DNA of 64,000 bases, from the IMG/VR virus record IMGVR_UViG_3300009164_000038, positions 1 to 64,000 of that record. The stretch is one strand, 5' to 3'. Numbering within the stretch: position 1 is the first letter of the stretch; every line of letters starts with the position of its first letter. Shown one piece after another: positions 1 to 64,000 of this stretch. The position numbers and the translations under genes were made by a program. Below the pieces are notes generated by a model, which saw nothing but the letters and a program-made list of their open reading frames with translations, searched no databases and had not been told where the DNA came from. This stretch comes from a virus.

Positions 1-114
1 GAAAAAGAAATCCAAAAGAACCGTGATGCTATCATGGAGAACCGTCAGCACATTGCTGTCTTGGAAGATAGACAGGGATTTGGTCCAAAGAAAATTGGCG
101 CAATGAAGGAGTAA
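1..114 (+). CDS. C-terminal end of an upstream phage protein (partial)
   Basis: The frame is open from the left edge and stops with TAA at 112-114, giving the last 37 residues of a protein whose start lies outside the window. The visible piece is charged and helical (Lys, Glu, Gln and Arg rich, ending IGAMKE), so it may be the end of a coiled coil. The next gene starts four bases later, preceded by AAGGAG (106-111), so the two are probably cotranscribed and the ribosome site of the next gene sits inside this one. No function can be assigned. Confidence 0.6.
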   Translation, partial: EKEIQKNRDAIMENRQHIAVLEDRQGFGPKKIGAMKE

Positions 115-117
115 GAA

Positions 118-654
118 ATGGCAGATGAAGCAAAACCTTTATCACGTTCAGAGCGTGAAGCACAAATCAAAGACAAAGCAGGATTGGTAATTGTCTTTAT
201 GGCACTATTTTTAGCAGGCAACACTTACCTTGCCAATAACTTTAGCGGCATTGCACAGACTAATTTACTAAAAGCCAGCAACACTTATGGATTTTATCAG
301 TCCAAGAGTATTAAACAAATGATTGCCGAAGGCCAATTAGAAGATGCCAAACAAGCCAAAGATAAAGATCGTATTGCTAAACTAGAAGCAAAAATTGCTC
401 GCTACGAGAGTGAACCCGAAAAAGGCGAAGGTAAAAAAGAACTTCTTGAAAAAGCAAAGGCACAAGACGCTACTCGTGATGAAGCAAGATTGCACAGTCC
501 TTGGTTAACATTCTCGGGTATGCTATTTCAGCTGGCAATTGTATTATTATCTGCTGCCATACTAACTGTCAACAACAACATGTATAGAGCCAGTTGGGCA
601 GTTGGCGTGATAGGATTAATTCTAATGGCACAGGGTTATTGGCTCTGGATCTAG
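118..654 (+). CDS. DUF4337-like membrane protein
   Basis: A 178-residue protein with one membrane segment near residues 22-40, a charged helical middle (about 60-120, Lys/Glu/Ala rich, coiled-coil-like) and two closely spaced C-terminal membrane segments (about 134-152 and 158-177). This 1+2 membrane layout, and the stretch around residues 58-66 with the pattern YGFYQSKSIKQ just after the first segment, match my memory of the DUF4337 family, whose function is unknown. The start is ATG at 118 with AAGGAG just upstream. It stands in a group of small membrane proteins (729, 972, 2392), which could act in lysis or envelope takeover, but that is inference. Confidence 0.6.
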   Translation: MADEAKPLSRSEREAQIKDKAGLVIVFMALFLAGNTYLANNFSGIAQTNLLKASNTYGFYQSKSIKQMIAEGQLEDAKQAKDKDRIAKLEAKIARYESEPEKGEGKKELLEKAKAQDATRDEARLHSPWLTFSGMLFQLAIVLLSAAILTVNNNMYRASWAVGVIGLILMAQGYWLWI

Positions 655-674
655 TTAAAGCTAGCTTTATCAAA

Positions 675-706
675 TTGGACTTTCCATTTAAATAGTAGTA
701 TATAAT
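675..706 (+). promoter_or_regulatory. possible sigma70 promoter before the 729 gene
   Basis: TTGGAC at 675-680 is followed after 18 bases by TATATA (699-704), overlapping a perfect TATAAT at 701-706. A TTAAATA late-type box (688-694) lies within the spacer. The spacing to the perfect TATAAT would be 20, so the assignment is uncertain. Confidence 0.35.
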
Positions 707-728
707 ACTGCTATTATGGAGAGTCACA

Positions 729-968
729 TTGGCATCGATCACCGCCAGAACATCAACAATATTGAAATGGATTGTAATATCCGTTGTATTGTCCACGATC
801 GTAGTGGCGTCGTCCCAACAAAACCTATTAAAAAAAGACCGGGTGCGTGTTTGTATACGCTGGCAATGGACAAGCACTCCCGTTGAAGGCAAAGTAACTT
901 GCATCGAATGGGCAATCAGGGATTGCTCTAATAGATTATATCCCGAAATATGTAAACTCAGCGGGTGA
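729..968 (+). CDS. small single-span membrane or secreted protein
   Basis: 79 residues. I take TTG at 729 as the start because TATGGAGAG (715-723) lies just upstream as a ribosome site and there is no ATG before the hydrophobic segment. Residues about 11-28 form one membrane segment or uncleaved signal anchor (ILKWIVISVVLSTIVVASS). The rest is basic and has four cysteines, suggesting an oxidised periplasmic or external domain. It ends three bases before the next start. This size and layout would suit a spanin- or Rz1-like envelope protein, but there is no lipobox and no recognisable family, so the role is open. Confidence 0.5.
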   Translation: MASITARTSTILKWIVISVVLSTIVVASSQQNLLKKDRVRVCIRWQWTSTPVEGKVTCIEWAIRDCSNRLYPEICKLSG

Positions 969-971
969 TAC

Positions 972-1589
972 ATGATTGATCCGATTAGCATCAGCCTGGC
1001 CTTTTCGGCAGCACAATCAGCAATCAGTGGCATTAAACAAGCCATTGCCATGGGCAAAGATGTTAATAGCATCATTGGGCAAGTGGGACATTTCTTTGAA
1101 GCAGCCGACCAAGTGCATATGGCCAGTATTCAAGCCAAGCATAGTTCTATGGGTAAAACAGATGCCCAGCTCGGGCGGCAGGCCCTTGAGTTTGCTATGC
1201 ACAGCAATCAACTGCGCGAGGACGAAAGAGCCTTAAAGGATATGATTTATTGGCAACTGGGTAAACCACAAATCTGGGAAGAAATGGTTAAAGAACGTGC
1301 TAGATTATTAAAAGAAAAACGCGAGGGCGAAGAAGCACTGGCCAAAGCTAAACAGGCGCATAAAGAAAAGATGGCCAAATATTTTATGCTAGCTTTATAT
1401 GTATTGGCTGGCGGGCTTGTTATCAGTGCATTTGTTATGCTAGGAGTTCAGTTTTACAGCATGGCCGAAGAACAGAAAGCATTCGAAGCTGCACAGGCAA
1501 AAGCTCAAAGAATTCGCAGAGAACAACAATGGGCTAGAGAGCAGGAACAGAAGAAAAAAACAGATGAAGCATTAGGAATTAAAAATTAA
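972..1589 (+). CDS. phage protein with one membrane segment and charged flanks
   Basis: 205 residues. The N-terminal part (1-135) is mostly helical and Ala/Gln rich with a long Lys/Glu stretch after residue 90. A strong membrane segment lies at about 136-160, followed by a Gln/Arg/Lys-rich coiled-coil-like tail. The start ATG at 972 follows the upstream stop by three bases, so the two are probably translationally coupled. The layout (long helix, one membrane span, basic tail) could fit an i-spanin or a membrane-anchored coiled coil, but the orientation and length are unusual for that and I do not recognise the family. Confidence 0.6.
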   Translation: MIDPISISLAFSAAQSAISGIKQAIAMGKDVNSIIGQVGHFFEAADQVHMASIQAKHSSMGKTDAQLGRQALEFAMHSNQLREDERALKDMIYWQLGKPQIWEEMVKERARLLKEKREGEEALAKAKQAHKEKMAKYFMLALYVLAGGLVISAFVMLGVQFYSMAEEQKAFEAAQAKAQRIRREQQWAREQEQKKKTDEALGIKN

Positions 1590-1705
1590 TACCTATTTCT
1601 ATCGTTAGACCAATCTTTAAACATTACCCAAAATATCATAACTAATGGCACGCACCCTAGTAAAAATAACAGATCGTTGAAAGTGATGATTATATTAAAA
1701 TGCAT
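1586..1705 (-). CDS. 39-residue membrane micro-protein
   Basis: A short minus-strand frame from ATG (1705-1703) to TAA (1588-1586), tail to tail with the plus-strand gene ending at 1589. It has one strong hydrophobic segment (about residues 11-29) followed by a charged tail (KDWSNDRNRY), the classic shape of a single-span micro-protein. It lies downstream of the minus-strand dioxygenase gene and could share its transcript. A perfect TATAAATA (complement of 1710-1717) stands only four bases before the ATG, too near to drive this start in the usual way. The ribosome site (CAGG) is weak, so it may be a chance frame. Confidence 0.4.
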   Translation of the reverse strand: MHFNIIITFNDLLFLLGCVPLVMIFWVMFKDWSNDRNRY

Positions 1706-1725
1706 CCTGTATTTATAACCATCGG

Positions 1726-2346
1726 TTATAAAATGGCACCCGGAATAATTGCACTTTCTCTAATCCACATTGTGGCTATACGTTTAATTCCAGTATGAAC
1801 AGTTGCGCCTTCGTGTAATGTTAAATCTCTTACATAACTATCACCATGCACAGTTGGATAGTTAAAATAAAGAATTCTACCGGCTTTTGGTGTTACAGAT
1901 AAGTTTAATTTAGTAAAATTTGTAGTGCCGCCTGAGTATGAATCATTCAAATATATAATAACCGTACCAACACGATCGTTATGCACCGAGTTGGTATAAC
2001 GGGGATCGTTTACATTAAAAAAATCCCAGTGTGGTTTATAGTATTGATTAGAAGAGTATTGCGTAAACTGCCAAGTTTCGCATGCATCAATTGAATGTAT
2101 ACAATTAAATTCTTTTTCTAAACAGCTAAGTACTATTCTTCTTACATTATCATATTTGTTATTAGGATCAAAACATGACATACTTGTGCGATGATCAACT
2201 GCGCTACTTGATTTGCTATCATGAACATATCCCAAACTATTAACATAATCGTTTTCTGACACCATTTCTTTAATTATTTCTGCAGGAATTGCATCATCAA
2301 GAGTGATAATAAATGGATTTTGATTTAAAATTGTTCGAGTCATCAT
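1726..2346 (-). CDS. 2OG-Fe(II) oxygenase, prolyl 4-hydroxylase type
   Basis: 206 residues with the hallmarks of the P4H-like 2-oxoglutarate/Fe(II) dioxygenase fold. The iron triad is H106 and D108 (KPHWDFF) and H178, and the 2-oxoglutarate-binding lysine is K188 in the pattern H-x-G-x-x-V-x-x-G-x-K followed by a Trp-ending strand. The SGGTTNF stretch (138-144) is also typical. Such enzymes hydroxylate prolyl, or less often other, residues; T4-like aquatic phages often carry one, and the substrate is unknown. Two adjacent ATG codons (2346 and 2343) may serve as start. It is one of only two minus-strand genes in the left 39 kb, so it has its own promoter. Confidence 0.85.
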   Translation of the reverse strand: MMTRTILNQNPFIITLDDAIPAEIIKEMVSENDYVNSLGYVHDSKSSSAVDHRTSMSCFDPNNKYDNVRRIVLSCLEKEFNCIHSIDACETWQFTQYSSNQYYKPHWDFFNVNDPRYTNSVHNDRVGTVIIYLNDSYSGGTTNFTKLNLSVTPKAGRILYFNYPTVHGDSYVRDLTLHEGATVHTGIKRIATMWIRESAIIPGAIL

Positions 2347-2354
2347 ATTATTAG

Positions 2355-2370
2355 TATTTATGGTAAATAT
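2355..2370. promoter_or_regulatory. divergent late-promoter-like boxes
   Basis: Between the divergent genes, TATTTAT at 2355-2361 reads ATAAATA on the minus strand, and GTAAATA at 2363-2369 reads on the plus strand. Both resemble the T4 late promoter box TATAAATA. The plus box lies 23 bases before the ATG at 2392; the minus box lies only 8 bases before the dioxygenase ATG, giving little or no 5' leader. Confidence 0.45.
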
Positions 2371-2391
2371 TTACACTAGGAGATTTCAATT

Positions 2392-3000
2392 ATGGCAGAC
2401 GAAACAGCAGAAAAAATCAGCGCAAGCGAAAAGAAAAAAGAAGATTGGATGAACAGCAAATGGCGTCCAATGATGGGTTGGATGTACATGCTGATCTGTA
2501 CCATGGACATGGTGGTATTCCCAGTGCTTTGGAGTCTATTGCAAAGTCTTAGCCACGGGGCAGTTAATTCACAATGGCAACCATTGACCTTGCAGGGTGC
2601 TGGATTGTTCCATATTGCCATGGGCGCGGTACTAGGTATTGCTGCACATGGCCGCACACAGGAAAAACTAAATGGCGCCAACAATGGTGGCTTGGGTGGA
2701 GCAGGGTTAGGAACAACATATGTTCCACCAGGTCAAGGTAGCGTTAGCGTAAGCAACCAACCTGTCATGGGTGGAGGCGGATTTGGCTCAACAGGTGGCG
2801 GTGGCGGTGGTGGGTTTGGCTCAACAGGTGGCGGTGGCGGTGGTGGGTTTGGCTCAACAGGTGGCGGTGGTGGGTTTGGTACCCCAGCAGCAGGAGGGTT
2901 TGGTACACCAGCAGCAGGAGGGTTTGGTGGCACAGCAACAGTTATAACAGGGTTTGGTGGCAAACCAGCACCAATGCAACCACAGCAACCAATGTTATAA
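2392..3000 (+). CDS. holin-like membrane protein with glycine-rich tail
   Basis: 202 residues. The N-terminal half has a charged head, then KWRPMMGWMYML leading into a membrane segment (about 29-50), a second hydrophobic stretch (about 66-92) and a basic turn. This resembles the three-TM holin family (GTA_holin_3TM type), whose members open the inner membrane for endolysin. From about residue 122 the protein becomes a low-complexity tail of GGGGGFGST and FGTPAAGG repeats, which is unusual for a holin and may be a flexible or assembly region. Ribosome site AGGAG at 2379-2383. The holin reading rests on the W-R-P-M-M pattern and the TM layout only. Confidence 0.5.
   Translation: MADETAEKISASEKKKEDWMNSKWRPMMGWMYMLICTMDMVVFPVLWSLLQSLSHGAVNSQWQPLTLQGAGLFHIAMGAVLGIAAHGRTQEKLNGANNGGLGGAGLGTTYVPPGQGSVSVSNQPVMGGGGFGSTGGGGGGGFGSTGGGGGGGFGSTGGGGGFGTPAAGGFGTPAAGGFGGTATVITGFGGKPAPMQPQQPML
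2782..2922 (+). repeat. in-frame tandem repeats coding the Gly-rich tail
   Basis: Two exact 33-base copies (2782-2814, 2815-2847) and a 27-base shortened copy (2848-2874) each encode FGST plus a run of glycines. They are followed by two near-identical 24-base units (2875-2898, 2899-2922) encoding FGTPAAGG. Exact identity of the first copies suggests recent slippage expansion. Confidence 0.85.
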
Positions 3001-3019
3001 AAAATTAAAGGAAAACAAC

Positions 3020-3268
3020 ATGAAAAAATTATTAATAGCACAACTCATAGGTATATATACTGTATGCTTTATGGCTAGTACAGTTATAATGTCTAGCACT
3101 GCTCATGCCGGTGGCGAAATGAAAGAAGTTTGCCACGATAAAGTGGACAAAGCTGGGAAACCAGTTATGGACAAAAAAACTGGAAAACAAGCACAAGATT
3201 GTAAAAAGATCAAAGTGCATAAAAAATTAGAAGGAACGGAAATTCCTGAGGACAAGAAAAAGAAATAA
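3020..3268 (+). CDS. small secreted protein with signal peptide
   Basis: 82 residues from ATG at 3020; upstream in-frame starts would add residues overlapping the preceding gene, and AAAGGA (3007-3012) marks this ATG. The N-terminus is a standard Sec signal peptide: KK, a hydrophobic core and AHA before GG (cleavage near residue 31). The mature part is very Lys/Asp rich with two cysteines about 24 residues apart. Export to the periplasm of the host is predicted, perhaps for lysis or envelope interaction. The family is not recognised. Confidence 0.65.
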   Translation: MKKLLIAQLIGIYTVCFMASTVIMSSTAHAGGEMKEVCHDKVDKAGKPVMDKKTGKQAQDCKKIKVHKKLEGTEIPEDKKKK

Positions 3269-3276
3269 TAAATATA

Positions 3277-3305
3277 TTGACATTTCCTCAAAGGTATAGT
3301 ATTAT
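3277..3305 (+). promoter_or_regulatory. near-consensus sigma70 promoter for dnaJ-clp
   Basis: TTGACA at 3277-3282, a 17-base spacer and TATTAT at 3300-3305. Transcription would start near 3312, about 30 bases before the dnaJ ATG. It overlaps the terminator of the preceding gene. Confidence 0.7.
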
Positions 3306-3324
3306 AACTGCTGTACCTTTTTTT
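3290..3324 (+). terminator. rho-independent terminator after the secreted protein
   Basis: AAAGGTATAG (3290-3299) pairs with CTGTACCTTT (3311-3320 region) with one wobble, followed by a run of T to 3324. It ends the upstream transcript inside the next promoter. Confidence 0.55.
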
Positions 3325-3341
3325 ATTTGTACTATATAACT

Positions 3342-4178
3342 ATGACTGATTATTTTAATATTTTAGGTGTCAACGCTAACGCGAGCGATGACGAGATTAA
3401 GAAAGCGTATAAAAAGTTGGCTATGCAGCATCATCCAGACCGGGGTGGTGATCAAAATAAATTCCAAGAGATACAGGAAGCATACTCAACACTATCCGAT
3501 CCACAAAAACGTGCCCAATGGGAACAACAAAAAATGTTTGGGCAAGGTGGTGGCGGTGGTAATTTTCATCACTTTAGTTTTGGTGGTGGCGGTGGTGGTA
3601 TTGATGATCTATTCCGGCAATTTGCAGGAGGATTTAATTTCAGACATCACGGGCAACCTGCTAAAAATGCAGACCTAAGGGTAGGAATTGAACTAGATTT
3701 AGAATCAACACTTAACACTCAATCGCATCATATTAATGTCCGAAATTCAAATGGATCAAATAAAACTGTAGAGATTGAAATCCCCAGGGGAGTTCAAACT
3801 GGTATGCAAATTAGATACCAAGGAAAAGGTGATACTTCACATTCTAACTTGCCGCCTGGAGACTTACTAGTTGATTTACGAATAAGACAGCATCCTGAAT
3901 TTGTAATAGCCGGGTTGAATCTAATAAAAACAATAAGTGTTAATTGCATCGATGCTGTAGTAGGAACAAAGGCAATGGTGTCAGGGTTAGATCATACACA
4001 ATTTGAAATTAGAATCCCGCCGGGTACACAAAATAATTCTAAATTTAGAATTCCATCTCAAGGGTTATGGGATGTAAATCAACCTATACGTGGCGATCTG
4101 CATGTTGAAATTTCACTAACTGTTCCGTCGACTATTACATCGGATCAGCATAAAGCATTAGAAAATTTATTAACATAA
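3342..4178 (+). CDS. dnaJ: DnaJ/CbpA-like co-chaperone
   Basis: 278 residues from ATG at 3342; a TTG at 3327 in frame is possible, but starting at MTDYFNILG gives the normal J-domain beginning. The J domain (1-65) has the HPD tripeptide (HHPDRGG, about residue 33) needed to stimulate Hsp70 ATPase. A Gly/Phe-rich linker follows (about 66-105), then two beta-rich C-terminal substrate-binding domains. The CxxCxGxG zinc finger of type I DnaJ is absent, so this is CbpA-like (type II). No Hsp70 gene is present here, so it would work with host DnaK. It is followed ten bases later by the Clp gene, suggesting a joint role in protein remodelling or virion assembly. Confidence 0.9.
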   Translation: MTDYFNILGVNANASDDEIKKAYKKLAMQHHPDRGGDQNKFQEIQEAYSTLSDPQKRAQWEQQKMFGQGGGGGNFHHFSFGGGGGGIDDLFRQFAGGFNFRHHGQPAKNADLRVGIELDLESTLNTQSHHINVRNSNGSNKTVEIEIPRGVQTGMQIRYQGKGDTSHSNLPPGDLLVDLRIRQHPEFVIAGLNLIKTISVNCIDAVVGTKAMVSGLDHTQFEIRIPPGTQNNSKFRIPSQGLWDVNQPIRGDLHVEISLTVPSTITSDQHKALENLLT

Positions 4179-4188
4179 AGGAACTGTA

Positions 4189-6492
4189 ATGTCGTCAATG
4201 AGACCAAATGCAGAGATTGAAGAAATTATACTTAAAGCCAGCGAGGCTGCTAAGTCGCTTAAACATGAATATGTAACTTTAGAACATCTAGCATTGGCTA
4301 TTTTTCAATATAGTCCTTTTAAGAAGATATTGATAAAATTAAATTTTGATGTCAACGGCCTGGTGGGTGAACTAAGCCATTATTTAAATGCACAAACACA
4401 TTTAGTAGTCGAAGAATCGCATACTCCAAGAAAAACACAAACGTTAGAACGTGTATTTAATAGAGCACTAACACAAGTGTTGTTTCACGGATCTAACCGT
4501 ATTAAAATCATTGACTTGGTATTAAGCATTTCAATGGAATCAAATAGCTATGCATTCTATTTTATGTTAAAGTACGGAATTGATCGTGCAACCCTAATGG
4601 AATTATACAAAAAATTTAATACCGAGTCGGATTTAAATTCTCCAAATATAAATGCAGAGCGTGCCGAAGAAATGTTAGATGAGTTTTGTACAAATCTGAA
4701 CAACTTGGCCAAGAAAGGTGAACTTGATCCTATTATTGGACGAGAGTTTGAACTAACAGAAATGTCTCATATATTGGCTAAACGTAATAAAGCCAATATC
4801 CTATTAGTTGGTGATCCGGGCGTTGGTAAAACAATGTTAGCAGAAGGACTTGCTAAAAATATAGTAGACGGTAATGTACCAGAATATCTAAAGTCATATA
4901 CTGTGTATAACTTAGATATAGGTAGCTTATTAGCTGGAAGTAAGTATAGAGGCGAGTTTGAAGAAAAATTTCAGAATGTTATCAAAGCATTGATAATGAA
5001 AGAAAAAACTATACTATTCATCGACGAGGCACATCAGATGCGTGGCGCTGGCGGTGGCTCTTCTAGCTCGGTCGACTTTAGTAACATGATTAAACCTGCA
5101 TTAACTAAGGGCAAGATTAAAGTTATCGCATCTACTACATGGGATGAATATGTACAAAGCTTCGAAAAAGATCGAGCATTGATGCGTAGATTTCAACGAT
5201 TAACTGTAGACGAACCTAGTGCAAGTGATTCGAAACTTATACTTAAAGGTATAAGATTAAATTTTGAAAAATTCCATAACATTAAAATTTCAGATGAATC
5301 AATTGATGCCGCCGTTGATTATAGCATTAGATATCAACCTGACAAAAAGCTGCCAGACAAAGCAATAGACTTAATGGATACTGCATGTGCTAAACAAAAA
5401 ATACAAATCAAGCAAGATTCAGACTTTGTATTAGGCAAATCGCAGATTGTAGAAGCACTAAGTCGCGCTACTAAGATACCAGTTGATCAAATTGGCAGTG
5501 ATAATACTAATAGCCTTGTTAATTTAGAAATCAATATAAACCAAGGGCTGTACGGTCAAGAGGATGCCGTAACTTCTGTGTTAGAGCGAATATTCGTAAG
5601 TAAAGCAGGTATTAAATCAATTAACAAACCAATTGGTAGCTTTTTATTCTTGGGGCCAACTGGTACTGGAAAAACTGAATTAGCTAAGTTACTTGCAACC
5701 AATTTGTCAATGAAGATGGTTCGCTACGATATGAGTGAGTACCAAGAAAAACATAGCATGGCTAAGTTAATCGGTGCACCTCCTGGGTATGTTGGATATG
5801 AAGATTCAGCAGCTGGCAGTGGATTATTAATTAGTGCTTTAGAACAAAATCCAAACTCAATTATCCTATTAGATGAGATTGAAAAAGCTCATCCTGATGT
5901 AACAAATATCTTGTTGCAATTTATGGATGAAGGATTTATTACTGGTAGCAATGGTAAAAAAGCCGATGCACGTAACTCTATTTTAATTATGACTAGTAAT
6001 CTAGGCGCTGCCGATAACGAACGCAATACCATTGGATTTGGTCAATCGTTAGAGCGCACAGGTGAGGACGATAAGGCAGTTAAGGAATTTTTTAAACCCG
6101 AGTTTCGAAATAGACTTGATGCTATATGTAAGTTTAAAACATTAGATCAGTTTAGCATGAAAAAGATTGTCGCTAAATTTATGTCAGAAATCAATGATTT
6201 ACTATCCGATAGACAAATTAAATTGCGTCTAACTGAACGTGCCGTTGACTTACTAGTTGAAAAAGGGTTTGATAAGAGAATGGGCGCAAGGCCATTGAAT
6301 CGTGTAATTAACGATTTGATTAAAGTACCTATTAGTAAAAAAATATTGTTTGAGAATTTGGAAAACGGATCTATTATTAATGTAGATTGCCAGGAAAAAG
6401 ATTTGACTTTTACTGTAATTGCCTATAACATGCAGCTATTGATCGAAGGGGTACCATCAGTTGACAAAAATGGATTTATCAGAGTGGAGTAA
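4189..6492 (+). CDS. ClpA-like AAA+ unfoldase
   Basis: 767 residues, near the length of bacterial ClpA (758). Domains in order: an N-terminal Clp repeat domain (1-150); first AAA+ module with Walker A GDPGVGKT (about 208) and Walker B ILFIDEAH (about 275); second module with Walker A GPTGTGKT (about 489), Walker B ILLDEIEKAH (about 560) and the C-terminal sensor region MGARPLNRV. There is no ClpB middle coiled coil. An IGF tripeptide at about 615-617, where ClpA has its IGL loop, predicts docking on ClpP. No ClpP is in the window, so host ClpP is the likely partner. Ribosome site AAAGGA precedes the ATG. Confidence 0.9.
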   Translation: MSSMRPNAEIEEIILKASEAAKSLKHEYVTLEHLALAIFQYSPFKKILIKLNFDVNGLVGELSHYLNAQTHLVVEESHTPRKTQTLERVFNRALTQVLFHGSNRIKIIDLVLSISMESNSYAFYFMLKYGIDRATLMELYKKFNTESDLNSPNINAERAEEMLDEFCTNLNNLAKKGELDPIIGREFELTEMSHILAKRNKANILLVGDPGVGKTMLAEGLAKNIVDGNVPEYLKSYTVYNLDIGSLLAGSKYRGEFEEKFQNVIKALIMKEKTILFIDEAHQMRGAGGGSSSSVDFSNMIKPALTKGKIKVIASTTWDEYVQSFEKDRALMRRFQRLTVDEPSASDSKLILKGIRLNFEKFHNIKISDESIDAAVDYSIRYQPDKKLPDKAIDLMDTACAKQKIQIKQDSDFVLGKSQIVEALSRATKIPVDQIGSDNTNSLVNLEININQGLYGQEDAVTSVLERIFVSKAGIKSINKPIGSFLFLGPTGTGKTELAKLLATNLSMKMVRYDMSEYQEKHSMAKLIGAPPGYVGYEDSAAGSGLLISALEQNPNSIILLDEIEKAHPDVTNILLQFMDEGFITGSNGKKADARNSILIMTSNLGAADNERNTIGFGQSLERTGEDDKAVKEFFKPEFRNRLDAICKFKTLDQFSMKKIVAKFMSEINDLLSDRQIKLRLTERAVDLLVEKGFDKRMGARPLNRVINDLIKVPISKKILFENLENGSIINVDCQEKDLTFTVIAYNMQLLIEGVPSVDKNGFIRVE

Positions 6493-7186
6493 ACTAAATC
6501 GAGACTTGCGATTTCTTTATACTAAGAAGAAATTTTTTAACGAGTTTTGTTACAGTTTAACTTATAATTTACAAGGTGCAAGATGTTTGATTAATTGTAA
6601 AACTGCTGATAAACTACCATCAACTGTGAAGGCTTTTAATTATAGAAACACAGACAGATTTGTCAGATACAAAAATCAAAATGCAAGTTTAAAAACACTA
6701 GAAGACTTTTACAAATATTATACAACACCAACCAATGTTAAAGTAAAATTTAGAATTAGTTATTATTCTTTCACTGTATTTGCAGATTCAGAATCTTACT
6801 TGTATAATGTAGCTAATGAAATTTTAAGCGAGCATAAAACTAGATTGAGTTCGGTTTCGTTGTTAGAATTTGATTCGGACAAAAAATTGTTAGATCAAGG
6901 TTTTATTATCACTAAAAAAGAAAGTGATCATCCGTATAAGGTACGCTTAAAAGAAGGTTTCATCAAACTTGAGGATCGACATGCACTAGTAAATTATATA
7001 AAAAATTTAGATGGAGAGATAAAAATATCAAAGTTTATATTGGAGAGGCTATCGGATAGATATAAATATTTTCAAGGCGGCTTCATATATCTTAATGATA
7101 TTAAGATGTTAGATATACTCAAAATGTTATCACCATCCTTAATTGGGTCAGTAAATCAAACTATAATCAATCAGAAAAATCAATAG
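6470..7186 (+). CDS. unknown protein (238 residues)
   Basis: I choose ATG 6470 over the TTG at 6461; either way it overlaps the 3' end of the Clp gene by over 20 bases, suggesting coupled translation. The protein is Lys/Tyr/Phe rich, without membrane segments or obvious catalytic motifs. A middle beta-like stretch (about 90-130) and a C-terminal part with the pattern RYKYFQGGFIYLND (about 206-219) look like a conserved T4-like aquatic phage protein of unknown function. Its place between the chaperones and a glycosyltransferase does not settle its role. Confidence 0.65.
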   Translation: MDLSEWSKLNRDLRFLYTKKKFFNEFCYSLTYNLQGARCLINCKTADKLPSTVKAFNYRNTDRFVRYKNQNASLKTLEDFYKYYTTPTNVKVKFRISYYSFTVFADSESYLYNVANEILSEHKTRLSSVSLLEFDSDKKLLDQGFIITKKESDHPYKVRLKEGFIKLEDRHALVNYIKNLDGEIKISKFILERLSDRYKYFQGGFIYLNDIKMLDILKMLSPSLIGSVNQTIINQKNQ

Positions 7187-7196
7187 AAAGAAAAAA

Positions 7197-8051
7197 ATGG
7201 AAAATAATAATCAATCAGAATCGAGCAATCCAATTAATTTGCCCGGTGAAAGTGCTACAGACGTTGTACAAAAAATTGCCGATATAATGAAAAAACAAAG
7301 TGAAGCAGTACAAGAGAAGCAACAAAATGGCACTCCGTACGATTTTAGTAAACTTCATTTGCATATTGGAATTCCATGCTACGGCGGTATGTGTAGCGAA
7401 CCTACCATGACCAGTTTATTACGTTTCATATTAATGGCTCAACGGACAGGACTCAATTGGAGTTTAGATACTATGGTTAACGAGAGTTTAATTACTCGTG
7501 GCCGTAATAATTTAATGGCTAAAATGATGACTAATGATAAGGCTACACATTTTATGTTCATTGATGCAGATATCAGATTTGATGCAGAATCAATATTTCA
7601 AATGCTTGTTTATGAAAAAGATGTCATCGGCGGATTGTATCCTAAGAAAAGCATTCCTAGTAACTATGTGATTAACTTGTTGCCGCAGACTAAAATACAG
7701 GGCGATATCTTTACAGTAGATACTATGGGAACTGGATTTTTAATCTTTAAACGTAGCGTATATGAGCAACTAATTGCTGCACATCCAGAAACCAAGTATG
7801 TAGATGATGTAGGGTTAGGCAAGCAATACGAACCAATGATGTATGCTATATTTGACACAGCAATTGATGCAAAAGGCCACTATCTTAGCGAAGATTGGCT
7901 GTTCTGCCGACGCTGGCAAGCTATTGGCGGCGAAATTTGGGCACATAACAAAGTCTTGTTAAATCACATCGGGCACTATGAATACAAAGGTGATTTGAGT
8001 CAAATGCCGGACTTTTCTAAAGCGCCAAAAGCACCAACACCAGCAGAATAA
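7197..8051 (+). CDS. GT-A type glycosyltransferase-like protein
   Basis: 284 residues. After a disordered N-terminal 50 residues, LHIGIPCYGGM begins a Rossmann-like nucleotide-sugar domain. The metal-binding DxD motif is seen as FIDADIRF (about 120-127), preceded by the SLITRGRNNL segment common in phage glycosyltransferases of this type, and followed by DVIGGLYPKK and a C-terminal EDWLFCRRW stretch that fits the acceptor region (the ED-W motif). The enzyme would transfer a sugar from a nucleotide sugar to DNA, a surface glycan or a virion protein; the target cannot be told. It is the last gene before a strong terminator. Confidence 0.8.
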   Translation: MENNNQSESSNPINLPGESATDVVQKIADIMKKQSEAVQEKQQNGTPYDFSKLHLHIGIPCYGGMCSEPTMTSLLRFILMAQRTGLNWSLDTMVNESLITRGRNNLMAKMMTNDKATHFMFIDADIRFDAESIFQMLVYEKDVIGGLYPKKSIPSNYVINLLPQTKIQGDIFTVDTMGTGFLIFKRSVYEQLIAAHPETKYVDDVGLGKQYEPMMYAIFDTAIDAKGHYLSEDWLFCRRWQAIGGEIWAHNKVLLNHIGHYEYKGDLSQMPDFSKAPKAPTPAE

Positions 8052-8064
8052 AATTACAATACAT

Positions 8065-8098
8065 AAAAAAGACTGAAATTATTTCAGTCTTTTTTTTT
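8065..8098 (+). terminator. strong rho-independent terminator
   Basis: A perfect stem AAAGACTGAAA / TTTCAGTCTTT with a short TTA loop, preceded by A's and followed by eight or more T's, just after the glycosyltransferase stop. The symmetry means it can act on both strands. Confidence 0.9.
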
Positions 8099-8122
8099 GA
8101 TTCAACGATTCTTATCAATGAC

Positions 8123-8130
8123 CATAAATA
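8123..8130 (+). promoter_or_regulatory. T4-type late promoter box
   Basis: CATAAATA at 8123-8130, 17 bases before the ATG at 8148 and directly after the terminator, so it starts a new late transcript. The ribosome site AAGGAA (8137-8142) follows. Confidence 0.65.
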
Positions 8131-8147
8131 TTAGATAAGGAATTTTT

Positions 8148-9746
8148 ATGTTTGTATTTGACCTTTTTGAATCCCAAGCAACCCACATTGTGGTTATTTA
8201 CCCAGGAAGGTTCCAGCCGTTTCATAAAGGGCATAGTGCGGTTTTTAACGAACTGCAAAGAAAATTTGGTCGTGATAATGTATTCATTGGTACTAGTAAT
8301 AATGTAGATCTACCTAAAAGTCCATTTAGCTTTACTGATAAAGTACAGCTAATGCATGCCGCAGGTGTACATAACGATCGTATTGTTGAAGCCAATCAAC
8401 CTTACGAAATTCAAGATTATGCAAGAATATTAGGATTTGATCCTAGTAAAACAATAGCCATTTTTGCTGTAGGCGAACCAGATAAACAACGACTAGAAGT
8501 TGATAGTGTCTATACACAATTTACACCCAAACCGAAAAAAGACGGGTCACCCAGGAAGTCCAGAATACCGCCTGGTAAAAATGTTGGTGATCTTAAACCA
8601 TTCTTAACATTTAAATCCATTGCAGAATCAACTACCGCAGACAAACATAGCTATGTAATAGTTGTAGCAGAAAAACCAGCACAGGTTAATATCAATGGAA
8701 AGACATACGATGCTAGCCATGGCACTGAATGCAGGATGTTATGGAATATGGTGCGGGAAGATGAAAATGCCAGTAAAGAATTCTTAACACAATTATACGG
8801 GCAAGCAACCCCTGAGTTGGTACATATTTTTAATAAAATACCATATGACCCAGTTGTTGACGCTGCAACTAACTTAGAAGAAGATTTTAAACAACGTGTA
8901 ACAGACTACAGACCTTATAAATATGCCAGCGAAATTATAAAATTTACAAGAACGTTCTTAGACCCCGAGTCAGATCCTGAAGTTGAAAAAGATACTAGGG
9001 AATTAGTAGAGTTAGCACGATTATTTGCAGAAAGGGGGCTGAATGCAGGACGCCTTGCCTTTTTAAAAATGTCTGATACCAACAGCAATCTAGCAAAAAA
9101 ACTTGTTCAATACTTGTCACGCTCCGAGCTCGATCCCGAAGGCGATCTTGTAGATCCAAATTGGGACGATGTCAATGACTATACCCCTATACAAGAAAAA
9201 CCATACGAAGGTCACCTTGCAGAAAAAGTAGCTGTGGAGTTGGTAAAATATGCAGAAAGAATGAAGCGATTGTCTTTGCTGCAACACGATCCAAGACCCA
9301 CGCCAGACGAAGAAGAATGGATGGAATTACGTAGACTATATGCAGCGCGAGCACATTTTTCTAGTCTTGCAGCAAAGGAATATGCTAAAAGTAAAGAAGA
9401 CGGAGATCTGTTTTCTAAACGATTGGCTATCACTAATGATAGATTATATGCTGCCGAAGATGTAAAACAAGCAATTGTAATATTCTTTAATAAGTTAGAA
9501 AATAAAGTAACAGAAGGCATTACACCACCAGACCAATTTTTGAATAAAGCAGAGCGTGTTAAAAGCGGCGATGTTGTTTGGTGGAAAGGTAAACCAGTAG
9601 GAATAGCTACTGGTGAAGTTAAAAACGATAAAGTATTGTTTACCCCTAATAAGAATACAGGAATCGAGTCCTGGACTAGCCTTAATAACTCAGTGGCTAG
9701 TTTACCCATTGATCAAGTTATCATCAAGTCCAACAGTGCGTATTAA
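8148..9746 (+). CDS. nucleotidyltransferase-domain virion-associated protein
   Basis: 532 residues. Residues 12-150 form a cytidylyltransferase-like (HIGH superfamily) domain: the strand IVVIYPGRFQPFHKGH carries the HxGH motif, followed by VFIGTSN and SPFSFTDK. Family members transfer NMP groups (as in NMN or phosphopantetheine adenylyltransferases); the substrate here is unknown. The remaining two-thirds is helical and charged and resembles no known domain; a small beta-rich end (about 460-532) has VVWWKGKPVGIATG. The first ten residues, MFVFDLFESQ, look like a T4 capsid-targeting sequence (hydrophobic, then x-E before a small residue). It opens an operon under a late promoter, consistent with a protein packaged in the virion. 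Confidence 0.75.
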   Translation: MFVFDLFESQATHIVVIYPGRFQPFHKGHSAVFNELQRKFGRDNVFIGTSNNVDLPKSPFSFTDKVQLMHAAGVHNDRIVEANQPYEIQDYARILGFDPSKTIAIFAVGEPDKQRLEVDSVYTQFTPKPKKDGSPRKSRIPPGKNVGDLKPFLTFKSIAESTTADKHSYVIVVAEKPAQVNINGKTYDASHGTECRMLWNMVREDENASKEFLTQLYGQATPELVHIFNKIPYDPVVDAATNLEEDFKQRVTDYRPYKYASEIIKFTRTFLDPESDPEVEKDTRELVELARLFAERGLNAGRLAFLKMSDTNSNLAKKLVQYLSRSELDPEGDLVDPNWDDVNDYTPIQEKPYEGHLAEKVAVELVKYAERMKRLSLLQHDPRPTPDEEEWMELRRLYAARAHFSSLAAKEYAKSKEDGDLFSKRLAITNDRLYAAEDVKQAIVIFFNKLENKVTEGITPPDQFLNKAERVKSGDVVWWKGKPVGIATGEVKNDKVLFTPNKNTGIESWTSLNNSVASLPIDQVIIKSNSAY

Positions 9747-9753
9747 ACTGTAA

Positions 9754-9761
9754 CATAAATA
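9754..9761 (+). promoter_or_regulatory. T4-type late promoter box
   Basis: CATAAATA at 9754-9761, 22 bases before the ATG at 9784. It gives the second gene of the putative virion-cargo operon its own late start. Confidence 0.6.
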
Positions 9762-9783
9762 CATTACTAACCAATTTACTACT

Positions 9784-10746
9784 ATGAAACCTATAGATTT
9801 TATACCCGAAAAACACCCAATTGTCCAAGCAGCTGAGTCTATGCATATGGACCACGAAGTACAAATGGCCAGAGAAGAATGTTATCATTCTGCATCAAAT
9901 GCCATGGAACTGCATAGAATGCTTAAAAAAATCAGCGAGGAAGATGGTATACCGGGGTGGGCAAGCGAAAAGATAACTTTGGCGAATGATTACTTACGTA
10001 ATGTAAAAGAATGGTTAGAATACGAATTAGGTTCTCATATGGAGAACAAAGTTGCCGACGAGAACATGAATACTCTTGGCATTGTAGAGGAAGGCGATTA
10101 TCCAGACGGCTCCTCTATCAAAACACCCGGTGCTAATGAGTGGAAACAACAATACCAACAAGCAGTCATGGCTGTAAAAAATGCCAAAACACAGCAAGAG
10201 TATGAAGCCGCTAGTAACAGAGCCGGTCGTATTAAAGATTTACTAGCAAGCAAAGGTATTCAAGTTGGTCCTGTATTAGGTCAGCAAAGTGTGACGGAAG
10301 CTGATATGAACCGTAGAGGATTCCTTGGGCGCGCTGGTGCAGCCGCAGCAGTAGCAGCAGCACCTGGGTTAGCAAAAGCAGCCGATCAGACCGATCCAAA
10401 TAAATTAATGGCATCTATGCTAATGGGTGGTGAGTATAAGGAATTTGATCTAACACCAATGATAGAAAAATATAATTGGGGAGGCGCACCAAAACAAGTT
10501 ATTATACAGGCCGACAAATGGTTAAGTAATTTTTTAAGACAACGTGGTAACATGTATTCTAATCTAAAAATTAAATATAAAGGCATCACAATGAACTCTA
10601 GTAAAATAGGCGATGTAGATGCGCCAGATGCAGAATTTGAATCAACGGCAGGTGCTAGTTCAAGTGGTGGTATGGCAACTAATATGGGTGGACAACAAGC
10701 AGGTGAATTGTTTGGTGGCCGTCCCAAGTCAAGGACCAGCAAATGA
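9784..10746 (+). CDS. virion-associated protein with an internal Tat signal peptide
   Basis: 320 residues. The N-terminus MKPIDFIPEK resembles a T4 capsid-targeting sequence. The first 170 residues are helical and charged. At residues 175-200 lies a textbook twin-arginine signal: MNRRGFLGRAG, an Ala-rich hydrophobic core and GLAKA before AD. It is preceded by SVTEAD, a plausible prohead-protease site (V-T-E). The methionine of this signal (ATG 10306) has its own ribosome site GACGGAAG (10293-10300) five bases upstream, so a 146-residue exported form could be made by internal initiation. The C-terminal domain is small, with a Gly/Ser-rich tail. Function unknown; the gene end overlaps the next start (ATGA). 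Confidence 0.7.
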   Translation: MKPIDFIPEKHPIVQAAESMHMDHEVQMAREECYHSASNAMELHRMLKKISEEDGIPGWASEKITLANDYLRNVKEWLEYELGSHMENKVADENMNTLGIVEEGDYPDGSSIKTPGANEWKQQYQQAVMAVKNAKTQQEYEAASNRAGRIKDLLASKGIQVGPVLGQQSVTEADMNRRGFLGRAGAAAAVAAAPGLAKAADQTDPNKLMASMLMGGEYKEFDLTPMIEKYNWGGAPKQVIIQADKWLSNFLRQRGNMYSNLKIKYKGITMNSSKIGDVDAPDAEFESTAGASSSGGMATNMGGQQAGELFGGRPKSRTSK

Positions 10747-11282
10747 TTGACTCTATTTCATCAACACTATTAAACAGGATTGTAGAAGGCCTGGTACGTG
10801 TAAACGATATCGTTGAAGATAAAAATGTATACGGCGGTATAACTGAGAATGAAAGACATTTCATTAAACAATCTGTAAATGATTTGCTTGAATCAGGAAT
10901 CGATTATCACGATAGTGTTGATTCATTGGTTGAATATTTTAAAGACCAAAAATATGTAAGAAGTATAAACGAAGTAGGTGTAGTCGGAACTGTAGGGCAA
11001 TCTGCAGGGCAAGCTCAAACTACACCGTCTGCATCTGCAGGGCAAGCTGCACCAACTACATCTGCTGGTCAGACTACACCGCCTACTACTGCGGCCAACA
11101 CTGCACCAAAAACAACAACAGTTGGTTCTACGCCGGGGCAAACACCAAAACCAACACCGCCAATTAATCCACAAGGATTAGCAGCAATGGCACAGATGTT
11201 AGCCAATGCTGGCTTATCGTCAAGCCAATTGGGGACACTTACAAACACAGTAAAACAAAATATGTCAGGGCAGGGAGGTTAA
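10743..11282 (+). CDS. low-complexity virion-operon protein
   Basis: 179 residues. The N-terminal 80 are folded-looking and acidic (with IVEGLVRVND near residue 13-22, again an x-V-E-G step like a prohead-protease site). Residues 80-145 are a Gln/Ala/Thr/Pro-rich disordered stretch (SAGQ, TTP repeats), and the last 30 are a helical Gly/Gln/Met-rich end. The start overlaps the upstream stop as ATGA and the gene ends one base before the next ATG, so it is tightly coupled to its neighbours. I do not recognise the family. Confidence 0.6.
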   Translation: MIDSISSTLLNRIVEGLVRVNDIVEDKNVYGGITENERHFIKQSVNDLLESGIDYHDSVDSLVEYFKDQKYVRSINEVGVVGTVGQSAGQAQTTPSASAGQAAPTTSAGQTTPPTTAANTAPKTTTVGSTPGQTPKPTPPINPQGLAAMAQMLANAGLSSSQLGTLTNTVKQNMSGQGG

Positions 11283-11283
11283 T

Positions 11284-14200
11284 ATGTATGTATTAGATAT
11301 GTTCAGCGATGACGATCGTGAATTTTTAGGTCAGATTAAAAATAAAACAATTCAAACCGAAGACAAAGAAGCAAAAGCATACGACCTTTCCACATTGGAA
11401 AAGAAATTCGGAACGGCTGTTGCATACGATGCTGCATTCCTTAAACCTGCCGCAATGACCAGAACCGACAAAGAAGGCAAAGTACACAATTTAATCAGAG
11501 GTAAAAACGGAACTTACGCTGATAAAAAAGAAAAAGAAACTATAGAAGATAAATTTAAAGAAATATTAAGTTACATAGATCCAGATAATTCAGAAGTTAC
11601 TGCTACTATCAGTACCGACGGCGATACAAATGTATTAAGAATTACACATAACGGTAAGACTACAGAAAAAACAACACCCAATTTATTAAAGGCAGTTGAG
11701 TACCTTGAAGATATGGGACTTGTTAAGAACGAGTCTGAAGTAAACGAAGCATTATTTCCGGGAAGTGAACTAGGAAATAAACTCAGAAATGCAGATTCGT
11801 TTATGCACGACACCGAGTTAAACAAAGCATTAGGGGTTGGTGTAGGGGCAGGATTAACTGGTTCCACTGCTGGTGTTACTATGGCAAGCTCTGGCGGGGG
11901 TATTGCTTTATTTGCTCCGGCACTAGGTGCAGGATTGCTGACAGGAGCAATGGCAGTATTAGGTGGAGTAATAACTTACAAAACTCTTAAATGGCTAGCC
12001 AGTAAAGTATTTGGTACAACAGAGGAAGCATTGGCTTTTGCAAAAGCACATCTTGCAGCCGCTAAACAAGGTGCGCAACAGTTTGAGTGGAATGGAAAAC
12101 CATATCCAGTTAAAGTTAAAGATCAAAAACAAATTGCAAATCTTGAAATTCAAATTAACGATTTAAGTAGCAGAGTAATGAACGAAGGCGAATTTAGAGA
12201 CTTCCCAGGCAGTGCAAAAGTCGCAGTACCAGATGACGTTGTCAAAGGTAATATTAATTCAATCGATAATAAAATAGCCAAATTAAAAGCTGACATGGCA
12301 AAGCTAATAGATCGCGCCCACTCCGGAGATCAGTCTGCTAGAAAGCAATTGGCACAAATTGATGCTCAAAGAAAATTAAAAGAGTTTGCACCAGATGAAG
12401 GTGGCGGAGACGAGAAACAATATCTATTACAATTAGCAGACCAAATGGCTAATGCTATGTATGGGCCCAATAAAAATGCACAAGCAACAAAAGATATAAA
12501 AAGTAAGATTGTTGCTGCTGGAGGTGATGTAAAGATTTCCTATAACAACGATAGTACCTTTAATGTAGTAATGTATCACCCAACATATTTTAAACAAGGG
12601 CATCTAATTAGATTAGTTGGCAACGGAGATCAAGTTGACGAAAGCACAAAATCTGTACATCGTATTAGTTTAACTGTTACAGACCCTAATCACGCAATGG
12701 TTAGCAAACGTAAAGAAACTATACAAAAAACTGTGAAGGTAACTAGCGACAATCGTGATAAGGCAATTAAATCTGCCATTGCTCACTATCGCAAAAAAGG
12801 TTATAAAGTACACGACCATCACTATATAGGTACCGGCGAGCACAGTGTAGCAAAGGATCAATTGAATGAATTAGATATGTTTGCACCTCGCACAGTTTAT
12901 TTCAAAATGGCCGACGGTAATTATATTAAAGCAGATTATAGAGGAAGTGAAGGATTGGGCGGGCATACAGCATACGACAATGTAACTTTTACATCAATGT
13001 CTTGGGTGCCACCTAATACTGCTAGTACATTAGGACTTGATAAATTTTTAGCAAAAGGGTCTGATCCAGACTTAGGTACGGCTGGACAAAATGCACAAGG
13101 TATTGTAGGCACTAACTCCGCTGGCGAAGGCCCATTTGGTAACAGAACTATAGATGTAGTAGATTTTGTAAACGGTAAACAAGATACAGTTCCATTACAA
13201 CTAAAAACTCAAGTAATGCAATGGGTACAAAAAAATCAATCTAAACCTCAAGCACCGGCACAAGGTGTGGCAGAGGAGTGGAGCCAAAAATACAAGAACA
13301 GTATCAACTGTAGTCACCCCAAAGGGTTCAGCCAACGAGCACATTGTGCTGGCAAGAAAAAACACAACGAATCAGTAGAGATGGAAATGGTGTGTGAAGA
13401 CTGCGGCATGTGTCAAACACACGGCAACTTGAATGAGATTAAGAAAGGTGCCAAAGATAGCAACGGATTTACTCGTTGCTGGCCAGGCAAACATGCAGTA
13501 GGTACTAAGAAAGGTAAGAATGGCGGCCAGGTTCGCAACTGTAAACCTAATGAAGGTGTGGCGGAAGGCTCCGAAGAAGATATGAGTAAAGAAGTCAAGG
13601 CAATGGCCACAGGTACCTGCCCACATTGCCATGGTCCTGTAAAGAAAAAAGAACACCCAACGCTAACACAATATCATTGTGCTAAATGCGGTATACGGGG
13701 AAGTATTGACAAGCAAGGTGTGGCGGAAGGCAAGGGGCTAGCCAAGAAGGTAAAAGTTGTCAAAGGCGAACACGCTGGTAAGACCGGTTGGATTAGAGAA
13801 ATTAAGCACGGTGCCTTTAAAGGTGCCCCAAAAACCTATTACATTGACCTAGACGATGGCGGGCAAGCCAACAATCTACCTGCTACAGCATTACGTTTGG
13901 TTAAAGAGCAAGGTGTGGCGGAGGGCGTATCGAATAGTTCTGTTATAAGTGCCATTGTTAAGGGCATTACAGAAAAACGACCAGATTTACTAAAATATGG
14001 GTCTGATCGTGTAAGTGATGCTATTAATTCTGTTGCAGGCATGGTTGGAAACAATGCACAAGGTATTGAATCGAATAATTTAAATAGCTGGATTAAACAA
14101 GTCGAACGCATACTAGCACAACAAATAGACGAAGGTAAACTAACTGCAAACGATTCCCCAGACACATGGATTAAACGTTTCCAGTCTTCCACTCATCCTA

Positions 14201-14994
14201 ATCTAAGTGGCAAAGATCCAGAAACATTAAAAAAAATGGCGCTAGCTGCACGTAGCCGTATGTTGAATAAAACACCATCGTTGCCTAAATCAAAACCTGT
14301 TAACGGTAATTACTGGTGGCAAGATAAAAACGAATCTGCCGAACCTGCTAAAATGAGCATGCGCGATTATATTAAAGAAGCAGATCGACTGCACGACCTG
14401 ATGCAACATTACGATAAAATTGGTGACGAGACCAACTATCAAAAAGCCAAGGCTGCATACTTAGAATTAGAAGACAGTGCCCGCAATGGTATGATTCCTG
14501 AGGGCGAAGAAATTAAATCTGGCAGACCGCGTGTACGTAAAGTTAATATCATGAGACCGGACGGTAGCAAGGGCGAAAGATTTGAAGTGTTAAATCATTC
14601 AGGTGTACGTGTTGGTCCATTATTTGATGATGCAAAATGGGCTAAAGAATATCTACAGCGCCACTATCTAAAATTAATAAACTTAGACGAAGAAGCATCA
14701 TCTAACCCAACTGATACTGTCACCATGGATGTTCCTATGCTATTGCGTGTAATGGAATTTGCTAGAGAAGATGCAAAAACTGACTTAGATTTGCACGATG
14801 TGGCAGAAAAACTAGTAAATCTAAGTAGTAATGGTAATACTCTGACCATGAAAGACTACGATCAAGTTGTACCGGCTACCAATGAGCCTGATACACAAGA
14901 GCAACCATATGAAGAATCTAAAACAGAAACCAAAAATGTAGTTGGTGGAAGATATTGGGACTCTGCAGAGAAACGTTGGCGAGATCAAGAATAA
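11284..14994 (+). CDS. 1236-residue modular protein with GVAEG linkers
   Basis: A beads-on-a-string protein. It begins MYVLDMFSDDD, similar to the other N-termini of this operon. Residues about 180-240 hold a Gly/Ala-rich hydrophobic pair that could be a membrane hairpin. Later modules include a region with KLKEFAPDEGGG, one starting LNELDMFAPR (about 530), a Cys-rich SINCSHPKGFSQRAH module followed by CEDCGMC (about 675-720), a zinc-ribbon-like CPHC-x-CAKC module (about 778-802) and a KOW-like basic module (about 820-875). Modules from residue 660 on are separated by four GVAE or GVAEG steps that fit a prohead-protease consensus. I infer a polyprotein packaged in the head and cut during maturation. 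The enzymatic role, if any, is not visible. Confidence 0.65.
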   Translation: MYVLDMFSDDDREFLGQIKNKTIQTEDKEAKAYDLSTLEKKFGTAVAYDAAFLKPAAMTRTDKEGKVHNLIRGKNGTYADKKEKETIEDKFKEILSYIDPDNSEVTATISTDGDTNVLRITHNGKTTEKTTPNLLKAVEYLEDMGLVKNESEVNEALFPGSELGNKLRNADSFMHDTELNKALGVGVGAGLTGSTAGVTMASSGGGIALFAPALGAGLLTGAMAVLGGVITYKTLKWLASKVFGTTEEALAFAKAHLAAAKQGAQQFEWNGKPYPVKVKDQKQIANLEIQINDLSSRVMNEGEFRDFPGSAKVAVPDDVVKGNINSIDNKIAKLKADMAKLIDRAHSGDQSARKQLAQIDAQRKLKEFAPDEGGGDEKQYLLQLADQMANAMYGPNKNAQATKDIKSKIVAAGGDVKISYNNDSTFNVVMYHPTYFKQGHLIRLVGNGDQVDESTKSVHRISLTVTDPNHAMVSKRKETIQKTVKVTSDNRDKAIKSAIAHYRKKGYKVHDHHYIGTGEHSVAKDQLNELDMFAPRTVYFKMADGNYIKADYRGSEGLGGHTAYDNVTFTSMSWVPPNTASTLGLDKFLAKGSDPDLGTAGQNAQGIVGTNSAGEGPFGNRTIDVVDFVNGKQDTVPLQLKTQVMQWVQKNQSKPQAPAQGVAEEWSQKYKNSINCSHPKGFSQRAHCAGKKKHNESVEMEMVCEDCGMCQTHGNLNEIKKGAKDSNGFTRCWPGKHAVGTKKGKNGGQVRNCKPNEGVAEGSEEDMSKEVKAMATGTCPHCHGPVKKKEHPTLTQYHCAKCGIRGSIDKQGVAEGKGLAKKVKVVKGEHAGKTGWIREIKHGAFKGAPKTYYIDLDDGGQANNLPATALRLVKEQGVAEGVSNSSVISAIVKGITEKRPDLLKYGSDRVSDAINSVAGMVGNNAQGIESNNLNSWIKQVERILAQQIDEGKLTANDSPDTWIKRFQSSTHPNLSGKDPETLKKMALAARSRMLNKTPSLPKSKPVNGNYWWQDKNESAEPAKMSMRDYIKEADRLHDLMQHYDKIGDETNYQKAKAAYLELEDSARNGMIPEGEEIKSGRPRVRKVNIMRPDGSKGERFEVLNHSGVRVGPLFDDAKWAKEYLQRHYLKLINLDEEASSNPTDTVTMDVPMLLRVMEFAREDAKTDLDLHDVAEKLVNLSSNGNTLTMKDYDQVVPATNEPDTQEQPYEESKTETKNVVGGRYWDSAEKRWRDQE
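13261..13926 (+). repeat. four dispersed copies of an 18-base GVAEG-coding repeat
   Basis: Near-identical units of the form CAAGGTGTGGCGGAAGGC occur in frame at 13261-13278, 13552-13569, 13714-13731 and 13909-13926. DNA identity beyond what the peptide needs suggests duplication or recombination that shuffles the modules between them. Confidence 0.85.
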
Positions 14995-15389
14995 TGAGAG
15001 CTGTTGAATTCCTAGTTGAATCAAAGGAATCCTACCAAGTTGTATACAGTGCAATAAAGGATTTACTTCCATTGGCCATGGAAGAACTAGGACTAACTAA
15101 CTTACCCGAAATTAACATTTTCAAATCAATGAATCAACAAGAGCAGCCTACATTTGGTAGTTTTTCCCCATCAGATATGACCATTAGTTTGGGTATAGAT
15201 CGCAGACATCCAATTGATATTTGTAGAACACTGGCACACGAACTTGTTCATTTTAAACAACATCAAGAAAATCAACTCAATGCTAACAGTGGCGAAACTG
15301 GTAGCAATGAAGAAAACGAAGCTAATAGCGTAGCTGGCATTATTATGCGTAAGTTTAATAAAGCATATCCAAATTACATTAACGGTTAA
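14994..15389 (+). CDS. zinc metallopeptidase (HExxH) of the virion operon
   Basis: 131 residues from the ATG at 14994, which overlaps the upstream TAA by one base. The zinc motif is HELVH (AHELVHFKQH, about residues 81-90), and a downstream ENEAN stretch (about 105-110) offers the third ligand glutamate, as in gluzincin-like peptidases. The N-terminus MRAVEFLVES matches the T4 internal-protein targeting pattern closely: hydrophobic residues then L-V-E before S. As the last gene of the late operon it could be packaged and injected to act on host proteins, or act in the virion; both are inference. No signal peptide or membrane segment. Confidence 0.75.
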   Translation: MRAVEFLVESKESYQVVYSAIKDLLPLAMEELGLTNLPEINIFKSMNQQEQPTFGSFSPSDMTISLGIDRRHPIDICRTLAHELVHFKQHQENQLNANSGETGSNEENEANSVAGIIMRKFNKAYPNYING

Positions 15390-15425
15390 TACGAACACAC
15401 TATCTTAGGACCTTTGCGTTATATT

Positions 15426-15500
15426 AAGTGTGCGCCGGCTGCTGGCGCGGGACGGCCCGATTCGCTACCGGGAATCTCGAAAGTGAGCACTTTTTTTATC
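15426..15500 (+). ncRNA. GC-rich structured element with terminal T-run (possible small RNA or terminator)
   Basis: About 70 bases of far higher GC than anything around. GCGCC (15432-15436) pairs with GGCGC (15444-15448), extended by a wobble and a G-C to a triloop. CCCG (15456-15459) can pair with CGGG (15469-15472), or GATTC (15459-15463) with GAATC (15472-15476). AAGTG (15426-15430) pairs with CACTT (15489-15493), closing a branched fold that ends in seven T's. A TATATT at 15420-15425 could be a -10 element, but no good -35 is seen. It may be a small RNA or simply an elaborate terminator after the cargo operon. Confidence 0.4.
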
Positions 15501-15508
15501 TAAACACT

Positions 15509-15537
15509 TGCTTTTGTGAAATAAGTAATCTATAATT
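15509..15537 (+). promoter_or_regulatory. sigma70-type promoter for dsbA-polymerase operon
   Basis: TTGCTT at 15509-15514, 17-base spacer, TATAAT at 15532-15537. The stretch to 15556 repeats CTATAATT/CTATAA three times. The ribosome site AAAGGA (15554-15559) leads into ATG 15565. Confidence 0.7.
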
Positions 15538-15564
15538 AACTATAATTCACTATAAAGGATCTTT

Positions 15565-15828
15565 ATGTCATCATCACGTATGTTTAGCGGCGATCAAAAA
15601 ATTAAACTAACACAAATTATCAATGAAGGCATGCAAGTAATGGCCGAAGTTGAAGCACTAAGCACAGGGCTCAACGAAACCATCAAAGCAATTGCTGAAG
15701 AACTTGAAGTTAAGCCTGCTATTCTTAAAAAAGCAATTAAGATAGCCAGCAAGAGTAAACTAGGCGAGACCAATCGCGATCACGACGATCTAAATACTAT
15801 ATTGGAAACTGTAGGCAAGACACTTTGA
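15565..15828 (+). CDS. dsbA: DsbA-like double-stranded DNA-binding protein (T4 type)
   Basis: 87 residues, close to the 89 of T4 DsbA, a small dsDNA-binding protein linked to late transcription. The order of elements agrees: a helical N-terminus (IKLTQIINEGMQVM), a middle with LNETIKAIAEELEVKP, and a Lys-rich helix followed by an acidic C-terminal segment. The match is by overall pattern and length rather than a strict motif. It heads an operon with a small membrane protein and the DNA polymerase, with overlapping stop/start at 15825-15828. Confidence 0.5.
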   Translation: MSSSRMFSGDQKIKLTQIINEGMQVMAEVEALSTGLNETIKAIAEELEVKPAILKKAIKIASKSKLGETNRDHDDLNTILETVGKTL

Positions 15829-16115
15829 ACGACAGTATCCGTAATGTTTTTACGTGGATCAAAAACGACTATAAAACTAACCCTGTTCGTTTTATCGTTG
15901 AAGCTGCGGCTTGGGTTATTTCAATTGGATGCAGTATCACTATGGCACTCACAGTACCCAATCCGCCTCTTATTTACATTTATCCTGTTTTTATTATTCA
16001 GTGTTGTATGTATGGGTGGGCTAGTTATAGCCGTAGATCTTTTGGCATGCTGGCAAACTACTCACTGCTGATTACAATTGATAGTATAGGATTAACAAGG
16101 ATGCTTACACAATGA
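15825..16115 (+). CDS. small multi-span membrane protein
   Basis: 96 residues, starting at TTG 15825 that overlaps the upstream stop (TTGA). Two or three hydrophobic segments are seen (about 24-42, 47-65 and 75-92), with aromatic residues (W, Y) at the edges. The spacing recalls small transporter-like or PnuC-like fragments common in T4-like aquatic phages before the polymerase gene, but the identity is not secure. Its end overlaps the polymerase ATG by four bases, so translation is coupled. Confidence 0.6.
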   Translation: MNDSIRNVFTWIKNDYKTNPVRFIVEAAAWVISIGCSITMALTVPNPPLIYIYPVFIIQCCMYGWASYSRRSFGMLANYSLLITIDSIGLTRMLTQ

Positions 16116-18772
16116 GTTATGTTGACGCACTTTTTGATAAAGAGAACGACAGGATTCATGTAGTAGAACGAGTAGAAGGTCGCAGGGTATATCAAGAATA
16201 TCCTGCTAACTATCTATTCTACTACGACGACCCTAGAGGTAAATTTACAACCATATACGGTACGCCTGTCAGCAGGTTTAGTACTCGTAACGGCAAAGAG
16301 TTCTATAAAGAAATTAAAATACATCCAAAAAATAAACTGTGGGAATCTGACATTAAACCATTGGTAAGATGTTTAGAAGAAAACTATTTAGGTAAGGATG
16401 CACCTAATTTGAACATTTGCTTTTTTGATATTGAGGTGGACTTTGATCCTGTGCGCGGGTACAGCAGACCCGAAGATCCATTTAATCCCATTACTGCAAT
16501 TTCAGTTTACTTGTCTTGGCTTGATAAATTGATTACACTAGCAGTACCACCAAAAAGCTATAGCTGGGATACTGCACAAGAAGTAGCCAGTCAGTTTGAT
16601 AATTGTTTTATCTTTGCTCGCGAAGATGATATGATTAAAACATTCCTTGACCTCATTGAGGATGCAGACATACTAAGCGGGTGGAACTCAGAGGGCTTTG
16701 ACGTTCCGTATATGGTAATGCGTACTATCAAAGTACTCAGCAAAGACGATACCCGTCGTTATTGCTTATGGAATCAATTTCCTAAAAAGAGAACCTTTGA
16801 ACGTTTTGGTGCTGAAAACATCACATTCGACTTGATTGGTCGTGTGCATATGGACTATATGCAACTGTATCGCAAATACACATATGAAGAACGTCATAGC
16901 TACAGCTTAGATGCTATCGGCGAGTACGAACTTGAAGAACGCAAACTCCAGTACGAAGGTACATTGGATCAATTATACAATAAAGATTTTCCTAAATTTA
17001 TTGACTACAACAGGCAAGACACCATGTTGTTGGCCAAGTTGGATAAGAAACTTCGCTTTATTGATCTTGCCAACGAATTGGCACACGACAATACTGTATT
17101 GCTTCCTACTACTATGGGGGCTGTGGCTGTTACCGAACAAGCCATTATTAATGAAGCACATCGTCAAGGTTTAATAGTTCAAAATAGGAGTAATCAAGAT
17201 GAACAAGGTGAAACGCAAGCAGCAGGTGCCTACGTTGCTTACCCCAAAAAGGGTATGCACGAATGGATTGGAGCAATCGACATCAACTCGCTCTATCCCT
17301 CGGCTATTCGTGCCCTCAACATGGCATGTGAGACTATTGTCGGACAGCTCAGACAAACAAGGACCGATCAATACATAAAAGAAAAGATGGATGCAGGTTC
17401 AAGTTTTGCAGACGCCTGGGAAAACTTGTTTGGTAGCTTAGAATATACCAGTGTAATGAATATGGAGCCTGGCACAGACATAACCATTGACTGGGAGGGC
17501 GGCGGTAATGATACTATGTCTGCCGCTGATGTTTGGCGTTTAGTATTCGAAGGCAATCAACCTTGGATACTTAGTGCCAATGGTACTATCTTTAAGTACG
17601 ATGCTAAAGGTATTGTGCCCGGATTACTGGAACGTTGGTATGCAGAGCGTAAAGAACTTCAGGCTAAGAAGAAGGAAGCTAAAACAAATGAAGATAAAGC
17701 ATTCTGGGACAAACGTCAGCTGGTTAAAAAGATTAATCTCAACAGCTTGTACGGTGCTATTCTTAATCCTGGCTGTAGGTTTTTTGATAAGCGAATTGGC
17801 CAATCGACCACCTTAACTGGGCGTGTTATTGCTAGACATATGGATGCACATACCAATGAATGCATAACAGGCAAGTACGATCATACAGGTGACTCTATTA
17901 TTTACGGTGACACAGACTCAGTTTATTTCTCAGCGTGGCCAGTTATCAAGGATGACGTTGCTGCTGGTAATATGAAGTGGACTGAAGAAATGTGCATCGA
18001 GCTGTACGATAACATCGCCAATCAAGTTAATACCAGTTTCCCGGGGTTCATGGAAAGAGCATTCCATTGTCCAAGAGAAATGGGCAGTATTATTGTTGGC
18101 GGCCGAGAGCTAGTAGCTAGTAAAGGGTTGTTTATTAAAAAGAAACGCTATGCAGTTCTTATTGTCGACCTTGAAGGAAACAAACAGAATGTCAATGGTA
18201 AGTTAGGCAAGGTAAAGGCAATGGGGTTGGACTTAAAGCGTAGTGATACTCCTAAGGTTGTACAAGACTTTTTAAGTGAACTATTATTAGCAGTACTAAC
18301 AGGTGCCGAGAAGAAAGAAATCTACCAACGTGTGTTAACTTTTAAATTGAGTTTTCAAGAGCGGCCAGCCTGGGAGAAAGGTACACCTAAACGTGTAAAC
18401 AACTTAACTAAGTTTGCCGAACTTGAAGAACGTAAAGGTAGATCTAATATGCCAGGGCATGTTCGTGCAGCAATCAATTGGAATTCGTTGAGGCGTATGA
18501 ATAGCGACAATCGCAGTATGAGCATAATCGACGGAATGAAAACTATTGTTTGTAAACTAAAAGCAAATCCATTAGGATTTACATCTGTTGGCTATCCAAC
18601 TGACGAAACTCACATACCACAATGGTTTAAAGACTTACCATTTGATAACGACCTAATGGAAGCAACTATTGTTGACCAAAAGGTTGATAACTTATTAGGA
18701 GTTCTGGATTGGGACATTAGAGACAATACCGGAACAAAAACTACATTTGATCAATTATTCACGTTCGAATAA
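16112..18772 (+). CDS. 43: family B DNA polymerase (T4 gp43 type)
   Basis: 886 residues, close to T4 gp43 (898). It copies the phage genome with 3'-5' proofreading. Exonuclease motifs: FFDIEVD (about 103-109), NSEGFDVPYM (about 192) and YNRQDTMLLAKL (about 298). Polymerase motifs: A, DINSLYPS (about 390), B, KKINLNSLYGA (about 539) and C, YGDTDSVYF (about 597-605) with both metal-binding aspartates. The N-terminal 100 residues match the gp43 start (no uracil-binding archaeal type extension). It overlaps the upstream gene by ATGA and is followed, after a late-type box, by the sliding clamp gene. Confidence 0.97.
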   Translation: MSYVDALFDKENDRIHVVERVEGRRVYQEYPANYLFYYDDPRGKFTTIYGTPVSRFSTRNGKEFYKEIKIHPKNKLWESDIKPLVRCLEENYLGKDAPNLNICFFDIEVDFDPVRGYSRPEDPFNPITAISVYLSWLDKLITLAVPPKSYSWDTAQEVASQFDNCFIFAREDDMIKTFLDLIEDADILSGWNSEGFDVPYMVMRTIKVLSKDDTRRYCLWNQFPKKRTFERFGAENITFDLIGRVHMDYMQLYRKYTYEERHSYSLDAIGEYELEERKLQYEGTLDQLYNKDFPKFIDYNRQDTMLLAKLDKKLRFIDLANELAHDNTVLLPTTMGAVAVTEQAIINEAHRQGLIVQNRSNQDEQGETQAAGAYVAYPKKGMHEWIGAIDINSLYPSAIRALNMACETIVGQLRQTRTDQYIKEKMDAGSSFADAWENLFGSLEYTSVMNMEPGTDITIDWEGGGNDTMSAADVWRLVFEGNQPWILSANGTIFKYDAKGIVPGLLERWYAERKELQAKKKEAKTNEDKAFWDKRQLVKKINLNSLYGAILNPGCRFFDKRIGQSTTLTGRVIARHMDAHTNECITGKYDHTGDSIIYGDTDSVYFSAWPVIKDDVAAGNMKWTEEMCIELYDNIANQVNTSFPGFMERAFHCPREMGSIIVGGRELVASKGLFIKKKRYAVLIVDLEGNKQNVNGKLGKVKAMGLDLKRSDTPKVVQDFLSELLLAVLTGAEKKEIYQRVLTFKLSFQERPAWEKGTPKRVNNLTKFAELEERKGRSNMPGHVRAAINWNSLRRMNSDNRSMSIIDGMKTIVCKLKANPLGFTSVGYPTDETHIPQWFKDLPFDNDLMEATIVDQKVDNLLGVLDWDIRDNTGTKTTFDQLFTFE

Positions 18773-18794
18773 TTTCATCGAAACGTTTGCAAAA

Positions 18795-18802
18795 TCTAAA
18801 TA
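18795..18802 (+). promoter_or_regulatory. TAAATA late-type box before the clamp gene
   Basis: TCTAAATA at 18795-18802, 37 bases before the ATG at 18839. A TATTATATC stretch (18810-18818) follows and could instead be a -10 element. Confidence 0.4.
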
Positions 18803-18838
18803 TATCATGTATTATATCAACTATTATAAGGAACCACT

Positions 18839-19570
18839 ATGAAAGACGCACTATTAGATATGGTCAAGCACACACACAACCTGGGTGTGATTGACTTAAT
18901 TAAAATTACAGGTACAGAAGAAGAAACTCTTGTTAACGCTATTGCAGAAGACAAAAGTGTTATTCTTGATGCTACCTTTCATGGTCCAGTGGCAGAGTTC
19001 ATTGGACAGTTTGGAATGCCTAACTTGGGCAAACTAAACACTATTTTAAATATTCCCGAATACAAGGAAGATGCACAAATTAGTATTAGCAGACAAACTG
19101 TTAATGGTGCCGCAGTACCATCTGGCATCCACTTTGAAAATAAAGTAGGAGACTTTAAAAACGACTATCGCTTTATGGGTGCATCTATTGTTAACGACAA
19201 GATCAAAACAATGAAATTTAAAGATGTTAAATGGGGTGTCGATGTTGCTCCTACTGTGTTAGGTATACAACGATTTGTATTTCAAAGCCAGGCTAATAGC
19301 GAAGAAACAACATTTATTGCTAAAGTAGAAGGTAAGGATCTTAAATTCTATTTTGGTGACAACAGTACCCATGCAGGTAGCTTTGTATTTGAAACTAATA
19401 TCTCAGGCAATTTAACAAGAGGTTGGCCATGGCCTGTTAATGTTGTTAAAAACATTTTAGGTTTGCCGGGCGATAAAACTATGCGTTTTAGCGATGAAGG
19501 TGCAGCACAGATCACAGTCGATTCTGGCATTGCTGTTTATAATTATACTATACCCGCAATGACAAAATGA
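18839..19570 (+). CDS. 45: sliding clamp (T4 gp45 type)
   Basis: 243 residues, a little longer than T4 gp45 (228). Two repeats of a beta-rich, PCNA-like half are suggested by the alternation of strands and the pattern (HFENKVGDFKNDYRF in the middle; FSDEGAAQITVDSGIAVYNYTIPA at the end). In T4 the trimeric clamp tethers the polymerase and also activates late transcription. Its position right after gp43 supports the call. Ribosome site AAGGAA (18828-18833). The end overlaps the next gene by ATGA. Confidence 0.8.
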   Translation: MKDALLDMVKHTHNLGVIDLIKITGTEEETLVNAIAEDKSVILDATFHGPVAEFIGQFGMPNLGKLNTILNIPEYKEDAQISISRQTVNGAAVPSGIHFENKVGDFKNDYRFMGASIVNDKIKTMKFKDVKWGVDVAPTVLGIQRFVFQSQANSEETTFIAKVEGKDLKFYFGDNSTHAGSFVFETNISGNLTRGWPWPVNVVKNILGLPGDKTMRFSDEGAAQITVDSGIAVYNYTIPAMTK

Positions 19571-19932
19571 TAAAAGGTCTCATGGGTGAGAAGCATGTAA
19601 TAGTTACAGGGGGTGATACCTCTGTGCCTTATATTAGTACCAATTCAAGTAATCCCGCACAAGGTATGCTTCGTATTAACGGTACAAACATGGAGGTGTT
19701 TAATGGCGCAAATTGGATTGTCATGAACACCAGCTATGCCACCGTGGGACTTGGTAATCAAGCACAAGAGGCTATAGAGTGGGCCCAGTACAAGATGCAG
19801 CAAGAACGTGATATAGAATTGCTTAAAGATCAGTATCCACAGCTAGTAGGTGCCATCGAAGAAGTGGAACAAGCTAAAAGTAAATTAGATTTGCTATTGG
19901 CATTAACAAGAGATTATGATGTCGCAGGATAA
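19567..19932 (+). CDS. unknown protein with beta-rich head and helical tail
   Basis: 121 residues. The first 50 contain a pattern often seen at the start of phage structural or fibre-like proteins: STNSSNPAQGMLRINGTNMEVFNG with W near 51, i.e. a short beta-repeat. The second half is one long helix (QEAIEWAQYKMQQERDIELL to the end), likely a coiled coil. It overlaps both neighbours (ATGA at 19567 and 17 bases with the dpdA-like gene), so it is part of this operon. Function unknown. Confidence 0.6.
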   Translation: MIKGLMGEKHVIVTGGDTSVPYISTNSSNPAQGMLRINGTNMEVFNGANWIVMNTSYATVGLGNQAQEAIEWAQYKMQQERDIELLKDQYPQLVGAIEEVEQAKSKLDLLLALTRDYDVAG

Positions 19933-21547
19933 TTTAACCGCAAAACAAAACGATTATGCTGTATTCTTACCAGCTATATCAGGTTTCTATGCTACTTTTG
20001 TGGGAAAGCAACGTGTCAATAATGACTACGTAGACCCTGCACGTTTTCCCCAAGGTCTGACAGACATGGAGCAGATGAATTGGTTAGATGACCAGAAGGG
20101 TTTGTTTCCTTATCGGTGGAGTTTGTATAGTGCAGGTCATGCTAATTTGGATCTGAATAAACCAGACGCCAGTGAGGACATGGTTCGTAATCGCAAGCCT
20201 GGCACTTTTATGTTAGGTGATTCGGGCGGATTTCAGATTGCCAAGGGCTTGTGGGAAGGCGAGTGGCGTGACCCTAATGGCCCAGAAGTTACACAGAAAA
20301 TGGCAGCTATGCAGGCACTGGGCATCGAAGTGCGCCCTGTACTAGACAAAGCTGGCAATCCTGTAATGAAAAAAGGTGTACCAAAGACTGTTAACATCAA
20401 TCACGCCAAACTGTATCAAGATAAAATTGATGCAGCACAAAAGAAACGCGGCGGCGTGCTTACTTGGTTAGACAGTATTTCCGATTATGGAATGATCTTG
20501 GATATCCCAACTTGGGTTATTCATGACAAGAAAGCCAGCAATGCCTGCGGTATTACTACCTTGCCAGAGGCGGTTGCTGCAACAAAATACAATAACGAAT
20601 ACTTTATGCGTCATCGCCGTGGCAAGAACAACGGTGGTGCAAAATACTTAAATGTATTGCAAGGTGATAATCATACCAGTGCCGAGGATTGGTATCAGGC
20701 TATGAAAGTATTTTGTGATCCCACAGTCTATCCAGATAAACACTTTGATGGTTGGGCAATGGGCGGACAGAATATGTGTGATGTGCATCTTATACTAAAA
20801 AGATTAATAGCATTACGCCACGACAACTTGCTGCAAGAAGGTGTACATGATTGGATGCACTTCTTGGGTACTAGCAAATTAGAGTGGGCAGTATTGTTAA
20901 CTGACATACAAAGAGCTGTCAGAAAGTACGTCAATCCAGCCTTTACTATCAGCTTTGATTGCGCCAGCCCATTCTTAGCTACTGCCAATGGACAAGTATA
21001 TCATGAGATTGATTTGCCGCACGAAGGTAAATGGTGTTATCGTATGAGTCCTATTGTAGATGATAAGAAGTATGCAACTGATCTAAGACCCTATGGTGTT
21101 ACTGCTGTACAAGAAAAGTGGGTCAACCACTTTGACGAAAGCCCTATCAGTAGCCTGCTTAAAATGAAAGACATCTGTTACTATAAGCCGGGTGATGTAA
21201 ATAAAAATGGCAAAGAAGGCAAAACTAGCTGGGATAGTTTTAGTTATGCACTACTAATGGGTCATAACGTATGGACACATATCGAAGCTGTACAACGTGC
21301 TAATAGAACATACGATGCAGGCGAGTATCCTGGTATGATGCGTAAAAACAATGGCGATTATGAAATGTTCAAAGACATAGTAGATGCTATCTTTGCTACG
21401 GATGTTAGAGAAGAATCAGAAGCTATTATACAACACTACCGTAACTATTGGATGGATATTATTGGCGGTCGTGGATTCATCGGTAAGAAGGCCCTTAACG
21501 GTCGCACAAAGTTTAATGATTTGTTTGAAGAAAAGGAAGTATCATGA
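19916..21547 (+). CDS. dpdA: DpdA-like DNA 7-deazaguanine transglycosylase
   Basis: 543 residues, longer than bacterial Tgt (about 375). It has the catalytic DSGGFQ motif (GDSGGFQIAKG, about residues 100-110) of the tRNA-guanine transglycosylase family, and later FDGWAMGGQNMCD (about 277-289), which corresponds to the G-G/V-G active-site loop. Phage members (DpdA) swap guanine in DNA for a 7-deazaguanine base; this one sits in a window with folE, queD and queE, which supports that role rather than tRNA queuosine. The Tgt zinc site is not obvious. Two adjacent ATG codons (19916, 19919) could start it. It overlaps its neighbours at both ends. Confidence 0.8.
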   Translation: MMSQDNLTAKQNDYAVFLPAISGFYATFVGKQRVNNDYVDPARFPQGLTDMEQMNWLDDQKGLFPYRWSLYSAGHANLDLNKPDASEDMVRNRKPGTFMLGDSGGFQIAKGLWEGEWRDPNGPEVTQKMAAMQALGIEVRPVLDKAGNPVMKKGVPKTVNINHAKLYQDKIDAAQKKRGGVLTWLDSISDYGMILDIPTWVIHDKKASNACGITTLPEAVAATKYNNEYFMRHRRGKNNGGAKYLNVLQGDNHTSAEDWYQAMKVFCDPTVYPDKHFDGWAMGGQNMCDVHLILKRLIALRHDNLLQEGVHDWMHFLGTSKLEWAVLLTDIQRAVRKYVNPAFTISFDCASPFLATANGQVYHEIDLPHEGKWCYRMSPIVDDKKYATDLRPYGVTAVQEKWVNHFDESPISSLLKMKDICYYKPGDVNKNGKEGKTSWDSFSYALLMGHNVWTHIEAVQRANRTYDAGEYPGMMRKNNGDYEMFKDIVDAIFATDVREESEAIIQHYRNYWMDIIGGRGFIGKKALNGRTKFNDLFEEKEVS

Positions 21548-22050
21548 TTAGAGAAGGTCACGAAGAAGTAAGTTTCTTCTACGGCATTGAAATTGAGCGT
21601 ACTCCTGCGTACGGCAAGAAAACCCTGTTTGTAGTCGGAGTACAAACCGAAGATGATATTGCCCAACACATTAACGGATGTGAGCATATTTACTTTGGTG
21701 CTAACATGAGTTTTCCCAATCCCGATGTTAACGATGCCGGCACCTGGGACCAGTGGCAAGATATGATTACACCGTTCCTGAGAGCAGGTTACTTATGCTC
21801 ATTGGATATTGATGTTCGATCTGTAGAAGGCCTACTAGAGTGCGGCCTTACTGAGTATCACAACTTTATCCCAATGATATCGGTTAAGATACCCTACTTG
21901 CAACAGCTGGGATATAATGCCACTGTCAAAATTGATGACAAAGATTTTGATGCCACTAATCCCGGTGTATGGTGTCACAGCCTACACTCTTTAACCAACC
22001 CTGCTAACTTTACCAGCTGGCGGGAATACACCAAAGACTCTGTATTATAA
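21544..22050 (+). CDS. unknown protein coupled to dpdA
   Basis: 168 residues, starting within the dpdA stop (ATGA). Beta/alpha alternation (FFYGIEIERTP, LFVVGV, HIYFGANMSF, GYLCSLDIDV, FIPMISVKIP) suggests a Rossmann- or TIM-like fold. No catalytic motif known to me is present. The tight coupling to dpdA suggests a partner in base modification, for instance a targeting subunit, but that rests only on position. Confidence 0.6.
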   Translation: MIREGHEEVSFFYGIEIERTPAYGKKTLFVVGVQTEDDIAQHINGCEHIYFGANMSFPNPDVNDAGTWDQWQDMITPFLRAGYLCSLDIDVRSVEGLLECGLTEYHNFIPMISVKIPYLQQLGYNATVKIDDKDFDATNPGVWCHSLHSLTNPANFTSWREYTKDSVL

Positions 22051-22060
22051 TTCAAAGTCG

Positions 22061-22089
22061 TTGACTTTGTTATCGCCGCAGTGTATACT
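22061..22089 (+). promoter_or_regulatory. sigma70 promoter before the T-fold protein
   Basis: TTGACT at 22061-22066, exactly 17 bases, TATACT at 22084-22089. Start of transcription near 22096, 26 bases before ATG 22122. No clear Shine-Dalgarno follows. Confidence 0.75.
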
Positions 22090-22121
22090 GCATATCTATC
22101 AACTAACTTTATTTAATAAAG

Positions 22122-22571
22122 ATGTTTACACAAACCGAAACTGCACTAGCAGAAAAAAGAAATCGTATCGCCGACCGAGCAAAGAGATTAATTTGGATCA
22201 CCTTCCGTAAAGAAGGTATCCATATGTATCCAGCAGCAGCAACCGATCCAACATTGGCAACCGGTGATGAATATGATGTGAGTTTCCTAGGATTTCCGCA
22301 TCGTCATATATTTCACTTTAAAGTTTCTATCCAAGTATTTCATGCCGATCGTGATATTGAATTTATTCAATTTAAACGTTGGATTGAAAACTTGTACAAA
22401 GATTCACTACAACTAGATCATAAAAGCTGCGAAATGATTAGTGATGAACTATATCAAGTTATTGCTACTCGATACCCAGATAGAGATATAGAAATTGAAG
22501 TCTCCGAAGATGGAGAGAACGGTTGCAATATTTTTTACCATCGCTACAGTGCCAAACAAATTTCTGTTTAA
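22122..22571 (+). CDS. T-fold protein related to QueD/PTPS
   Basis: 149 residues. The element order matches the 6-pyruvoyltetrahydropterin synthase/QueD fold: a His (H34), an H-x-H pair (H60, H62 in PHRHIFHF), an acidic strand with IEFIQFKRWIENL in place of the DF-x-x-LK motif, LDH (H100), CEM (E104) and the glutamate-rich strand IEVSED. The three histidines could form the zinc site, but the nucleophilic Cys four residues before H-x-H is absent (L56). So it is probably not a standard QueD; the true QueD is better matched by the gene at 27453. It may have a different pterin-like substrate. Family call is by pattern only. Confidence 0.5.
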   Translation: MFTQTETALAEKRNRIADRAKRLIWITFRKEGIHMYPAAATDPTLATGDEYDVSFLGFPHRHIFHFKVSIQVFHADRDIEFIQFKRWIENLYKDSLQLDHKSCEMISDELYQVIATRYPDRDIEIEVSEDGENGCNIFYHRYSAKQISV

Positions 22572-22591
22572 CTTTATTAAAGGATTATATT

Positions 22592-22834
22592 ATGTCTAAT
22601 CATCAACTTAAAAAATATTTTGTCATGAAACCAGAAGTGAGTCGTATTTTTGACGACCTCGATAAGTATCGCAAATTTTGTGCGGATTATGGTTTTCCGT
22701 TTAACGAAGCCCATCTGGGTAATGAGTATAGCCCATTTGGAGACTATCTACGTTTCCAGAATGGACGCTGGCCTCGTGACAACTGGGGATGGATGATACG
22801 TCAAGGACGTCGTTATGGAAACGATGCTCGTTAA
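22592..22834 (+). CDS. small basic phage protein
   Basis: 80 residues from ATG 22592, chosen because AAAGGA (22579-22584) stands just upstream; longer in-frame extensions overlap the previous gene. Rich in Phe, Tyr, Arg and Trp, with a pattern MKPEVSRIFDDLDKYRKFC followed by YGFPFNEAHLGNEYSPF that looks conserved in T4-like aquatic phages. No known function. It leads into the glycosyltransferase 11 bases later. Confidence 0.55.
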   Translation: MSNHQLKKYFVMKPEVSRIFDDLDKYRKFCADYGFPFNEAHLGNEYSPFGDYLRFQNGRWPRDNWGWMIRQGRRYGNDAR

Positions 22835-22845
22835 TAAGGAATATC

Positions 22846-24024
22846 ATGCGTAAACTCTACTACATGGGTCTTGAACCTTATAAAGCAAGATATACTTTGC
22901 AACTACAAGAGTGGAATCGTGCTGTGTTCGAACAACGCGGCATTGACTATGTTATAGTACCCGGCGAAACACTCAGTAATGACCAAGCAATTGTAACCGG
23001 ACAAGTATTAGATGCACACGGACGCACATACTTTGGTATGAGTCAGTTAATGAATCTGATTAAGATGATGAAAGCAGGAGAATTAAACAATGAAGATGTG
23101 GTCTATTTTGAGGACATGTTTCAGCCCGGTATGGAGAGCCTTCCTTATATCCTCAATCAAATCCCTGCTAACCACCGTCCTCGTATTTTTGTTCGTTGTC
23201 TTGCCCAGTCTATTGATCCTGATGATTTTGTACATGTGTGGGGTATGTCAACTTGGATGGCTCATTATGAAAAAATGGTGGACTCGTTTGTGGACGGAGT
23301 ACTCGCAACTAATGAAGAAATGGTAATGCACATGAAGATTGCAGGTTGGCAGGCACCAATCTACAATATTTCAGGCCTAGCATTTGGCAAGGACGAAGTA
23401 CGTGCTCGTGTACCTGGCGAGTTAAAAGAATTTGGTGATCGTGCTATGCGTGTGGGCTTTGCTGCACGTTGGGATCAAGAGAAGCAGCCAGACTTCTACA
23501 TGGATCTCATCGAATCATGGCATACTCAATATCCAAATCATCCAGTAGAGTTTTGTATCTTTAGTGGTGCAAAATTAAAGAGCAATAACGACAGCTACAT
23601 GGCACGTACACGCGATCTACAAGCACGTGGTATGCTTACTATCTATGAGGACTTGGAAAAGAATGACTACTACAGTCTCCTTAATGACACTCGTGTGCTT
23701 TTTAATTGCGCTTTACAAGATTGGGTCTCAAACACTGTATCAGAAGCGGACACTCTTGGTTGTAATGTACTTTACCCTGCTTATCGCAGTTTCCCTGAGA
23801 CCTTTGCTAACGACTATACTCGAATGTATATACCTTGGAGTCTCGACGATGCTATTGCCAAGCTAGAAGATTTGCTAGGATATCATCATGTAAGTCAGGG
23901 ATTGATTAGTGATTGGAATGACGGTACTATTGATCGCATATGTGATATACTAGAAGGCAAAGGTAACAAGTGGTTGCGCATGAGTACCGACTATCGTAAG
24001 CATACACACGAAACAAAATATTGA
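22846..24024 (+). CDS. GT-B type glycosyltransferase-like protein
   Basis: 392 residues from ATG 22846 (AAGGAA upstream). The second half shows the GT-B donor domain: VGFAARWDQEKQPDFYMDLIE (about 205-225), then FCIFSG, and late FNCALQDWVSNTVSEADTLGCNVLYP (about 286-312), the region where retaining GT4-like enzymes bind the nucleotide sugar. The N-terminal half (1-190) is the acceptor-side Rossmann domain. It is followed two bases later by an epimerase, so a shared sugar pathway is likely. The acceptor (DNA base, envelope or virion) is not known. Confidence 0.75.
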   Translation: MRKLYYMGLEPYKARYTLQLQEWNRAVFEQRGIDYVIVPGETLSNDQAIVTGQVLDAHGRTYFGMSQLMNLIKMMKAGELNNEDVVYFEDMFQPGMESLPYILNQIPANHRPRIFVRCLAQSIDPDDFVHVWGMSTWMAHYEKMVDSFVDGVLATNEEMVMHMKIAGWQAPIYNISGLAFGKDEVRARVPGELKEFGDRAMRVGFAARWDQEKQPDFYMDLIESWHTQYPNHPVEFCIFSGAKLKSNNDSYMARTRDLQARGMLTIYEDLEKNDYYSLLNDTRVLFNCALQDWVSNTVSEADTLGCNVLYPAYRSFPETFANDYTRMYIPWSLDDAIAKLEDLLGYHHVSQGLISDWNDGTIDRICDILEGKGNKWLRMSTDYRKHTHETKY

Positions 24025-24025
24025 T

Positions 24026-24994
24026 ATGAGCAAAAGAGTTGTAATTACTGGTGCATTTGGATTTATTGGTAGTCATACTGCTAAGACTTTTAAAGAAGCA
24101 GGGTACTACGTTATTGGTGTTGACCGCACTATAACTATACCAGAAGCTGCACATTACATAGACAATATGTTAATAGCCGACTACACTGATGTTGCTGCAA
24201 CTGCTGCAAAAACAAACAATGCCGATGCTATTATACATTGTGCTGGTACAAGCCTGGTAGGCCCTAGCATGACTAATCCCGGCGAATATTATAATAATAA
24301 TGTATCAAAAACCAACATTTTGTTAGATCAATTGCATGGTTGGCCCGGCAAAATTGTTTTTAGTAGTAGTGCCGCTACATACGGTAATTACTGCTCTAAT
24401 CCTATTAGCGAGTCGTCGGACCAAGAGCCAATGAACCCATATGGTTGGAGTAAACTCATGTGCGAACAAGTTATTGCAGATCATTGCAATGCACATGGAT
24501 ATAAAGGCATTGCATTGCGTTATTTTAATGCATGCGGTGCAGATGCCAGTGGAGCATTAGGTCATACTATTGATGCAACACATATAATTCCTCGGATATT
24601 AGGTGCATATCAAAATAAGAAATCATTTGTATTAAACGGAAATGATTATGATACCGCAGATGGCACTTGCATACGCGATTATTTGCATGTAACTGATATC
24701 GCGCAGGCACATTTAGAATCTGTATGTTTAGCTGAAAGTTTTAATCCTGGAAGATTCGAAGCATATAATTTAGGAACCGGACATGGGTATAGTAATAAAG
24801 AAATTATTAATGCCTGTAGTCAAACAGTCGGAGAAAAAATTGATGTAGAAATTGGTCCTCGTCGAGAGGGAGATCCAGATAAACTTGTAGCTGAAAGTAT
24901 AAAATTTAAAACATTAACCTCATGGCGACCACGTAATAGTACCATTGAAAATATTGTTGCCACTGCATGGCAATGGCAAAAAACCCTATCATAA
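24026..24994 (+). CDS. galE: NAD-dependent sugar epimerase (GalE-like)
   Basis: 322 residues, close to GalE (338). It is a short-chain dehydrogenase fold: GAFGFIGSH for NAD (about 9-17), the catalytic Ser in FSSSAATYG (about 111-119) and the YxxxK dyad in NPYGWSKLM (about 136-144). The RYFNACGADASGALG and later RDYLHVTDIA segments are typical of UDP-glucose 4-epimerase, which converts UDP-glucose and UDP-galactose. It would supply sugar for the upstream glycosyltransferase. UDP-GlcNAc specificity is equally possible. Confidence 0.85.
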   Translation: MSKRVVITGAFGFIGSHTAKTFKEAGYYVIGVDRTITIPEAAHYIDNMLIADYTDVAATAAKTNNADAIIHCAGTSLVGPSMTNPGEYYNNNVSKTNILLDQLHGWPGKIVFSSSAATYGNYCSNPISESSDQEPMNPYGWSKLMCEQVIADHCNAHGYKGIALRYFNACGADASGALGHTIDATHIIPRILGAYQNKKSFVLNGNDYDTADGTCIRDYLHVTDIAQAHLESVCLAESFNPGRFEAYNLGTGHGYSNKEIINACSQTVGEKIDVEIGPRREGDPDKLVAESIKFKTLTSWRPRNSTIENIVATAWQWQKTLS

Positions 24995-24997
24995 TTA

Positions 24998-25027
24998 TTG
25001 ACTCTGTTGGTCTAAATAATATATAAT
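24998..25027 (+). promoter_or_regulatory. sigma70 promoter for folE
   Basis: TTGACT at 24998-25003, an 18-base spacer that includes CTAAATA, and a perfect TATAAT at 25022-25027. Start near 25034. Confidence 0.75.
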
Positions 25028-25071
25028 ACAAACATGGCAATCCTCTGCCTTAACATCGGAGAAAAAATAAA

Positions 25072-25782
25072 ATGAGTGAAACAGACAACAAAGAAATTTA
25101 TCTCGGCGATCATATTCGCTCTAAGATGAAACGCGATAACAAACGATTCTGGGCAGGCGATAATATTAGCGAATATATCAGCGGATTGGATAAAGACATT
25201 TTAATTGACGAAGCTACACTAGCATTTGAAACTGTACTGGATAGATTATTAATTGATCGTGAAACAGATCCTAATAGTAAAGGTACTGCACGTCGATTAG
25301 CTAAAATGTATTTTAATGAAATTATGGAAGGTAGATATGAACCAGCACCGAATGCAACGGCTTTTCCAAATGATTCAGCAGATAGATACGAAGGCATGCT
25401 TGTGGTTAGAAGTGAACTACGCAGTATGTGTAGCCATCATCACCAGCCTGTATCTGGTATCGCTTATATTGGGATTATCGCCGCAGAAAAGCTCATTGGT
25501 TTGTCTAAGTACACTCGTATTGCTCATTGGTGCGCTCGTCGTGGTACTTTGCAGGAAGAACTGGCCAATGACATTGCTAGAGAAATCCAAAAAGCTACAG
25601 GAGCAACAGACCTAGGTGTTTATATCCAAGCTACACATGGATGCTGTGAGAATCGTGGTATCATGGCACATAGCAGTCTAACTCAAACTACTGTGCTTCG
25701 AGGTGCATTTCAAACAGATCAAAGCACCAAGAAGGAGTTTTTTGATAACATCAAACTACAGCAGGAGTTTGCGCCGCGATGA
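25072..25782 (+). CDS. folE: GTP cyclohydrolase I
   Basis: 236 residues (E. coli FolE is 222). It turns GTP into dihydroneopterin triphosphate, the first step to folate or to 7-deazaguanine. The zinc and substrate motif MCSHHHQPVSG lies near residues 119-129 and the second cysteine in HGCCENRGI near 188-196; the LIGLSKYTRIAHWCARRG stretch between them is the family's conserved helix region. No host-like biotin or folate neighbours, but queD, queE and dpdA are near, so deazaguanine synthesis is the likely use. The ribosome site CGGAG (25058-25062) precedes the ATG; the end overlaps the next gene by ATGA. Confidence 0.93.
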   Translation: MSETDNKEIYLGDHIRSKMKRDNKRFWAGDNISEYISGLDKDILIDEATLAFETVLDRLLIDRETDPNSKGTARRLAKMYFNEIMEGRYEPAPNATAFPNDSADRYEGMLVVRSELRSMCSHHHQPVSGIAYIGIIAAEKLIGLSKYTRIAHWCARRGTLQEELANDIAREIQKATGATDLGVYIQATHGCCENRGIMAHSSLTQTTVLRGAFQTDQSTKKEFFDNIKLQQEFAPR

Positions 25783-26195
25783 AAAAATGGAAAATATCAC
25801 CTCAATACAAAAACAAAATAATTGAGCAGCAATATTGGTATAAAGGCAGTTTGACTATTTCACGGCGTGAGACATTTGAATATTCAGAATTTGTATGCTG
25901 GAACCATACTATGCCTGATATGAATTTAGAAAACATTGACGGAATTGAATTAACAAAAGGTACCGAATATAGTTGGAGTTTGTTAACGCTTGTTCCTAAA
26001 GCTAGCGGATCAGCAGCAACTTGGTTGTTTCCATCACAAGTCAGCAGTGAGGAACAAACTAAAATTAAAAATTTAATTGGAATAGACATTTATAAATCAT
26101 TAGATGATTCTGGTTGGGTGTTTGATCGGTCAGAGTATTGGTTTCATAATTTATTAAAAATTGAAGAAATAGAGGAAGCACAAAATGGCAACTAA
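25779..26195 (+). CDS. unknown protein downstream of folE
   Basis: 138 residues, start overlapping the folE stop (ATGA). It is rich in Trp, Tyr, Ser and Lys, with aromatic clusters (QQYWYKGSL; RSEYWFHNLL) and no membrane segment or known motif. It could be a small beta-rich DNA- or protein-binding protein. Its end overlaps the next gene by 11 bases. Confidence 0.6.
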   Translation: MKKWKISPQYKNKIIEQQYWYKGSLTISRRETFEYSEFVCWNHTMPDMNLENIDGIELTKGTEYSWSLLTLVPKASGSAATWLFPSQVSSEEQTKIKNLIGIDIYKSLDDSGWVFDRSEYWFHNLLKIEEIEEAQNGN

Positions 26196-26397
26196 AAAAA
26201 AGAAATCTGAGGTAGTCAATGCTACCGGGTTGGATGTAGTAAAGATAGTTAAAGGAAATCATTTAACTGTTACAACTTTTCCAAATGGGCGTACTGAATT
26301 AAAATGGGACGACGAAGCCTTGCTTAATGAAGTAAAGGCTGCTATACTAAGTGTAGAAGCCCCTGTTAAGACATCTCGTAAAAAATCTGCTGCCTAA
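26185..26397 (+). CDS. small Lys-rich protein
   Basis: 70 residues with basic ends (ATKKKKSE and TSRKKSAA) around a short beta-like core (VVKIVKGNHLTVTTFPNGRTELKWDDEAL). Tails of this kind fit a nucleic-acid-binding protein. It starts inside the end of the upstream gene, with GAGGAAG at 26172-26178 as ribosome site, so it is real by context. Family not recognised. Confidence 0.6.
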   Translation: MATKKKKSEVVNATGLDVVKIVKGNHLTVTTFPNGRTELKWDDEALLNEVKAAILSVEAPVKTSRKKSAA

Positions 26398-26408
26398 GGA
26401 GAACCATT

Positions 26409-26879
26409 GTGCCAAATTGGTGTGATAACAAATTAATTTTAGAACATAACGACCCAGAAGTAATTGAACGTGCCGGTAATGCCTTTGCCAAAGGTGAATT
26501 TTTAAACACATTAGTTCCAAGACCAACGGAACATAACGAAAATTGGTATACATGGAATATTGAAAACTGGGGTACTAAATGGGACATTGGAGAAAACGAC
26601 GGCTTCTTAGAAGTGACTCCAAATAAAATTACACTTAGTTTTACTAGTGCATGGGCACCACCGTTAATGGCGTATAAATCATTACTAGATCAAGGATTTA
26701 GTGTATATGCAACTTACTACGAACCAGGAATAGGATTTTGTGGTATTTGGGATAACGGTGACGATCAACAATACGACTACAGTCATTTATCAAAAGAAGA
26801 GTTAGTTGATACTATACCCCCCGAACTGGATGAGGAATATGGTATTAGTGATTATTATGATAGTGACGAGTTTGAATAA
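26409..26879 (+). CDS. Api92-like (DUF1281) protein
   Basis: 156 residues starting at GTG 26409; AAGGAG (26397-26402) sits at the right distance and the product begins PNWCDNKLIL, the characteristic start of the Api92-like ferredoxin-fold family (MPNW-C-x-N). The middle WAPPLMAYKSLLDQGFSVYATYYEPG stretch also belongs to this family. Members occur in phages and plasmids; the function is not known. The C-terminus is acidic and disordered. Confidence 0.75.
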   Translation: MPNWCDNKLILEHNDPEVIERAGNAFAKGEFLNTLVPRPTEHNENWYTWNIENWGTKWDIGENDGFLEVTPNKITLSFTSAWAPPLMAYKSLLDQGFSVYATYYEPGIGFCGIWDNGDDQQYDYSHLSKEELVDTIPPELDEEYGISDYYDSDEFE

Positions 26880-26888
26880 GTGCAAGTA

Positions 26889-26895
26889 CTAAATA
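26889..26895 (+). promoter_or_regulatory. TAAATA late-type box
   Basis: CTAAATA at 26889-26895, 29 bases before ATG 26925, with AAGGAA as ribosome site at 26912-26917. Confidence 0.45.
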
Positions 26896-26924
26896 AAATA
26901 AAAATATAGCAAGGAAAAATAATC

Positions 26925-27368
26925 ATGACAAACTCATACAGAGTGTATCCAGTAAATAACGACGGTAGTATAAGTGTATATTATAATATCAAGTCAGTAA
27001 ACAACGACCGAGGTTGGAGTGTAACAGATACATTCGTATCTGGATACGGAACCAGAAGTTTAGATAATCCAATTACACAGCAAGAAATTAATGATGATAA
27101 TTTGCATTTTCCTTTAGAAACTGGCGTATATAAAAATCAATTTCAAACATTTTATAAATTTTTTGGTGACTTTACTGATGAAGATGTAAATAATATTGGT
27201 ATCAATTGGGGAAGAAATGGCATTGATGGAATTGTAGATCAATGGAGCATTGATAGTTCTTATATGCGTATTAGCAATCCAATTAGAATTTGTCTAGTAG
27301 ACGAAAATGGTAATATTCTCGAAGATGATGTACCAGCAGTTCAAATACTAAACGTATCCGAACAATAA
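26925..27368 (+). CDS. unknown protein
   Basis: 147 residues, acidic, Asn/Asp/Tyr rich, with alternating beta-like stretches and no membrane segment or known catalytic motif. The text YRVYPVNNDGSISVYYN at the start suggests a beta-sandwich. It has its own late-type box upstream and is followed by a new promoter, so it is a single-gene transcript and could be a minor virion protein. Confidence 0.55.
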   Translation: MTNSYRVYPVNNDGSISVYYNIKSVNNDRGWSVTDTFVSGYGTRSLDNPITQQEINDDNLHFPLETGVYKNQFQTFYKFFGDFTDEDVNNIGINWGRNGIDGIVDQWSIDSSYMRISNPIRICLVDENGNILEDDVPAVQILNVSEQ

Positions 27369-27405
27369 GATAAGTACATATAGCGGTCTATCGGCATCGT
27401 CCCGC

Positions 27406-27434
27406 TTTACAAACTCCGCCGCCTATGCTATAAT
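27406..27434 (+). promoter_or_regulatory. sigma70 promoter for queD-mazG-queE
   Basis: TTTACA at 27406-27411, 17 bases, perfect TATAAT at 27429-27434. The ribosome site AGGAG (27441-27445) lies before ATG 27453. The spacer is GC-rich compared with its surroundings. Confidence 0.7.
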
Positions 27435-27452
27435 TAACATAGGAGAAACAGC

Positions 27453-27950
27453 ATGACCCCAATCGCATACAAGTACACTAGTACAAAAGAATATATCGAC
27501 GCATTTCCTTGCGCATATAGACAATGGAGGGCCAACAGTCATTGCAATATGAATCACGGTTACTCGTTTAGTATGAAGTTCTATTTTGGAACCAACGATC
27601 TAGACGTTCGCAACTGGGTCGCTGACTACGGCGGATTGAAAGAACTTAAAAAGATCTTAGAAGACCAATTTGATCACACAACTCTGGTGGCACATGATGA
27701 TCCAGAACTTGAGTTCTACAAAGAAATGGAACGCCGCAAGTTGGCCAAACTGACTATCCTGCCAGCCATGGGGTGTGAAAGTTTAGCAGATATGCTTTAC
27801 AAGTATGTAAACGGTGTTTATATTCCTGACTATTGGGGCGAAAGCGAAAGTCAGCGTCTATGGTGCTATCGCGTAGAAGTACGCGAAACACAGGCCAATA
27901 TGGCTTATCGAGAAGGTCATCGCGAATGGAACGAGGATTTATTTGAATGA
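27453..27950 (+). CDS. queD: QueD-like 6-carboxytetrahydropterin synthase
   Basis: 165 residues. It would turn dihydroneopterin triphosphate from FolE into 6-carboxytetrahydropterin for QueE. Matches to the T-fold family: nucleophile C31 (SHCNMNHGYSF), H35, ADYGGLKELK (about 58-66), FDHTTL with H75, CESLAD with E109 and the VEVRETQANMAY strand with the substrate glutamate E145. Two of the three usual zinc histidines are tyrosines (Y22 and Y37), a substitution I have also seen in phage forms by memory. Its neighbours mazG and queE overlap by ATGA, giving a compact operon. Confidence 0.75.
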   Translation: MTPIAYKYTSTKEYIDAFPCAYRQWRANSHCNMNHGYSFSMKFYFGTNDLDVRNWVADYGGLKELKKILEDQFDHTTLVAHDDPELEFYKEMERRKLAKLTILPAMGCESLADMLYKYVNGVYIPDYWGESESQRLWCYRVEVRETQANMAYREGHREWNEDLFE

Positions 27951-28225
27951 ACGCCAGAGAAAAAGAAGTAATGGACATTCTTCAAGAGGAATGTGCAGAG
28001 GTAATTCAAGCAGTTAGCAAAATTAATCGATTTGGTGCTGATAATGTAAAACCGGGTAAACCTAAAACTAATCGAGAACATCTCGAAGAAGAATTGGGCG
28101 ATATGCTCGCAATGATTGACATCATGCTTGAATTGGGTGTAATATCCATAGACAACTTAGAAATTGCAAAAAAAGCCAAGATTGTAAAACTTAAAAAATG
28201 GTCTAACATTTATATACCACTATGA
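27947..28225 (+). CDS. mazG: MazG-like nucleotide pyrophosphohydrolase
   Basis: 92 residues, a single MazG domain. The metal-binding motifs EECAEVIQA (about 13-21) and EELGDMLAMID (about 48-58) are intact. Such enzymes cleave NTPs, dNTPs or (p)ppGpp to NMP and pyrophosphate. Between queD and queE, with ATGA overlaps on both sides, it may act on pathway or modified nucleotides, preventing free modified dGTP, or lower ppGpp as proposed for other phage MazG proteins. Confidence 0.85.
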   Translation: MNAREKEVMDILQEECAEVIQAVSKINRFGADNVKPGKPKTNREHLEEELGDMLAMIDIMLELGVISIDNLEIAKKAKIVKLKKWSNIYIPL

Positions 28226-29088
28226 GCAAAATTAAAATAGCAGAACTGTTCTACAGCATACAAGGTGAAGGACGTTACATGGGTGTACCGTCTGTATTCT
28301 TACGCACATTTGGATGTAATTTCAAATGTGCAGGGTTTGGTATGCCACGCGGAGAATTAAGTATGGAGGCTGCTGGTATTGCAGCTACACATTCATTGGT
28401 TACCCCTTTTCAAAAGTACGAAGAGCTTCCGTTAGTAAGCACAGGCTGCGATAGCTATGCTAGTTGGGATCCAGCATTTAAAGATCTAAGTCCAATGTTA
28501 ACGACAGATGCAATTGTAGAACGCATTATGGAAATACTTCCGCATGGTGAGTGGCGCGATGAGCATTTGGTTATCACCGGAGGCGAACCATTGCTGGGAT
28601 GGCAACGTGCTTATCCAGATTTATTAAATCATCCCAAGATGGCCGGCTTGAAAGAAATTACATTTGAAACCAATGGTACTCAGAAACTTGCTCTAGACTT
28701 TGCTTTGTATTTGCACATATGGAAATCACATCATGATCAAGACTTTTGGCGTGAGATTACCTTCTCAGTAAGTGCCAAATTGCCTTGTAGTGGTGAGAAG
28801 TGGGAAGAAGCTATTCTACCCGAAGTAGTTTGTGAATATGAAGAATACGGCACAGCATATTTAAAGTTTGTTATTGCCACACAGGAAGATTTTGAAGATG
28901 CAGAACGTGCCATTGCTGAATATCGTACAGCAGGATTTACAGGGCATGTGTATCTAATGCCAGTGGGCGGTGTTGAAAGTGTGTATGCATTAAACAATCG
29001 TAATGTGGCATTGTTGGCAATGAAACACGGACTACGGTACAGCGATAGGCTACAAGTACCGTTATTTAAAAATGAGTGGGGTACTTAA
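28222..29088 (+). CDS. queE: QueE-like 7-carboxy-7-deazaguanine synthase (radical SAM)
   Basis: 288 residues (bacterial QueE about 210-225). It would convert 6-carboxytetrahydropterin to CDG. The start SIQGEGRYMGVPSVFLRTFGCNFKC is typical. The [4Fe-4S] cysteines are unusual: C33 and C37 (CNFKC) stand about 40 residues before the third, in STGCDSYASW (about 75), so a long insertion splits the usual triad. Then ITGGEPLLGWQ (about 119-129) for SAM and FETNGT (about 151-156). The insertion explains the greater length. It overlaps mazG by ATGA. Confidence 0.85.
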   Translation: MSKIKIAELFYSIQGEGRYMGVPSVFLRTFGCNFKCAGFGMPRGELSMEAAGIAATHSLVTPFQKYEELPLVSTGCDSYASWDPAFKDLSPMLTTDAIVERIMEILPHGEWRDEHLVITGGEPLLGWQRAYPDLLNHPKMAGLKEITFETNGTQKLALDFALYLHIWKSHHDQDFWREITFSVSAKLPCSGEKWEEAILPEVVCEYEEYGTAYLKFVIATQEDFEDAERAIAEYRTAGFTGHVYLMPVGGVESVYALNNRNVALLAMKHGLRYSDRLQVPLFKNEWGT

Positions 29089-29089
29089 T

Positions 29090-29287
29090 ATGAATAAAGA
29101 ATTACTTAAAAATTTACAATTAATGGCCGGTGGAAGTTTTTATCCTGACATTAATCCGGATATACAAGAGCGTTTTGCAAAACTAATCCTATTAGAGTGC
29201 ATTGATATATGTGATAAAGGCAGTACTACTCAAATGACCAGTTTGGGAGCAGCTGGCATGATTAAACAACGGTTTGGCATTAACTAG
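29090..29287 (+). CDS. small conserved phage protein
   Basis: 65 residues from ATG 29090, one base after the queE stop. It has RFAKLILLECIDICDKG and ends AAGMIKQRFGIN; the pattern (ERF-A-x-L-I-x-x-E-C-x-D-I ... G-x-x-M-I-K-x-x-F-G) is a small module found in many phage proteins. Function unknown. A longer start within queE is possible but has no ribosome site. Confidence 0.6.
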   Translation: MNKELLKNLQLMAGGSFYPDINPDIQERFAKLILLECIDICDKGSTTQMTSLGAAGMIKQRFGIN

Positions 29288-29288
29288 C

Positions 29289-29384
29289 ATGAATTACTTT
29301 TTGTGTTTCTTTCTTGGTTATATTGTAGGCGTATTATATATGTGCTATCGTTCCAACGAAGATGCTAGAGTAGATAGAGAATAA
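29289..29384 (+). CDS. 31-residue membrane micro-protein
   Basis: ATG at 29289, TAA at 29382-29384. One hydrophobic segment (NYFLCFFLGYIVGVLYMC) and a charged tail with Arg and Asp. It starts one base after the upstream stop, with no strong ribosome site of its own, so translation would depend on coupling. Size and shape fit phage single-span micro-proteins. Confidence 0.5.
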   Translation: MNYFLCFFLGYIVGVLYMCYRSNEDARVDRE

Positions 29385-29406
29385 CTATAAAGAAAGATTT
29401 AAAATC

Positions 29407-29856
29407 ATGGGACTATTTGATAAAGTATTTGGAAAAAAAGAATCTATACTGCCACCGCCCGAGGCCAATCCGGTTGTAGTCCCCGAAGAACCCAAAGCAC
29501 CGAAAGCACGCCGTAGTAAAAGCAAGCCTAAAGAGCCTGTAGTAGCAGTATCGGTAACGTCAGAAAAAGATAAAGCTACTGCTGCCGGTGAACCATGGGT
29601 ATCTGTTATTGGTGTAGAAATTGATCCTGATAATGTTGGCAATGGTGCATTCGAGCTAGACTGGAATGAGATTTTCTTGGCCAAGTTGGTTCGTGCAGGA
29701 TACAAAGGAAAGACCGATCAACAAATTGTTGATTTGTGGTTCCAGGAAATTTGCCGAAATGTATTAACCGAAGCATTTGAGCAAGAACAAGCAGATCCTG
29801 ATACACGTTATGTAAATAAAACAAAATTAGACTCGAATCGATCAGAGTACCGTTGA
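29407..29856 (+). CDS. unknown protein with Pro/Lys-rich N-terminus
   Basis: 149 residues. The first 60 are disordered (MGLFDKVFGKKE, then PEANPVVVPEEPKAPKAR and Lys-rich). The C-terminal 85 form a compact domain with EPWVSVIGVEID, GAFELDWNEIFL and DLWFQEICRNVL, a pattern I associate with T4-like aquatic phages as a conserved protein of unknown function. It sits before the RNase H gene, whose promoter begins in its last codons. Confidence 0.6.
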   Translation: MGLFDKVFGKKESILPPPEANPVVVPEEPKAPKARRSKSKPKEPVVAVSVTSEKDKATAAGEPWVSVIGVEIDPDNVGNGAFELDWNEIFLAKLVRAGYKGKTDQQIVDLWFQEICRNVLTEAFEQEQADPDTRYVNKTKLDSNRSEYR

Positions 29857-29881
29857 CAGTCAAACAAATCTATGTTAACAT
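29853..29881 (+). promoter_or_regulatory. sigma70 promoter for the RNase H gene
   Basis: Consensus TTGACA at 29853-29858, exactly 17 bases, TAACAT at 29876-29881. The predicted start falls at about 29888, the first base of the ATG, so the mRNA would be leaderless or nearly so; no Shine-Dalgarno is seen. Confidence 0.6.
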
Positions 29882-29887
29882 TGCGGT

Positions 29888-30889
29888 ATGACTACATACC
29901 TACTCATTGATTTAGCAAATACTTATTTCCGAGCTCGTCATGCTGCACATAGAGGCAGTACTTTAGAAGAACGAGTAGCATTTGGATTACACGTAACTAT
30001 GAGCAGCATTAATAAATGCTGGAGAGATCAACGTGCTGATCATGTAGTTATCTGCAACGAAGGCCGATCGTGGCGTAAGGACTTTTATCCTCCTTATAAA
30101 GCCAATCGTACAGTAGCCAGAGCCGCTGCTACTGTAGTAGAACAAGAAGAAGATAAGATGTTTTGGGAAGGACTTGATTCTCTTAAGGATTTCTTCACCG
30201 ATCGCACTAACTGTACTACCTTACGTCATCCTGAGTTAGAAGCAGATGATTTAATTGCAGGGTGGATACAAAGTCATCCACTTGACAATCATGTTATTGT
30301 TAGCAGCGACACCGATTTTCATCAGTTGTTGGCTACTAACGTAAAACAATATAATGGTATTGCAGATGAATTGCATACCTTAGATGGTATCCTTGATAAA
30401 AAAGGCAAACCTGTAATTGATAAAAAGACCAAAGAACCTAAACGTATCCCCGACCCCAGCTGGATACTATTTGAGAAATGTATGCGTGGCGACCCCACTG
30501 ATAATGTCTTTAGTGCCTATCCGGGTGTGCGTACTAAAGGCAGCAAGAACAAGGTGGGATTGGAAGAAGCCTACAACGACCGAGATCATAAAGGATTTTC
30601 CTGGAACAATCTCATGTTGCAACGTTGGTCTGACCACAATGGTCAAGAGCACAGAGTTAAAGACGACTACGAGCGCAATCGTGTACTAGTTGATTTGTCT
30701 GCCCAACCTGACAATATTAAACTGAAGATAGCAGAGACTATTGCCGAGAATAGCATTGTTAAATCCAAACCCATGGTTGGCGCTCAGTTTCTAAAGTTCT
30801 GTGGTAAATTTGAATTAAACAAGTTAAGCGAGAATGCTACTAGTTTTGGTGAATTGCTAGGATCAAGTTATCCTAATCCAGTTATATGA
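29888..30889 (+). CDS. rnh: RNase H / 5'-3' exonuclease (T4 Rnh type)
   Basis: 333 residues (T4 Rnh 305). A FEN-type nuclease that removes RNA primers from lagging-strand DNA. Metal-binding acidic residues appear in LLIDLANTYF (about 5-14), ELEADDLIAGW (about 117-127) and SSDTDFHQLL (about 139-148). The GRSWRKDFYPPYKANR segment (about 60-75) is the usual DNA-binding part of the 5'-3' exonuclease family. It overlaps the next gene by ATGA. Confidence 0.85.
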   Translation: MTTYLLIDLANTYFRARHAAHRGSTLEERVAFGLHVTMSSINKCWRDQRADHVVICNEGRSWRKDFYPPYKANRTVARAAATVVEQEEDKMFWEGLDSLKDFFTDRTNCTTLRHPELEADDLIAGWIQSHPLDNHVIVSSDTDFHQLLATNVKQYNGIADELHTLDGILDKKGKPVIDKKTKEPKRIPDPSWILFEKCMRGDPTDNVFSAYPGVRTKGSKNKVGLEEAYNDRDHKGFSWNNLMLQRWSDHNGQEHRVKDDYERNRVLVDLSAQPDNIKLKIAETIAENSIVKSKPMVGAQFLKFCGKFELNKLSENATSFGELLGSSYPNPVI

Positions 30890-31293
30890 TTGATTGTCTA
30901 ATTATAGGTGACAGCATTGCTGTTGGTACAAAACAATTTCGCCCTGATTGTGTGGCCATTGCCAAAGGTGGAATTAATAGCTGGCAATGGCGCAAGCAAT
31001 ATCTCGTTGGAGATCAAGGTGCATTGCCCAAAGCCGAAACTCTAATCATTAGTCTAGGATCAAATGATCACAAAGGTGTACATACTCGAGAAGAGATTGC
31101 ACGGATACGTCAATTGGTATCAGCTAAAAGAGTTTATTGGATATTACCTGCTATTAAACCTGAGATACAAGCAATAGTTCAGGAAGTGGCATCTGGCTTT
31201 GGCGATACTGTTATTCCCATTACTCGATTACAACCAGATGGTATTCATCCCAGTTGGGCAGGTTATAAAGAGATAGCAGAAAAAACAAAATAA
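30886..31293 (+). CDS. SGNH/GDSL-like hydrolase
   Basis: 135 residues, short for the family. It shows block I GDSIAVG (about 8-14) with the nucleophile Ser, the Gly of block II in KGGINSW, block III GSND (about 63-66) and block V DGIHPSW with the catalytic Asp and His (about 116-122). These enzymes cleave ester or acetyl groups from lipids, glycans or peptidoglycan. There is no signal peptide, so it acts in the cytoplasm or in the virion. Coupled to rnh by ATGA overlap, an odd pairing. Confidence 0.75.
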   Translation: MIDCLIIGDSIAVGTKQFRPDCVAIAKGGINSWQWRKQYLVGDQGALPKAETLIISLGSNDHKGVHTREEIARIRQLVSAKRVYWILPAIKPEIQAIVQEVASGFGDTVIPITRLQPDGIHPSWAGYKEIAEKTK

Positions 31294-31303
31294 AGGATTA
31301 ATT

Positions 31304-31768
31304 ATGAGTTCAATGATTGCTAAAACAGTTATTAAAAATAAATTTTGGATTGTTGAAAACAATGGCCAAAAAATAGGTACTATACAGGCCGCGCCCGATG
31401 GTGTTGTTCTAGTACGTGGTACATCACGTGAAAAGTTTCCATCATTTAAGATATTAAGTTCTAAATACAACATTGCACCCACCAAGATAGGGAAAGCAAA
31501 AAAAGAGAATACCAACCAAGTTCTCGAATTTCCTTGTGATAGTATCCCCTATAATGGCATATTTGATTTAAAGTCCAGGTTGCCGTTGTTTACTAAAGAA
31601 CCAAAAAGTAAAAGTTTTTACTGTGCAGGGTATTACTTAGTTAATATAGAAGACGAATGGTCTAGTGTGTTTTGTCCTAAGAAAATTGTGCTGGCCAGAA
31701 ATAAATTTTTTGGTCCATTTATCACACAGAGCGAAGCAAATTCTAAATTATTGGAAGTAATACAATAA
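31304..31768 (+). CDS. unknown conserved phage protein
   Basis: 154 residues, basic, beta-rich. The N-terminal 50 look like a small barrel (FWIVENNGQKIGTIQAAPDG). The second part has VLEFPCDS, LPLFTKEPKSKSFYCAGYYLVN and CPKKIVLARNKFFGPFIT, with three cysteines; this arrangement is familiar from T4-like aquatic phages without known function. Ribosome site AAAGGA (31292-31297). Confidence 0.6.
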   Translation: MSSMIAKTVIKNKFWIVENNGQKIGTIQAAPDGVVLVRGTSREKFPSFKILSSKYNIAPTKIGKAKKENTNQVLEFPCDSIPYNGIFDLKSRLPLFTKEPKSKSFYCAGYYLVNIEDEWSSVFCPKKIVLARNKFFGPFITQSEANSKLLEVIQ

Positions 31769-31795
31769 AGAGTTAATTAACTACGCATAAATAAA

Positions 31796-31803
31796 GTACA
31801 TGA
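31796..31803 (+). promoter_or_regulatory. TAAATA late-type box
   Basis: CATAAATA at 31796-31803, 22 bases before the ATG at 31826, with AAAGGA (31814-31819) as ribosome site. Confidence 0.5.
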
Positions 31804-31825
31804 TGATATATCAAAGGACTGAGTT

Positions 31826-32119
31826 ATGAGTAGACCCAAACCTGTTGTAATTTTAGAAAATCTAAATAAAACAAACTATAAATGCGACCAAGTACTAGCG
31901 TCGGATGGAATTTGGGCAGTTTATTACAATGGTAAACCTGTAAATTTAAAAACACAAAATATATTAGTAAGCTACCCTGGCCCAAAATACAGAAAAGTAT
32001 CTTTTTCAAATCCGGGGCATGCTATTAGTTTAGCGAAAAAATTAAACACTCAATTTAAAACTGAGAGTTTTACTGTTGTTTTACTAAATCAAGGACCTGT
32101 TGTTTATTCAGCTGTATGA
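31826..32119 (+). CDS. unknown small basic protein
   Basis: 97 residues, Lys/Asn/Val rich and beta-like, without membrane segment or motif. It overlaps the next gene by ATGA. The late-type box upstream suggests late expression. Confidence 0.55.
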   Translation: MSRPKPVVILENLNKTNYKCDQVLASDGIWAVYYNGKPVNLKTQNILVSYPGPKYRKVSFSNPGHAISLAKKLNTQFKTESFTVVLLNQGPVVYSAV

Positions 32120-32499
32120 CAATTGTTAAAACTCAACTTGAATGGTCTAAAGCATTAGTTGAGTTAAAAACAAAAAAATTTCCAGGGCAAGTAGAGCAGC
32201 ATTCAATCAATTACTTCCGAATAAGGTATTGGTATAATCCTACAAATGATCGTAGCATGCGATTGACTTTTGAAGGATTTTCCGAGTTTGTGGCACTTGG
32301 TGTGCAACACTATTCACACAATCTCCAACACAATATTTTACCAAAAACTTTAGTACAATTAGAAAAGTTTTTAACACAACCTTATTTAATAAGGAATGAA
32401 TCCTCTATTAGCACGTTCGACGATGTTACTAGTTTAGCTCTTACTCTATATAACAATAACCTCCAATCTTACCTAGATCATACGCAGAATATATCTTGA
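32116..32499 (+). CDS. unknown protein
   Basis: 127 residues. The middle MRLTFEGFSEFVALGVQHYSHNL followed by LPKTLVQLEKFLTQPYLIRN looks like a compact alpha/beta domain, conserved in my memory among T4-like aquatic phages but never assigned a role. Coupled to the upstream gene by ATGA overlap. Confidence 0.55.
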   Translation: MTIVKTQLEWSKALVELKTKKFPGQVEQHSINYFRIRYWYNPTNDRSMRLTFEGFSEFVALGVQHYSHNLQHNILPKTLVQLEKFLTQPYLIRNESSISTFDDVTSLALTLYNNNLQSYLDHTQNIS

Positions 32500-32503
32500 C
32501 AAG

Positions 32504-32510
32504 GTAAATA
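32504..32510 (+). promoter_or_regulatory. TAAATA late-type box
   Basis: GTAAATA at 32504-32510, preceded by TTGACA at 32496-32501. No matching -10 is found at 17 bases, so the late box is the likelier element. The first ATG with a ribosome site (AGGAG, 32550-32554) is 32561. Confidence 0.4.
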
Positions 32511-32560
32511 CGTAAGTAGAAACCATGAGTTTTTACTAACATTACACACAGGAGAAAAAT

Positions 32561-32737
32561 ATGTTAAACCAGCTAGCCGGTTATTTCCAAAAGATTTTTC
32601 AGGCATTTGAAAAGCCACAAACTTACGGATCGGCATTAGAAGAATATATTGTTAGACACGCACCACAAAATACATGTGATGTAGATCGTCTGACACGTCA
32701 ATTTGATTTGCATCACGCAGGAAAGGGGTGGATATGA
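32561..32737 (+). CDS. 58-residue protein ending GKGWI
   Basis: Starts at ATG 32561 after AGGAG. It has a helical N-terminus (LAGYFQKIFQAF), then SALEEYIVRHAPQNTCDVDRLTRQFD and a final HHAGKGWI. The pattern EEYIVR..PQN..DV...T.QF is common in tiny phage proteins. It overlaps the next small gene by ATGA, and both end with the same K-G-W-I tetrad, so they may be related or work together. Confidence 0.6.
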   Translation: MLNQLAGYFQKIFQAFEKPQTYGSALEEYIVRHAPQNTCDVDRLTRQFDLHHAGKGWI

Positions 32738-32868
32738 AATTACTTAAATCAATTTATAACTTTTTGGGCGACATGGGCAAAGCCCGTGCAGCTACTCATC
32801 TTGCACAACGTGGTGATCACGCAGGTGCCAAGAGAATCATGATGGAAGACTTTAAAGGGTGGATTTAA
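32734..32868 (+). CDS. 44-residue protein ending KGWI
   Basis: Starts at ATG 32734 within the stop of the previous gene, after AGGAAAGGGG as ribosome site (32719-32728). The sequence is helical, with repeated small residues (GKARAATHLAQRGDHAGAKR) and the C-terminus DFKGWI. No family known. Confidence 0.6.
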   Translation: MKLLKSIYNFLGDMGKARAATHLAQRGDHAGAKRIMMEDFKGWI

Positions 32869-32890
32869 TCCACTAAAAACTGTTTAGCTA

Positions 32891-32919
32891 TTGCATTAAG
32901 TAGCTAAATAAGTTAACAT
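32891..32919 (+). promoter_or_regulatory. promoter, sigma70-like with embedded late box
   Basis: TTGCAT at 32891-32896, 17 bases, TAACAT at 32914-32919; CTAAATA lies inside at 32904-32910. Either may be used before ATG 32938. Confidence 0.5.
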
Positions 32920-32937
32920 ACACACAAGGACACAATT

Positions 32938-33216
32938 ATGTTTACACCCGATTTTTACATCGATCTCTTCCAGTCATCTAAAAGAATGATGACTAACAAA
33001 GTCTACACCGACGATAGACTAAACAAAGTTGCAAATAATTTTATCGATGCTCAAACAGTATTTGGTAAAATGATTGTCAACAACACAATCGAAATGCTCA
33101 CTTATAGCGTCGACTCAATTAGTAAAGTTTTCTATCCTCAAACGGAGGAAAAAACAGTCAAGGCAAAGACTGTCAAAAAATCAGCCAACACAGACATTAA
33201 CACACAAGGAGAATAA
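32938..33216 (+). CDS. small phasin-like helical protein
   Basis: 92 residues. The core is one helical unit with FIDAQTVFGKMIVNNTIEML and a Lys/Thr-rich tail, which resembles phasins (granule-associated helical proteins) in composition. That similarity is weak and may be only general helix pattern. Ribosome site ACAAGGA (32924-32930). The next gene follows by one base after an AAGGAG (33207-33212). Confidence 0.5.
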   Translation: MFTPDFYIDLFQSSKRMMTNKVYTDDRLNKVANNFIDAQTVFGKMIVNNTIEMLTYSVDSISKVFYPQTEEKTVKAKTVKKSANTDINTQGE

Positions 33217-33217
33217 T

Positions 33218-33490
33218 ATGTCAACATTTGAACTACCAAAAACACCAGAAATTAAATTCAACAAAAACGGTTATGAAATCCGCACTGATATCTTAGGCAT
33301 GGCTAAAAGCCTAGTACAAGACGATTTCCATGCTAAATTCCAAGGATGGGAATTGACTGCTACTCGTGACGAGAAGACAGGTCAAATCGTTAGTACAGTA
33401 GCAATGCCAACTTTTCCGGGACTAGACAAAGTTCTAGAAACTGCTGAAAAAATGTACGGTTTTGTAAACCAAGGTACTAGCAAGAAGTAA
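33218..33490 (+). CDS. unknown protein
   Basis: 90 residues from ATG 33218, chosen for the AAGGAG just upstream; longer in-frame starts overlap the previous gene. A compact alpha/beta protein with GYEIRTDILGMAKSLVQDDFHAK at residues 18-40. It may bind the phasin-like neighbour or DNA, but nothing shows it. A strong terminator follows. Confidence 0.6.
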   Translation: MSTFELPKTPEIKFNKNGYEIRTDILGMAKSLVQDDFHAKFQGWELTATRDEKTGQIVSTVAMPTFPGLDKVLETAEKMYGFVNQGTSKK

Positions 33491-33512
33491 AAACTGCTGA
33501 AAAAACCAGCAA

Positions 33513-33541
33513 AAAGTGGGCTTTAGGCCCACTTTGTTGTT
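33513..33541 (+). terminator. rho-independent terminator
   Basis: AAAGTGGGC (33513-33521) pairs exactly with GCCCACTTT (33527-33535) across a five-base loop, followed by TGTTGTTT. A T-rich rather than pure T tail. Confidence 0.75.
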
Positions 33542-33582
33542 TAAAAACAACAAAAAATCTGTAAAAATTCCACAAAAAACGG

Positions 33583-33611
33583 TTGACTGCTAGCCCGAAA
33601 GGCACTATAAT
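33583..33611 (+). promoter_or_regulatory. near-perfect sigma70 promoter
   Basis: TTGACT at 33583-33588, 17 bases, TATAAT at 33606-33611. Starts near 33618, 26 bases before ATG 33644. ACGGAG (33632-33637) is the ribosome site. Confidence 0.8.
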
Positions 33612-33643
33612 ACATACATAGACAGCAACAAACGGAGTTGATT

Positions 33644-33871
33644 ATGAATCTTAATGTTAACGATACAGTTACTTGGACTAGTGCAGCCGGCAATCTCGAA
33701 GGTGTTATCACTAACATTTCGTTGAACCTCAACGCTGCCAACCAAGTTGTTCCTTGGATTGATATCTTAGTTGGTCAGATCGCCGGACATGATTATTCAG
33801 TTCGCCTGTGTGCTACTCATCAAAATCTCAAGGCAATGCGTGTTACTAAACTTGAAATTGAAACTGTTTAA
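33644..33871 (+). CDS. small SH3-like protein
   Basis: 75 residues from ATG 33644; the TTG at 33638 lies too near the ribosome site to be the start. The sequence DTVTWTSAAGNLEGVITNISLN is a beta-hairpin pattern of the KOW/SH3-like kind found in small hypervariable A1-like proteins. It is followed by a second similar-sized gene with the DTVQFRDSRRGMLVRGTVQKI motif, so both may be paralogous small barrels. Confidence 0.55.
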   Translation: MNLNVNDTVTWTSAAGNLEGVITNISLNLNAANQVVPWIDILVGQIAGHDYSVRLCATHQNLKAMRVTKLEIETV

Positions 33872-33894
33872 CCTTTAACTAACTGGAGTCTTTT

Positions 33895-34188
33895 ATGAAC
33901 ATTACTCAAATTAATACCGCTATTATGTTTGGTGATTTTACTAACGATCAGCTGACCAGCATTATTGATGCAGTTAAGTTTGCCCGTGCCCAACTAACAA
34001 AACAGAATCGCCGTGCTCTGGACTTAGGAGATACCGTGCAGTTTCGTGACTCCAGGCGCGGAATGTTAGTACGTGGTACTGTTCAAAAAATTGCCATTAA
34101 GTTCGTCACAGTGCGAACTACCAACGGTCTTTGGAAAGTTCCTGCCAGCATGTTAGAGCTGGTTTTGGATGAGGCTGTAGTAGCCTAA
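33895..34188 (+). CDS. small protein with helical head and SH3-like tail
   Basis: 97 residues. The first 43 are helical (FTNDQLTSIIDAVKFARAQL), the rest is a basic barrel-like segment with GDTVQFRDSRRGMLVRGTVQKIAIKFVTVRT, similar in its core to the KOW pattern and likely to bind RNA or DNA. A 14-bp inverted repeat follows the gene end. Confidence 0.6.
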   Translation: MNITQINTAIMFGDFTNDQLTSIIDAVKFARAQLTKQNRRALDLGDTVQFRDSRRGMLVRGTVQKIAIKFVTVRTTNGLWKVPASMLELVLDEAVVA

Positions 34189-34206
34189 TAGGTGTTGCAA
34201 AAATAC

Positions 34207-34256
34207 TACAATCAATACCCATACAATTGTGCGGGTTATTGATTGTATGCTATAAT
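34207..34256 (+). promoter_or_regulatory. 14-bp inverted repeat overlapping the moxR promoter
   Basis: ACAATCAATACCC-type arm (34207-34220) pairs with GGGTTATTGATTGTA (34233-34247) with one bulged T. The loop (34221-34232) contains TTGTGC (34227-34232), which with an 18-base spacer and TATAAT (34251-34256) forms the promoter. The arrangement places the -35 within the repeat, as for an operator or attenuator. No T-run follows, so it is not a standard terminator. Confidence 0.6.
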
Positions 34257-34284
34257 ACATTTTTATTTAACTTGAAAGGTTATC

Positions 34285-35385
34285 ATGGCTACTCAGATTT
34301 CAGATGCACGTACAGTTACTCCAGTTGAGGCACGTCGTGGTCTCATGCGTTGTTTTAAGAAACAACGACCTGTGTTCTTTTGGGGTCCCCCGGGAATTGG
34401 TAAGAGCGAGCTGGTAGCTGGCATTACTGAAGACTTGGGCGGGCATATGATTGATCTGCGTCTAAGCCAGATGGATCCAACTGACCTGCGCGGCATTCCT
34501 TTCTTCAACAAAGAAAAAAGTAAAATGGATTGGGCTCCTCCTATCGATTTGCCCGACGAAGAAATGGCCAGTCAGTATCCTATTATTGTTCTGTTCCTTG
34601 ATGAGCTAAACTCAGCGGCTCCAAGTGTGCAGGCAGCGGCTTATCAACTTATTCTAAACCGTCGTATCGGCAAGTATGTATTGCCTAAGAATGTTGTTAT
34701 GGTTGCGGCTGGTAATCGCGAAAGCGACAAAGGTGTTACTTTCCGTATGCCTAGTCCATTGAGCAATCGTTTTATTCATATGGAACTACGAGTAGACTTT
34801 GAATCCTGGCAGACATGGGCAGTTAACAACAAGATCCATAAAGATGTGGTTGGTTACTTGAGTTTTGCTAAACAAGACTTGTTCGACTTTGATCCACGCT
34901 CTAGTACACGGTCCTTTGCTACACCACGTTCGTGGGTCTTTGTTAGCGAACTTCTAGACGATGATGATGGCATGGACTCTGGCACTGTTGACTTGATCTC
35001 TGGTGCAGTAGGCGAAGGGCTTGCAGTTAAGTTTATGGCTCATCGTAAAGTAGCAGGTCAGATGCCCGACCCAGTTGAAGTGTTGAAAGGTCGTATTACC
35101 GAACTCAAAATTAAAGAGATCAGTGCTATGTACTCTTTGACTATCAGCTTATGCTATGAGCTCAAAGATTCTTTTGATAAACTGGGTCCAAAGTCAGAAG
35201 AGTGGATTAAGATGACGGATAATTTCTTCCGCTTCATCATGGATAATTTCACTACTGAATTAGTAGTTATGGCATCGCGTATTGCTATTACCACATACGG
35301 CATTCCGTTTGTGCCTGGCAAGATCAAGAACTTTGACGAGTTCCATAAGCGTTTTGGTAAGTACGTGGTTGCCGCAGTTAAATAA
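34285..35385 (+). CDS. MoxR-type AAA+ ATPase
   Basis: 366 residues. Walker A FFWGPPGIGKSEL (about 33-45), Walker B IVLFLDELNSA (about 99-109), followed by VQAAAYQLILNR and VMVAAGNRESD (sensor 1 region), all typical of the MoxR branch. MoxR ATPases act with von Willebrand-factor-A proteins as chaperone pairs to load metals or remodel complexes, as in RavA-ViaA. The VWA partner is the next gene after a terminator and its own promoter. Ribosome site GAAAGG (34273-34278). Confidence 0.9.
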   Translation: MATQISDARTVTPVEARRGLMRCFKKQRPVFFWGPPGIGKSELVAGITEDLGGHMIDLRLSQMDPTDLRGIPFFNKEKSKMDWAPPIDLPDEEMASQYPIIVLFLDELNSAAPSVQAAAYQLILNRRIGKYVLPKNVVMVAAGNRESDKGVTFRMPSPLSNRFIHMELRVDFESWQTWAVNNKIHKDVVGYLSFAKQDLFDFDPRSSTRSFATPRSWVFVSELLDDDDGMDSGTVDLISGAVGEGLAVKFMAHRKVAGQMPDPVEVLKGRITELKIKEISAMYSLTISLCYELKDSFDKLGPKSEEWIKMTDNFFRFIMDNFTTELVVMASRIAITTYGIPFVPGKIKNFDEFHKRFGKYVVAAVK

Positions 35386-35412
35386 AAAAGGGGCGCAAGC
35401 CTCTTTTTTATC
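35384..35412 (+). terminator. rho-independent terminator
   Basis: AAAAAAGGGGC (35384-35394), GCAA tetraloop, GCCTCTTTTTT (35399-35409) with one G-T wobble. It ends the moxR transcript in its last stop codon. Confidence 0.85.
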
Positions 35413-35441
35413 TTGACAAACGGATAAGAATAGTGTATAAT
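35413..35441 (+). promoter_or_regulatory. perfect consensus sigma70 promoter
   Basis: TTGACA (35413-35418), 17 bases, TATAAT (35436-35441); it lies one base after the terminator and drives the VWA gene at 35464. Confidence 0.85.
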
Positions 35442-35463
35442 ACAATTTTAACCAGGATATATT

Positions 35464-36723
35464 ATGTCTGACACTACCCTAGCAGAAAAGCAAAAAGTCG
35501 TTACAGTTACTAATCCCAAGATTGATGCAATTGCCCGCGAAAAACTTATTACAGCTCGTGTAGGTTTGTTATTGCGAGCTGGGTTCTTTGGTAACTTGGC
35601 AACACGGTTAAAATTAATCAATGGTGATAGTTGGTGCTCTACTGCCGCTACCGACGGTCGTAATTTTTGGTACAATAGCGAATTTATTAATCGCCTAAGT
35701 TTAAAAGAATGCGAGTTCTTGTTTGGGCATGAAGTGTTGCATGTGGTATATGATCATTTGGGACGTCGTGAAAATCGTGACCCGGTGCTTAGTAACATTG
35801 CCGCTGACTATTGCGTTAATCAAGATCTAGTAGATCACAATATTGGTCAAAAAATTACCACTGTTCCAATTCTACTAGATCGCAAGTATCGCGGCATGAG
35901 CTACGAGGAAGTCTACGACGACTTGTATAAGAATGCAAAAAAGATCGACATTAAAAAATTAATTGATCAAATGTTGGATGAGCATCTAGACGAAGATGAC
36001 AGTGATGGCAATGGTGATGGTGATCAAGACGGCGATGGCAACGGTCGGCCTAAACTGAGCAAAGACGAACGCAAAGCCATGCGTGACGAAATCAAAGAAG
36101 CAGTATTGCAGGCCGCACAGGCTGCTGGTTCTAATGATTTGCCCGATGGTGTCAAGCGTCTAATTAAAGATATGACTGAGTCGGTTATCGACTGGCGCGA
36201 ATTATTGTTGCAACAGATTCAAAGTACAATCAAAGATGACTACAGCTTTATGCGAGTTAACCGCAGAGGCTGGCATATGGATGCTATCTTGCCAGGTACC
36301 AAGTATGGAGAAACTGTTGATATCTGTGTAGCCATTGATACTTCAGGTAGTATTGGTAACGAAGAACTTAAAATATTCTTAGGAGAAATCCAAGGCATTA
36401 TGGATTCTTATACCGACTACAAAATTAAAGTGTGGTGTTTTGATACTGATGTTCATAATATGCAAGAATTCACACAAGACAACATGAAACAAATTTCCGA
36501 GTACGAGCCAGCAGGTGGCGGTGGCACTTTGTTTGAAGCCAACTTTGAATTCATGAAAGAGAACGGAATTGAGCCTAAGAAGTTGGTTGTGTTCACTGAC
36601 GGTTACCCAAATGGGTCTTGGGGTGATGCCAACTACTGCGATACTGTTTGGATTATTAAAGGTAATGAATCTGCTCAACCACCGTTTGGTATTTGGGCTC
36701 ACTACGAGGATGCAGTCAAATGA
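35464..36723 (+). CDS. VWA-domain protein with HExxH-like head (DUF2201 type)
   Basis: 419 residues. The N-terminal domain carries HEVLH in FGHEVLHVVYDH (about 87-98), the pattern of the predicted metallopeptidase domain of the DUF2201 family. A linker of Asp/Gly repeats (about 175-195) separates it from the VWA domain with the MIDAS motif DTSGSIG (about 291-297). Such proteins partner with MoxR ATPases. The gene is expressed from its own consensus promoter right after moxR, keeping stoichiometry flexible. It overlaps the next gene by ATGA. Confidence 0.85.
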   Translation: MSDTTLAEKQKVVTVTNPKIDAIAREKLITARVGLLLRAGFFGNLATRLKLINGDSWCSTAATDGRNFWYNSEFINRLSLKECEFLFGHEVLHVVYDHLGRRENRDPVLSNIAADYCVNQDLVDHNIGQKITTVPILLDRKYRGMSYEEVYDDLYKNAKKIDIKKLIDQMLDEHLDEDDSDGNGDGDQDGDGNGRPKLSKDERKAMRDEIKEAVLQAAQAAGSNDLPDGVKRLIKDMTESVIDWRELLLQQIQSTIKDDYSFMRVNRRGWHMDAILPGTKYGETVDICVAIDTSGSIGNEELKIFLGEIQGIMDSYTDYKIKVWCFDTDVHNMQEFTQDNMKQISEYEPAGGGGTLFEANFEFMKENGIEPKKLVVFTDGYPNGSWGDANYCDTVWIIKGNESAQPPFGIWAHYEDAVK

Positions 36724-36989
36724 AAATTGTAAATCCAGACTCTGTAAAACGTCTTAAACAAGCTCGTCAAGTAATTACAGACTTACAAATTAAGTTACTA
36801 GATTGTGAGCGTTACTTGGATGATTTGGCTCGCTCAGCTGAGATTTCGATCATGACAAGTCAGCCACATCTATTAAATAGTTTTGTCGAAACTGCAAACG
36901 AGTATCTTAAAGATCGATTGGATTTAGAAGATCTAGCCAACGAAATTGTTTTTAATGACGTTACAATCACTACAGTCATTCCAGATTAA
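36720..36989 (+). CDS. small helical protein coupled to the VWA gene
   Basis: 89 residues, starting at ATG 36720 inside the VWA stop. Helical and acidic-basic mixed, with SVKRLKQARQVITDLQIKLL (coiled-coil-like). No known family. The next gene begins 35 bases before its end. Confidence 0.55.
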   Translation: MKIVNPDSVKRLKQARQVITDLQIKLLDCERYLDDLARSAEISIMTSQPHLLNSFVETANEYLKDRLDLEDLANEIVFNDVTITTVIPD

Positions 36990-37254
36990 TCCGTTAAACG
37001 TACACGGATTACGTAAATTAGATCATTGCCCGCCACATTTTTTTGCGGTGGACTTTGATCTAACCGGGCCTGCTAGTCAGATAGTCAATTGGATATTTGA
37101 AAATCTCGAAGGTAGGTTTTATTTTGGTGATGTAGTATCCATTGCCGATGGTAGCAGTGGATTTTCTATGCGTAAACGTGCCGGATTTGAGATACATAGT
37201 GAAGCATCGTATTTTGCATTGGTGCTGTCAGACATTAATAGTTTTAAATTATAA
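36955..37254 (+). CDS. unknown protein overlapping its neighbour
   Basis: 99 residues from ATG 36955, the nearest reasonable start; a TTG at 36946 is in frame. It overlaps the previous gene by 35 bases in another frame. The protein has a compact domain with VDFDLTGPASQIVNWIFENLEGRFYFGD and FSMRKRAGFEIHSEASYFALVL. It is unknown. The missing ribosome site suggests coupled translation. Confidence 0.5.
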   Translation: MTLQSLQSFQINPLNVHGLRKLDHCPPHFFAVDFDLTGPASQIVNWIFENLEGRFYFGDVVSIADGSSGFSMRKRAGFEIHSEASYFALVLSDINSFKL

Positions 37255-37278
37255 AAATTTATTGGTCGATGGCCATTG

Positions 37279-37292
37279 CACTTAAATAAGTG
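37279..37292. promoter_or_regulatory. 14-base palindrome containing a late-type box
   Basis: CACTTAAATAAGTG is an inverted repeat CACTTA/TAAGTG around AA. It contains TTAAATA (37282-37288) and lies 21 bases before ATG 37313, so it may be a late promoter that is also a protein-binding site. Confidence 0.45.
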
Positions 37293-37312
37293 TATCATCG
37301 GAGAATCAATTT

Positions 37313-37540
37313 ATGTCTGAAGTTTCAAATAACGAATCTAGTGAGATTCCACCAAACACACCAACATTAAGTTTAAACGACCTAAACATAATGTTACAGA
37401 TTATAGAAACTGTAACAAAAAGAGGCGCTTGGAAACCGGACGAATTGTCAAGTGTGGGTGCGTTATACGATCGTATTACAACCTTTATTAATGCAGCTAA
37501 TGTGGCTAAAAACGATGAATCAAGCAATAGCACTACTTAA
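37313..37540 (+). CDS. small conserved phage protein
   Basis: 75 residues with a disordered Ser/Pro-rich head, then LNDLNIMLQIIETVTKRGAWKPDELSSVGALYDRITTFI and a short tail. The helix pair with DELSSVG-LYD-I resembles a small protein of T4-like aquatic phages. Function unknown. Ribosome site CGGAG at 37299-37303. Confidence 0.55.
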   Translation: MSEVSNNESSEIPPNTPTLSLNDLNIMLQIIETVTKRGAWKPDELSSVGALYDRITTFINAANVAKNDESSNSTT

Positions 37541-37551
37541 AGGAAATTATT

Positions 37552-38226
37552 ATGTATAAACATATTGGCAAACATAACAACAAAAAAATTGTATTAATAT
37601 TTAGAACCCTGCCTGGGGAAGATCATATGTGCTTAGTTGCATATAGTGATTTACTTCCAAGAATGTATCACGACACAGTAATGTCGGTTTTAGAAAGTGC
37701 GCCGGGTCAAGCAGCCGAAAGTTTGTCAGATGTCTTATTTAGAAATCTAATGTCCGACGGAACTAACTGTCTAGAAGCATTACATAAAAACGGATTACTT
37801 AAAAAAATCCCAACTAATCAAGTTATACTGACACCCAATAGTACTAGCTCTGTTCGTTTAGATGAAATGAATACAATCTTAAATGAAATGGCACAAGGCG
37901 AAAGTGCAATTAAGCGTCTTGCCGAGTTAGATGCGGATCGCGGAATGACTGGTAAGAAACGTAAACCAGAACCAAGAGAAGTAGGAGTTCCTAGCTCTAG
38001 TAGATCCATTCCTGCGTCTATTCAAGCACCAGCGGACCAAGTGTTAAGTGATGCCGATTTGGCCAAAGACCGAATCAAACAAGCCGAGACTATGAAAGCC
38101 AATGCCGAGCAACTTTTAAAAGAAGCTGATCGTCTGTTAACAGAAGCCGCTGCGCTCGACCCTATAACTGCAAAAAATGTCACTCCCACCAAGAAAAAAG
38201 CCGCGCCCAAAGTTAAAAAAGATTAA
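37552..38226 (+). CDS. unknown protein with basic coiled-coil tail
   Basis: 224 residues. The N-terminal 115 form a folded domain (KHIGKHNNKKIVLIFRTLPGEDHMCLVAYSDLLPRMYHD...), a pattern I recall as conserved in T4-like aquatic phages but unassigned. The middle is a linker with GKKRKPEPREVG, and residues 160-205 form a helix (DRIKQAETMKANAEQLLKEAD). The end is Lys-rich. The next gene starts 50 bases before its end. Confidence 0.6.
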   Translation: MYKHIGKHNNKKIVLIFRTLPGEDHMCLVAYSDLLPRMYHDTVMSVLESAPGQAAESLSDVLFRNLMSDGTNCLEALHKNGLLKKIPTNQVILTPNSTSSVRLDEMNTILNEMAQGESAIKRLAELDADRGMTGKKRKPEPREVGVPSSSRSIPASIQAPADQVLSDADLAKDRIKQAETMKANAEQLLKEADRLLTEAAALDPITAKNVTPTKKKAAPKVKKD

Positions 38227-38518
38227 TGTTTCTCCTCGAGATCAATGGAAAAAAATTCTTAAAGATGTAGAAAAAAATGAAATTCCTATTACGTTACTTC
38301 GGTCACTTAATGTAAATCTAATAGATGGAACTGTAGTTAATATCGATGTTAAAGAATTAATCGACGAGGGAAACGATCCTAGCGCGATCGAAGAAATGTT
38401 AGATTCACGGTTAACAGCCTTGGATCATATTATTGTTGATGTTGACTTTTATGTTGATGTTGACGATGTTGCAAAAGCCATTCAACCTATAACCGACCAA
38501 ATACTTAAAGACCTATGA
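38177..38518 (+). CDS. unknown acidic protein
   Basis: 113 residues. The only in-frame ATG is 38177, inside the previous gene; its first 20 residues are basic. The rest is acidic with VDVDFYVDVDDVAKAI near the end. No ribosome site is obvious, so a non-ATG start nearer to 38226 is possible. It overlaps thyX by ATGA. Confidence 0.5.
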   Translation: MSLPPRKKPRPKLKKINVSPRDQWKKILKDVEKNEIPITLLRSLNVNLIDGTVVNIDVKELIDEGNDPSAIEEMLDSRLTALDHIIVDVDFYVDVDDVAKAIQPITDQILKDL

Positions 38519-39198
38519 ACGTAACTTTAGTTTCATTCTCACAACCCACGACTGAATTTCAACAACAAGGTATTAACGATGCACAAGAGCTAATTGCCTA
38601 CTGTGCTCGTGTAAGCAATCCGTCTAATCAATTCAATACTGAATCTAGTGAGAAACTTATTCGGTATCTGGTTAAACACGCACATTGGAGTCCACTTGAA
38701 ATGGTTTCGGCTTGTGTAGAAATTGAAACCACACGGGATATTGCACGTCAAATTCTTAGGCACCGTAGTTTTAGTTTCCAAGAGTTTAGTCAACGCTATG
38801 CAGACCCTACTAAGGATCTTAGCTTTGTTCTTAGAGAGGCACGCTTACAGGATACCAAGAATAGACAAAACAGCATAGAAATTGATGCTAATGATGCAAA
38901 ACAACAGGGTATTACTGCCGAGTGGAACCGTAGACAGCAACAGGTAATAGATCTAGTACATGAGCATTATTCATGGGCAATAGACCAAGGTATTGCTAAA
39001 GAGCAGGCTAGAGCTATACTGCCCGAAGGTAATACTGTTAGCCGTTTATATATGAATGGCACATTACGTAGCTGGGTTCACTTTATAGAACTACGTAGTG
39101 CAAATGGTACACAAAAAGAACATCAACTTGTAGCATTGGCCTGTGCTAAAGCCATTTCTGCTATATTCCCAATGGCCGAAGAATACGTGTCAGAATAA
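38515..39198 (+). CDS. thyX: flavin-dependent thymidylate synthase ThyX
   Basis: 227 residues. Signature RHRSFSFQEFSQRY (about 82-95) matches the ThyX motif RHRxxSxNExSxRY, with Q-E in place of N-E. The C-terminal SANGTQKEHQ segment also fits. The enzyme makes dTMP with FAD and methylenetetrahydrofolate and supports viral DNA synthesis when the host pool is low. Translation starts in the stop codon of the upstream gene (ATGA). Confidence 0.9.
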   Translation: MNVTLVSFSQPTTEFQQQGINDAQELIAYCARVSNPSNQFNTESSEKLIRYLVKHAHWSPLEMVSACVEIETTRDIARQILRHRSFSFQEFSQRYADPTKDLSFVLREARLQDTKNRQNSIEIDANDAKQQGITAEWNRRQQQVIDLVHEHYSWAIDQGIAKEQARAILPEGNTVSRLYMNGTLRSWVHFIELRSANGTQKEHQLVALACAKAISAIFPMAEEYVSE

Positions 39199-39201
39199 TA
39201 T

Positions 39202-39444
39202 ATGCAAGAGATTGTTGTCCATACATTTCTAGTAGATGCTTGGGCAGAAGATCCTAGTGTGTATGCCTCCGAGCCTCTATACAAATGGGAGACCAGTGAA
39301 GCAGGTCGATGGGTTATGAGACATGCTGTGGAAAAGCCCAGATGGGAACAAGCCATCGACCCCAACAATTACAATTATTTTTTTAAAGTTATTGCTAAGT
39401 TACACCCTGAGGATTTAACTTATTTTTGTTTAAGATGGCTCTGA
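39202..39444 (+). CDS. small protein downstream of thyX
   Basis: 80 residues, Trp-rich, with VVHTFLVDAWAEDPSVYASEPLYKWETSEAGRWVMRHAV. This looks like a conserved T4-like aquatic phage protein of unknown function (small phage proteins with the same E-D-P-x-x-Y, Y-x-W and G-x-W-V-M pattern). It is the last plus-strand gene; the next gene converges one base away. Confidence 0.6.
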   Translation: MQEIVVHTFLVDAWAEDPSVYASEPLYKWETSEAGRWVMRHAVEKPRWEQAIDPNNYNYFFKVIAKLHPEDLTYFCLRWL

Positions 39445-39445
39445 G

Positions 39446-39742
39446 TTATAAAACTGGTCCAGTATTAATAACTGGATTAGAATTTGTTACAAAGATTTGC
39501 TGATCCGGCTCTGGTACTAAATTTTGAATTTCTTCCCAATTTGGTATTCCGGCTGCTAGTGCAGCTTTCCTTTTAACTTCGGCTTCTGGTATAAAACTTT
39601 CTATATATTCATCTAGCTCGGTACCAGTTATATAAAGCCCAGCATCGTTGATTGGTACATTTATTGCTTTATTTCCAAATCCTTCAAACTCAACATATAA
39701 ATGACCTAGAACTTTGTTGAATGCTCTGATGTGATATTTCAT
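39446..39742 (-). CDS. small tail-region protein
   Basis: 98 residues, last gene of the minus-strand tail block. A beta-rich N-terminus (MKYHIRAFNKVLGHLYVEFEGFG...) with a helical middle (IESFIPEAEVKRKAALAAGIPNWEE). It follows the fibre gene at 39760 by 17 bases, with AAAGGA as ribosome site. It might be a tail-fibre chaperone or small fibre part; no known family. Confidence 0.5.
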   Translation of the reverse strand: MKYHIRAFNKVLGHLYVEFEGFGNKAINVPINDAGLYITGTELDEYIESFIPEAEVKRKAALAAGIPNWEEIQNLVPEPDQQIFVTNSNPVINTGPVL

Positions 39743-39759
39743 TTGTGTATTCCTTTATT

Positions 39760-40989
39760 TTATAGTTTTTCCATTGCAGCAAAATTATGTGTCCATATAA
39801 ATCGGTCCGGCTCGTCACCTGCGGCATAGCATTGATTCTCGCACGATATTGTAGCAACAAGGCCTTTGCCTGCATCGACTACTTCTACAATTCGTTCCCA
39901 ACGGAAACCATCTGAATCTTTCACCGGTAAGTAATTACCCAATGCTTGTGTGCTATTAACATATGCACCATTTGGTAATGTTAACGGAGTATTGTCTGAC
40001 ACTGTTAATCTAATACCCGACTCACTGATAAGTGTTAATAAATTTTGTTGACTGATTCTATTACTTAATGTTATACCCGGCATCATACCTTGTCTATCGA
40101 AAGACAATAACACTAACGGATCTCCGACGTCTATTTCGGCTGCTCTCTTAGTAGTACGTGGCATATACGCATTAACTGCAACACTACCACCACCGCCGCC
40201 GCCGCCGCCGCCAGGCCCAGGGCTTCCAACATCTGTCAGATAGCATATGCTAGATGTTACTAATATAACACGTGAATAATAAGTATATAGCCCATAGAAG
40301 CTAACAGTAGAAGTGGTCTCTTTATAGACGCTTACTGTAAATGCTCGATTTCCACTTGATAACATTTGATTAACAACAGAGTTTACAACAAAGTTTCCTG
40401 AATTATTTGTAACAGTAAACGATCCATTTTCTGCTACAAAGTTCAAGGCAGAAGTATCTGTATGATTAACATACCAATAATATGTACCATTTACAATATT
40501 TTGTCCAGTTAAAGTATAAGTAATCGAATTTCCTTCTTCTATAACTAAAGTAGATGCTAGTAAACTATATACCGGTACCGGTGCTGCTGCTGGCGGTGCT
40601 GCTGGCGGTGCTGCTGGCGGTGCTGCTGGCGGTGCATAATATGGCGGTGCTGCTGGTACACCAATACTAGTATCAACAATTTTTACAGAATTACTAATTG
40701 CAACAACAGGACCATACTGACTATTTGTTCTTAATTGCAATACAAAATACTCCGGGCCCTCATATGCTTGATCCTCTACTGCTCGCATTGGAAAACTAGC
40801 AAAGTTATCATTGATAACTACTGTACCCCACTCTTGTGCAAATCCAAAATCGGCTAACGTAACTCCCGGGCTGCCGCCGTTGGCTAATCCCAACGTCCAA
40901 TAAAGAGTAGTTCCGTTTGGCACGTTTGCCGTTCGTATTTCCCACCAAACTTGAAATTGATTTTCTTTAATAGTTATACTGTCGCGCAT
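39760..40989 (-). CDS. tail adhesin with Calx-beta-like and Hint-like domains
   Basis: 409 residues. Two Calx-beta-like segments (about 1-110 and 145-265), each with an E-rich start strand and a NDN or DTS end, are joined by a Pro/Ala-rich linker (APPAAPPAAPP). A polyglycine run (about 272-280) leads to a C-terminal domain of about 130 residues resembling the Hedgehog/Intein (Hint) fold: AAEIDVGDPLVLLSFD, ESGIRLTVSDNTPL, DGFRWERIVEVV, and a final AAGDEPDRFIWTHN. In the Hint nucleophile position I see Ser (GGS before VAV) instead of Cys. The Hint reading is by pattern; autocleavage is possible, not shown. Confidence 0.6.
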   Translation of the reverse strand: MRDSITIKENQFQVWWEIRTANVPNGTTLYWTLGLANGGSPGVTLADFGFAQEWGTVVINDNFASFPMRAVEDQAYEGPEYFVLQLRTNSQYGPVVAISNSVKIVDTSIGVPAAPPYYAPPAAPPAAPPAAPPAAAPVPVYSLLASTLVIEEGNSITYTLTGQNIVNGTYYWYVNHTDTSALNFVAENGSFTVTNNSGNFVVNSVVNQMLSSGNRAFTVSVYKETTSTVSFYGLYTYYSRVILVTSSICYLTDVGSPGPGGGGGGGGGSVAVNAYMPRTTKRAAEIDVGDPLVLLSFDRQGMMPGITLSNRISQQNLLTLISESGIRLTVSDNTPLTLPNGAYVNSTQALGNYLPVKDSDGFRWERIVEVVDAGKGLVATISCENQCYAAGDEPDRFIWTHNFAAMEKL

Positions 40990-41028
40990 TGTATTTTACC
41001 TTAACTTTAGATTGATCATAATTAAAAA

Positions 41029-44000
41029 TTACCAGCGCCAGTCGCCCCAGGACCCGCTCATCCAGGATGACCACCAACTTTGCGCCGGTGGTGATGGTGG
41101 TGGTGGTGGTGGATAATACGGCGGTGGTGGTGGTGGCGGTGTCAAGCTAGTATCGTAGACTGTAACTGCAATAGTATCAGAAGTTATTATTATTGATCCA
41201 GCAAGAGAAATAGTAACATAATACGTTGCTGTTCCTTCTGTTAGAGCATCAGATTTTGAAGTTACCCCAAATGATCCATAATTACTAGTTACCGCAACCG
41301 TACCAGTTACTGTAATGAAGTCGGTGCCAGCAACGGCACCACCACCAGCAGTACGATACAGAGTCCACGTATATGTAGCATCTGCCAGATATAGTCCTGT
41401 TAGTATTACATTAAATGAAGCACCTTCGTTTATTGCAACTGTTGTTTGCCCAATGGTATTAAAATATACATAATATATCGATGGCGGAATATAATTTTGA
41501 TCTGAGTGTCCCTCGATCCAATAAAAAGGTAATCCATACCCTGGGTTAACTGATGTAACTAGATTGACTGAAATTCTGCGTAATCCACTTGGATCACAAT
41601 AAACTATAAGCGGTGCGCTTTGAGAAACTAGCCCACTTCCAGCAGGAATAGAATTATAGCTAGTGGCGGACATTTTTATTTTAAATGTATATGTAGTACC
41701 CCCGGGAATGGTAACATATCCGGTTTGAGTTAAAGGCCAATAGTTATATCGACTATACGGAAATTCATCAGGATCTAATCCAGTTACTCTATTAAATAAT
41801 GCGGTATCTTCTTGTATCAGAATATCGTTGCCCGGTGATACTTCTCGATATATTGAATATAAAATTGTTAAGTTTGATCTAACAAAGTATTCTACTACAA
41901 TTTGATAAATTAGATTGTTACTAGTTGGATTATTAATAGTAAAATTAGGAGATGTTCCATTTAATGTTGGTGTAACAGCACCTATACCGCCGCTAACTAC
42001 AAACGATCCACCAGGAGACGTTCCTAATGATCCCAACCCATTTAAATTTAAACTGGTAGAATCAATTAATATTGGATAACCATAACCTACTGTATACCAG
42101 GATGTACCACCAGATACAGAATTGGAATAAGAATACTGTATTCCAGTATAATCTACTGGAACTGTTGAATATATTTCCACACTAGTATCTGCAATAGTAA
42201 TAATGCTAGTAGTTGCAACTGGTTCTCCGTTTTCGGTAGTACTTAAACTTATTGTAAATTTTTGTTCAGTTTCGGCTAACATATCGGCCCTGGCTTTTAG
42301 ACCAAATGTACATGTGTCACTCTGTACTAAAATTGACCCTTTGCATGCTTTTGACTTATTACTTGTTAGTTGTGTTCTAATTGCTAAATTTTGAGCATAA
42401 GTAGTTGGGCTTTGTGTTTTGTCTGTCTGTACTGCATTACTAAATGTTACATTGTTAACTCCCAATCCGTGTTCCATCCAATAACGTATTTCAACTTCAG
42501 TTGGATACGGGTTAGCGTCAGGGTCATCTTGATATGCTGCTAATACCTGCGTTCTCGAACTAACAACATATTGTCCTGCACCACCACCGGATATCAACTT
42601 ATCTGCATCTCTTTGAGCTGAAATTGTAGATGCTCTTATTCCGGTATATCTAGATACCATATTTTGTTGGAACCCAGCCAGCCCTCTACATCTCCAATCG
42701 GCTATTTCTAGCTCAGTTGGAGTAATTGTTGCATAAGGACATCCAGCAAATGCATATATTACTTCCCATCGTGTGTTTATACCAATGAGGTCTGCTCTCT
42801 CCTGTAGTATCCCTAATTGCAATGCAGGGTTGGCCGAGTTTGCGTTTTGAATTGCAATTATAAATGTATTGTTGTTTATTCCCAATCCATTGGTCATCCA
42901 ATACCTTATATCATTTTCACCTGGAAACATTTGGGCCTGATAATACTCGTTATAGGCCTTTAACACTGCTGCTCGTGTAGCTAATATAGCTTGTCCGGTT
43001 GTGCCTGTTGAATCTGCAATTCGGGCTGCATCAATTTGTTGTGCAAGTGCTGGATCTCCAGACCTGATTGTTAATATGCTGTAGTTAAATGTAGATAAAC
43101 CATTTATCATCCAATAATCAATTACTGCATTAGACGACGGTTTAAGAGGTGCAAGTGGGTTACTTGCAAATGCGTATAACACCTCAAATTTTGTTGCTGC
43201 GTTAGAAAAGTCTGCCGGTTGTGTAGTGATATGATTAATACGCCAGTATAATCTTGTTCCGTCGGATACTCCAGTGGTACGTATACTAAAATTTGCTACA
43301 TCACCTTCGTTGACACCAGCCGGGGTATTGGTAAATTCGTATGTTACTTTTGAAGTATCAGCAATCAATACCGGTCCTTCCAATGAAGATTGTTGTGTTC
43401 CATTGTATACAACTGCAATAGTAACATATTCCTCTCCCTCTGTTAACATATCTGCCACAACTGTCAGACTTGCTAGTCCTACTCTTCCAACCATTGGAAC
43501 AGTTTTTGTACCTACAACAAAATCCGGAAGAGTTGCTGTAGACGGAGTAGAAACTGTTATCTGAGTTAAATTAGTAGTCAGTGCAGAAATTGGTACATTT
43601 CCAGGTGCTAACACTTCAAAATTTAATGTGTCACCTTCACTTACTCTGTAAATAAAATTTCTAAATCCAATTGCATCATTATTATAAACTGTTGAACTAG
43701 CCGTACTATTATCAGCAATAGTGATATTATCGGTTGCAGCAACAACTGGGCCTGTTAAACTATTTTGTCTTATTTCTACAATAAACTGCTCAGCGCCTTC
43801 TGTAGTTGAATCTGCAACGGCTGACAGTGCAAGCATTCCAGTTTTATTTGGTCGATCATAAAATACGTCACCAGGTGAATGACCTGCAATAAAATCTTTT
43901 TTGTTTGTTAGTGATCTAGGGCCGTCGAGCGCACTTATTGCTGCGTTAGAAAAAAATTCATTTATTAAATTTGCATTATTGACACCCCAACTCATTACTT

Positions 44001-46380
44001 TTGCTCTATTAACCCATCCGTTTAATCCTAATAGGTCTGGATTTCTGAATAATCCGTATCGTACTGCTGGGGTTAAATTTGTAGTAAATTGATCATTTGA
44101 TGTATACAAATTAGCACCAATCCATTGGGCCAATGTTAAATCAGCCCCTACTACATTAAACTCTTGACTATATCCGTTTGTGTAAGTGTACGGATCGAAT
44201 GTAATAATTGTGCCGCCGACGCTGTCGGGTCTGTCATAGAAATTTGATCCAGACTGGTTTGCGTCGGACAAAAGTGTTTTATTAGAAGTTAACGACCTAG
44301 AATAATCGAGCTCTGTGCTTACTCCTTTAAAAAACTGATTAACTAAACTTACATTGCCAACACCCCAATTATTAACCGTTGCCCCTCGTACCCAACTTGC
44401 TAAACCGGCTGCATCGGGTTTTCTAAATAATCCGTATTTGGTACCGGTATCTGTATTAAATGTACTATTTGATTGATAGAGATTTGTTGCTATCCATTTA
44501 GCTAAAGTTATTTGACCAGCGTTAAAAGAAAACTCGGTTGCAAAAGACGTATCAAAATCGTATATAGATTTAGTAACAGTACTTGCCGTAATTATCCCAA
44601 AATCATTTCCCACCGGGTGTGCAGATACACCCGGTGCTTGTGCTATATTCCAATACAATGTTTCGTTACCAGTCGAATACCTTGACGAAACTACAACTCT
44701 AGTTGCATATTCATTTTCATTAATAGTATTAATACTACCAGGATTGTTAGATGATTCAGCAGCACTATATGATTCCAAAGAAACACTATTAACATTTTTT
44801 AAACTTATTATCCAATGGTCGGATGCAACCGATGCTTTAATTTGTTTTAATACAAAATTTCCGTTCACGTCAGTTATTTTGATAGTAACATTACGCTCTA
44901 AGGTTACATAAGTAGTGCCTGTTAATGTTCCATTTGGATTTAGTGTTATACCCGATGGTAATGTTCCTGCATGTACTGAATAAGTGTAAGGTGCTTCGCC
45001 GCCCGTTGCTGAAAATACTTGTGTATATGGTTCACCAATGGTAATAAGACCCAGCTCAGCAGGAGAAACTGTAACAGTAACTGGTAATACATTAAAGAGG
45101 TACGATCTTGTTCCGCTATTTTGATATCCATCTGTTGCTTGAATTGAAAAAGAGTAATTGCCAATTTCAGTTGGCCTTCCGGCTAGTGTACCGCTTACTC
45201 CGTTAAATGTAATTCCCGGCGGCAATGCGCCGGAAAATACTATCCATGTATACGAAGGAGTTGTATTGGGCAAATAAACACCACCAGTTGCTGTTAAGAC
45301 CTGGTTATAAGTTGAGTTTATTTGTATAGAAGCAAGTATAGCTGTATTAGGAGTAATGTAAATGCTTACTTCATTAGATAAAAATGTATAATTTGCAGTT
45401 CCATAATTTCCATCTTTATCTGTAATTTTAACAGTTATCGATTTACTTCCCACTACAACAGTCGTTCCTGATACTACCCCAGTTGCTGGGTCTAACAATA
45501 TCCCAGTTGGAAAAGTATCATCACTTATAACAGACCAAGAATAAGGAAGTGTACCCCCGGTTCCTGTTATTGCTTGAGAGTATGGTAATTTTTTAAATGC
45601 CGGAGGTAGAGTAGGCGGACTTACTACAACACTAATACGATTTATATTAATAATATAAGATTTAGATCCTGTATTACCATTGGAGTCGGTTGCTGTTACT
45701 ACTATGGCAACAGGCCCTGCATCCTGAGGTTTTCCTTCAAAATTACCGCTTAGGGTTAACACCACACCTGTTGGTAATGCACCTTGAGATATAGTAAACT
45801 CATAAGGAGGAAGGCCACCGGTTGCAGCAACCGATGTATTATACAATAAATTTGTATACCCTGCATTCAGTGTTGCAGGGAATAAATATATTCCCGGCCC
45901 TGTTACAGCCAATTGATAAACAGTACTACCAAAATCTGTATTAACATCAGTAGCGGTTACTGTAAAATTAAATACTCCTACTTCTAAAGGAATTCCTGTT
46001 AAAATTCCGTTAGGTAACAAATCTAAACCAGTGGGCAAACTTCCGGTATAAGAAAATTGATATGGCGCTGTGCCACCGGCTCCTGTTAATTGCCTCGAAT
46101 ATGCAACCAATCTAATTGGTTGTACTAATGTAAAAGGTAATACCGTAATAGCAACACCAGTTCCAGCTTGACTATTATCATTAATTAAAATAGTATCAGA
46201 CGCTGCCAAAACATTGCCAGTTTCGCTATCTTTCCTGAGTTTTGCAATTATTTTTGCTGCACCTTCAGGAAAGCCATCTGCTACTATTGTTGTAGTAAAT
46301 ATAGCTGTTTTAGCAGTTAAAACTACATTTCCCGATAACGAGCTCGATGCGAAGTCTGATACTTTAATGGTCATAATCAA
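41029..46380 (-). CDS. 1783-residue tail adhesin with Ig-like and helical modules
   Basis: From the N-terminus: a Calx-beta-like strand set, then five He_PIG-type Ig modules (each has GG-x-x-PY, LP-x-G-(I/L), a G-x-L-x-G step and a TD-x-(N/D)-G end). Next come two DUF4214-like helical modules (nt about 44580-44215 and 44200-43850) inserted between Calx-beta-like segments, each closing with FYDRP. A run of four related helical units (nt about 43190-42340) follows. Then Calx-beta-like and beta-rich domains, and a C-terminal proline-run plus Trp-rich tip. This is a host-recognition adhesin. The start may be ATG 46380 or 46374. A late-type ATAAATA lies at 46382-46388 (minus). Confidence 0.75.
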   Translation of the reverse strand: MIMTIKVSDFASSSLSGNVVLTAKTAIFTTTIVADGFPEGAAKIIAKLRKDSETGNVLAASDTILINDNSQAGTGVAITVLPFTLVQPIRLVAYSRQLTGAGGTAPYQFSYTGSLPTGLDLLPNGILTGIPLEVGVFNFTVTATDVNTDFGSTVYQLAVTGPGIYLFPATLNAGYTNLLYNTSVAATGGLPPYEFTISQGALPTGVVLTLSGNFEGKPQDAGPVAIVVTATDSNGNTGSKSYIININRISVVVSPPTLPPAFKKLPYSQAITGTGGTLPYSWSVISDDTFPTGILLDPATGVVSGTTVVVGSKSITVKITDKDGNYGTANYTFLSNEVSIYITPNTAILASIQINSTYNQVLTATGGVYLPNTTPSYTWIVFSGALPPGITFNGVSGTLAGRPTEIGNYSFSIQATDGYQNSGTRSYLFNVLPVTVTVSPAELGLITIGEPYTQVFSATGGEAPYTYSVHAGTLPSGITLNPNGTLTGTTYVTLERNVTIKITDVNGNFVLKQIKASVASDHWIISLKNVNSVSLESYSAAESSNNPGSINTINENEYATRVVVSSRYSTGNETLYWNIAQAPGVSAHPVGNDFGIITASTVTKSIYDFDTSFATEFSFNAGQITLAKWIATNLYQSNSTFNTDTGTKYGLFRKPDAAGLASWVRGATVNNWGVGNVSLVNQFFKGVSTELDYSRSLTSNKTLLSDANQSGSNFYDRPDSVGGTIITFDPYTYTNGYSQEFNVVGADLTLAQWIGANLYTSNDQFTTNLTPAVRYGLFRNPDLLGLNGWVNRAKVMSWGVNNANLINEFFSNAAISALDGPRSLTNKKDFIAGHSPGDVFYDRPNKTGMLALSAVADSTTEGAEQFIVEIRQNSLTGPVVAATDNITIADNSTASSTVYNNDAIGFRNFIYRVSEGDTLNFEVLAPGNVPISALTTNLTQITVSTPSTATLPDFVVGTKTVPMVGRVGLASLTVVADMLTEGEEYVTIAVVYNGTQQSSLEGPVLIADTSKVTYEFTNTPAGVNEGDVANFSIRTTGVSDGTRLYWRINHITTQPADFSNAATKFEVLYAFASNPLAPLKPSSNAVIDYWMINGLSTFNYSILTIRSGDPALAQQIDAARIADSTGTTGQAILATRAAVLKAYNEYYQAQMFPGENDIRYWMTNGLGINNNTFIIAIQNANSANPALQLGILQERADLIGINTRWEVIYAFAGCPYATITPTELEIADWRCRGLAGFQQNMVSRYTGIRASTISAQRDADKLISGGGAGQYVVSSRTQVLAAYQDDPDANPYPTEVEIRYWMEHGLGVNNVTFSNAVQTDKTQSPTTYAQNLAIRTQLTSNKSKACKGSILVQSDTCTFGLKARADMLAETEQKFTISLSTTENGEPVATTSIITIADTSVEIYSTVPVDYTGIQYSYSNSVSGGTSWYTVGYGYPILIDSTSLNLNGLGSLGTSPGGSFVVSGGIGAVTPTLNGTSPNFTINNPTSNNLIYQIVVEYFVRSNLTILYSIYREVSPGNDILIQEDTALFNRVTGLDPDEFPYSRYNYWPLTQTGYVTIPGGTTYTFKIKMSATSYNSIPAGSGLVSQSAPLIVYCDPSGLRRISVNLVTSVNPGYGLPFYWIEGHSDQNYIPPSIYYVYFNTIGQTTVAINEGASFNVILTGLYLADATYTWTLYRTAGGGAVAGTDFITVTGTVAVTSNYGSFGVTSKSDALTEGTATYYVTISLAGSIIITSDTIAVTVYDTSLTPPPPPPPYYPPPPPPSPPAQSWWSSWMSGSWGDWRW
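42340..43190 (-). repeat. four diverged helical repeats inside the 1783-residue adhesin
   Basis: Protein-level repeat with the pattern V(L/I)xAYxxxP...EIxYWMxxGLxxxNxxFxxAV. The four copies carry YWMINGLSTFN, YWMTNGLGINN, DWRCRGLAGFQ and YWMEHGLGVNN at their centres, spaced about 60-85 residues. DNA has diverged, so the duplications are old. Confidence 0.65.
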
Positions 46381-46387
46381 TTATTTA

Positions 46388-49300
46388 TTAAGAGGGGAAT
46401 CCGTTAGTTTTAAACACAAATATTCCATCTACTAGAGTTCCATAATCACCATTTGCGGCGGTTGCTCTTATAGTAAATGTAGGAGGGTTATTAGGACTGT
46501 ATACCAAATTACCAGGAGTACAATCACCATATTGGCAATATGTTGTTGTATTTGCTATTCCTTGTATTACAACTGCCCCAAATCCTGACGGTACTAATTC
46601 ATATCCAGGGGGTAAATTTCCTTGTGATATAGTCCATGTAATTTCACTCGGTGGATTTACAATACGATACGTGTAAGGCACTGTATTGTGCCCAGCAGTC
46701 CAAAATACTCCAACTCTTGGTGCCACCCCTGATTCATTTACATAAGTATATGCGGCAGTTAGTCTGACAGACCCGTTTATTGTTAATCTATTGGCAGGTG
46801 TGTACGGCGACGGTGGGTAATACGGAGGCGTTGGTCCCGGAGTAGGTGGTGGTGGTGGTGGTGGCGTATTTGTTGTTTCGTGGTCAACAATAGAATACTG
46901 ACGATCAATTGAATTACCATATGAGTCGGTTGATCTTATAGTAAATGTATAAGTAGCAGCAACCCCTGGATTGGCATTTGGTGTTATTAATCCACGTTCT
47001 GTTAATGTTAAGTTGTATGGTAAAGTTCCTGCAACAACCTGATATGTATAATCACCTATGCCGCCCGACGTACTTAATTGTGAATTATAGTACGGAGACA
47101 AACTTGGACCTACTAGATAAAAATCAGGCAAAGAACTTGGAGTTAGTATTAAAGTTTTACCACTAATGCTAATAGTATAAATCCTAGTGACTGAATAATT
47201 TGCTGTATCTATTACTTGTATCGTAAAACTAAAAGTCCCTGTACTAGATGGTCGGCCAAATAAATTGCCTGTGGGGCCTAGTGTAAGACCATTTGGTATT
47301 ACTCCCCCAATAAATGATATTGTATACGGACTTGTGCCGCCCGTTGCACTAATGGTACTATCGTATAAGTCGCCTCTCTGACCAGTGGTTGCAATATCAC
47401 TCAATATAATACTGGGTGGTGGCGGAGTTGATGTATCAGATACATTCACTCCGCCCCATGTAGAAACCACTGCGCTATTATAGAATAATTTAACATTAAA
47501 AGATTCGGCACCTTCTAATAATTGATCTGCAACTATATGTATACTAGCAATGCCTGATCTTCCATTGGTATCGGGTCTATCAAAAAAGTCAGTACCTTCG
47601 TAATAACCAACAGACAAAGTTTTTGTATTGTTTAAGCATCTAGTACCATCTTGAATTGTACCAGGCGCCCCTGTTCCTAATTCTGCTTTTAAAAAGAAAG
47701 CATCAATGAAGGCTTGATCACTTACGGCTAAATTATTATCTTGTGCATATCTAACCCAATAGCTTAGTCCATTGGCATCCGGTTTTCTATAAAGACCATA
47801 TCTGATTCCGTTTGATGTGAAAAAAGAATTATTAGATAGATAAAAACTGCTACCGATTGATTTTGCTAAATTTAATGGTGCTCCGGTTATATTGTATTCA
47901 TTGCTAAAACCAACATCGTAATTGTATATACCGGTGACCACGTCAATTGTTTCCAATTCAACGTCTGACGCATCGGTTAATTTAGGGCCGACTATTCTTA
48001 ATTGTGATAGTGCAATCTCTGGTACATTAGTAGGCCAATTGATTATGTAAGTTAGTGCCGAACCTTCAGTGACTGTAATTGGGGAACCCGACACTGCGCC
48101 TTCACTATAACCAATTAATGATAATGACCATTGGTTAGTTAATACTGCTAAAGAATATGCTTTTACCAATGAATTAGTATTTGCATCAGTTGATCGTATA
48201 GTAAAATTATACAAATCAACCACAGTGGGTGTTCCAGACAATACACCAGAACTTGATAGTGTAATACCAGGCGGTAAAATACCAGACACCACTGTATAAG
48301 TGTAGGGAGGAGTTCCGCCCGATGATGCTAGACTTCTAGAATAAGGTATAGAAGTGAGCCCGTCGGTTAAAAGATCTGGCAGAACAATTATTTCAACAGG
48401 ATCCACTAGTAGTGCATATACTTTTGTGCTAGTATTATTATTGTAATCTGTTGCTGTTACTGTAAACGAATTGATCGTAACAGGTGCAGTGGGAGTACCA
48501 GAAATAATCCCATTACTACTTAAAGAAATTCCAGCCGGTAATGCATTTGCGGTTACAGCAAAAGAATACGGCGATTGCCCCCCGGACACAATTAATGGTT
48601 GAGTATAAGGTACATTTGTTTTGGCTCTTGGCAAGAATGGTGGATCGAATAATATTACAACTTGTACACACATTACAGTGTAACGTCTAGTAGCAAAATT
48701 TGTAACTGCATCGGTGGCTTTTACTTCAAAAACATACGCGCCAGTTACAGTAGGAGTTCCCGCAAGATACCCATTCCCAGTGAAAAAAGTTAGCCCAGTT
48801 GGCACAGATCCGTATATAATAGAATACACGTACGGTGCGCTACCACCTGCACCAGTTATGTTCATACTAAATGGTACATTTTTAAATACATTAGTAATTG
48901 CACCAGGTAAAACAACTACACTTGCACCACCAATGGTTATTGTGTAAGGTTTAATACCATAATTTGTATTTACATCTGTTGCTCTTATTGTAAACGATCT
49001 TGACCCTGCTATAGTAGGAGACCCGCTGATCAATCCTGTGTTAGCCGACAACGTTAGTCCTATAGGTAATTCTGACCCAGCATTTAACGTATATGTATAC
49101 GGACTTGTACCTCCTGATGCATATGCGATTTGGCTGTAAGGAGTATTAACAACACCGGCAGGTAATGCTGCCGGGTTAATACTAATACCAACATCATTTA
49201 CAGCAAAAGAATATGCACGAGTTTTGGTTGCACCATTGGAATCAACCGCTTTAATTACAAAATTGTATGTGCCAGGCACACTTGGAGTTCCGCCCAGGTC

Positions 49301-50071
49301 AGCCCTTGTATCTGTCATTGGCGTTAACAACACCCCTGTAGGTAGAGTACCACTATCTACTGTAATTATATACGGTGTTGCACCGCCGGACACATTAATA
49401 GAATATGTAAAAGGTACATTTTTGCTAGCAGCGGTAAAACTAGTTGGTAGTATAGAAATTAACACTTCGTCAATTCTTATAGTATATAAAAATGCATTTG
49501 AATTAAACTCAGTATCAAATGTGTTTATAAGAAATGTTTTACTTTCTGTAACTGTTGGTCTGCCTGCTATTAACCCATTTCCGGTGAACAAAGTCAAGCC
49601 CGACGGCAACGATCCTCTTCCAATGGCGTATCTATAGTTTCCAATACCGCCCGATCCTACTAGCTGAACACTGTATGCTACATCTTTGTATCCAATATCA
49701 AGCGTGGCTGGTGATACAACAACATTTACAGTTACATCATCAAAAGTCCAATACAATTTTGTTCCGTTACTAACTGGGGCAGTAACAGTAAATGTCATTG
49801 TTTCGCCTTCGTTAAACGAAACTTTTTGCGGATATATAGCATACGGAACAGAACTTGATCCGTAAAAATTACTAATTGAAATTGAATATCCAAGACCGGG
49901 GATTTCTACTTCTTGTCCAAACGGATACCCAGTCCTTCCAATTCCAACATAGCCAACTGTTGTTGCCCGATACTCGCTCATGCTAATCGGATTAACTCCG
50001 CCAAACTCTCGTTGAACCTCGCTCAACGACAATGATGTTAAAGGTTCAGTAGTCCAAGATTGTATAGTCAC
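46388..50071 (-). CDS. 1227-residue tail adhesin with He_PIG Ig-like modules
   Basis: It begins MTIQSWTTEPLTSLSLSEVQREFGG, where LSEVQREFGG-x-x-PISMSEY is a common N-terminal attachment motif of phage fibres. There follow a Calx-beta-like segment, six He_PIG-type Ig modules, a second Calx-beta-like segment split by one DUF4214-like module (nt about 47930-47570, ending FFDRPDTNG), two more Ig modules, a proline-run linker and a final beta-rich domain. The module set is shared with the 1783-residue adhesin, so the two genes probably arose by duplication and exchange. It is a host-binding fibre by architecture. Confidence 0.75.
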   Translation of the reverse strand: MTIQSWTTEPLTSLSLSEVQREFGGVNPISMSEYRATTVGYVGIGRTGYPFGQEVEIPGLGYSISISNFYGSSSVPYAIYPQKVSFNEGETMTFTVTAPVSNGTKLYWTFDDVTVNVVVSPATLDIGYKDVAYSVQLVGSGGIGNYRYAIGRGSLPSGLTLFTGNGLIAGRPTVTESKTFLINTFDTEFNSNAFLYTIRIDEVLISILPTSFTAASKNVPFTYSINVSGGATPYIITVDSGTLPTGVLLTPMTDTRADLGGTPSVPGTYNFVIKAVDSNGATKTRAYSFAVNDVGISINPAALPAGVVNTPYSQIAYASGGTSPYTYTLNAGSELPIGLTLSANTGLISGSPTIAGSRSFTIRATDVNTNYGIKPYTITIGGASVVVLPGAITNVFKNVPFSMNITGAGGSAPYVYSIIYGSVPTGLTFFTGNGYLAGTPTVTGAYVFEVKATDAVTNFATRRYTVMCVQVVILFDPPFLPRAKTNVPYTQPLIVSGGQSPYSFAVTANALPAGISLSSNGIISGTPTAPVTINSFTVTATDYNNNTSTKVYALLVDPVEIIVLPDLLTDGLTSIPYSRSLASSGGTPPYTYTVVSGILPPGITLSSSGVLSGTPTVVDLYNFTIRSTDANTNSLVKAYSLAVLTNQWSLSLIGYSEGAVSGSPITVTEGSALTYIINWPTNVPEIALSQLRIVGPKLTDASDVELETIDVVTGIYNYDVGFSNEYNITGAPLNLAKSIGSSFYLSNNSFFTSNGIRYGLYRKPDANGLSYWVRYAQDNNLAVSDQAFIDAFFLKAELGTGAPGTIQDGTRCLNNTKTLSVGYYEGTDFFDRPDTNGRSGIASIHIVADQLLEGAESFNVKLFYNSAVVSTWGGVNVSDTSTPPPPSIILSDIATTGQRGDLYDSTISATGGTSPYTISFIGGVIPNGLTLGPTGNLFGRPSSTGTFSFTIQVIDTANYSVTRIYTISISGKTLILTPSSLPDFYLVGPSLSPYYNSQLSTSGGIGDYTYQVVAGTLPYNLTLTERGLITPNANPGVAATYTFTIRSTDSYGNSIDRQYSIVDHETTNTPPPPPPPTPGPTPPYYPPSPYTPANRLTINGSVRLTAAYTYVNESGVAPRVGVFWTAGHNTVPYTYRIVNPPSEITWTISQGNLPPGYELVPSGFGAVVIQGIANTTTYCQYGDCTPGNLVYSPNNPPTFTIRATAANGDYGTLVDGIFVFKTNGFPS

Positions 50072-50092
50072 TCTAGTATTCCAATTTTAATT

Positions 50093-51304
50093 TTAAACAG
50101 TTTTTTTAAGAGCATTAATTTCAGCTGAAAGTTCTTTAATAGCTTCAACTAATAACGGAATTATTTTTTCATATTGAACTGCTAAGTATCCATTGTCTCT
50201 TTCTGTGACTGCTTCGGGTAATATCTTTAACAAATCTTGTGCAATTAGTCCAGCTTCTCTAACAGTTAAATCTTTATCTGTTGCTAAGTCGTTCCAATTG
50301 AATGTAACACCATTTAATGACATAGTTTTAGCCAATGCATTGTCTATAGGTAAAATATTTGTTTTAAGTCTTTCGTCGGATGTATAGTATGCTGTTACGT
50401 CACCGCCGGCTCTGATAAACCCGGTTGTAGTCAGATTTTGTTGGATTGATACATTACCATAACATTCCACTGTACGGTTACTTAATATACCCATTGCGTT
50501 TGCTGATGTTATAGTACCAGTTGGTGTTGTATAGAATACTATCCTGGTAGGGGTAGAAGTTGCGCTCCAATTTTCAGGAGACTCAAAGTTAATACCAACT
50601 CTGGCTGTAGTTGCGGAAGTTCCGTTGTATCCTTGTCCTACTAGGCGACCAATTACGTCAGAGGCTCTAACTGCTTCTCTGCCGGCACCAGTTCCGTTAT
50701 TTCTACGCATTGCTAAAACAGGAGAATTACCAATATTATATGTTGGGCCATTACCACCATAACTTTCAATGATAACTACATTATCTTTTCCATTATCGCC
50801 TAATGTATGCACCGAAGTATTTGTATTTGGTGAAGGGCTTGCTAGTGCGCCGCCAATATTGGTACTAATTGTTAATTTGGACATTGGATTTTCTACGCCA
50901 ATTCCAAAAAAACCATAACTTGGTATAAAAGTTATACCTCTATTTGCCGCAACTTTAAAATCCGGAGTTCCTCCAAAACTATCAACAAACGTTATAAAAT
51001 GCCTATTGGTACTGGCATTGTCATTGACAATATTTGGCTTACCGGCAGACACCCATTCAGTTGAGTTCCATATCTTTAACTGACTAGTACTAGTTTGATA
51101 CCAGAGTTGCCCAGTCAATTGATTGTCTGGTGCGTTATCACTAGAAAAATTTTCTGTTAAGCGAATAAAATTTTCATTAAAGTATTGACCATACCCTGGG
51201 AAATTTTTTCCTATTAATGCAACACTAGCAGAATTTATATCGGCAAAGCCGTCGTCGACGATAGATAACAAATCGCCATTTGATTTGTATATATTATATG
51301 CCAT
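50093..51304 (-). CDS. tail fibre with S74-type intramolecular chaperone
   Basis: 403 residues. The first 95 carry the pattern VALIGKNFPGYGQYFNENFIRLTENF and LTGQLWYQTSTSQLKIW, a phage fibre-attachment motif. The middle is beta-rich. The C-terminal 100 residues are the peptidase S74/ICA domain: YTSDERLKTNI, LNGVTFNW, EAGLIAQDLLKILPEAV and a final coiled coil. This domain trimerises the fibre and then cleaves itself off, usually at the Ser of the SDERLK motif. Host-recognition fibre. Two late-type boxes lie upstream. Confidence 0.85.
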   Translation of the reverse strand: MAYNIYKSNGDLLSIVDDGFADINSASVALIGKNFPGYGQYFNENFIRLTENFSSDNAPDNQLTGQLWYQTSTSQLKIWNSTEWVSAGKPNIVNDNASTNRHFITFVDSFGGTPDFKVAANRGITFIPSYGFFGIGVENPMSKLTISTNIGGALASPSPNTNTSVHTLGDNGKDNVVIIESYGGNGPTYNIGNSPVLAMRRNNGTGAGREAVRASDVIGRLVGQGYNGTSATTARVGINFESPENWSATSTPTRIVFYTTPTGTITSANAMGILSNRTVECYGNVSIQQNLTTTGFIRAGGDVTAYYTSDERLKTNILPIDNALAKTMSLNGVTFNWNDLATDKDLTVREAGLIAQDLLKILPEAVTERDNGYLAVQYEKIIPLLVEAIKELSAEINALKKTV

Positions 51305-51328
51305 AAAACTTTAACTCCGAGTTACTAG

Positions 51329-51347
51329 TATTTACCCATTTATTTAG
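51329..51347 (-). promoter_or_regulatory. pair of late-type boxes for the S74 fibre
   Basis: On the minus strand, CTAAATA (complement of 51341-51347) and GTAAATA (51329-51335) lie 37 and 25 bases before the fibre ATG at 51304, followed by the ribosome site CGGAG. Confidence 0.5.
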
Positions 51348-51355
51348 ATATATCA

Positions 51356-51985
51356 TTATGCTAATCCTGTTAAATTAGTTAGCGATTGTATTCTTACTGT
51401 ATATTCAATTTGAATTAATCGATTTAAACTTTTTTGGACTGGGTGAAAAATAACATGTGTTAGTAACTTTCCCAATCCTGCACCAGTTGCGCTCCACCCT
51501 TTAAGTCCCAACTCGTCAAACACAAAGGTATCTTCACTGTAAGGACTATTGTCAAATGCTAATTGCCCAGCTGGTTCGCCGTAGTCTAAGAGACAAGTTA
51601 CCAGAATGTCAGAATATACTGTGCCCGGAATATGACGAACTTCGAGTTTGTTCCTGATTGGGTCGGTGTTTGTTTCATTTGTATCGTCTACTGTTTTAAA
51701 AAAAGTAGGGGAATATAAGTTGGAATTTTGTGTATTAACATTTGGTGGCAAATAGTTTATGATACCAGTCTGGTCTACTGTAGTCCCACCATTTCCAAAA
51801 TGCATTTCATATATGAAATTACTAGATTTATTAGCCAAACCCATTGCTAATGCTTCACTGATATTTTCATAATGTATTGCATTTTTCTTTTCAACTAAAA
51901 TAATAGGGCGAGAACTATCCGAAACATCGGATATTTTAATAAAACCTTGTATTCCTGGTTGTATTGTTTCGTGTGATTGCATCAT
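51356..51985 (-). CDS. unknown virion-region protein
   Basis: 209 residues. The N-terminus GIQGFIKISDVSDSSRPIILVEKKNAIHYENISEALAMGL is a conserved phage tail/baseplate pattern (KNAIHYENIS). The rest is beta-rich with YEMHFGNGGTTVD and a final strand LNRLIQIEYTVRIQ. Place and pattern suggest a baseplate or fibre-attachment protein. The small gene upstream encodes a shortened version of its N-terminal motif. Ribosome site AAAGGA. Confidence 0.6.
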   Translation of the reverse strand: MMQSHETIQPGIQGFIKISDVSDSSRPIILVEKKNAIHYENISEALAMGLANKSSNFIYEMHFGNGGTTVDQTGIINYLPPNVNTQNSNLYSPTFFKTVDDTNETNTDPIRNKLEVRHIPGTVYSDILVTCLLDYGEPAGQLAFDNSPYSEDTFVFDELGLKGWSATGAGLGKLLTHVIFHPVQKSLNRLIQIEYTVRIQSLTNLTGLA

Positions 51986-52000
51986 TATCCTTTAAATTTA

Positions 52001-52156
52001 TTAAGCTCTACCGTGGGTTAAAACTTCTCCAGATTCTGGATCAAATATTTTTAAAAACCCTTGCACAGCTATACCGGGCTCTTCGTCCGGTGTTTCTACT
52101 TTTTTGGATTCCTTTAAAGAATCTTGATCTAACTGATTATTATCATTATTTATCAT
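52001..52156 (-). CDS. 51-residue protein, short paralogue of its neighbour
   Basis: ATG complement at 52154-52156, stop at 52001-52003. A disordered acidic N-terminus is followed by PGIAVQGFLKIFDPESGEVLTHGRA. This aligns with the start of the 209-residue protein (PGIQGFIKISD...), but the conserved KNAIHYENIS end and all later domains are missing. It may be a truncated duplicate or a small subunit. It lies 18 bases after the giant gene's stop. Confidence 0.55.
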   Translation of the reverse strand: MINNDNNQLDQDSLKESKKVETPDEEPGIAVQGFLKIFDPESGEVLTHGRA

Positions 52157-52174
52157 CTTATTTTTCCAGGTTTA

Positions 52175-55100
52175 TTATAGTCTCATCGACCCAGGGAGAT
52201 TGGCATTTTCAACTACGGCGCCCAATGAATGCACCATGGGTGTTCCAGTTCCGCCCACTCCTCGGCGCAATTGTCCAAGAACATTGTTACTCTTAGTGTA
52301 ATATTCAATGAGTTCGCCATTTATAAATATCAAACCAGGCGTAATCGAAATAATACTAGGCGCAAAAAGATTGGTATCATCTGACACTGTTATAGTCAAG
52401 TCTGTGATTAATAAATCTTGTGAAAGTGTGGTTAAACTTAGTGGTGCGGTGTTTGATACCGTTTTTATTCCATTCATATTTGTAAATCTTCTATACCCTA
52501 CACCGCTATCATCCACAACACGTATACTTATAGCATCAAATGTTATGCCGGGTAACATTTCTTCCGGAGCATGACTAAATGTTTCATAAACAAAAGCACC
52601 ACCTGTTAATGTAATTGAACCTGGCTCAATACCAAACTCTGTTCCATACCCCGAGGTGGATAATGCAATTGTTGCCGATCCTGTTCCGGCACCTACATCT
52701 GTCGCTGTAAATTTTAATCCTGTTTTGTTGGCCGATGCGCCGCATAGCGTAAAATCAGTATTACCTATATTAATAATAATATAGGCCTTGCCTATCACAA
52801 ATCTTCCTGCTGCTATAGAGGTTCCGGTAAATCCGCCGCCCTGTATTGCTGTATCAATTACTACTTCATTTTCTCCAGACAGGGTAGGTCTATCCAACCC
52901 GGTCATTAGTCTGGATAATACGTTTGGTATCATTGACGCAGTGGGATTATAAAATGCCGTTACTCGATCATTTGCATTATTAAATACAGTTGGCGACACA
53001 CTAGTAAATTGAGTTTTATCAAATTTATTTAATGTTCCAATATTTGATTTTGTTATATAACCCTGTCCTCGATATGTTACATATACACCACTATCATAGT
53101 TAGTATTTGGGATCCACTGTTGAACTTGGGTTTCGTAAGAAATTCTATCAAATTTTATTGTAGTATTAATTTTTCTTATTTTCTTATTCAACAATCTTGG
53201 ACTCAATTTGGCAGCTTTTGGCTGTCCAGCTTGATATCTACTCATTTGAGTTGCACCCACTCCACTAACAACTATTAGCGGGGTGGTAGTATAAAAATCC
53301 CCAGGAGTTGTAATATTAACAGATGATATTGCACCAGCAATTCTTTGATCTATTACTACGGTAGCATTGGCGCCGTATCCTGTTTCATCGGTGGGAATTA
53401 TAGATATGTCAGGTGTTACGACTTGTCCATTAGAAATGTAACCAACACCTGCATTTGCTATTTCAATTGAGCCAATTGAATATCCGTGATGGTTATTCCA
53501 ATCTTGATATTCCGGTTTGGTTGCTAATAGTGCTGCATCCTTTGATGGAAACTCTCCATTGGGACTACGGAATTTTTCTAATTCAAAGTCATAATATGAT
53601 GGCAAGTCAAAGTCAGTTACAGTATTTGTGTCCAATGTTTCTAAATTAGAATATTTTAATATGTATTCTCTGATTTTTGTTCTGTAAGGTTTAACTTCAT
53701 TGATATATTGTTCGTACAGTGCTTGTCGATCTTTAACATACGAAGGTAATTGTACCAATCCTTGCAGTTCGTGAATTACCGATATAAAACTAGTTTTAAA
53801 AATCCAGTCTACATATCTTTGTTCTGACAGCACATATTCAATTACATAAAATAAAAATTGATTGTAATAAATTTCTAAATCTTTTACAAAAATATCTTCT
53901 TTGATACCTTTAAATATATAACGTAATTCATCAAAGTAACTGTAATCGTAGGATAAGAAGTCCATACCCTCATGATCAAATCCTGATGTATTCCAGAATT
54001 TAGAAGATATTTGAATAGTGCCCGATTCAATTGCTATTAACTCAAGAATATTATTTTCATTGAATCTATAGATTGAAAATTTACCTTTTCCGTTGTCATT
54101 GATCTTAACAATATCACCTACATTAAAACTATCAGTATACGTCAAGTTGTAGTTATCAAAAGTTTTGGTAATTACTAGTGTGTCACTGCTGTGCTCTTCG
54201 GAATACCAATCTGTAAAATTCCAAAAATTAGTTGTATTATAAGATTGAATTTTTATTAATGATGGTGCAGGATTAACACCTACACGTTTATAATAAATTG
54301 CCCATCTATTTCCGTTATTAATATCTTTACTAACTAAAAGTCGACTATAAAATGCAGTACCAAGACCGGTTCCGGTTCCGGTTGCTTTAAATCTAATACC
54401 AATTTCATTTGCACTGGCACCTAATGCAACAAAATTAGTATTAGAAACTTGTGCAATGATATATTCTTTACCTATTACTAAATCTGTCGGGTATATCTCA
54501 AATAAGTAATCTAATTCAATAAATCTATCAACAATAGAATCGTATTCGGTCTCGGCAGGGTATGGTTCTGACGCATAAAAATTGTCAGAGTGTACTGTTT
54601 CTTTATCAATTAATCGTGATGCAACTGGATATTTTAATAAGATTTGATTAATGAATCCAATTATATTTTCAAGAGCCACTAGTCTATTAGCTATCACTGA
54701 TTGTATTGGTCTATTAGAAACCCCAAGTCGGTCTGCAGGTAATAAACTAGGGTCTGGTACTAAATTTCTATTTTCATCTACACCGACTAAACTATCAATT
54801 ATTTTTTTCTCAATACGAGGGTTCATTATTGCATGTTTATTACCCTGTTGAAATAATTCAAATTCACTATGTAAAATATTTTCATTCCTAGACAATGAAT
54901 AGTCGATATGTAATGCTATTCTATCTTCTAATAGATATTTTCCAATATTAAATAATGCAATTGTTTTATTGTCAAGTAATGCTGCATATGGTATGCTTTG
55001 TTTTCCGGGATCTGCAATTATTTGTTCCAATGAAAGTACACTATGTAATTTTGAATTTTTTCCTATACTAGTTTTAGCTCTGACCCAATAATAGTATTTG

Positions 55101-58100
55101 GTCTTAACTGTCATTGTAATGTCGTCAACATAATATAATGTAGAATATCCAGAATCGTCGGCATATTTTGGAATACCATCTAATCCACTGGAAACATACA
55201 TAGATGGCAATACATCACTTGATACCCATTCGTAAATAAAAATGTTACTTCCGGTAAATGTTTTACCCCAATTTTCTGCTCTATATTCAATTGGACCTTG
55301 CTCGTAGTCGTAATATCTAACCGCTTCTAAATCCCACCAGACTGATCCTATTTGTTGCTCACCCCAATTGAATTCACTATCAATAGCTAAGAAATCATCT
55401 GTGCCGTTATTATAAAATGCAGGATCAAGTGATGTAATGAAATCTATATCGGCTTGCGCTATTCCAAGCACTCTTCCTTTAGCTGGATCAATTATATCTA
55501 ATTTAACAAGAATATTTTTATTAACAGTGTCTACCAAATGCATGCCACGCATGCTATTAAAATCAACCGAAGGCTCTTGTCTTTTATATAAATTCCAAAC
55601 GGTGTTGATCTGATCGTCAAATATAATTGGTTTAACGCCCGGTCCGGGTATAAGAGAATTTCCTACTGAGGAAACATCACCATAAAAAGTAGGACCAATG
55701 AAATATGGATATGTAGGCCCAGAATTATTAACTGTGGCAAAATATGCATATGTACCATTGGGGTAGTCAGGAGTAATACAATATCTTCCATTGTGCTCGT
55801 CTAATGTACCATCTTGAGTAAATTCATAATCTTGTGCAAACATACCCATTGGATACATATTTAAATCACATGCCTCAGTTGGTGCTCTGTACGCAGGGTC
55901 TTTAAGAACATATCCACTGGTCATTCGTATAATTGGTGTACGAATGTTACTTGGGTTTGAGTGACCATATGGCCCGTAAATTGGATAGCCATCAATTGCA
56001 AATCCTAGTATCTTACTATGCCCATTGGGATGCGTCAGGCCTCCACCTAGATATGCAATAGACAAAATCTCCGACTTATACTCTACATCTACTCTGGTGT
56101 CGTTGCCACCAATTCCTGTATTCCAGGCCTGAGCAAAAGTAAAGCTTCTATAAAAATACTCGCCATTTAATGTTGTAGTGCCGCCAGCGGCATCTATCAT
56201 GAAGGAATCGTAATCCGAGTACGACAAGTTATAATTAAAGCCTCCGGGAGTGTTATAACCAGGAGGTGCTGTAAAGTCAGCTTCGATACTACCGTAAATT
56301 GGTACACCATTTAAACAAAACCCAATTATTCCGCTTCCGGTATCAATTACAAATGTTGCTGGTATATTTACGCCGGCGTAAATAGGCCATACTCGATTAT
56401 AATTTTGTTTGACTGCTGTTACGTCAAGTTGTATATTTCCAAATTTATGGTATGGTAATCCAGATGATCTGAATATTATAGAGCCTTTATCAATTCCCCA
56501 AAAATTATAAGTTCCGCTAAAATTGCCCGGGTCGCTGCGTACGAATGTATATGCAGCCCAACTTGGCCCATTGTCTTCATCTATCCATACTAAATCCCCA
56601 GCTTCCCAAATACTTTTTGTAACTTTAGATTCTCTGAGTTCTGTTGTTTTGTATCTTGATTTTTGTAATAAAAATAAAGTTCCAGCTCCGTATGCTGGTA
56701 CAGATTGTATTGCTGATACCAATTCGTCGGGTATAATACAAACAAAAGTATTTGGTTCTTCAACATTTAATACTTGATAAAAACCATCATATGTAGAATT
56801 TAAATCTCTGACAGCTATCATATCAGCAATCTGTAAGCCATGATCATACAAAGTAGTAAAAACAGCCTTATTGTCTAATCCATAACTAATGCCAAGTACC
56901 AGGTTATCTACTTCTACTACTTTGTAAACTTGCCAATCTTTATTAAAATCTTTAGCAACCCAAAGTTTATATCCATTTATTAGATCGGCTAATATTGTTA
57001 AATTTAAATCTTTATAATCATTAAAATCAAACATCATGCTATCTATATCGTCGATGCTAATATATCCTGCGGTCTTTATATCAGTCTCAAAATATTCATT
57101 CATTGGTCGATTTGAGAATAACGGTAATTTAAAATCTATACCTCTGCTTAGTAAAGCATTTGGTCGAAAGAATTTTACACGTGGTGGCGGAATTTCTGTT
57201 CCATTGATTACTGTAAACACTGCTGGACTATCGCGAAACGCCTGTTCGTATAAAATTAATTCAATTGATTGATTTGTTTTATTTGCTCCGTACTCGCCTA
57301 CTCTTAGTCCCCATTCTTCAAATATCTCTACATTGTTTATTGTATTATCAAGTTGAGCTTTAAATAATGCCGATATTGAATTGAATGTACCCTTATCTTT
57401 TATGTAACCTTGATAAAATTTAGATTGAGCAATTTGGTCCATTCCCAAATCTTCAAGATACTGCCTACTTCTATATCCGGTTAATCCATTGCTGAACCCA
57501 GCAAAATAACTGTTTATATTTGGAGTGTCTAAACTATATATTGTATCAAACTTAGCTGCATTTTGAGAAAAGTTTGGTACTAGTCCTGCTACAATACTAC
57601 GATCGGTTATACTCCATACATCATGATTAAACGTATCTGCGCCAGAAATATTTGCAATAGCTGTATAGTTTTGTTTTTTATATTGAATGATATCTGCTTT
57701 TTTATAATCTCTGCCAGGGGTCCATTGTTCAATTTTTCCAGTGTTATAAATAAATCCGGGTATGTTTAATGATCCGTCCCAATTGGTTGTTTTGGCTCCA
57801 ATTAATTTTAATCTGTACTGTCGACTGCCTAATTCTGGTTTATATATAATATCAGCAAACACAGTCGAATTGTCAAATATTAATACATGTTCATATTGAA
57901 CTAAATGTAGTTCCATATATGCAATAGTTTGTCCAGAAATTATAGTAACGGTTGTGCGCCCCGGTTCTTTTAATACGGTAATTTCATCAGCTTTAATGAC
58001 ATTAAAATTTGGTCCTAATACTTGAGTATTAGAGGTTTGTCCAATCACAGTGTCTACAACTGAGTCAGTTGAAAATAATTGTAGTGTATAATGCACAGGG

Positions 58101-61100
58101 CTTAGTACTAATACATTGCCTTCTGTCCAACCTTGTAAAGTCCACCCTAAAAATTCTTTCGCACTCAATGCCCAACTTTTTACTTCGCCAAGATCCGAAT
58201 CGTAACCTTCAAATATAAAACCCTGAGACATTAAGAATCGTTCATACCCGATTAAAAAGTCAACTAATTCCTGCGACGAACCAAATTCAAATCCATACGG
58301 CACGTTTACTTTTTCATCGACGTAATCTTTATATATAACTGCACTTACATTAACTACTTCAATTTTATAAAAATTACCATTTATTAAACTAGGTATAACT
58401 GTAAAATAAGGAACTTTTAAATTGTATCCATTGATAACGTAACCGCCCGTGGTTTTGGAAATAATAACACCACTATAGGTTGCAGTACGTATAGGAGAAC
58501 TTTTATTTAAATGTACAATATAATTTTCAGGTGGTATAATAGCAGATTGATTTACACTAGTAGGGCTATATTGTTCTACTAGAGCAGTAAAATAAGATTT
58601 GTCACTGTAGCCCGACATCCTATACCCCAATCTGATATCTAGATTATTAATTGTAGTTCTTATTTTTTGTGCTGCATTAATTCCCAAATTGGTTAAGTAT
58701 CCGTGGATCCAATTTACATAACTTGAAGATCTAGTTATTGTATCTGCTACCATTTCTCCGTTAATTAATAACGAATCCGGAGTTATTCTTTTTTTGTTAC
58801 TTTTCAACACAAACTGATTTATTGCCGAATCTTTAATGTAAGATGATGTATTAAAAAATAATCCAAAATACTTAGCAGGTTTTAGCAATGCTATTGCCCG
58901 GTGTAATGAAAACACATATTCGCTGGTATTTCTCCAAGCAGACTCAACCGGCCCTTGGTCCCCTATTGCGTAACTCTGATTGAAAGTAGTCCCGTTATAT
59001 TTTTTTACTAAACTAGTCAATGGTGATAATAATTCACCAGTGGCACTAACTGGAATAATTTTCATCAATCCCGGTCTTGCATATTTTGTATTAGTAATAC
59101 GATCCCCGCGATTATATCCGTATGTTAAATCGGTCCACATTTGAGTATTAGTGTTTGTATATGGGGCAGCACCGTATGTAGTTTCCCACCAAATTGGTTT
59201 ACTTTGTATTCCTAACATTTCCCACGGATGCGTATGTGGGCGACATGTATCGTAATAATACTGATACACGCCTTTCCAATAACCGGGCAGCTTTTCGTCA
59301 TTGACCGAATCAGTAGTCTGATTATAGTTCCAACTAAATTCGTTATTGGATAAGAAATATTCATTACTGCCAATGTCCAATTGATTGGTTCCTATCCACT
59401 TTAAAAAGTCAGAGTTTAATACTTCATTAAATTCAAGCCTGGTGTAATCATTGTTTCTAAACTTGCCGGGTACAAATGCAAATACGTCAAACAATTCGGG
59501 ATTGTATTCTACTTTAATGTTATTAAATATTCTTTTTTCAAGTTCTAATAGATAGTCATCTCTTAAGTCATTGAATATTGGAATTCTACTTCCGTCGTGT
59601 CCTTGTATTACATTTATAGGTGTTCTGAATGACGAATCTAAAAATTTACCCGGAACAAATTTTGGATACATTCCCATTTTAGTAGGAGTTTCGGGTATGT
59701 AACTACCATCAGTATTTTTGTAACCTTTTATTACAAGCAAATCATCTTCGTGCAATGTTACAGCATCGGTAAAATTAATATAAGGATTACCATTGGTAAT
59801 AGTATATTCGACATCAATAGTTAACAATCTATTATTAATATAAACAAGAACGGCACAATTTGATGGTCCATTTTTTGGATACATTCTATCGCCTATGGAC
59901 GATAGATATATGTTATTCAATGTATATATTCTAGTTTGTGTATTAATTATTTTATATGTGTCAACTACAACATCGGTTCCCCAGGGAATCATGTCTGAAT
60001 AATGCCAGGGGAATGTTTGATTTTTTACTCCGTTAATAATTTTTAAAATAGCATCAACCCCGGCAGGTGTGTTGTTACGCGGAAGGTTGGGAGTGTTTAC
60101 ACATAGTTCCAAAAACTTATTTTTAAATTTTGAATATTCACTACGTGCAAGTTCAATACTATTGATAAAATTAAGGTATGGGTCAATTAAAAATAACGAT
60201 GCATAAATTAAAGGAGAAGAATGTTGTAAAATTAAACCAGGTTGCGCATTGGTATTTAGATCGCGTAAATTATTTGATGATATAGGATTTCCAATTAATC
60301 CAATGGTATTTTTTCCAATGGCATCCCAGTGTCCTCTGAATTGTCCTAGTGTAATATTCGTTATTGAATAGTTTTGTGCATTAAATTCTAAGTTGCTTGG
60401 AATTTGATAATACCCAAGATCACTAATTGAGTTTTTACTATAAACTAATATATCAATTTTATCATCAGCAAGAACTGTAGTTAATATATTAGCGGCATGT
60501 CTAACTCCTACAGTTTCAACAACAAACTCGTTATTTTTAATTAATGTATTATTAACAAAAACTTTTATGTTTGGTTGTATTACCGCCACGTCAGGTAATA
60601 CATCAATTTCAAAATAATTAGTCAAACCGTCCGACGTTTCCGATATATGTTGGTATTGTTTTGTAGGCTCTGATATTGATTGCCAAACAGTTAGCAAGCT
60701 ATAAGTATTTCTTCCGGTACGTTTGCTTAAATATCCAATTGAAGAAATATTTAATGTTTTATAATCATATGGTTTATATGTAAATGTATCAGTCTCAAAA
60801 GAGTTTACAAAATTAATATCTGATATTGAATTGCCCACTCCAGTATAACGTAATTTAAAACCAAGTATAGGATCTATTGTACTACTAGTTCCTATGTCAT
60901 AAGAAAATATAGTCGTTCCGGCAAATTTACTTTCAGTATATTTTGATGGGCTAGCTAAACTAATACCATCGCTATCAACTACATCAAATTTAATAGGAGT
61001 ATGCAGACCTGTTTTTAACTGACCATATACCCATACACCCGCATTTAACCAAAATGTATTTTTTTCGTTAAGTCCTGTCCTAATAACCACCGAATCATTA

Positions 61101-63283
61101 TTTACTGCTGTTTTTATTTTACGCAATACGATCTTAGGATAATTAAATTTTACCACTATCTCAGTGTAAGATGCCATGGCAGGTGATTCTAAAATCATTT
61201 CATTATTACTAAAAATTGATTTTATTTTCCCAATGTACGTATTATCTATTGTATATAATAATGTACCCGGTATGTACTGATCTCTAAATGTTGTTCTATT
61301 ACCGTCTATTATTTTTTCATATACTCGAGTTGTGCCGGCTCGAATAACAACATATCCTGTTCCTGTTCCATTAAATGATGTTGCAGTATTTTGAGATTTA
61401 AATTCAATTCTGAATAATGCATTTCTAACGTTACTACTAATATCGTTAGGAAAAATAACCACTTGACCTTCTATGTAGTTCAGACGTTTAATAGATGGGT
61501 CATTGACGTATTTGTCATTAACATCGGCGTATGCACTTAATATTTTTTCGCCAGTACCTATAAAATTAGTATCAGCTCTATCTATTATAGCAAGTAAATT
61601 TTTGCCACTATTAAATAATTGTAAATCTTCTTCAAATTCAATGATTGGTCTATTGGCTCTTTTGTTTGGATCAATTTTTAATGTTTTTTTATTATATTCA
61701 GCTGCTTTTGCAATTGCATCTTCATGAAACCACCTATTACCCCGAGCCCACGCATTTAAATCTGTAGTGGATCTATTCATTAAAATGTAATCGCGTATAG
61801 CCACACTAATCGGTATCGGTTGATCCAACCCAACTGTATCAAATGGTTCGTTGTCAAACGGTACCATGGATGTTGTATCAACGCTTTCAACTGATTCTAA
61901 TAGAGCTATATCTATTAATTTAATTGACTTTCCGACTCCTTCGATGATATATTTAATATTACGATATGAATTAGGAAACACACTGCTATCAAAAACAACT
62001 GTTAGGCCATTAGTAAATACCACCCCATTGGGACTGGTATATGTTTTTTTACCCAAGATGTCTGTAGTAACATTAATACCGTCACCTGGGAAATCAACAA
62101 TATTAATTCTTCCTATTATAGATTCGTTAAGTTCGTCTTGATAAAATAATGTTGACAGTGGTGCAGTAATTGGGGGAGATAGAACTAAATTATCTTCTGA
62201 ATTTTTAAAAAATTCTTTGCCGGCATTTGTTCCATAATTAATTCTAATTTTATAACTCAATGGGATTGATCTAATAAACACCATTTGTATTTTAGAATTT
62301 TGATTAATAGTAATTTGCCAAAGACCATGTCTTTTATCTATTGGTACAATATTACCTGTGTAATCAATCCAGTCGTCGGGGTTTGTACTTGTTGATGTAA
62401 AAACAACATAGTATTCTTGTGGATACGCTGGCGATCCTTCAATTTGACTTAGTGCATTGTTTCCATTTACCCAGAATTGTCCATCGATTGTAGAGAAAGG
62501 ATCGCCAATGGCATAATCTATAAATCCCAATAATGGCATTTTAAAATAATAGTCTTGCGAATCCCTTTCGGGCACTGTAAAAGTAATGGTACCAGAATTG
62601 GTACCGTTGTTAGTAACGCCAATGATGTTTCTAGTGGAAATAGTTTGATTAAAATCTTTAAAGCCGTCTGTGCCAACTTCGGTTTGTATCCAAAAATTAG
62701 ACCCAACCTGATTAACATTAAATTTATATACTCCGCCACGCACTAATGTTATAGTTGGATTTGGTGTATTATCTTGATTTATAGTAGAATACCCACCTTC
62801 ATCATTTCTATTAATTACAAATGTTCTGTCATCACCGGGTGTGCCAGCAGATACAGTAACCGGATCGGTTCCTGTTGGCAACCAGAAATACCTAGTATAG
62901 TTAATAAATTTATCCATGTCAATTCTAGGATTGAAACTATAATATTCTGATTCAAACAATCTATTATGATTTTCTATTATACCACCATGAGTTTCGATTT
63001 TTTCTAATAAGTCTTGGTAATCTGCATATAAATCAACACCGTCGCTGGTATTTTTAATAACAACAGCTGGTTCAAATTGATAGTTTTCTCTGCTAACTGT
63101 GGGCTCGTTGATAAAGTTATCGCTGGGCTTATTAACTGGTGAAAACTTTCTTCCTATAAAACCATTGAACTTAGATATTTCTGGTTCGCTGACCAATTGG
63201 TCCAGTGTCGCACCAAGAAATTTCTTATTGGTGTCAGACCGAAATATACTTGGAAGAAGATTTAGTGTCTTTCTGGTTGCCAT
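52175..63283 (-). CDS. 3702-residue giant baseplate/tail protein
   Basis: An uninterrupted 11.1-kb frame. It starts MATRKTLNLLPSIFRSDTNKKFLGATLDQL, a start I associate with a very large structural protein next to gp6 in T4-like aquatic phages (the T4 gp7/gp8 position). Recognisable parts: two CBM5/12-like segments (QWTPGRDYKKADIIQYKKQNY and QWIPNTNYDSGVYVTYRGQGY); two copies of the GASAN-x-x-G-x-x-F-x-AT fibre repeat; a YHYH-like domain at about residues 2315-2535 with GFAIDGYPIYGP and DEHNGRYCITPDYPNGTYAYF; and a beta-rich C-terminus with LIFINGELIEYYTK. It probably builds the outer baseplate. The lack of stops argues for a genuine gene. Confidence 0.75.
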   Translation of the reverse strand: MATRKTLNLLPSIFRSDTNKKFLGATLDQLVSEPEISKFNGFIGRKFSPVNKPSDNFINEPTVSRENYQFEPAVVIKNTSDGVDLYADYQDLLEKIETHGGIIENHNRLFESEYYSFNPRIDMDKFINYTRYFWLPTGTDPVTVSAGTPGDDRTFVINRNDEGGYSTINQDNTPNPTITLVRGGVYKFNVNQVGSNFWIQTEVGTDGFKDFNQTISTRNIIGVTNNGTNSGTITFTVPERDSQDYYFKMPLLGFIDYAIGDPFSTIDGQFWVNGNNALSQIEGSPAYPQEYYVVFTSTSTNPDDWIDYTGNIVPIDKRHGLWQITINQNSKIQMVFIRSIPLSYKIRINYGTNAGKEFFKNSEDNLVLSPPITAPLSTLFYQDELNESIIGRINIVDFPGDGINVTTDILGKKTYTSPNGVVFTNGLTVVFDSSVFPNSYRNIKYIIEGVGKSIKLIDIALLESVESVDTTSMVPFDNEPFDTVGLDQPIPISVAIRDYILMNRSTTDLNAWARGNRWFHEDAIAKAAEYNKKTLKIDPNKRANRPIIEFEEDLQLFNSGKNLLAIIDRADTNFIGTGEKILSAYADVNDKYVNDPSIKRLNYIEGQVVIFPNDISSNVRNALFRIEFKSQNTATSFNGTGTGYVVIRAGTTRVYEKIIDGNRTTFRDQYIPGTLLYTIDNTYIGKIKSIFSNNEMILESPAMASYTEIVVKFNYPKIVLRKIKTAVNNDSVVIRTGLNEKNTFWLNAGVWVYGQLKTGLHTPIKFDVVDSDGISLASPSKYTESKFAGTTIFSYDIGTSSTIDPILGFKLRYTGVGNSISDINFVNSFETDTFTYKPYDYKTLNISSIGYLSKRTGRNTYSLLTVWQSISEPTKQYQHISETSDGLTNYFEIDVLPDVAVIQPNIKVFVNNTLIKNNEFVVETVGVRHAANILTTVLADDKIDILVYSKNSISDLGYYQIPSNLEFNAQNYSITNITLGQFRGHWDAIGKNTIGLIGNPISSNNLRDLNTNAQPGLILQHSSPLIYASLFLIDPYLNFINSIELARSEYSKFKNKFLELCVNTPNLPRNNTPAGVDAILKIINGVKNQTFPWHYSDMIPWGTDVVVDTYKIINTQTRIYTLNNIYLSSIGDRMYPKNGPSNCAVLVYINNRLLTIDVEYTITNGNPYINFTDAVTLHEDDLLVIKGYKNTDGSYIPETPTKMGMYPKFVPGKFLDSSFRTPINVIQGHDGSRIPIFNDLRDDYLLELEKRIFNNIKVEYNPELFDVFAFVPGKFRNNDYTRLEFNEVLNSDFLKWIGTNQLDIGSNEYFLSNNEFSWNYNQTTDSVNDEKLPGYWKGVYQYYYDTCRPHTHPWEMLGIQSKPIWWETTYGAAPYTNTNTQMWTDLTYGYNRGDRITNTKYARPGLMKIIPVSATGELLSPLTSLVKKYNGTTFNQSYAIGDQGPVESAWRNTSEYVFSLHRAIALLKPAKYFGLFFNTSSYIKDSAINQFVLKSNKKRITPDSLLINGEMVADTITRSSSYVNWIHGYLTNLGINAAQKIRTTINNLDIRLGYRMSGYSDKSYFTALVEQYSPTSVNQSAIIPPENYIVHLNKSSPIRTATYSGVIISKTTGGYVINGYNLKVPYFTVIPSLINGNFYKIEVVNVSAVIYKDYVDEKVNVPYGFEFGSSQELVDFLIGYERFLMSQGFIFEGYDSDLGEVKSWALSAKEFLGWTLQGWTEGNVLVLSPVHYTLQLFSTDSVVDTVIGQTSNTQVLGPNFNVIKADEITVLKEPGRTTVTIISGQTIAYMELHLVQYEHVLIFDNSTVFADIIYKPELGSRQYRLKLIGAKTTNWDGSLNIPGFIYNTGKIEQWTPGRDYKKADIIQYKKQNYTAIANISGADTFNHDVWSITDRSIVAGLVPNFSQNAAKFDTIYSLDTPNINSYFAGFSNGLTGYRSRQYLEDLGMDQIAQSKFYQGYIKDKGTFNSISALFKAQLDNTINNVEIFEEWGLRVGEYGANKTNQSIELILYEQAFRDSPAVFTVINGTEIPPPRVKFFRPNALLSRGIDFKLPLFSNRPMNEYFETDIKTAGYISIDDIDSMMFDFNDYKDLNLTILADLINGYKLWVAKDFNKDWQVYKVVEVDNLVLGISYGLDNKAVFTTLYDHGLQIADMIAVRDLNSTYDGFYQVLNVEEPNTFVCIIPDELVSAIQSVPAYGAGTLFLLQKSRYKTTELRESKVTKSIWEAGDLVWIDEDNGPSWAAYTFVRSDPGNFSGTYNFWGIDKGSIIFRSSGLPYHKFGNIQLDVTAVKQNYNRVWPIYAGVNIPATFVIDTGSGIIGFCLNGVPIYGSIEADFTAPPGYNTPGGFNYNLSYSDYDSFMIDAAGGTTTLNGEYFYRSFTFAQAWNTGIGGNDTRVDVEYKSEILSIAYLGGGLTHPNGHSKILGFAIDGYPIYGPYGHSNPSNIRTPIIRMTSGYVLKDPAYRAPTEACDLNMYPMGMFAQDYEFTQDGTLDEHNGRYCITPDYPNGTYAYFATVNNSGPTYPYFIGPTFYGDVSSVGNSLIPGPGVKPIIFDDQINTVWNLYKRQEPSVDFNSMRGMHLVDTVNKNILVKLDIIDPAKGRVLGIAQADIDFITSLDPAFYNNGTDDFLAIDSEFNWGEQQIGSVWWDLEAVRYYDYEQGPIEYRAENWGKTFTGSNIFIYEWVSSDVLPSMYVSSGLDGIPKYADDSGYSTLYYVDDITMTVKTKYYYWVRAKTSIGKNSKLHSVLSLEQIIADPGKQSIPYAALLDNKTIALFNIGKYLLEDRIALHIDYSLSRNENILHSEFELFQQGNKHAIMNPRIEKKIIDSLVGVDENRNLVPDPSLLPADRLGVSNRPIQSVIANRLVALENIIGFINQILLKYPVASRLIDKETVHSDNFYASEPYPAETEYDSIVDRFIELDYLFEIYPTDLVIGKEYIIAQVSNTNFVALGASANEIGIRFKATGTGTGLGTAFYSRLLVSKDINNGNRWAIYYKRVGVNPAPSLIKIQSYNTTNFWNFTDWYSEEHSSDTLVITKTFDNYNLTYTDSFNVGDIVKINDNGKGKFSIYRFNENNILELIAIESGTIQISSKFWNTSGFDHEGMDFLSYDYSYFDELRYIFKGIKEDIFVKDLEIYYNQFLFYVIEYVLSEQRYVDWIFKTSFISVIHELQGLVQLPSYVKDRQALYEQYINEVKPYRTKIREYILKYSNLETLDTNTVTDFDLPSYYDFELEKFRSPNGEFPSKDAALLATKPEYQDWNNHHGYSIGSIEIANAGVGYISNGQVVTPDISIIPTDETGYGANATVVIDQRIAGAISSVNITTPGDFYTTTPLIVVSGVGATQMSRYQAGQPKAAKLSPRLLNKKIRKINTTIKFDRISYETQVQQWIPNTNYDSGVYVTYRGQGYITKSNIGTLNKFDKTQFTSVSPTVFNNANDRVTAFYNPTASMIPNVLSRLMTGLDRPTLSGENEVVIDTAIQGGGFTGTSIAAGRFVIGKAYIIINIGNTDFTLCGASANKTGLKFTATDVGAGTGSATIALSTSGYGTEFGIEPGSITLTGGAFVYETFSHAPEEMLPGITFDAISIRVVDDSGVGYRRFTNMNGIKTVSNTAPLSLTTLSQDLLITDLTITVSDDTNLFAPSIISITPGLIFINGELIEYYTKSNNVLGQLRRGVGGTGTPMVHSLGAVVENANLPGSMRL

Positions 63284-63303
63284 TGTTTACCTATTGTAAT
63301 ATT

Positions 63304-64000
63304 TTAATAAGTCAAGGATACGCCTTGATTTAATTGCATAGCAGTAACCGCGCTTATAATTTCAACATTTTCAACTGTTGCGGAACTAATAATGATCTCA
63401 TTTGGCTCTGCATTAATTTGATAAAGAGTACCAAATTTAATTGTACTATCTCTTGGTAGTATAATGATGCTAGCAATGTTAGGGCTTAAAATGTGATGTA
63501 GATATGCAGACAATTCGCTGAAATAAAATGTTTCGCCAAAATCCCAATTCTCAACAGCAAAATAATCATTTATAGAATTAATGACAGATACTTTAATATC
63601 TGCATCGCTTACATTTAAATTTGGATTTTTTACAACTTTAAATATTGCCTGTAGATTATTAATGGCTTTAAATCCAAAAATAGGTTTGTATATTGCATTT
63701 TGAAATACAACAGTATCACTAATTGATTTAATTTCATTTAATCCCGAGTACGAGAGAGACAATTCTGTACTAGTCGGCGGGGATGGTTGAGCAATTGAGC
63801 CCGACGTATCATTAATCCATGCTCTATAATCAGCATCATACGAAGCTGTTAATAGATATATATCAATAATATTGCTAACACTAGGATCAATTCTACGTGT
63901 ATTAGGTGAATTGTGTCTATATTGATAATTTAAATTTTGCCTGCCAACAAAATATTTGTATTTTGTTAAACGCTCACTGACATAATTAGCATTTTCAGTC
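63304..64000 (-). CDS. 6: baseplate wedge protein, gp6-like (5'-truncated)
   Basis: The frame is open to the right edge, so only the C-terminal 231 residues are seen; an internal TTG at 63762 is not the real start. It carries LTKYKYFVGRQNLNYQYRH at the edge and, after a Pro/Ser linker, SLSYSGLNEIKSISDTVVFQNAIYKPIFGFKA, then INDYFAVENWDFGETFYFSELSAYLHHIL and FGTLYQINAEPNEIIISS. This combination fits gp6 of T4-like phages, a dimer that forms the baseplate wedge ring. The giant protein follows by 20 bases, as expected for a wedge gene cluster. Confidence 0.75.
   Translation of the reverse strand, partial: TENANYVSERLTKYKYFVGRQNLNYQYRHNSPNTRRIDPSVSNIIDIYLLTASYDADYRAWINDTSGSIAQPSPPTSTELSLSYSGLNEIKSISDTVVFQNAIYKPIFGFKAINNLQAIFKVVKNPNLNVSDADIKVSVINSINDYFAVENWDFGETFYFSELSAYLHHILSPNIASIIILPRDSTIKFGTLYQINAEPNEIIISSATVENVEIISAVTAMQLNQGVSLTY

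What the first reader, a model, noticed from the sequence alone, without database searches (positions are those of the whole stretch)
10293..10746. Twin-arginine signal peptide in the middle of a phage protein, with its own ribosome site
Residues 175-200 of the 9784 gene form a full Tat signal (RRGFLG, Ala-rich core, GLAKA cut). GACGGAAG lies at the right distance before ATG 10306, so a short exported form may be made by internal initiation. The residues before it, SVTE, also fit a prohead-protease cut that would expose the signal after injection. Either way a folded protein could be sent to the periplasm.
Basis: partly seen in the sequence, partly recalled or inferred. Interest (0 to 1): 0.7.

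Follow-up and report, generated by a model that had tools for sequence, protein, structure and literature searches.

The report
Hidden export tag in phage-injected proteins
A large freshwater relative of phage T4 carries a twin-arginine export signal buried inside a protein that looks built to be packed in the virus head, right after a site its own head protease should cut, and dozens of related phages repeat this arrangement in front of cell-wall enzymes and TonB-like domains, suggesting proteins that are injected into the host and then exported to its envelope.

Summary
Residues 175-198 of ORF 9784-10746 form a Tat signal (TIGR01409 21.6 bits, cutoff 16.7), directly after S-V-T-E.

The two proposed mechanisms fare differently. 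Internal initiation at ATG 10306 is not supported. In the unconditioned survey Met precedes RR in only 7 of 56 E-bearing modules, and the ribosome-site-like GGAAG comes from the codons of a generic linker.

The prohead-protease reading is supported. A DNA scan conditioned only on RRGFL[KR]GxGA found 66 distinct phage modules: 54 are internal, 56 have Glu 3-5 residues before RR, 52 match [LIVM]xE. The hydrophobic P3 tracks the Glu in all three registers. Eleven bacterial Tat signals found with a similar, stricter pattern show none.

Module ORFs often start like T4 capsid-targeting peptides. Six large contigs (263-525 kb) carry T4-type capsid and prohead-protease genes. Passengers include LysM+transglycosylase, GH19, M48 peptidase and TonB/TolA domains.

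Proposed route: packaged, cut, injected, then exported by host Tat. Packaging, cutting and export are inferred, not shown. The window's passenger has no known function; its closest relatives (about 80% identical) lack the Tat signal, so the tag is optional. No published account was found in the papers searched.

The parts
9784..10746 (+). ORF (320 aa) holding the module; read as a modular, packaged internal-protein precursor
9784..9810 (+). N-terminal MKPIDFIPE, resembling T4 capsid-targeting peptides (ipII/ipIII MKTYQEFIAE|A), ending at an I-x-E
   Evidence: T4 sequences read from NC_000866; CTS-like N-termini in 23/52 Tat ORFs vs 77/618 other ORFs. Crude regex; inference
9811..10080 (+). N-terminal domain (residues 10-99) conserved in L001-L005, which lack the Tat module
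10081..10287 (+). Variable helical/linker segment (residues 100-168), absent or replaced in L001
10285..10301 (+). Degenerate copy (3 mismatches) of the linker DNA CAAGGTGTGGCGGAAGG that encodes QGVAEG in these phages
   Evidence: 5 matches in the window vs 0.08 expected
10288..10299 (+). S-V-T-E: predicted prohead-protease cut after Glu172
10300..10377 (+). Tat signal peptide ADMNRRGFLGRAGAAAAVAAAPGLAKA (residues 173-198) with a signal-peptidase-like AKA site
   Evidence: AXA-like site 15-35 residues after RR in 66/68 E-bearing modules, though also in 10/10 modules without E, so this is not discriminating
10378..10635 (+). Passenger domain (residues 199-284), small beta-beta-alpha-beta-beta fold predicted, function unknown
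   Evidence: AlphaFold pLDDT 81-90 per block for residues 31-100 of the model; no PDB match; homologues with Tat 42-47% and without Tat 77-80% identical
10636..10743 (+). C-terminal tail FESTAGASSSGGMATNMGGQQAGELFGG..., shared with L001, where it follows K-V-T-E
8148..9746 (+). Neighbour ORF: cytidylyltransferase-like domain with CTS-like start MFVFDLFES; nucleotidyltransferase-like N-termini also head some Tat ORFs elsewhere (L026, L051, L098)
   Evidence: L026/L051/L098 by inspection
11284..14994 (+). Neighbour ORF (1236 aa) with four GVAE linkers; shares a Cys/His-rich module (WSQKYKNSINCSHPKGFSQRAHC...) with Tat ORFs L014 and L022

Best explanation
The feature is a removable module: a head-protease cut site followed at once by a complete Tat signal and a small passenger domain, inserted into a modular T4-type internal (ejection) protein precursor. 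Proposed sequence: the precursor is carried into the prohead by its N-terminal capsid-targeting peptide; the gp21-type protease cuts after [LIV]xE, so the passenger now begins with ADMNRRGFL...; the pieces are ejected with the DNA into the host cytoplasm; the host Tat system exports the folded passenger and signal peptidase cuts after AKA, leaving it in the periplasm. There it probably modifies the envelope early in infection (for example superinfection exclusion or periplasmic counter-defence). Shown here: the module, its recurrence, the [LIV]xE registers, the head genes of the phages and the envelope-type passengers in relatives. Inferred: packaging, cutting, injection, export and benefit.
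For: Unconditioned DNA scan for RRGFL[KR]GxGA: 66 distinct modules, 57 clusters below 80% identity; 56/66 have E at -3 to -5, 52/66 [LIVM]xE, 54/66 are internal. Over all 68 E-bearing modules the residue two before E is L 32, V 21, I 8, M 1, T 6 against 19% LIVM background, and this holds in the EID, EDxS and EADxN registers. Bacterial control with a similar, stricter pattern: 11 hits, none with [LIV]xE. Prohead protease phrog_207 2.7e-57, capsid phrog_138, portal phrog_213 in this genome; protease and capsid both in 6 large module-bearing contigs, neither in the 9 contigs without E. L-x-E in the N-terminal region of the major capsid protein in 7/7. CTS-like starts enriched, odds ratio 5.6. 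TIGR01409 reported at E<0.05 for 57/57 peptides. Passengers: TonB_2 5e-19, 2e-17 and 2e-18, LysM 3e-10 + SLT 4e-9, GH19 6e-17, Peptidase_M48 3e-6; one Tat lipoprotein-like form, L131. T4 precedent: IPs and Alt carry a CTS, are cut by gp21 and enter the host (PMC7411985, PMC9026906); Alt is cut at ITE and LTE (PMC5694885).
Against: No virion proteomics, no export data and no isolate: no match in 50,697 phage records to a consensus module peptide, and no significant match to the window protein or its Tat-passenger segment. The window passenger matches no known fold, and its closest homologues lack the signal, so that domain may not need the periplasm. L001 lacks the module. The window's C-terminal passenger boundary (DAE|F) is not a typical [LIV]xE. 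CTS-like starts were found in 44% of Tat ORFs by a crude regex. The host is unknown, so a working host Tat system is assumed.
Confidence: 0.6

Rival explanations
1. Internal translation start: ATG 10306 with GGAAG upstream makes a short Tat precursor in infected cells, without packaging.
For: ATG and GACGGAAG lie at workable spacing in the window; some relatives also have Met before RR.
Against: Met at that place in only 7/56 modules of the unconditioned set; GGAAG is a by-product of the linker codons and is not conserved before Tat; the conserved feature is [LIVM]xE, which internal initiation does not need.
Confidence: 0.07
2. The modules are ordinary late-made secreted proteins (lysis or envelope enzymes) that reach Tat during late infection, with the Glu motif cut by another protease or not cut at all; packaging plays no part.
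For: Some forms place the Tat signal at the N-terminus (L067, L068, L078, L113, L131), and LysM+SLT or GH19 passengers could act in lysis.
Against: 54/66 modules are internal, where an uncut signal would lie tens to hundreds of residues from the N-terminus; even N-terminal forms keep the xxE cut (MKITE|IDRR, MRIHEIINE|DISRR); the phages have T4-type head proteases.
Confidence: 0.18
3. The RR-hydrophobic segment is not for export but tethers the precursor to the inner membrane, where T4-type proheads assemble.
For: T4 heads nucleate on the inner membrane (PMC5694885); only 1-2 such modules per genome.
Against: It does not explain a cut just before the signal, or passengers of envelope type.
Confidence: 0.07
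4. Passive hitch-hiking: Tat-bearing fragments captured from hosts ride along in shuffled polyproteins and do nothing.
For: Module loss and gain among close relatives; the module's codons are shared across phages, indicating spread by recombination.
Against: RR, the hydrophobic core, an AXA-like site and the upstream [LIV]xE are all retained across 57 clusters in different passenger contexts.
Confidence: 0.08

Closest known systems
T4 internal proteins IPI-IPIII and Alt (CTS-targeted ejection proteins cut by gp21)
   Same: CTS-like N-termini, [LI]xE-type cuts, T4-type head protease and capsid genes, small variable passengers, expected entry into the host with the DNA.
   Different: Here precursors are multi-module with many internal cut sites, and a cut can expose a Tat signal that would send the passenger on to the periplasm. 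No periplasmic export is described for T4 IPs or Alt in the reviews read (PMC9026906, PMC3012670).
Polyvalent proteins of phages and conjugative elements (Iyer et al. 2017, PMC5512222)
   Same: Large multidomain proteins proposed to be injected with DNA.
   Different: That paper's text has no mention of Tat, periplasm or TonB; here the domains are separated by predicted head-protease sites and carry export signals.
SPN3US / phiKZ ejection proteins
   Same: Head-protease processing of ejected proteins after xxE.
   Different: Motif is A-X-E (SPN3US) or S/A/G-X-E (phiKZ) (PMC5694885); no export signal reported there.
Bacterial Tat signal peptides (TIGR01409)
   Same: RRxFLK core, Ala-rich region, AXA-like site.
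   Different: Internal to long ORFs and preceded by [LIV]xE instead of a start Met.
UniProt A0A6J5T2Q7, uncultured Caudovirales phage, 250 aa
   Same: 94% identical over the modelled 113 residues.
   Different: Automatic Tat label only; no processing or function described.

Membership tests
Tat signal peptide | Twin-arginine consensus with hydrophobic core recognised by TIGR01409 | tested here: met
   21.6 bits vs cutoff 16.7 for the trimmed window peptide; TIGR01409 reported at E<0.05 for 57/57 peptides; long window sequence only at the cutoff
Tat signal peptide | Pfam PF10518 gathering score | tested here: not met
   Window 12.5 vs 22.7 bits; relatives L067, L068 and L131 pass
Tat signal peptide | Signal-peptidase site after the core | tested here: met
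   AKA in the window; AXA-like site in 66/68 E-bearing modules, but also in 10/10 without E
Tat signal peptide | Located at the N-terminus of the exported chain | tested here: inconclusive
   Internal in the precursor; N-terminal only if cut after VTE
Tat signal peptide | TatC- and RR-dependent export | not testable with these tools
   Needs an experiment
T4-type internal/ejection protein | N-terminal capsid-targeting sequence ending in a gp21-type site | tested here: inconclusive
   MKPIDFIPE resembles it; family enrichment 23/52 vs 77/618, crude regex
T4-type internal/ejection protein | Phage has a T4-type prohead protease and capsid protein | tested here: met
   phrog_207 2.7e-57, phrog_138 3.6e-99
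T4-type internal/ejection protein | Protein found in heads and delivered to the host | not testable with these tools
   Needs virion proteomics
Polyvalent protein | Several distinct functional domains in one injected chain | tested here: inconclusive
   Modular architecture seen; injection not testable; domains separated by predicted cut sites

The most novel reading that the evidence does not exclude
A previously undescribed two-step delivery route: phage head maturation unmasks Tat signals inside packaged polyproteins, so that effectors injected into the cytoplasm are re-exported by the host Tat system to act in the periplasm early in infection, with interchangeable passengers (wall hydrolases, M48 peptidase, TonB/TolA-like domains).
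Probability: 0.5. Interest if true: 0.9.

Novelty: new variant of a known kind. Interest (0 to 1): 0.77.

Why it matters
Injected phage proteins are usually thought to act in the cytoplasm or during DNA passage. A protease-unmasked Tat tag would give phages a way to place folded effectors in the host periplasm from the incoming virion. It would also explain why envelope-type domains (LysM, transglycosylase, GH19, TonB/TolA) sit inside long multi-module phage ORFs, and it predicts a testable class of virion-borne envelope effectors in large T4-like freshwater phages.

Tried and rejected
Internal start at 10306: rejected on lack of conservation of Met and of the ribosome-site-like bases. Chance motif: rejected by recurrence. 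Glu as an ordinary feature of Tat n-regions: rejected by the bacterial control (0 of 11; small sample, stricter pattern) and because the P3 residue tracks Glu and not RR. AXA-like site as evidence for the packaged class: not discriminating, since the 10 modules without E also have it. Searches that led nowhere: Pfam and PHROG for the full ORF; isolate phages by tblastn; fold match of the passenger in PDB and by sequence; phrog_148, picked from memory, gave nothing in the own genome; papers joining Tat signals with phage internal proteins. The 68/78 figure includes loci fetched with patterns that named Glu; the unbiased figure is 56/66.

Full report
What is there. The window is the first 64 kb of a 199,181-base virus record. 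Its head genes are T4-type: prohead protease at 86780-87421 (phrog_207, 2.7e-57), major capsid protein at 88537-89724 (phrog_138) and portal (phrog_213). ORF 9784-10746 encodes 320 aa, and residues 169-198 read SVTE-ADMNRRGFLGRAGAAAAVAAAPGLAKA. The Tat model TIGR01409 scores 21.6 bits on the trimmed peptide (cutoff 16.7) but only 16.7-16.9 on the longer sequences, and Pfam PF10518 stays below its cutoff. On its own the window sequence is therefore a borderline call; the family makes it convincing.

Homologues of the ORF. L001 (same start, about 85% identical over residues 1-99) has the same N-terminal domain and the same C-terminal tail but lacks residues of the helical segment, the Tat signal and the passenger; in L001 the tail follows K-V-T-E. 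L002-L005 share the N-terminal domain and lack RR. The closest homologues of the passenger (L044, L047, L049; 77-80% identical) have no Tat signal; in L049 the passenger follows a CTS-like start MKSLRDYINLIEG directly. Passengers that keep the Tat signal (L023, L025-L028, L040) are 42-47% identical. So the module comes and goes, and the tag is optional for this passenger.

Survey. A first pattern scan with V-x-E before M-x-RRxFL found four distinct modules of the same kind in six of nine loci. To remove that condition I scanned for RRGFL[KR]GxGA alone. After removing duplicates there are 66 modules in 57 clusters below 80% identity; 54 lie more than 40 aa into the frame, 56 have Glu at -3 to -5 and 52 have [LIVM]xE. 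Over all 68 E-bearing modules in hand (some fetched with Glu in the pattern) the residue two before Glu is L 32, V 21, I 8, M 1, T 6; background LIVM is 19%. Because Glu sits in three registers (EID-RR, EDxS-RR, EADxN-RR) and the hydrophobic residue follows it in each, the motif belongs to a protease site and not to the Tat n-region. A similar but stricter pattern in GTDB genomes gave 11 bacterial Tat signals at or near a plausible start, none preceded by [LIV]xE. P-values ignore relatedness and are only indicative.

Head-protease link. T4 IPs and Alt carry capsid-targeting sequences, are cut by gp21 and enter the host (PMC7411985, PMC9026906); Alt is cut at ITE and LTE (PMC5694885). Reading T4 itself gives MKTYQEFIAE|A for ipII and ipIII, and MELITE at the start of Alt. 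Tat ORFs here often begin MRATEFITE, MKANEFLTE, MKINEIITE, MRIHEIINE, MNFTELFEG and the like. A crude regex finds such starts in 23 of 52 Tat ORFs against 77 of 618 others. The major capsid proteins of this phage and six relatives share L-x-E at a matching place in the N-terminal region, consistent with a [LIV]xE protease; the cut itself was not shown. Six large module-bearing contigs (263-525 kb) have both protease and capsid gene; other contigs are fragments or lack a detectable match.

Passengers. Pfam finds TonB_2 domains (L021, L104, L106), LysM plus SLT transglycosylase (L068), GH19 (L065) and Peptidase_M48 (L079) behind the Tat signal; L131 has a Tat signal followed by a lipobox-like LSGC. 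These are envelope-type domains, which fits export. Other passengers, including the window's, match nothing. The window passenger is predicted as a small compact beta-beta-alpha-beta-beta domain (mean pLDDT 81-90 per block over residues 31-100 of the model; mean for the model 70.5 because the signal and the tail are disordered) without a PDB match. The best viral match is a 94% identical protein from an uncultured phage that carries only an automatic Tat label.

Internal start. Met two residues before RR is found in 7 of 56 modules of the unconditioned set (I 35, L 7, V 7). The GGAAG before ATG 10306 arises from NCG-GAA-GCN codons that are typical of VxE linkers in general (57 of 67 sites elsewhere end in G) and is present in 4 of 11 VxEAD sites. 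The linker DNA CAAGGTGTGGCGGAAGG is strikingly constant (35 of 56 QGVxE sites identical over 18 bases, against codon frequencies of 0.21 for GTG and 0.13 for GCG), and all 216 near-copies in the loci are in the QGVAEG frame. The window's own Tat linker is a degenerate copy. This suggests recombination at linkers as a way of shuffling modules, or a nucleotide-level role not identified here.

Mechanism and limits. The best-supported reading is packaging, head-protease cutting, injection, and export by host Tat. The module, its registers, the head genes and the passenger types are shown by sequence. Packaging, cutting, injection, export and benefit are inferred from T4 precedent and from the logic of the parts. 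The host is unknown. No isolate was found, and a search of the held papers found no description of this arrangement; papers outside that library were not searched.

Noticed in passing
window 13552, 13714, 13909 and related loci: The VxE linker DNA CAAGGTGTGGCGGAAGG is nearly invariant at the nucleotide level across contigs (35/56 sites identical over 18 bases, well beyond codon bias), always in the QGVAEG frame.
   Followed up: partly
L105, L107, L111, L117, L118, L125, L136: Long ORFs (352-2202 aa) in other phage contigs carry internal Tat-like segments (e.g. NIDLSRRGFLKGVGATVATAATAKVPKL) without the upstream Glu; no T4-type protease or capsid gene found in those records. They may be injected polyvalent-type proteins.
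   Followed up: partly
L131 (132-aa frame) and L113: Short genes with CTS-like start directly followed by the Tat signal: MKINEIITE|GMNRRGFLKGAGAVMAGGTLSGC (lipobox-like) and MRIHEIINE|DISRRGFLKG.
   Followed up: partly
window 25072-25782 and 28222-29088: GTP cyclohydrolase I (Pfam 1e-38) and a radical-SAM protein (4.9e-6, below the curated score), possibly part of a 7-deazaguanine DNA-modification pathway.
   Followed up: partly
window 34285-36723: An AAA ATPase followed by a DUF2201 putative metallopeptidase/VWA-like protein.
   Followed up: no
L048, L053, L054: An HD-like domain (HD_4 1e-5, just below the curated score, for L048) lies downstream of a Tat passenger in the same ORF; L053 and L054 are near-identical.
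   Followed up: no
records of L016, L022, L058, L061, L110, L121: Contigs of 263-525 kb with T4-type capsid and head-protease genes carry 1-2 Tat modules each.
   Followed up: partly
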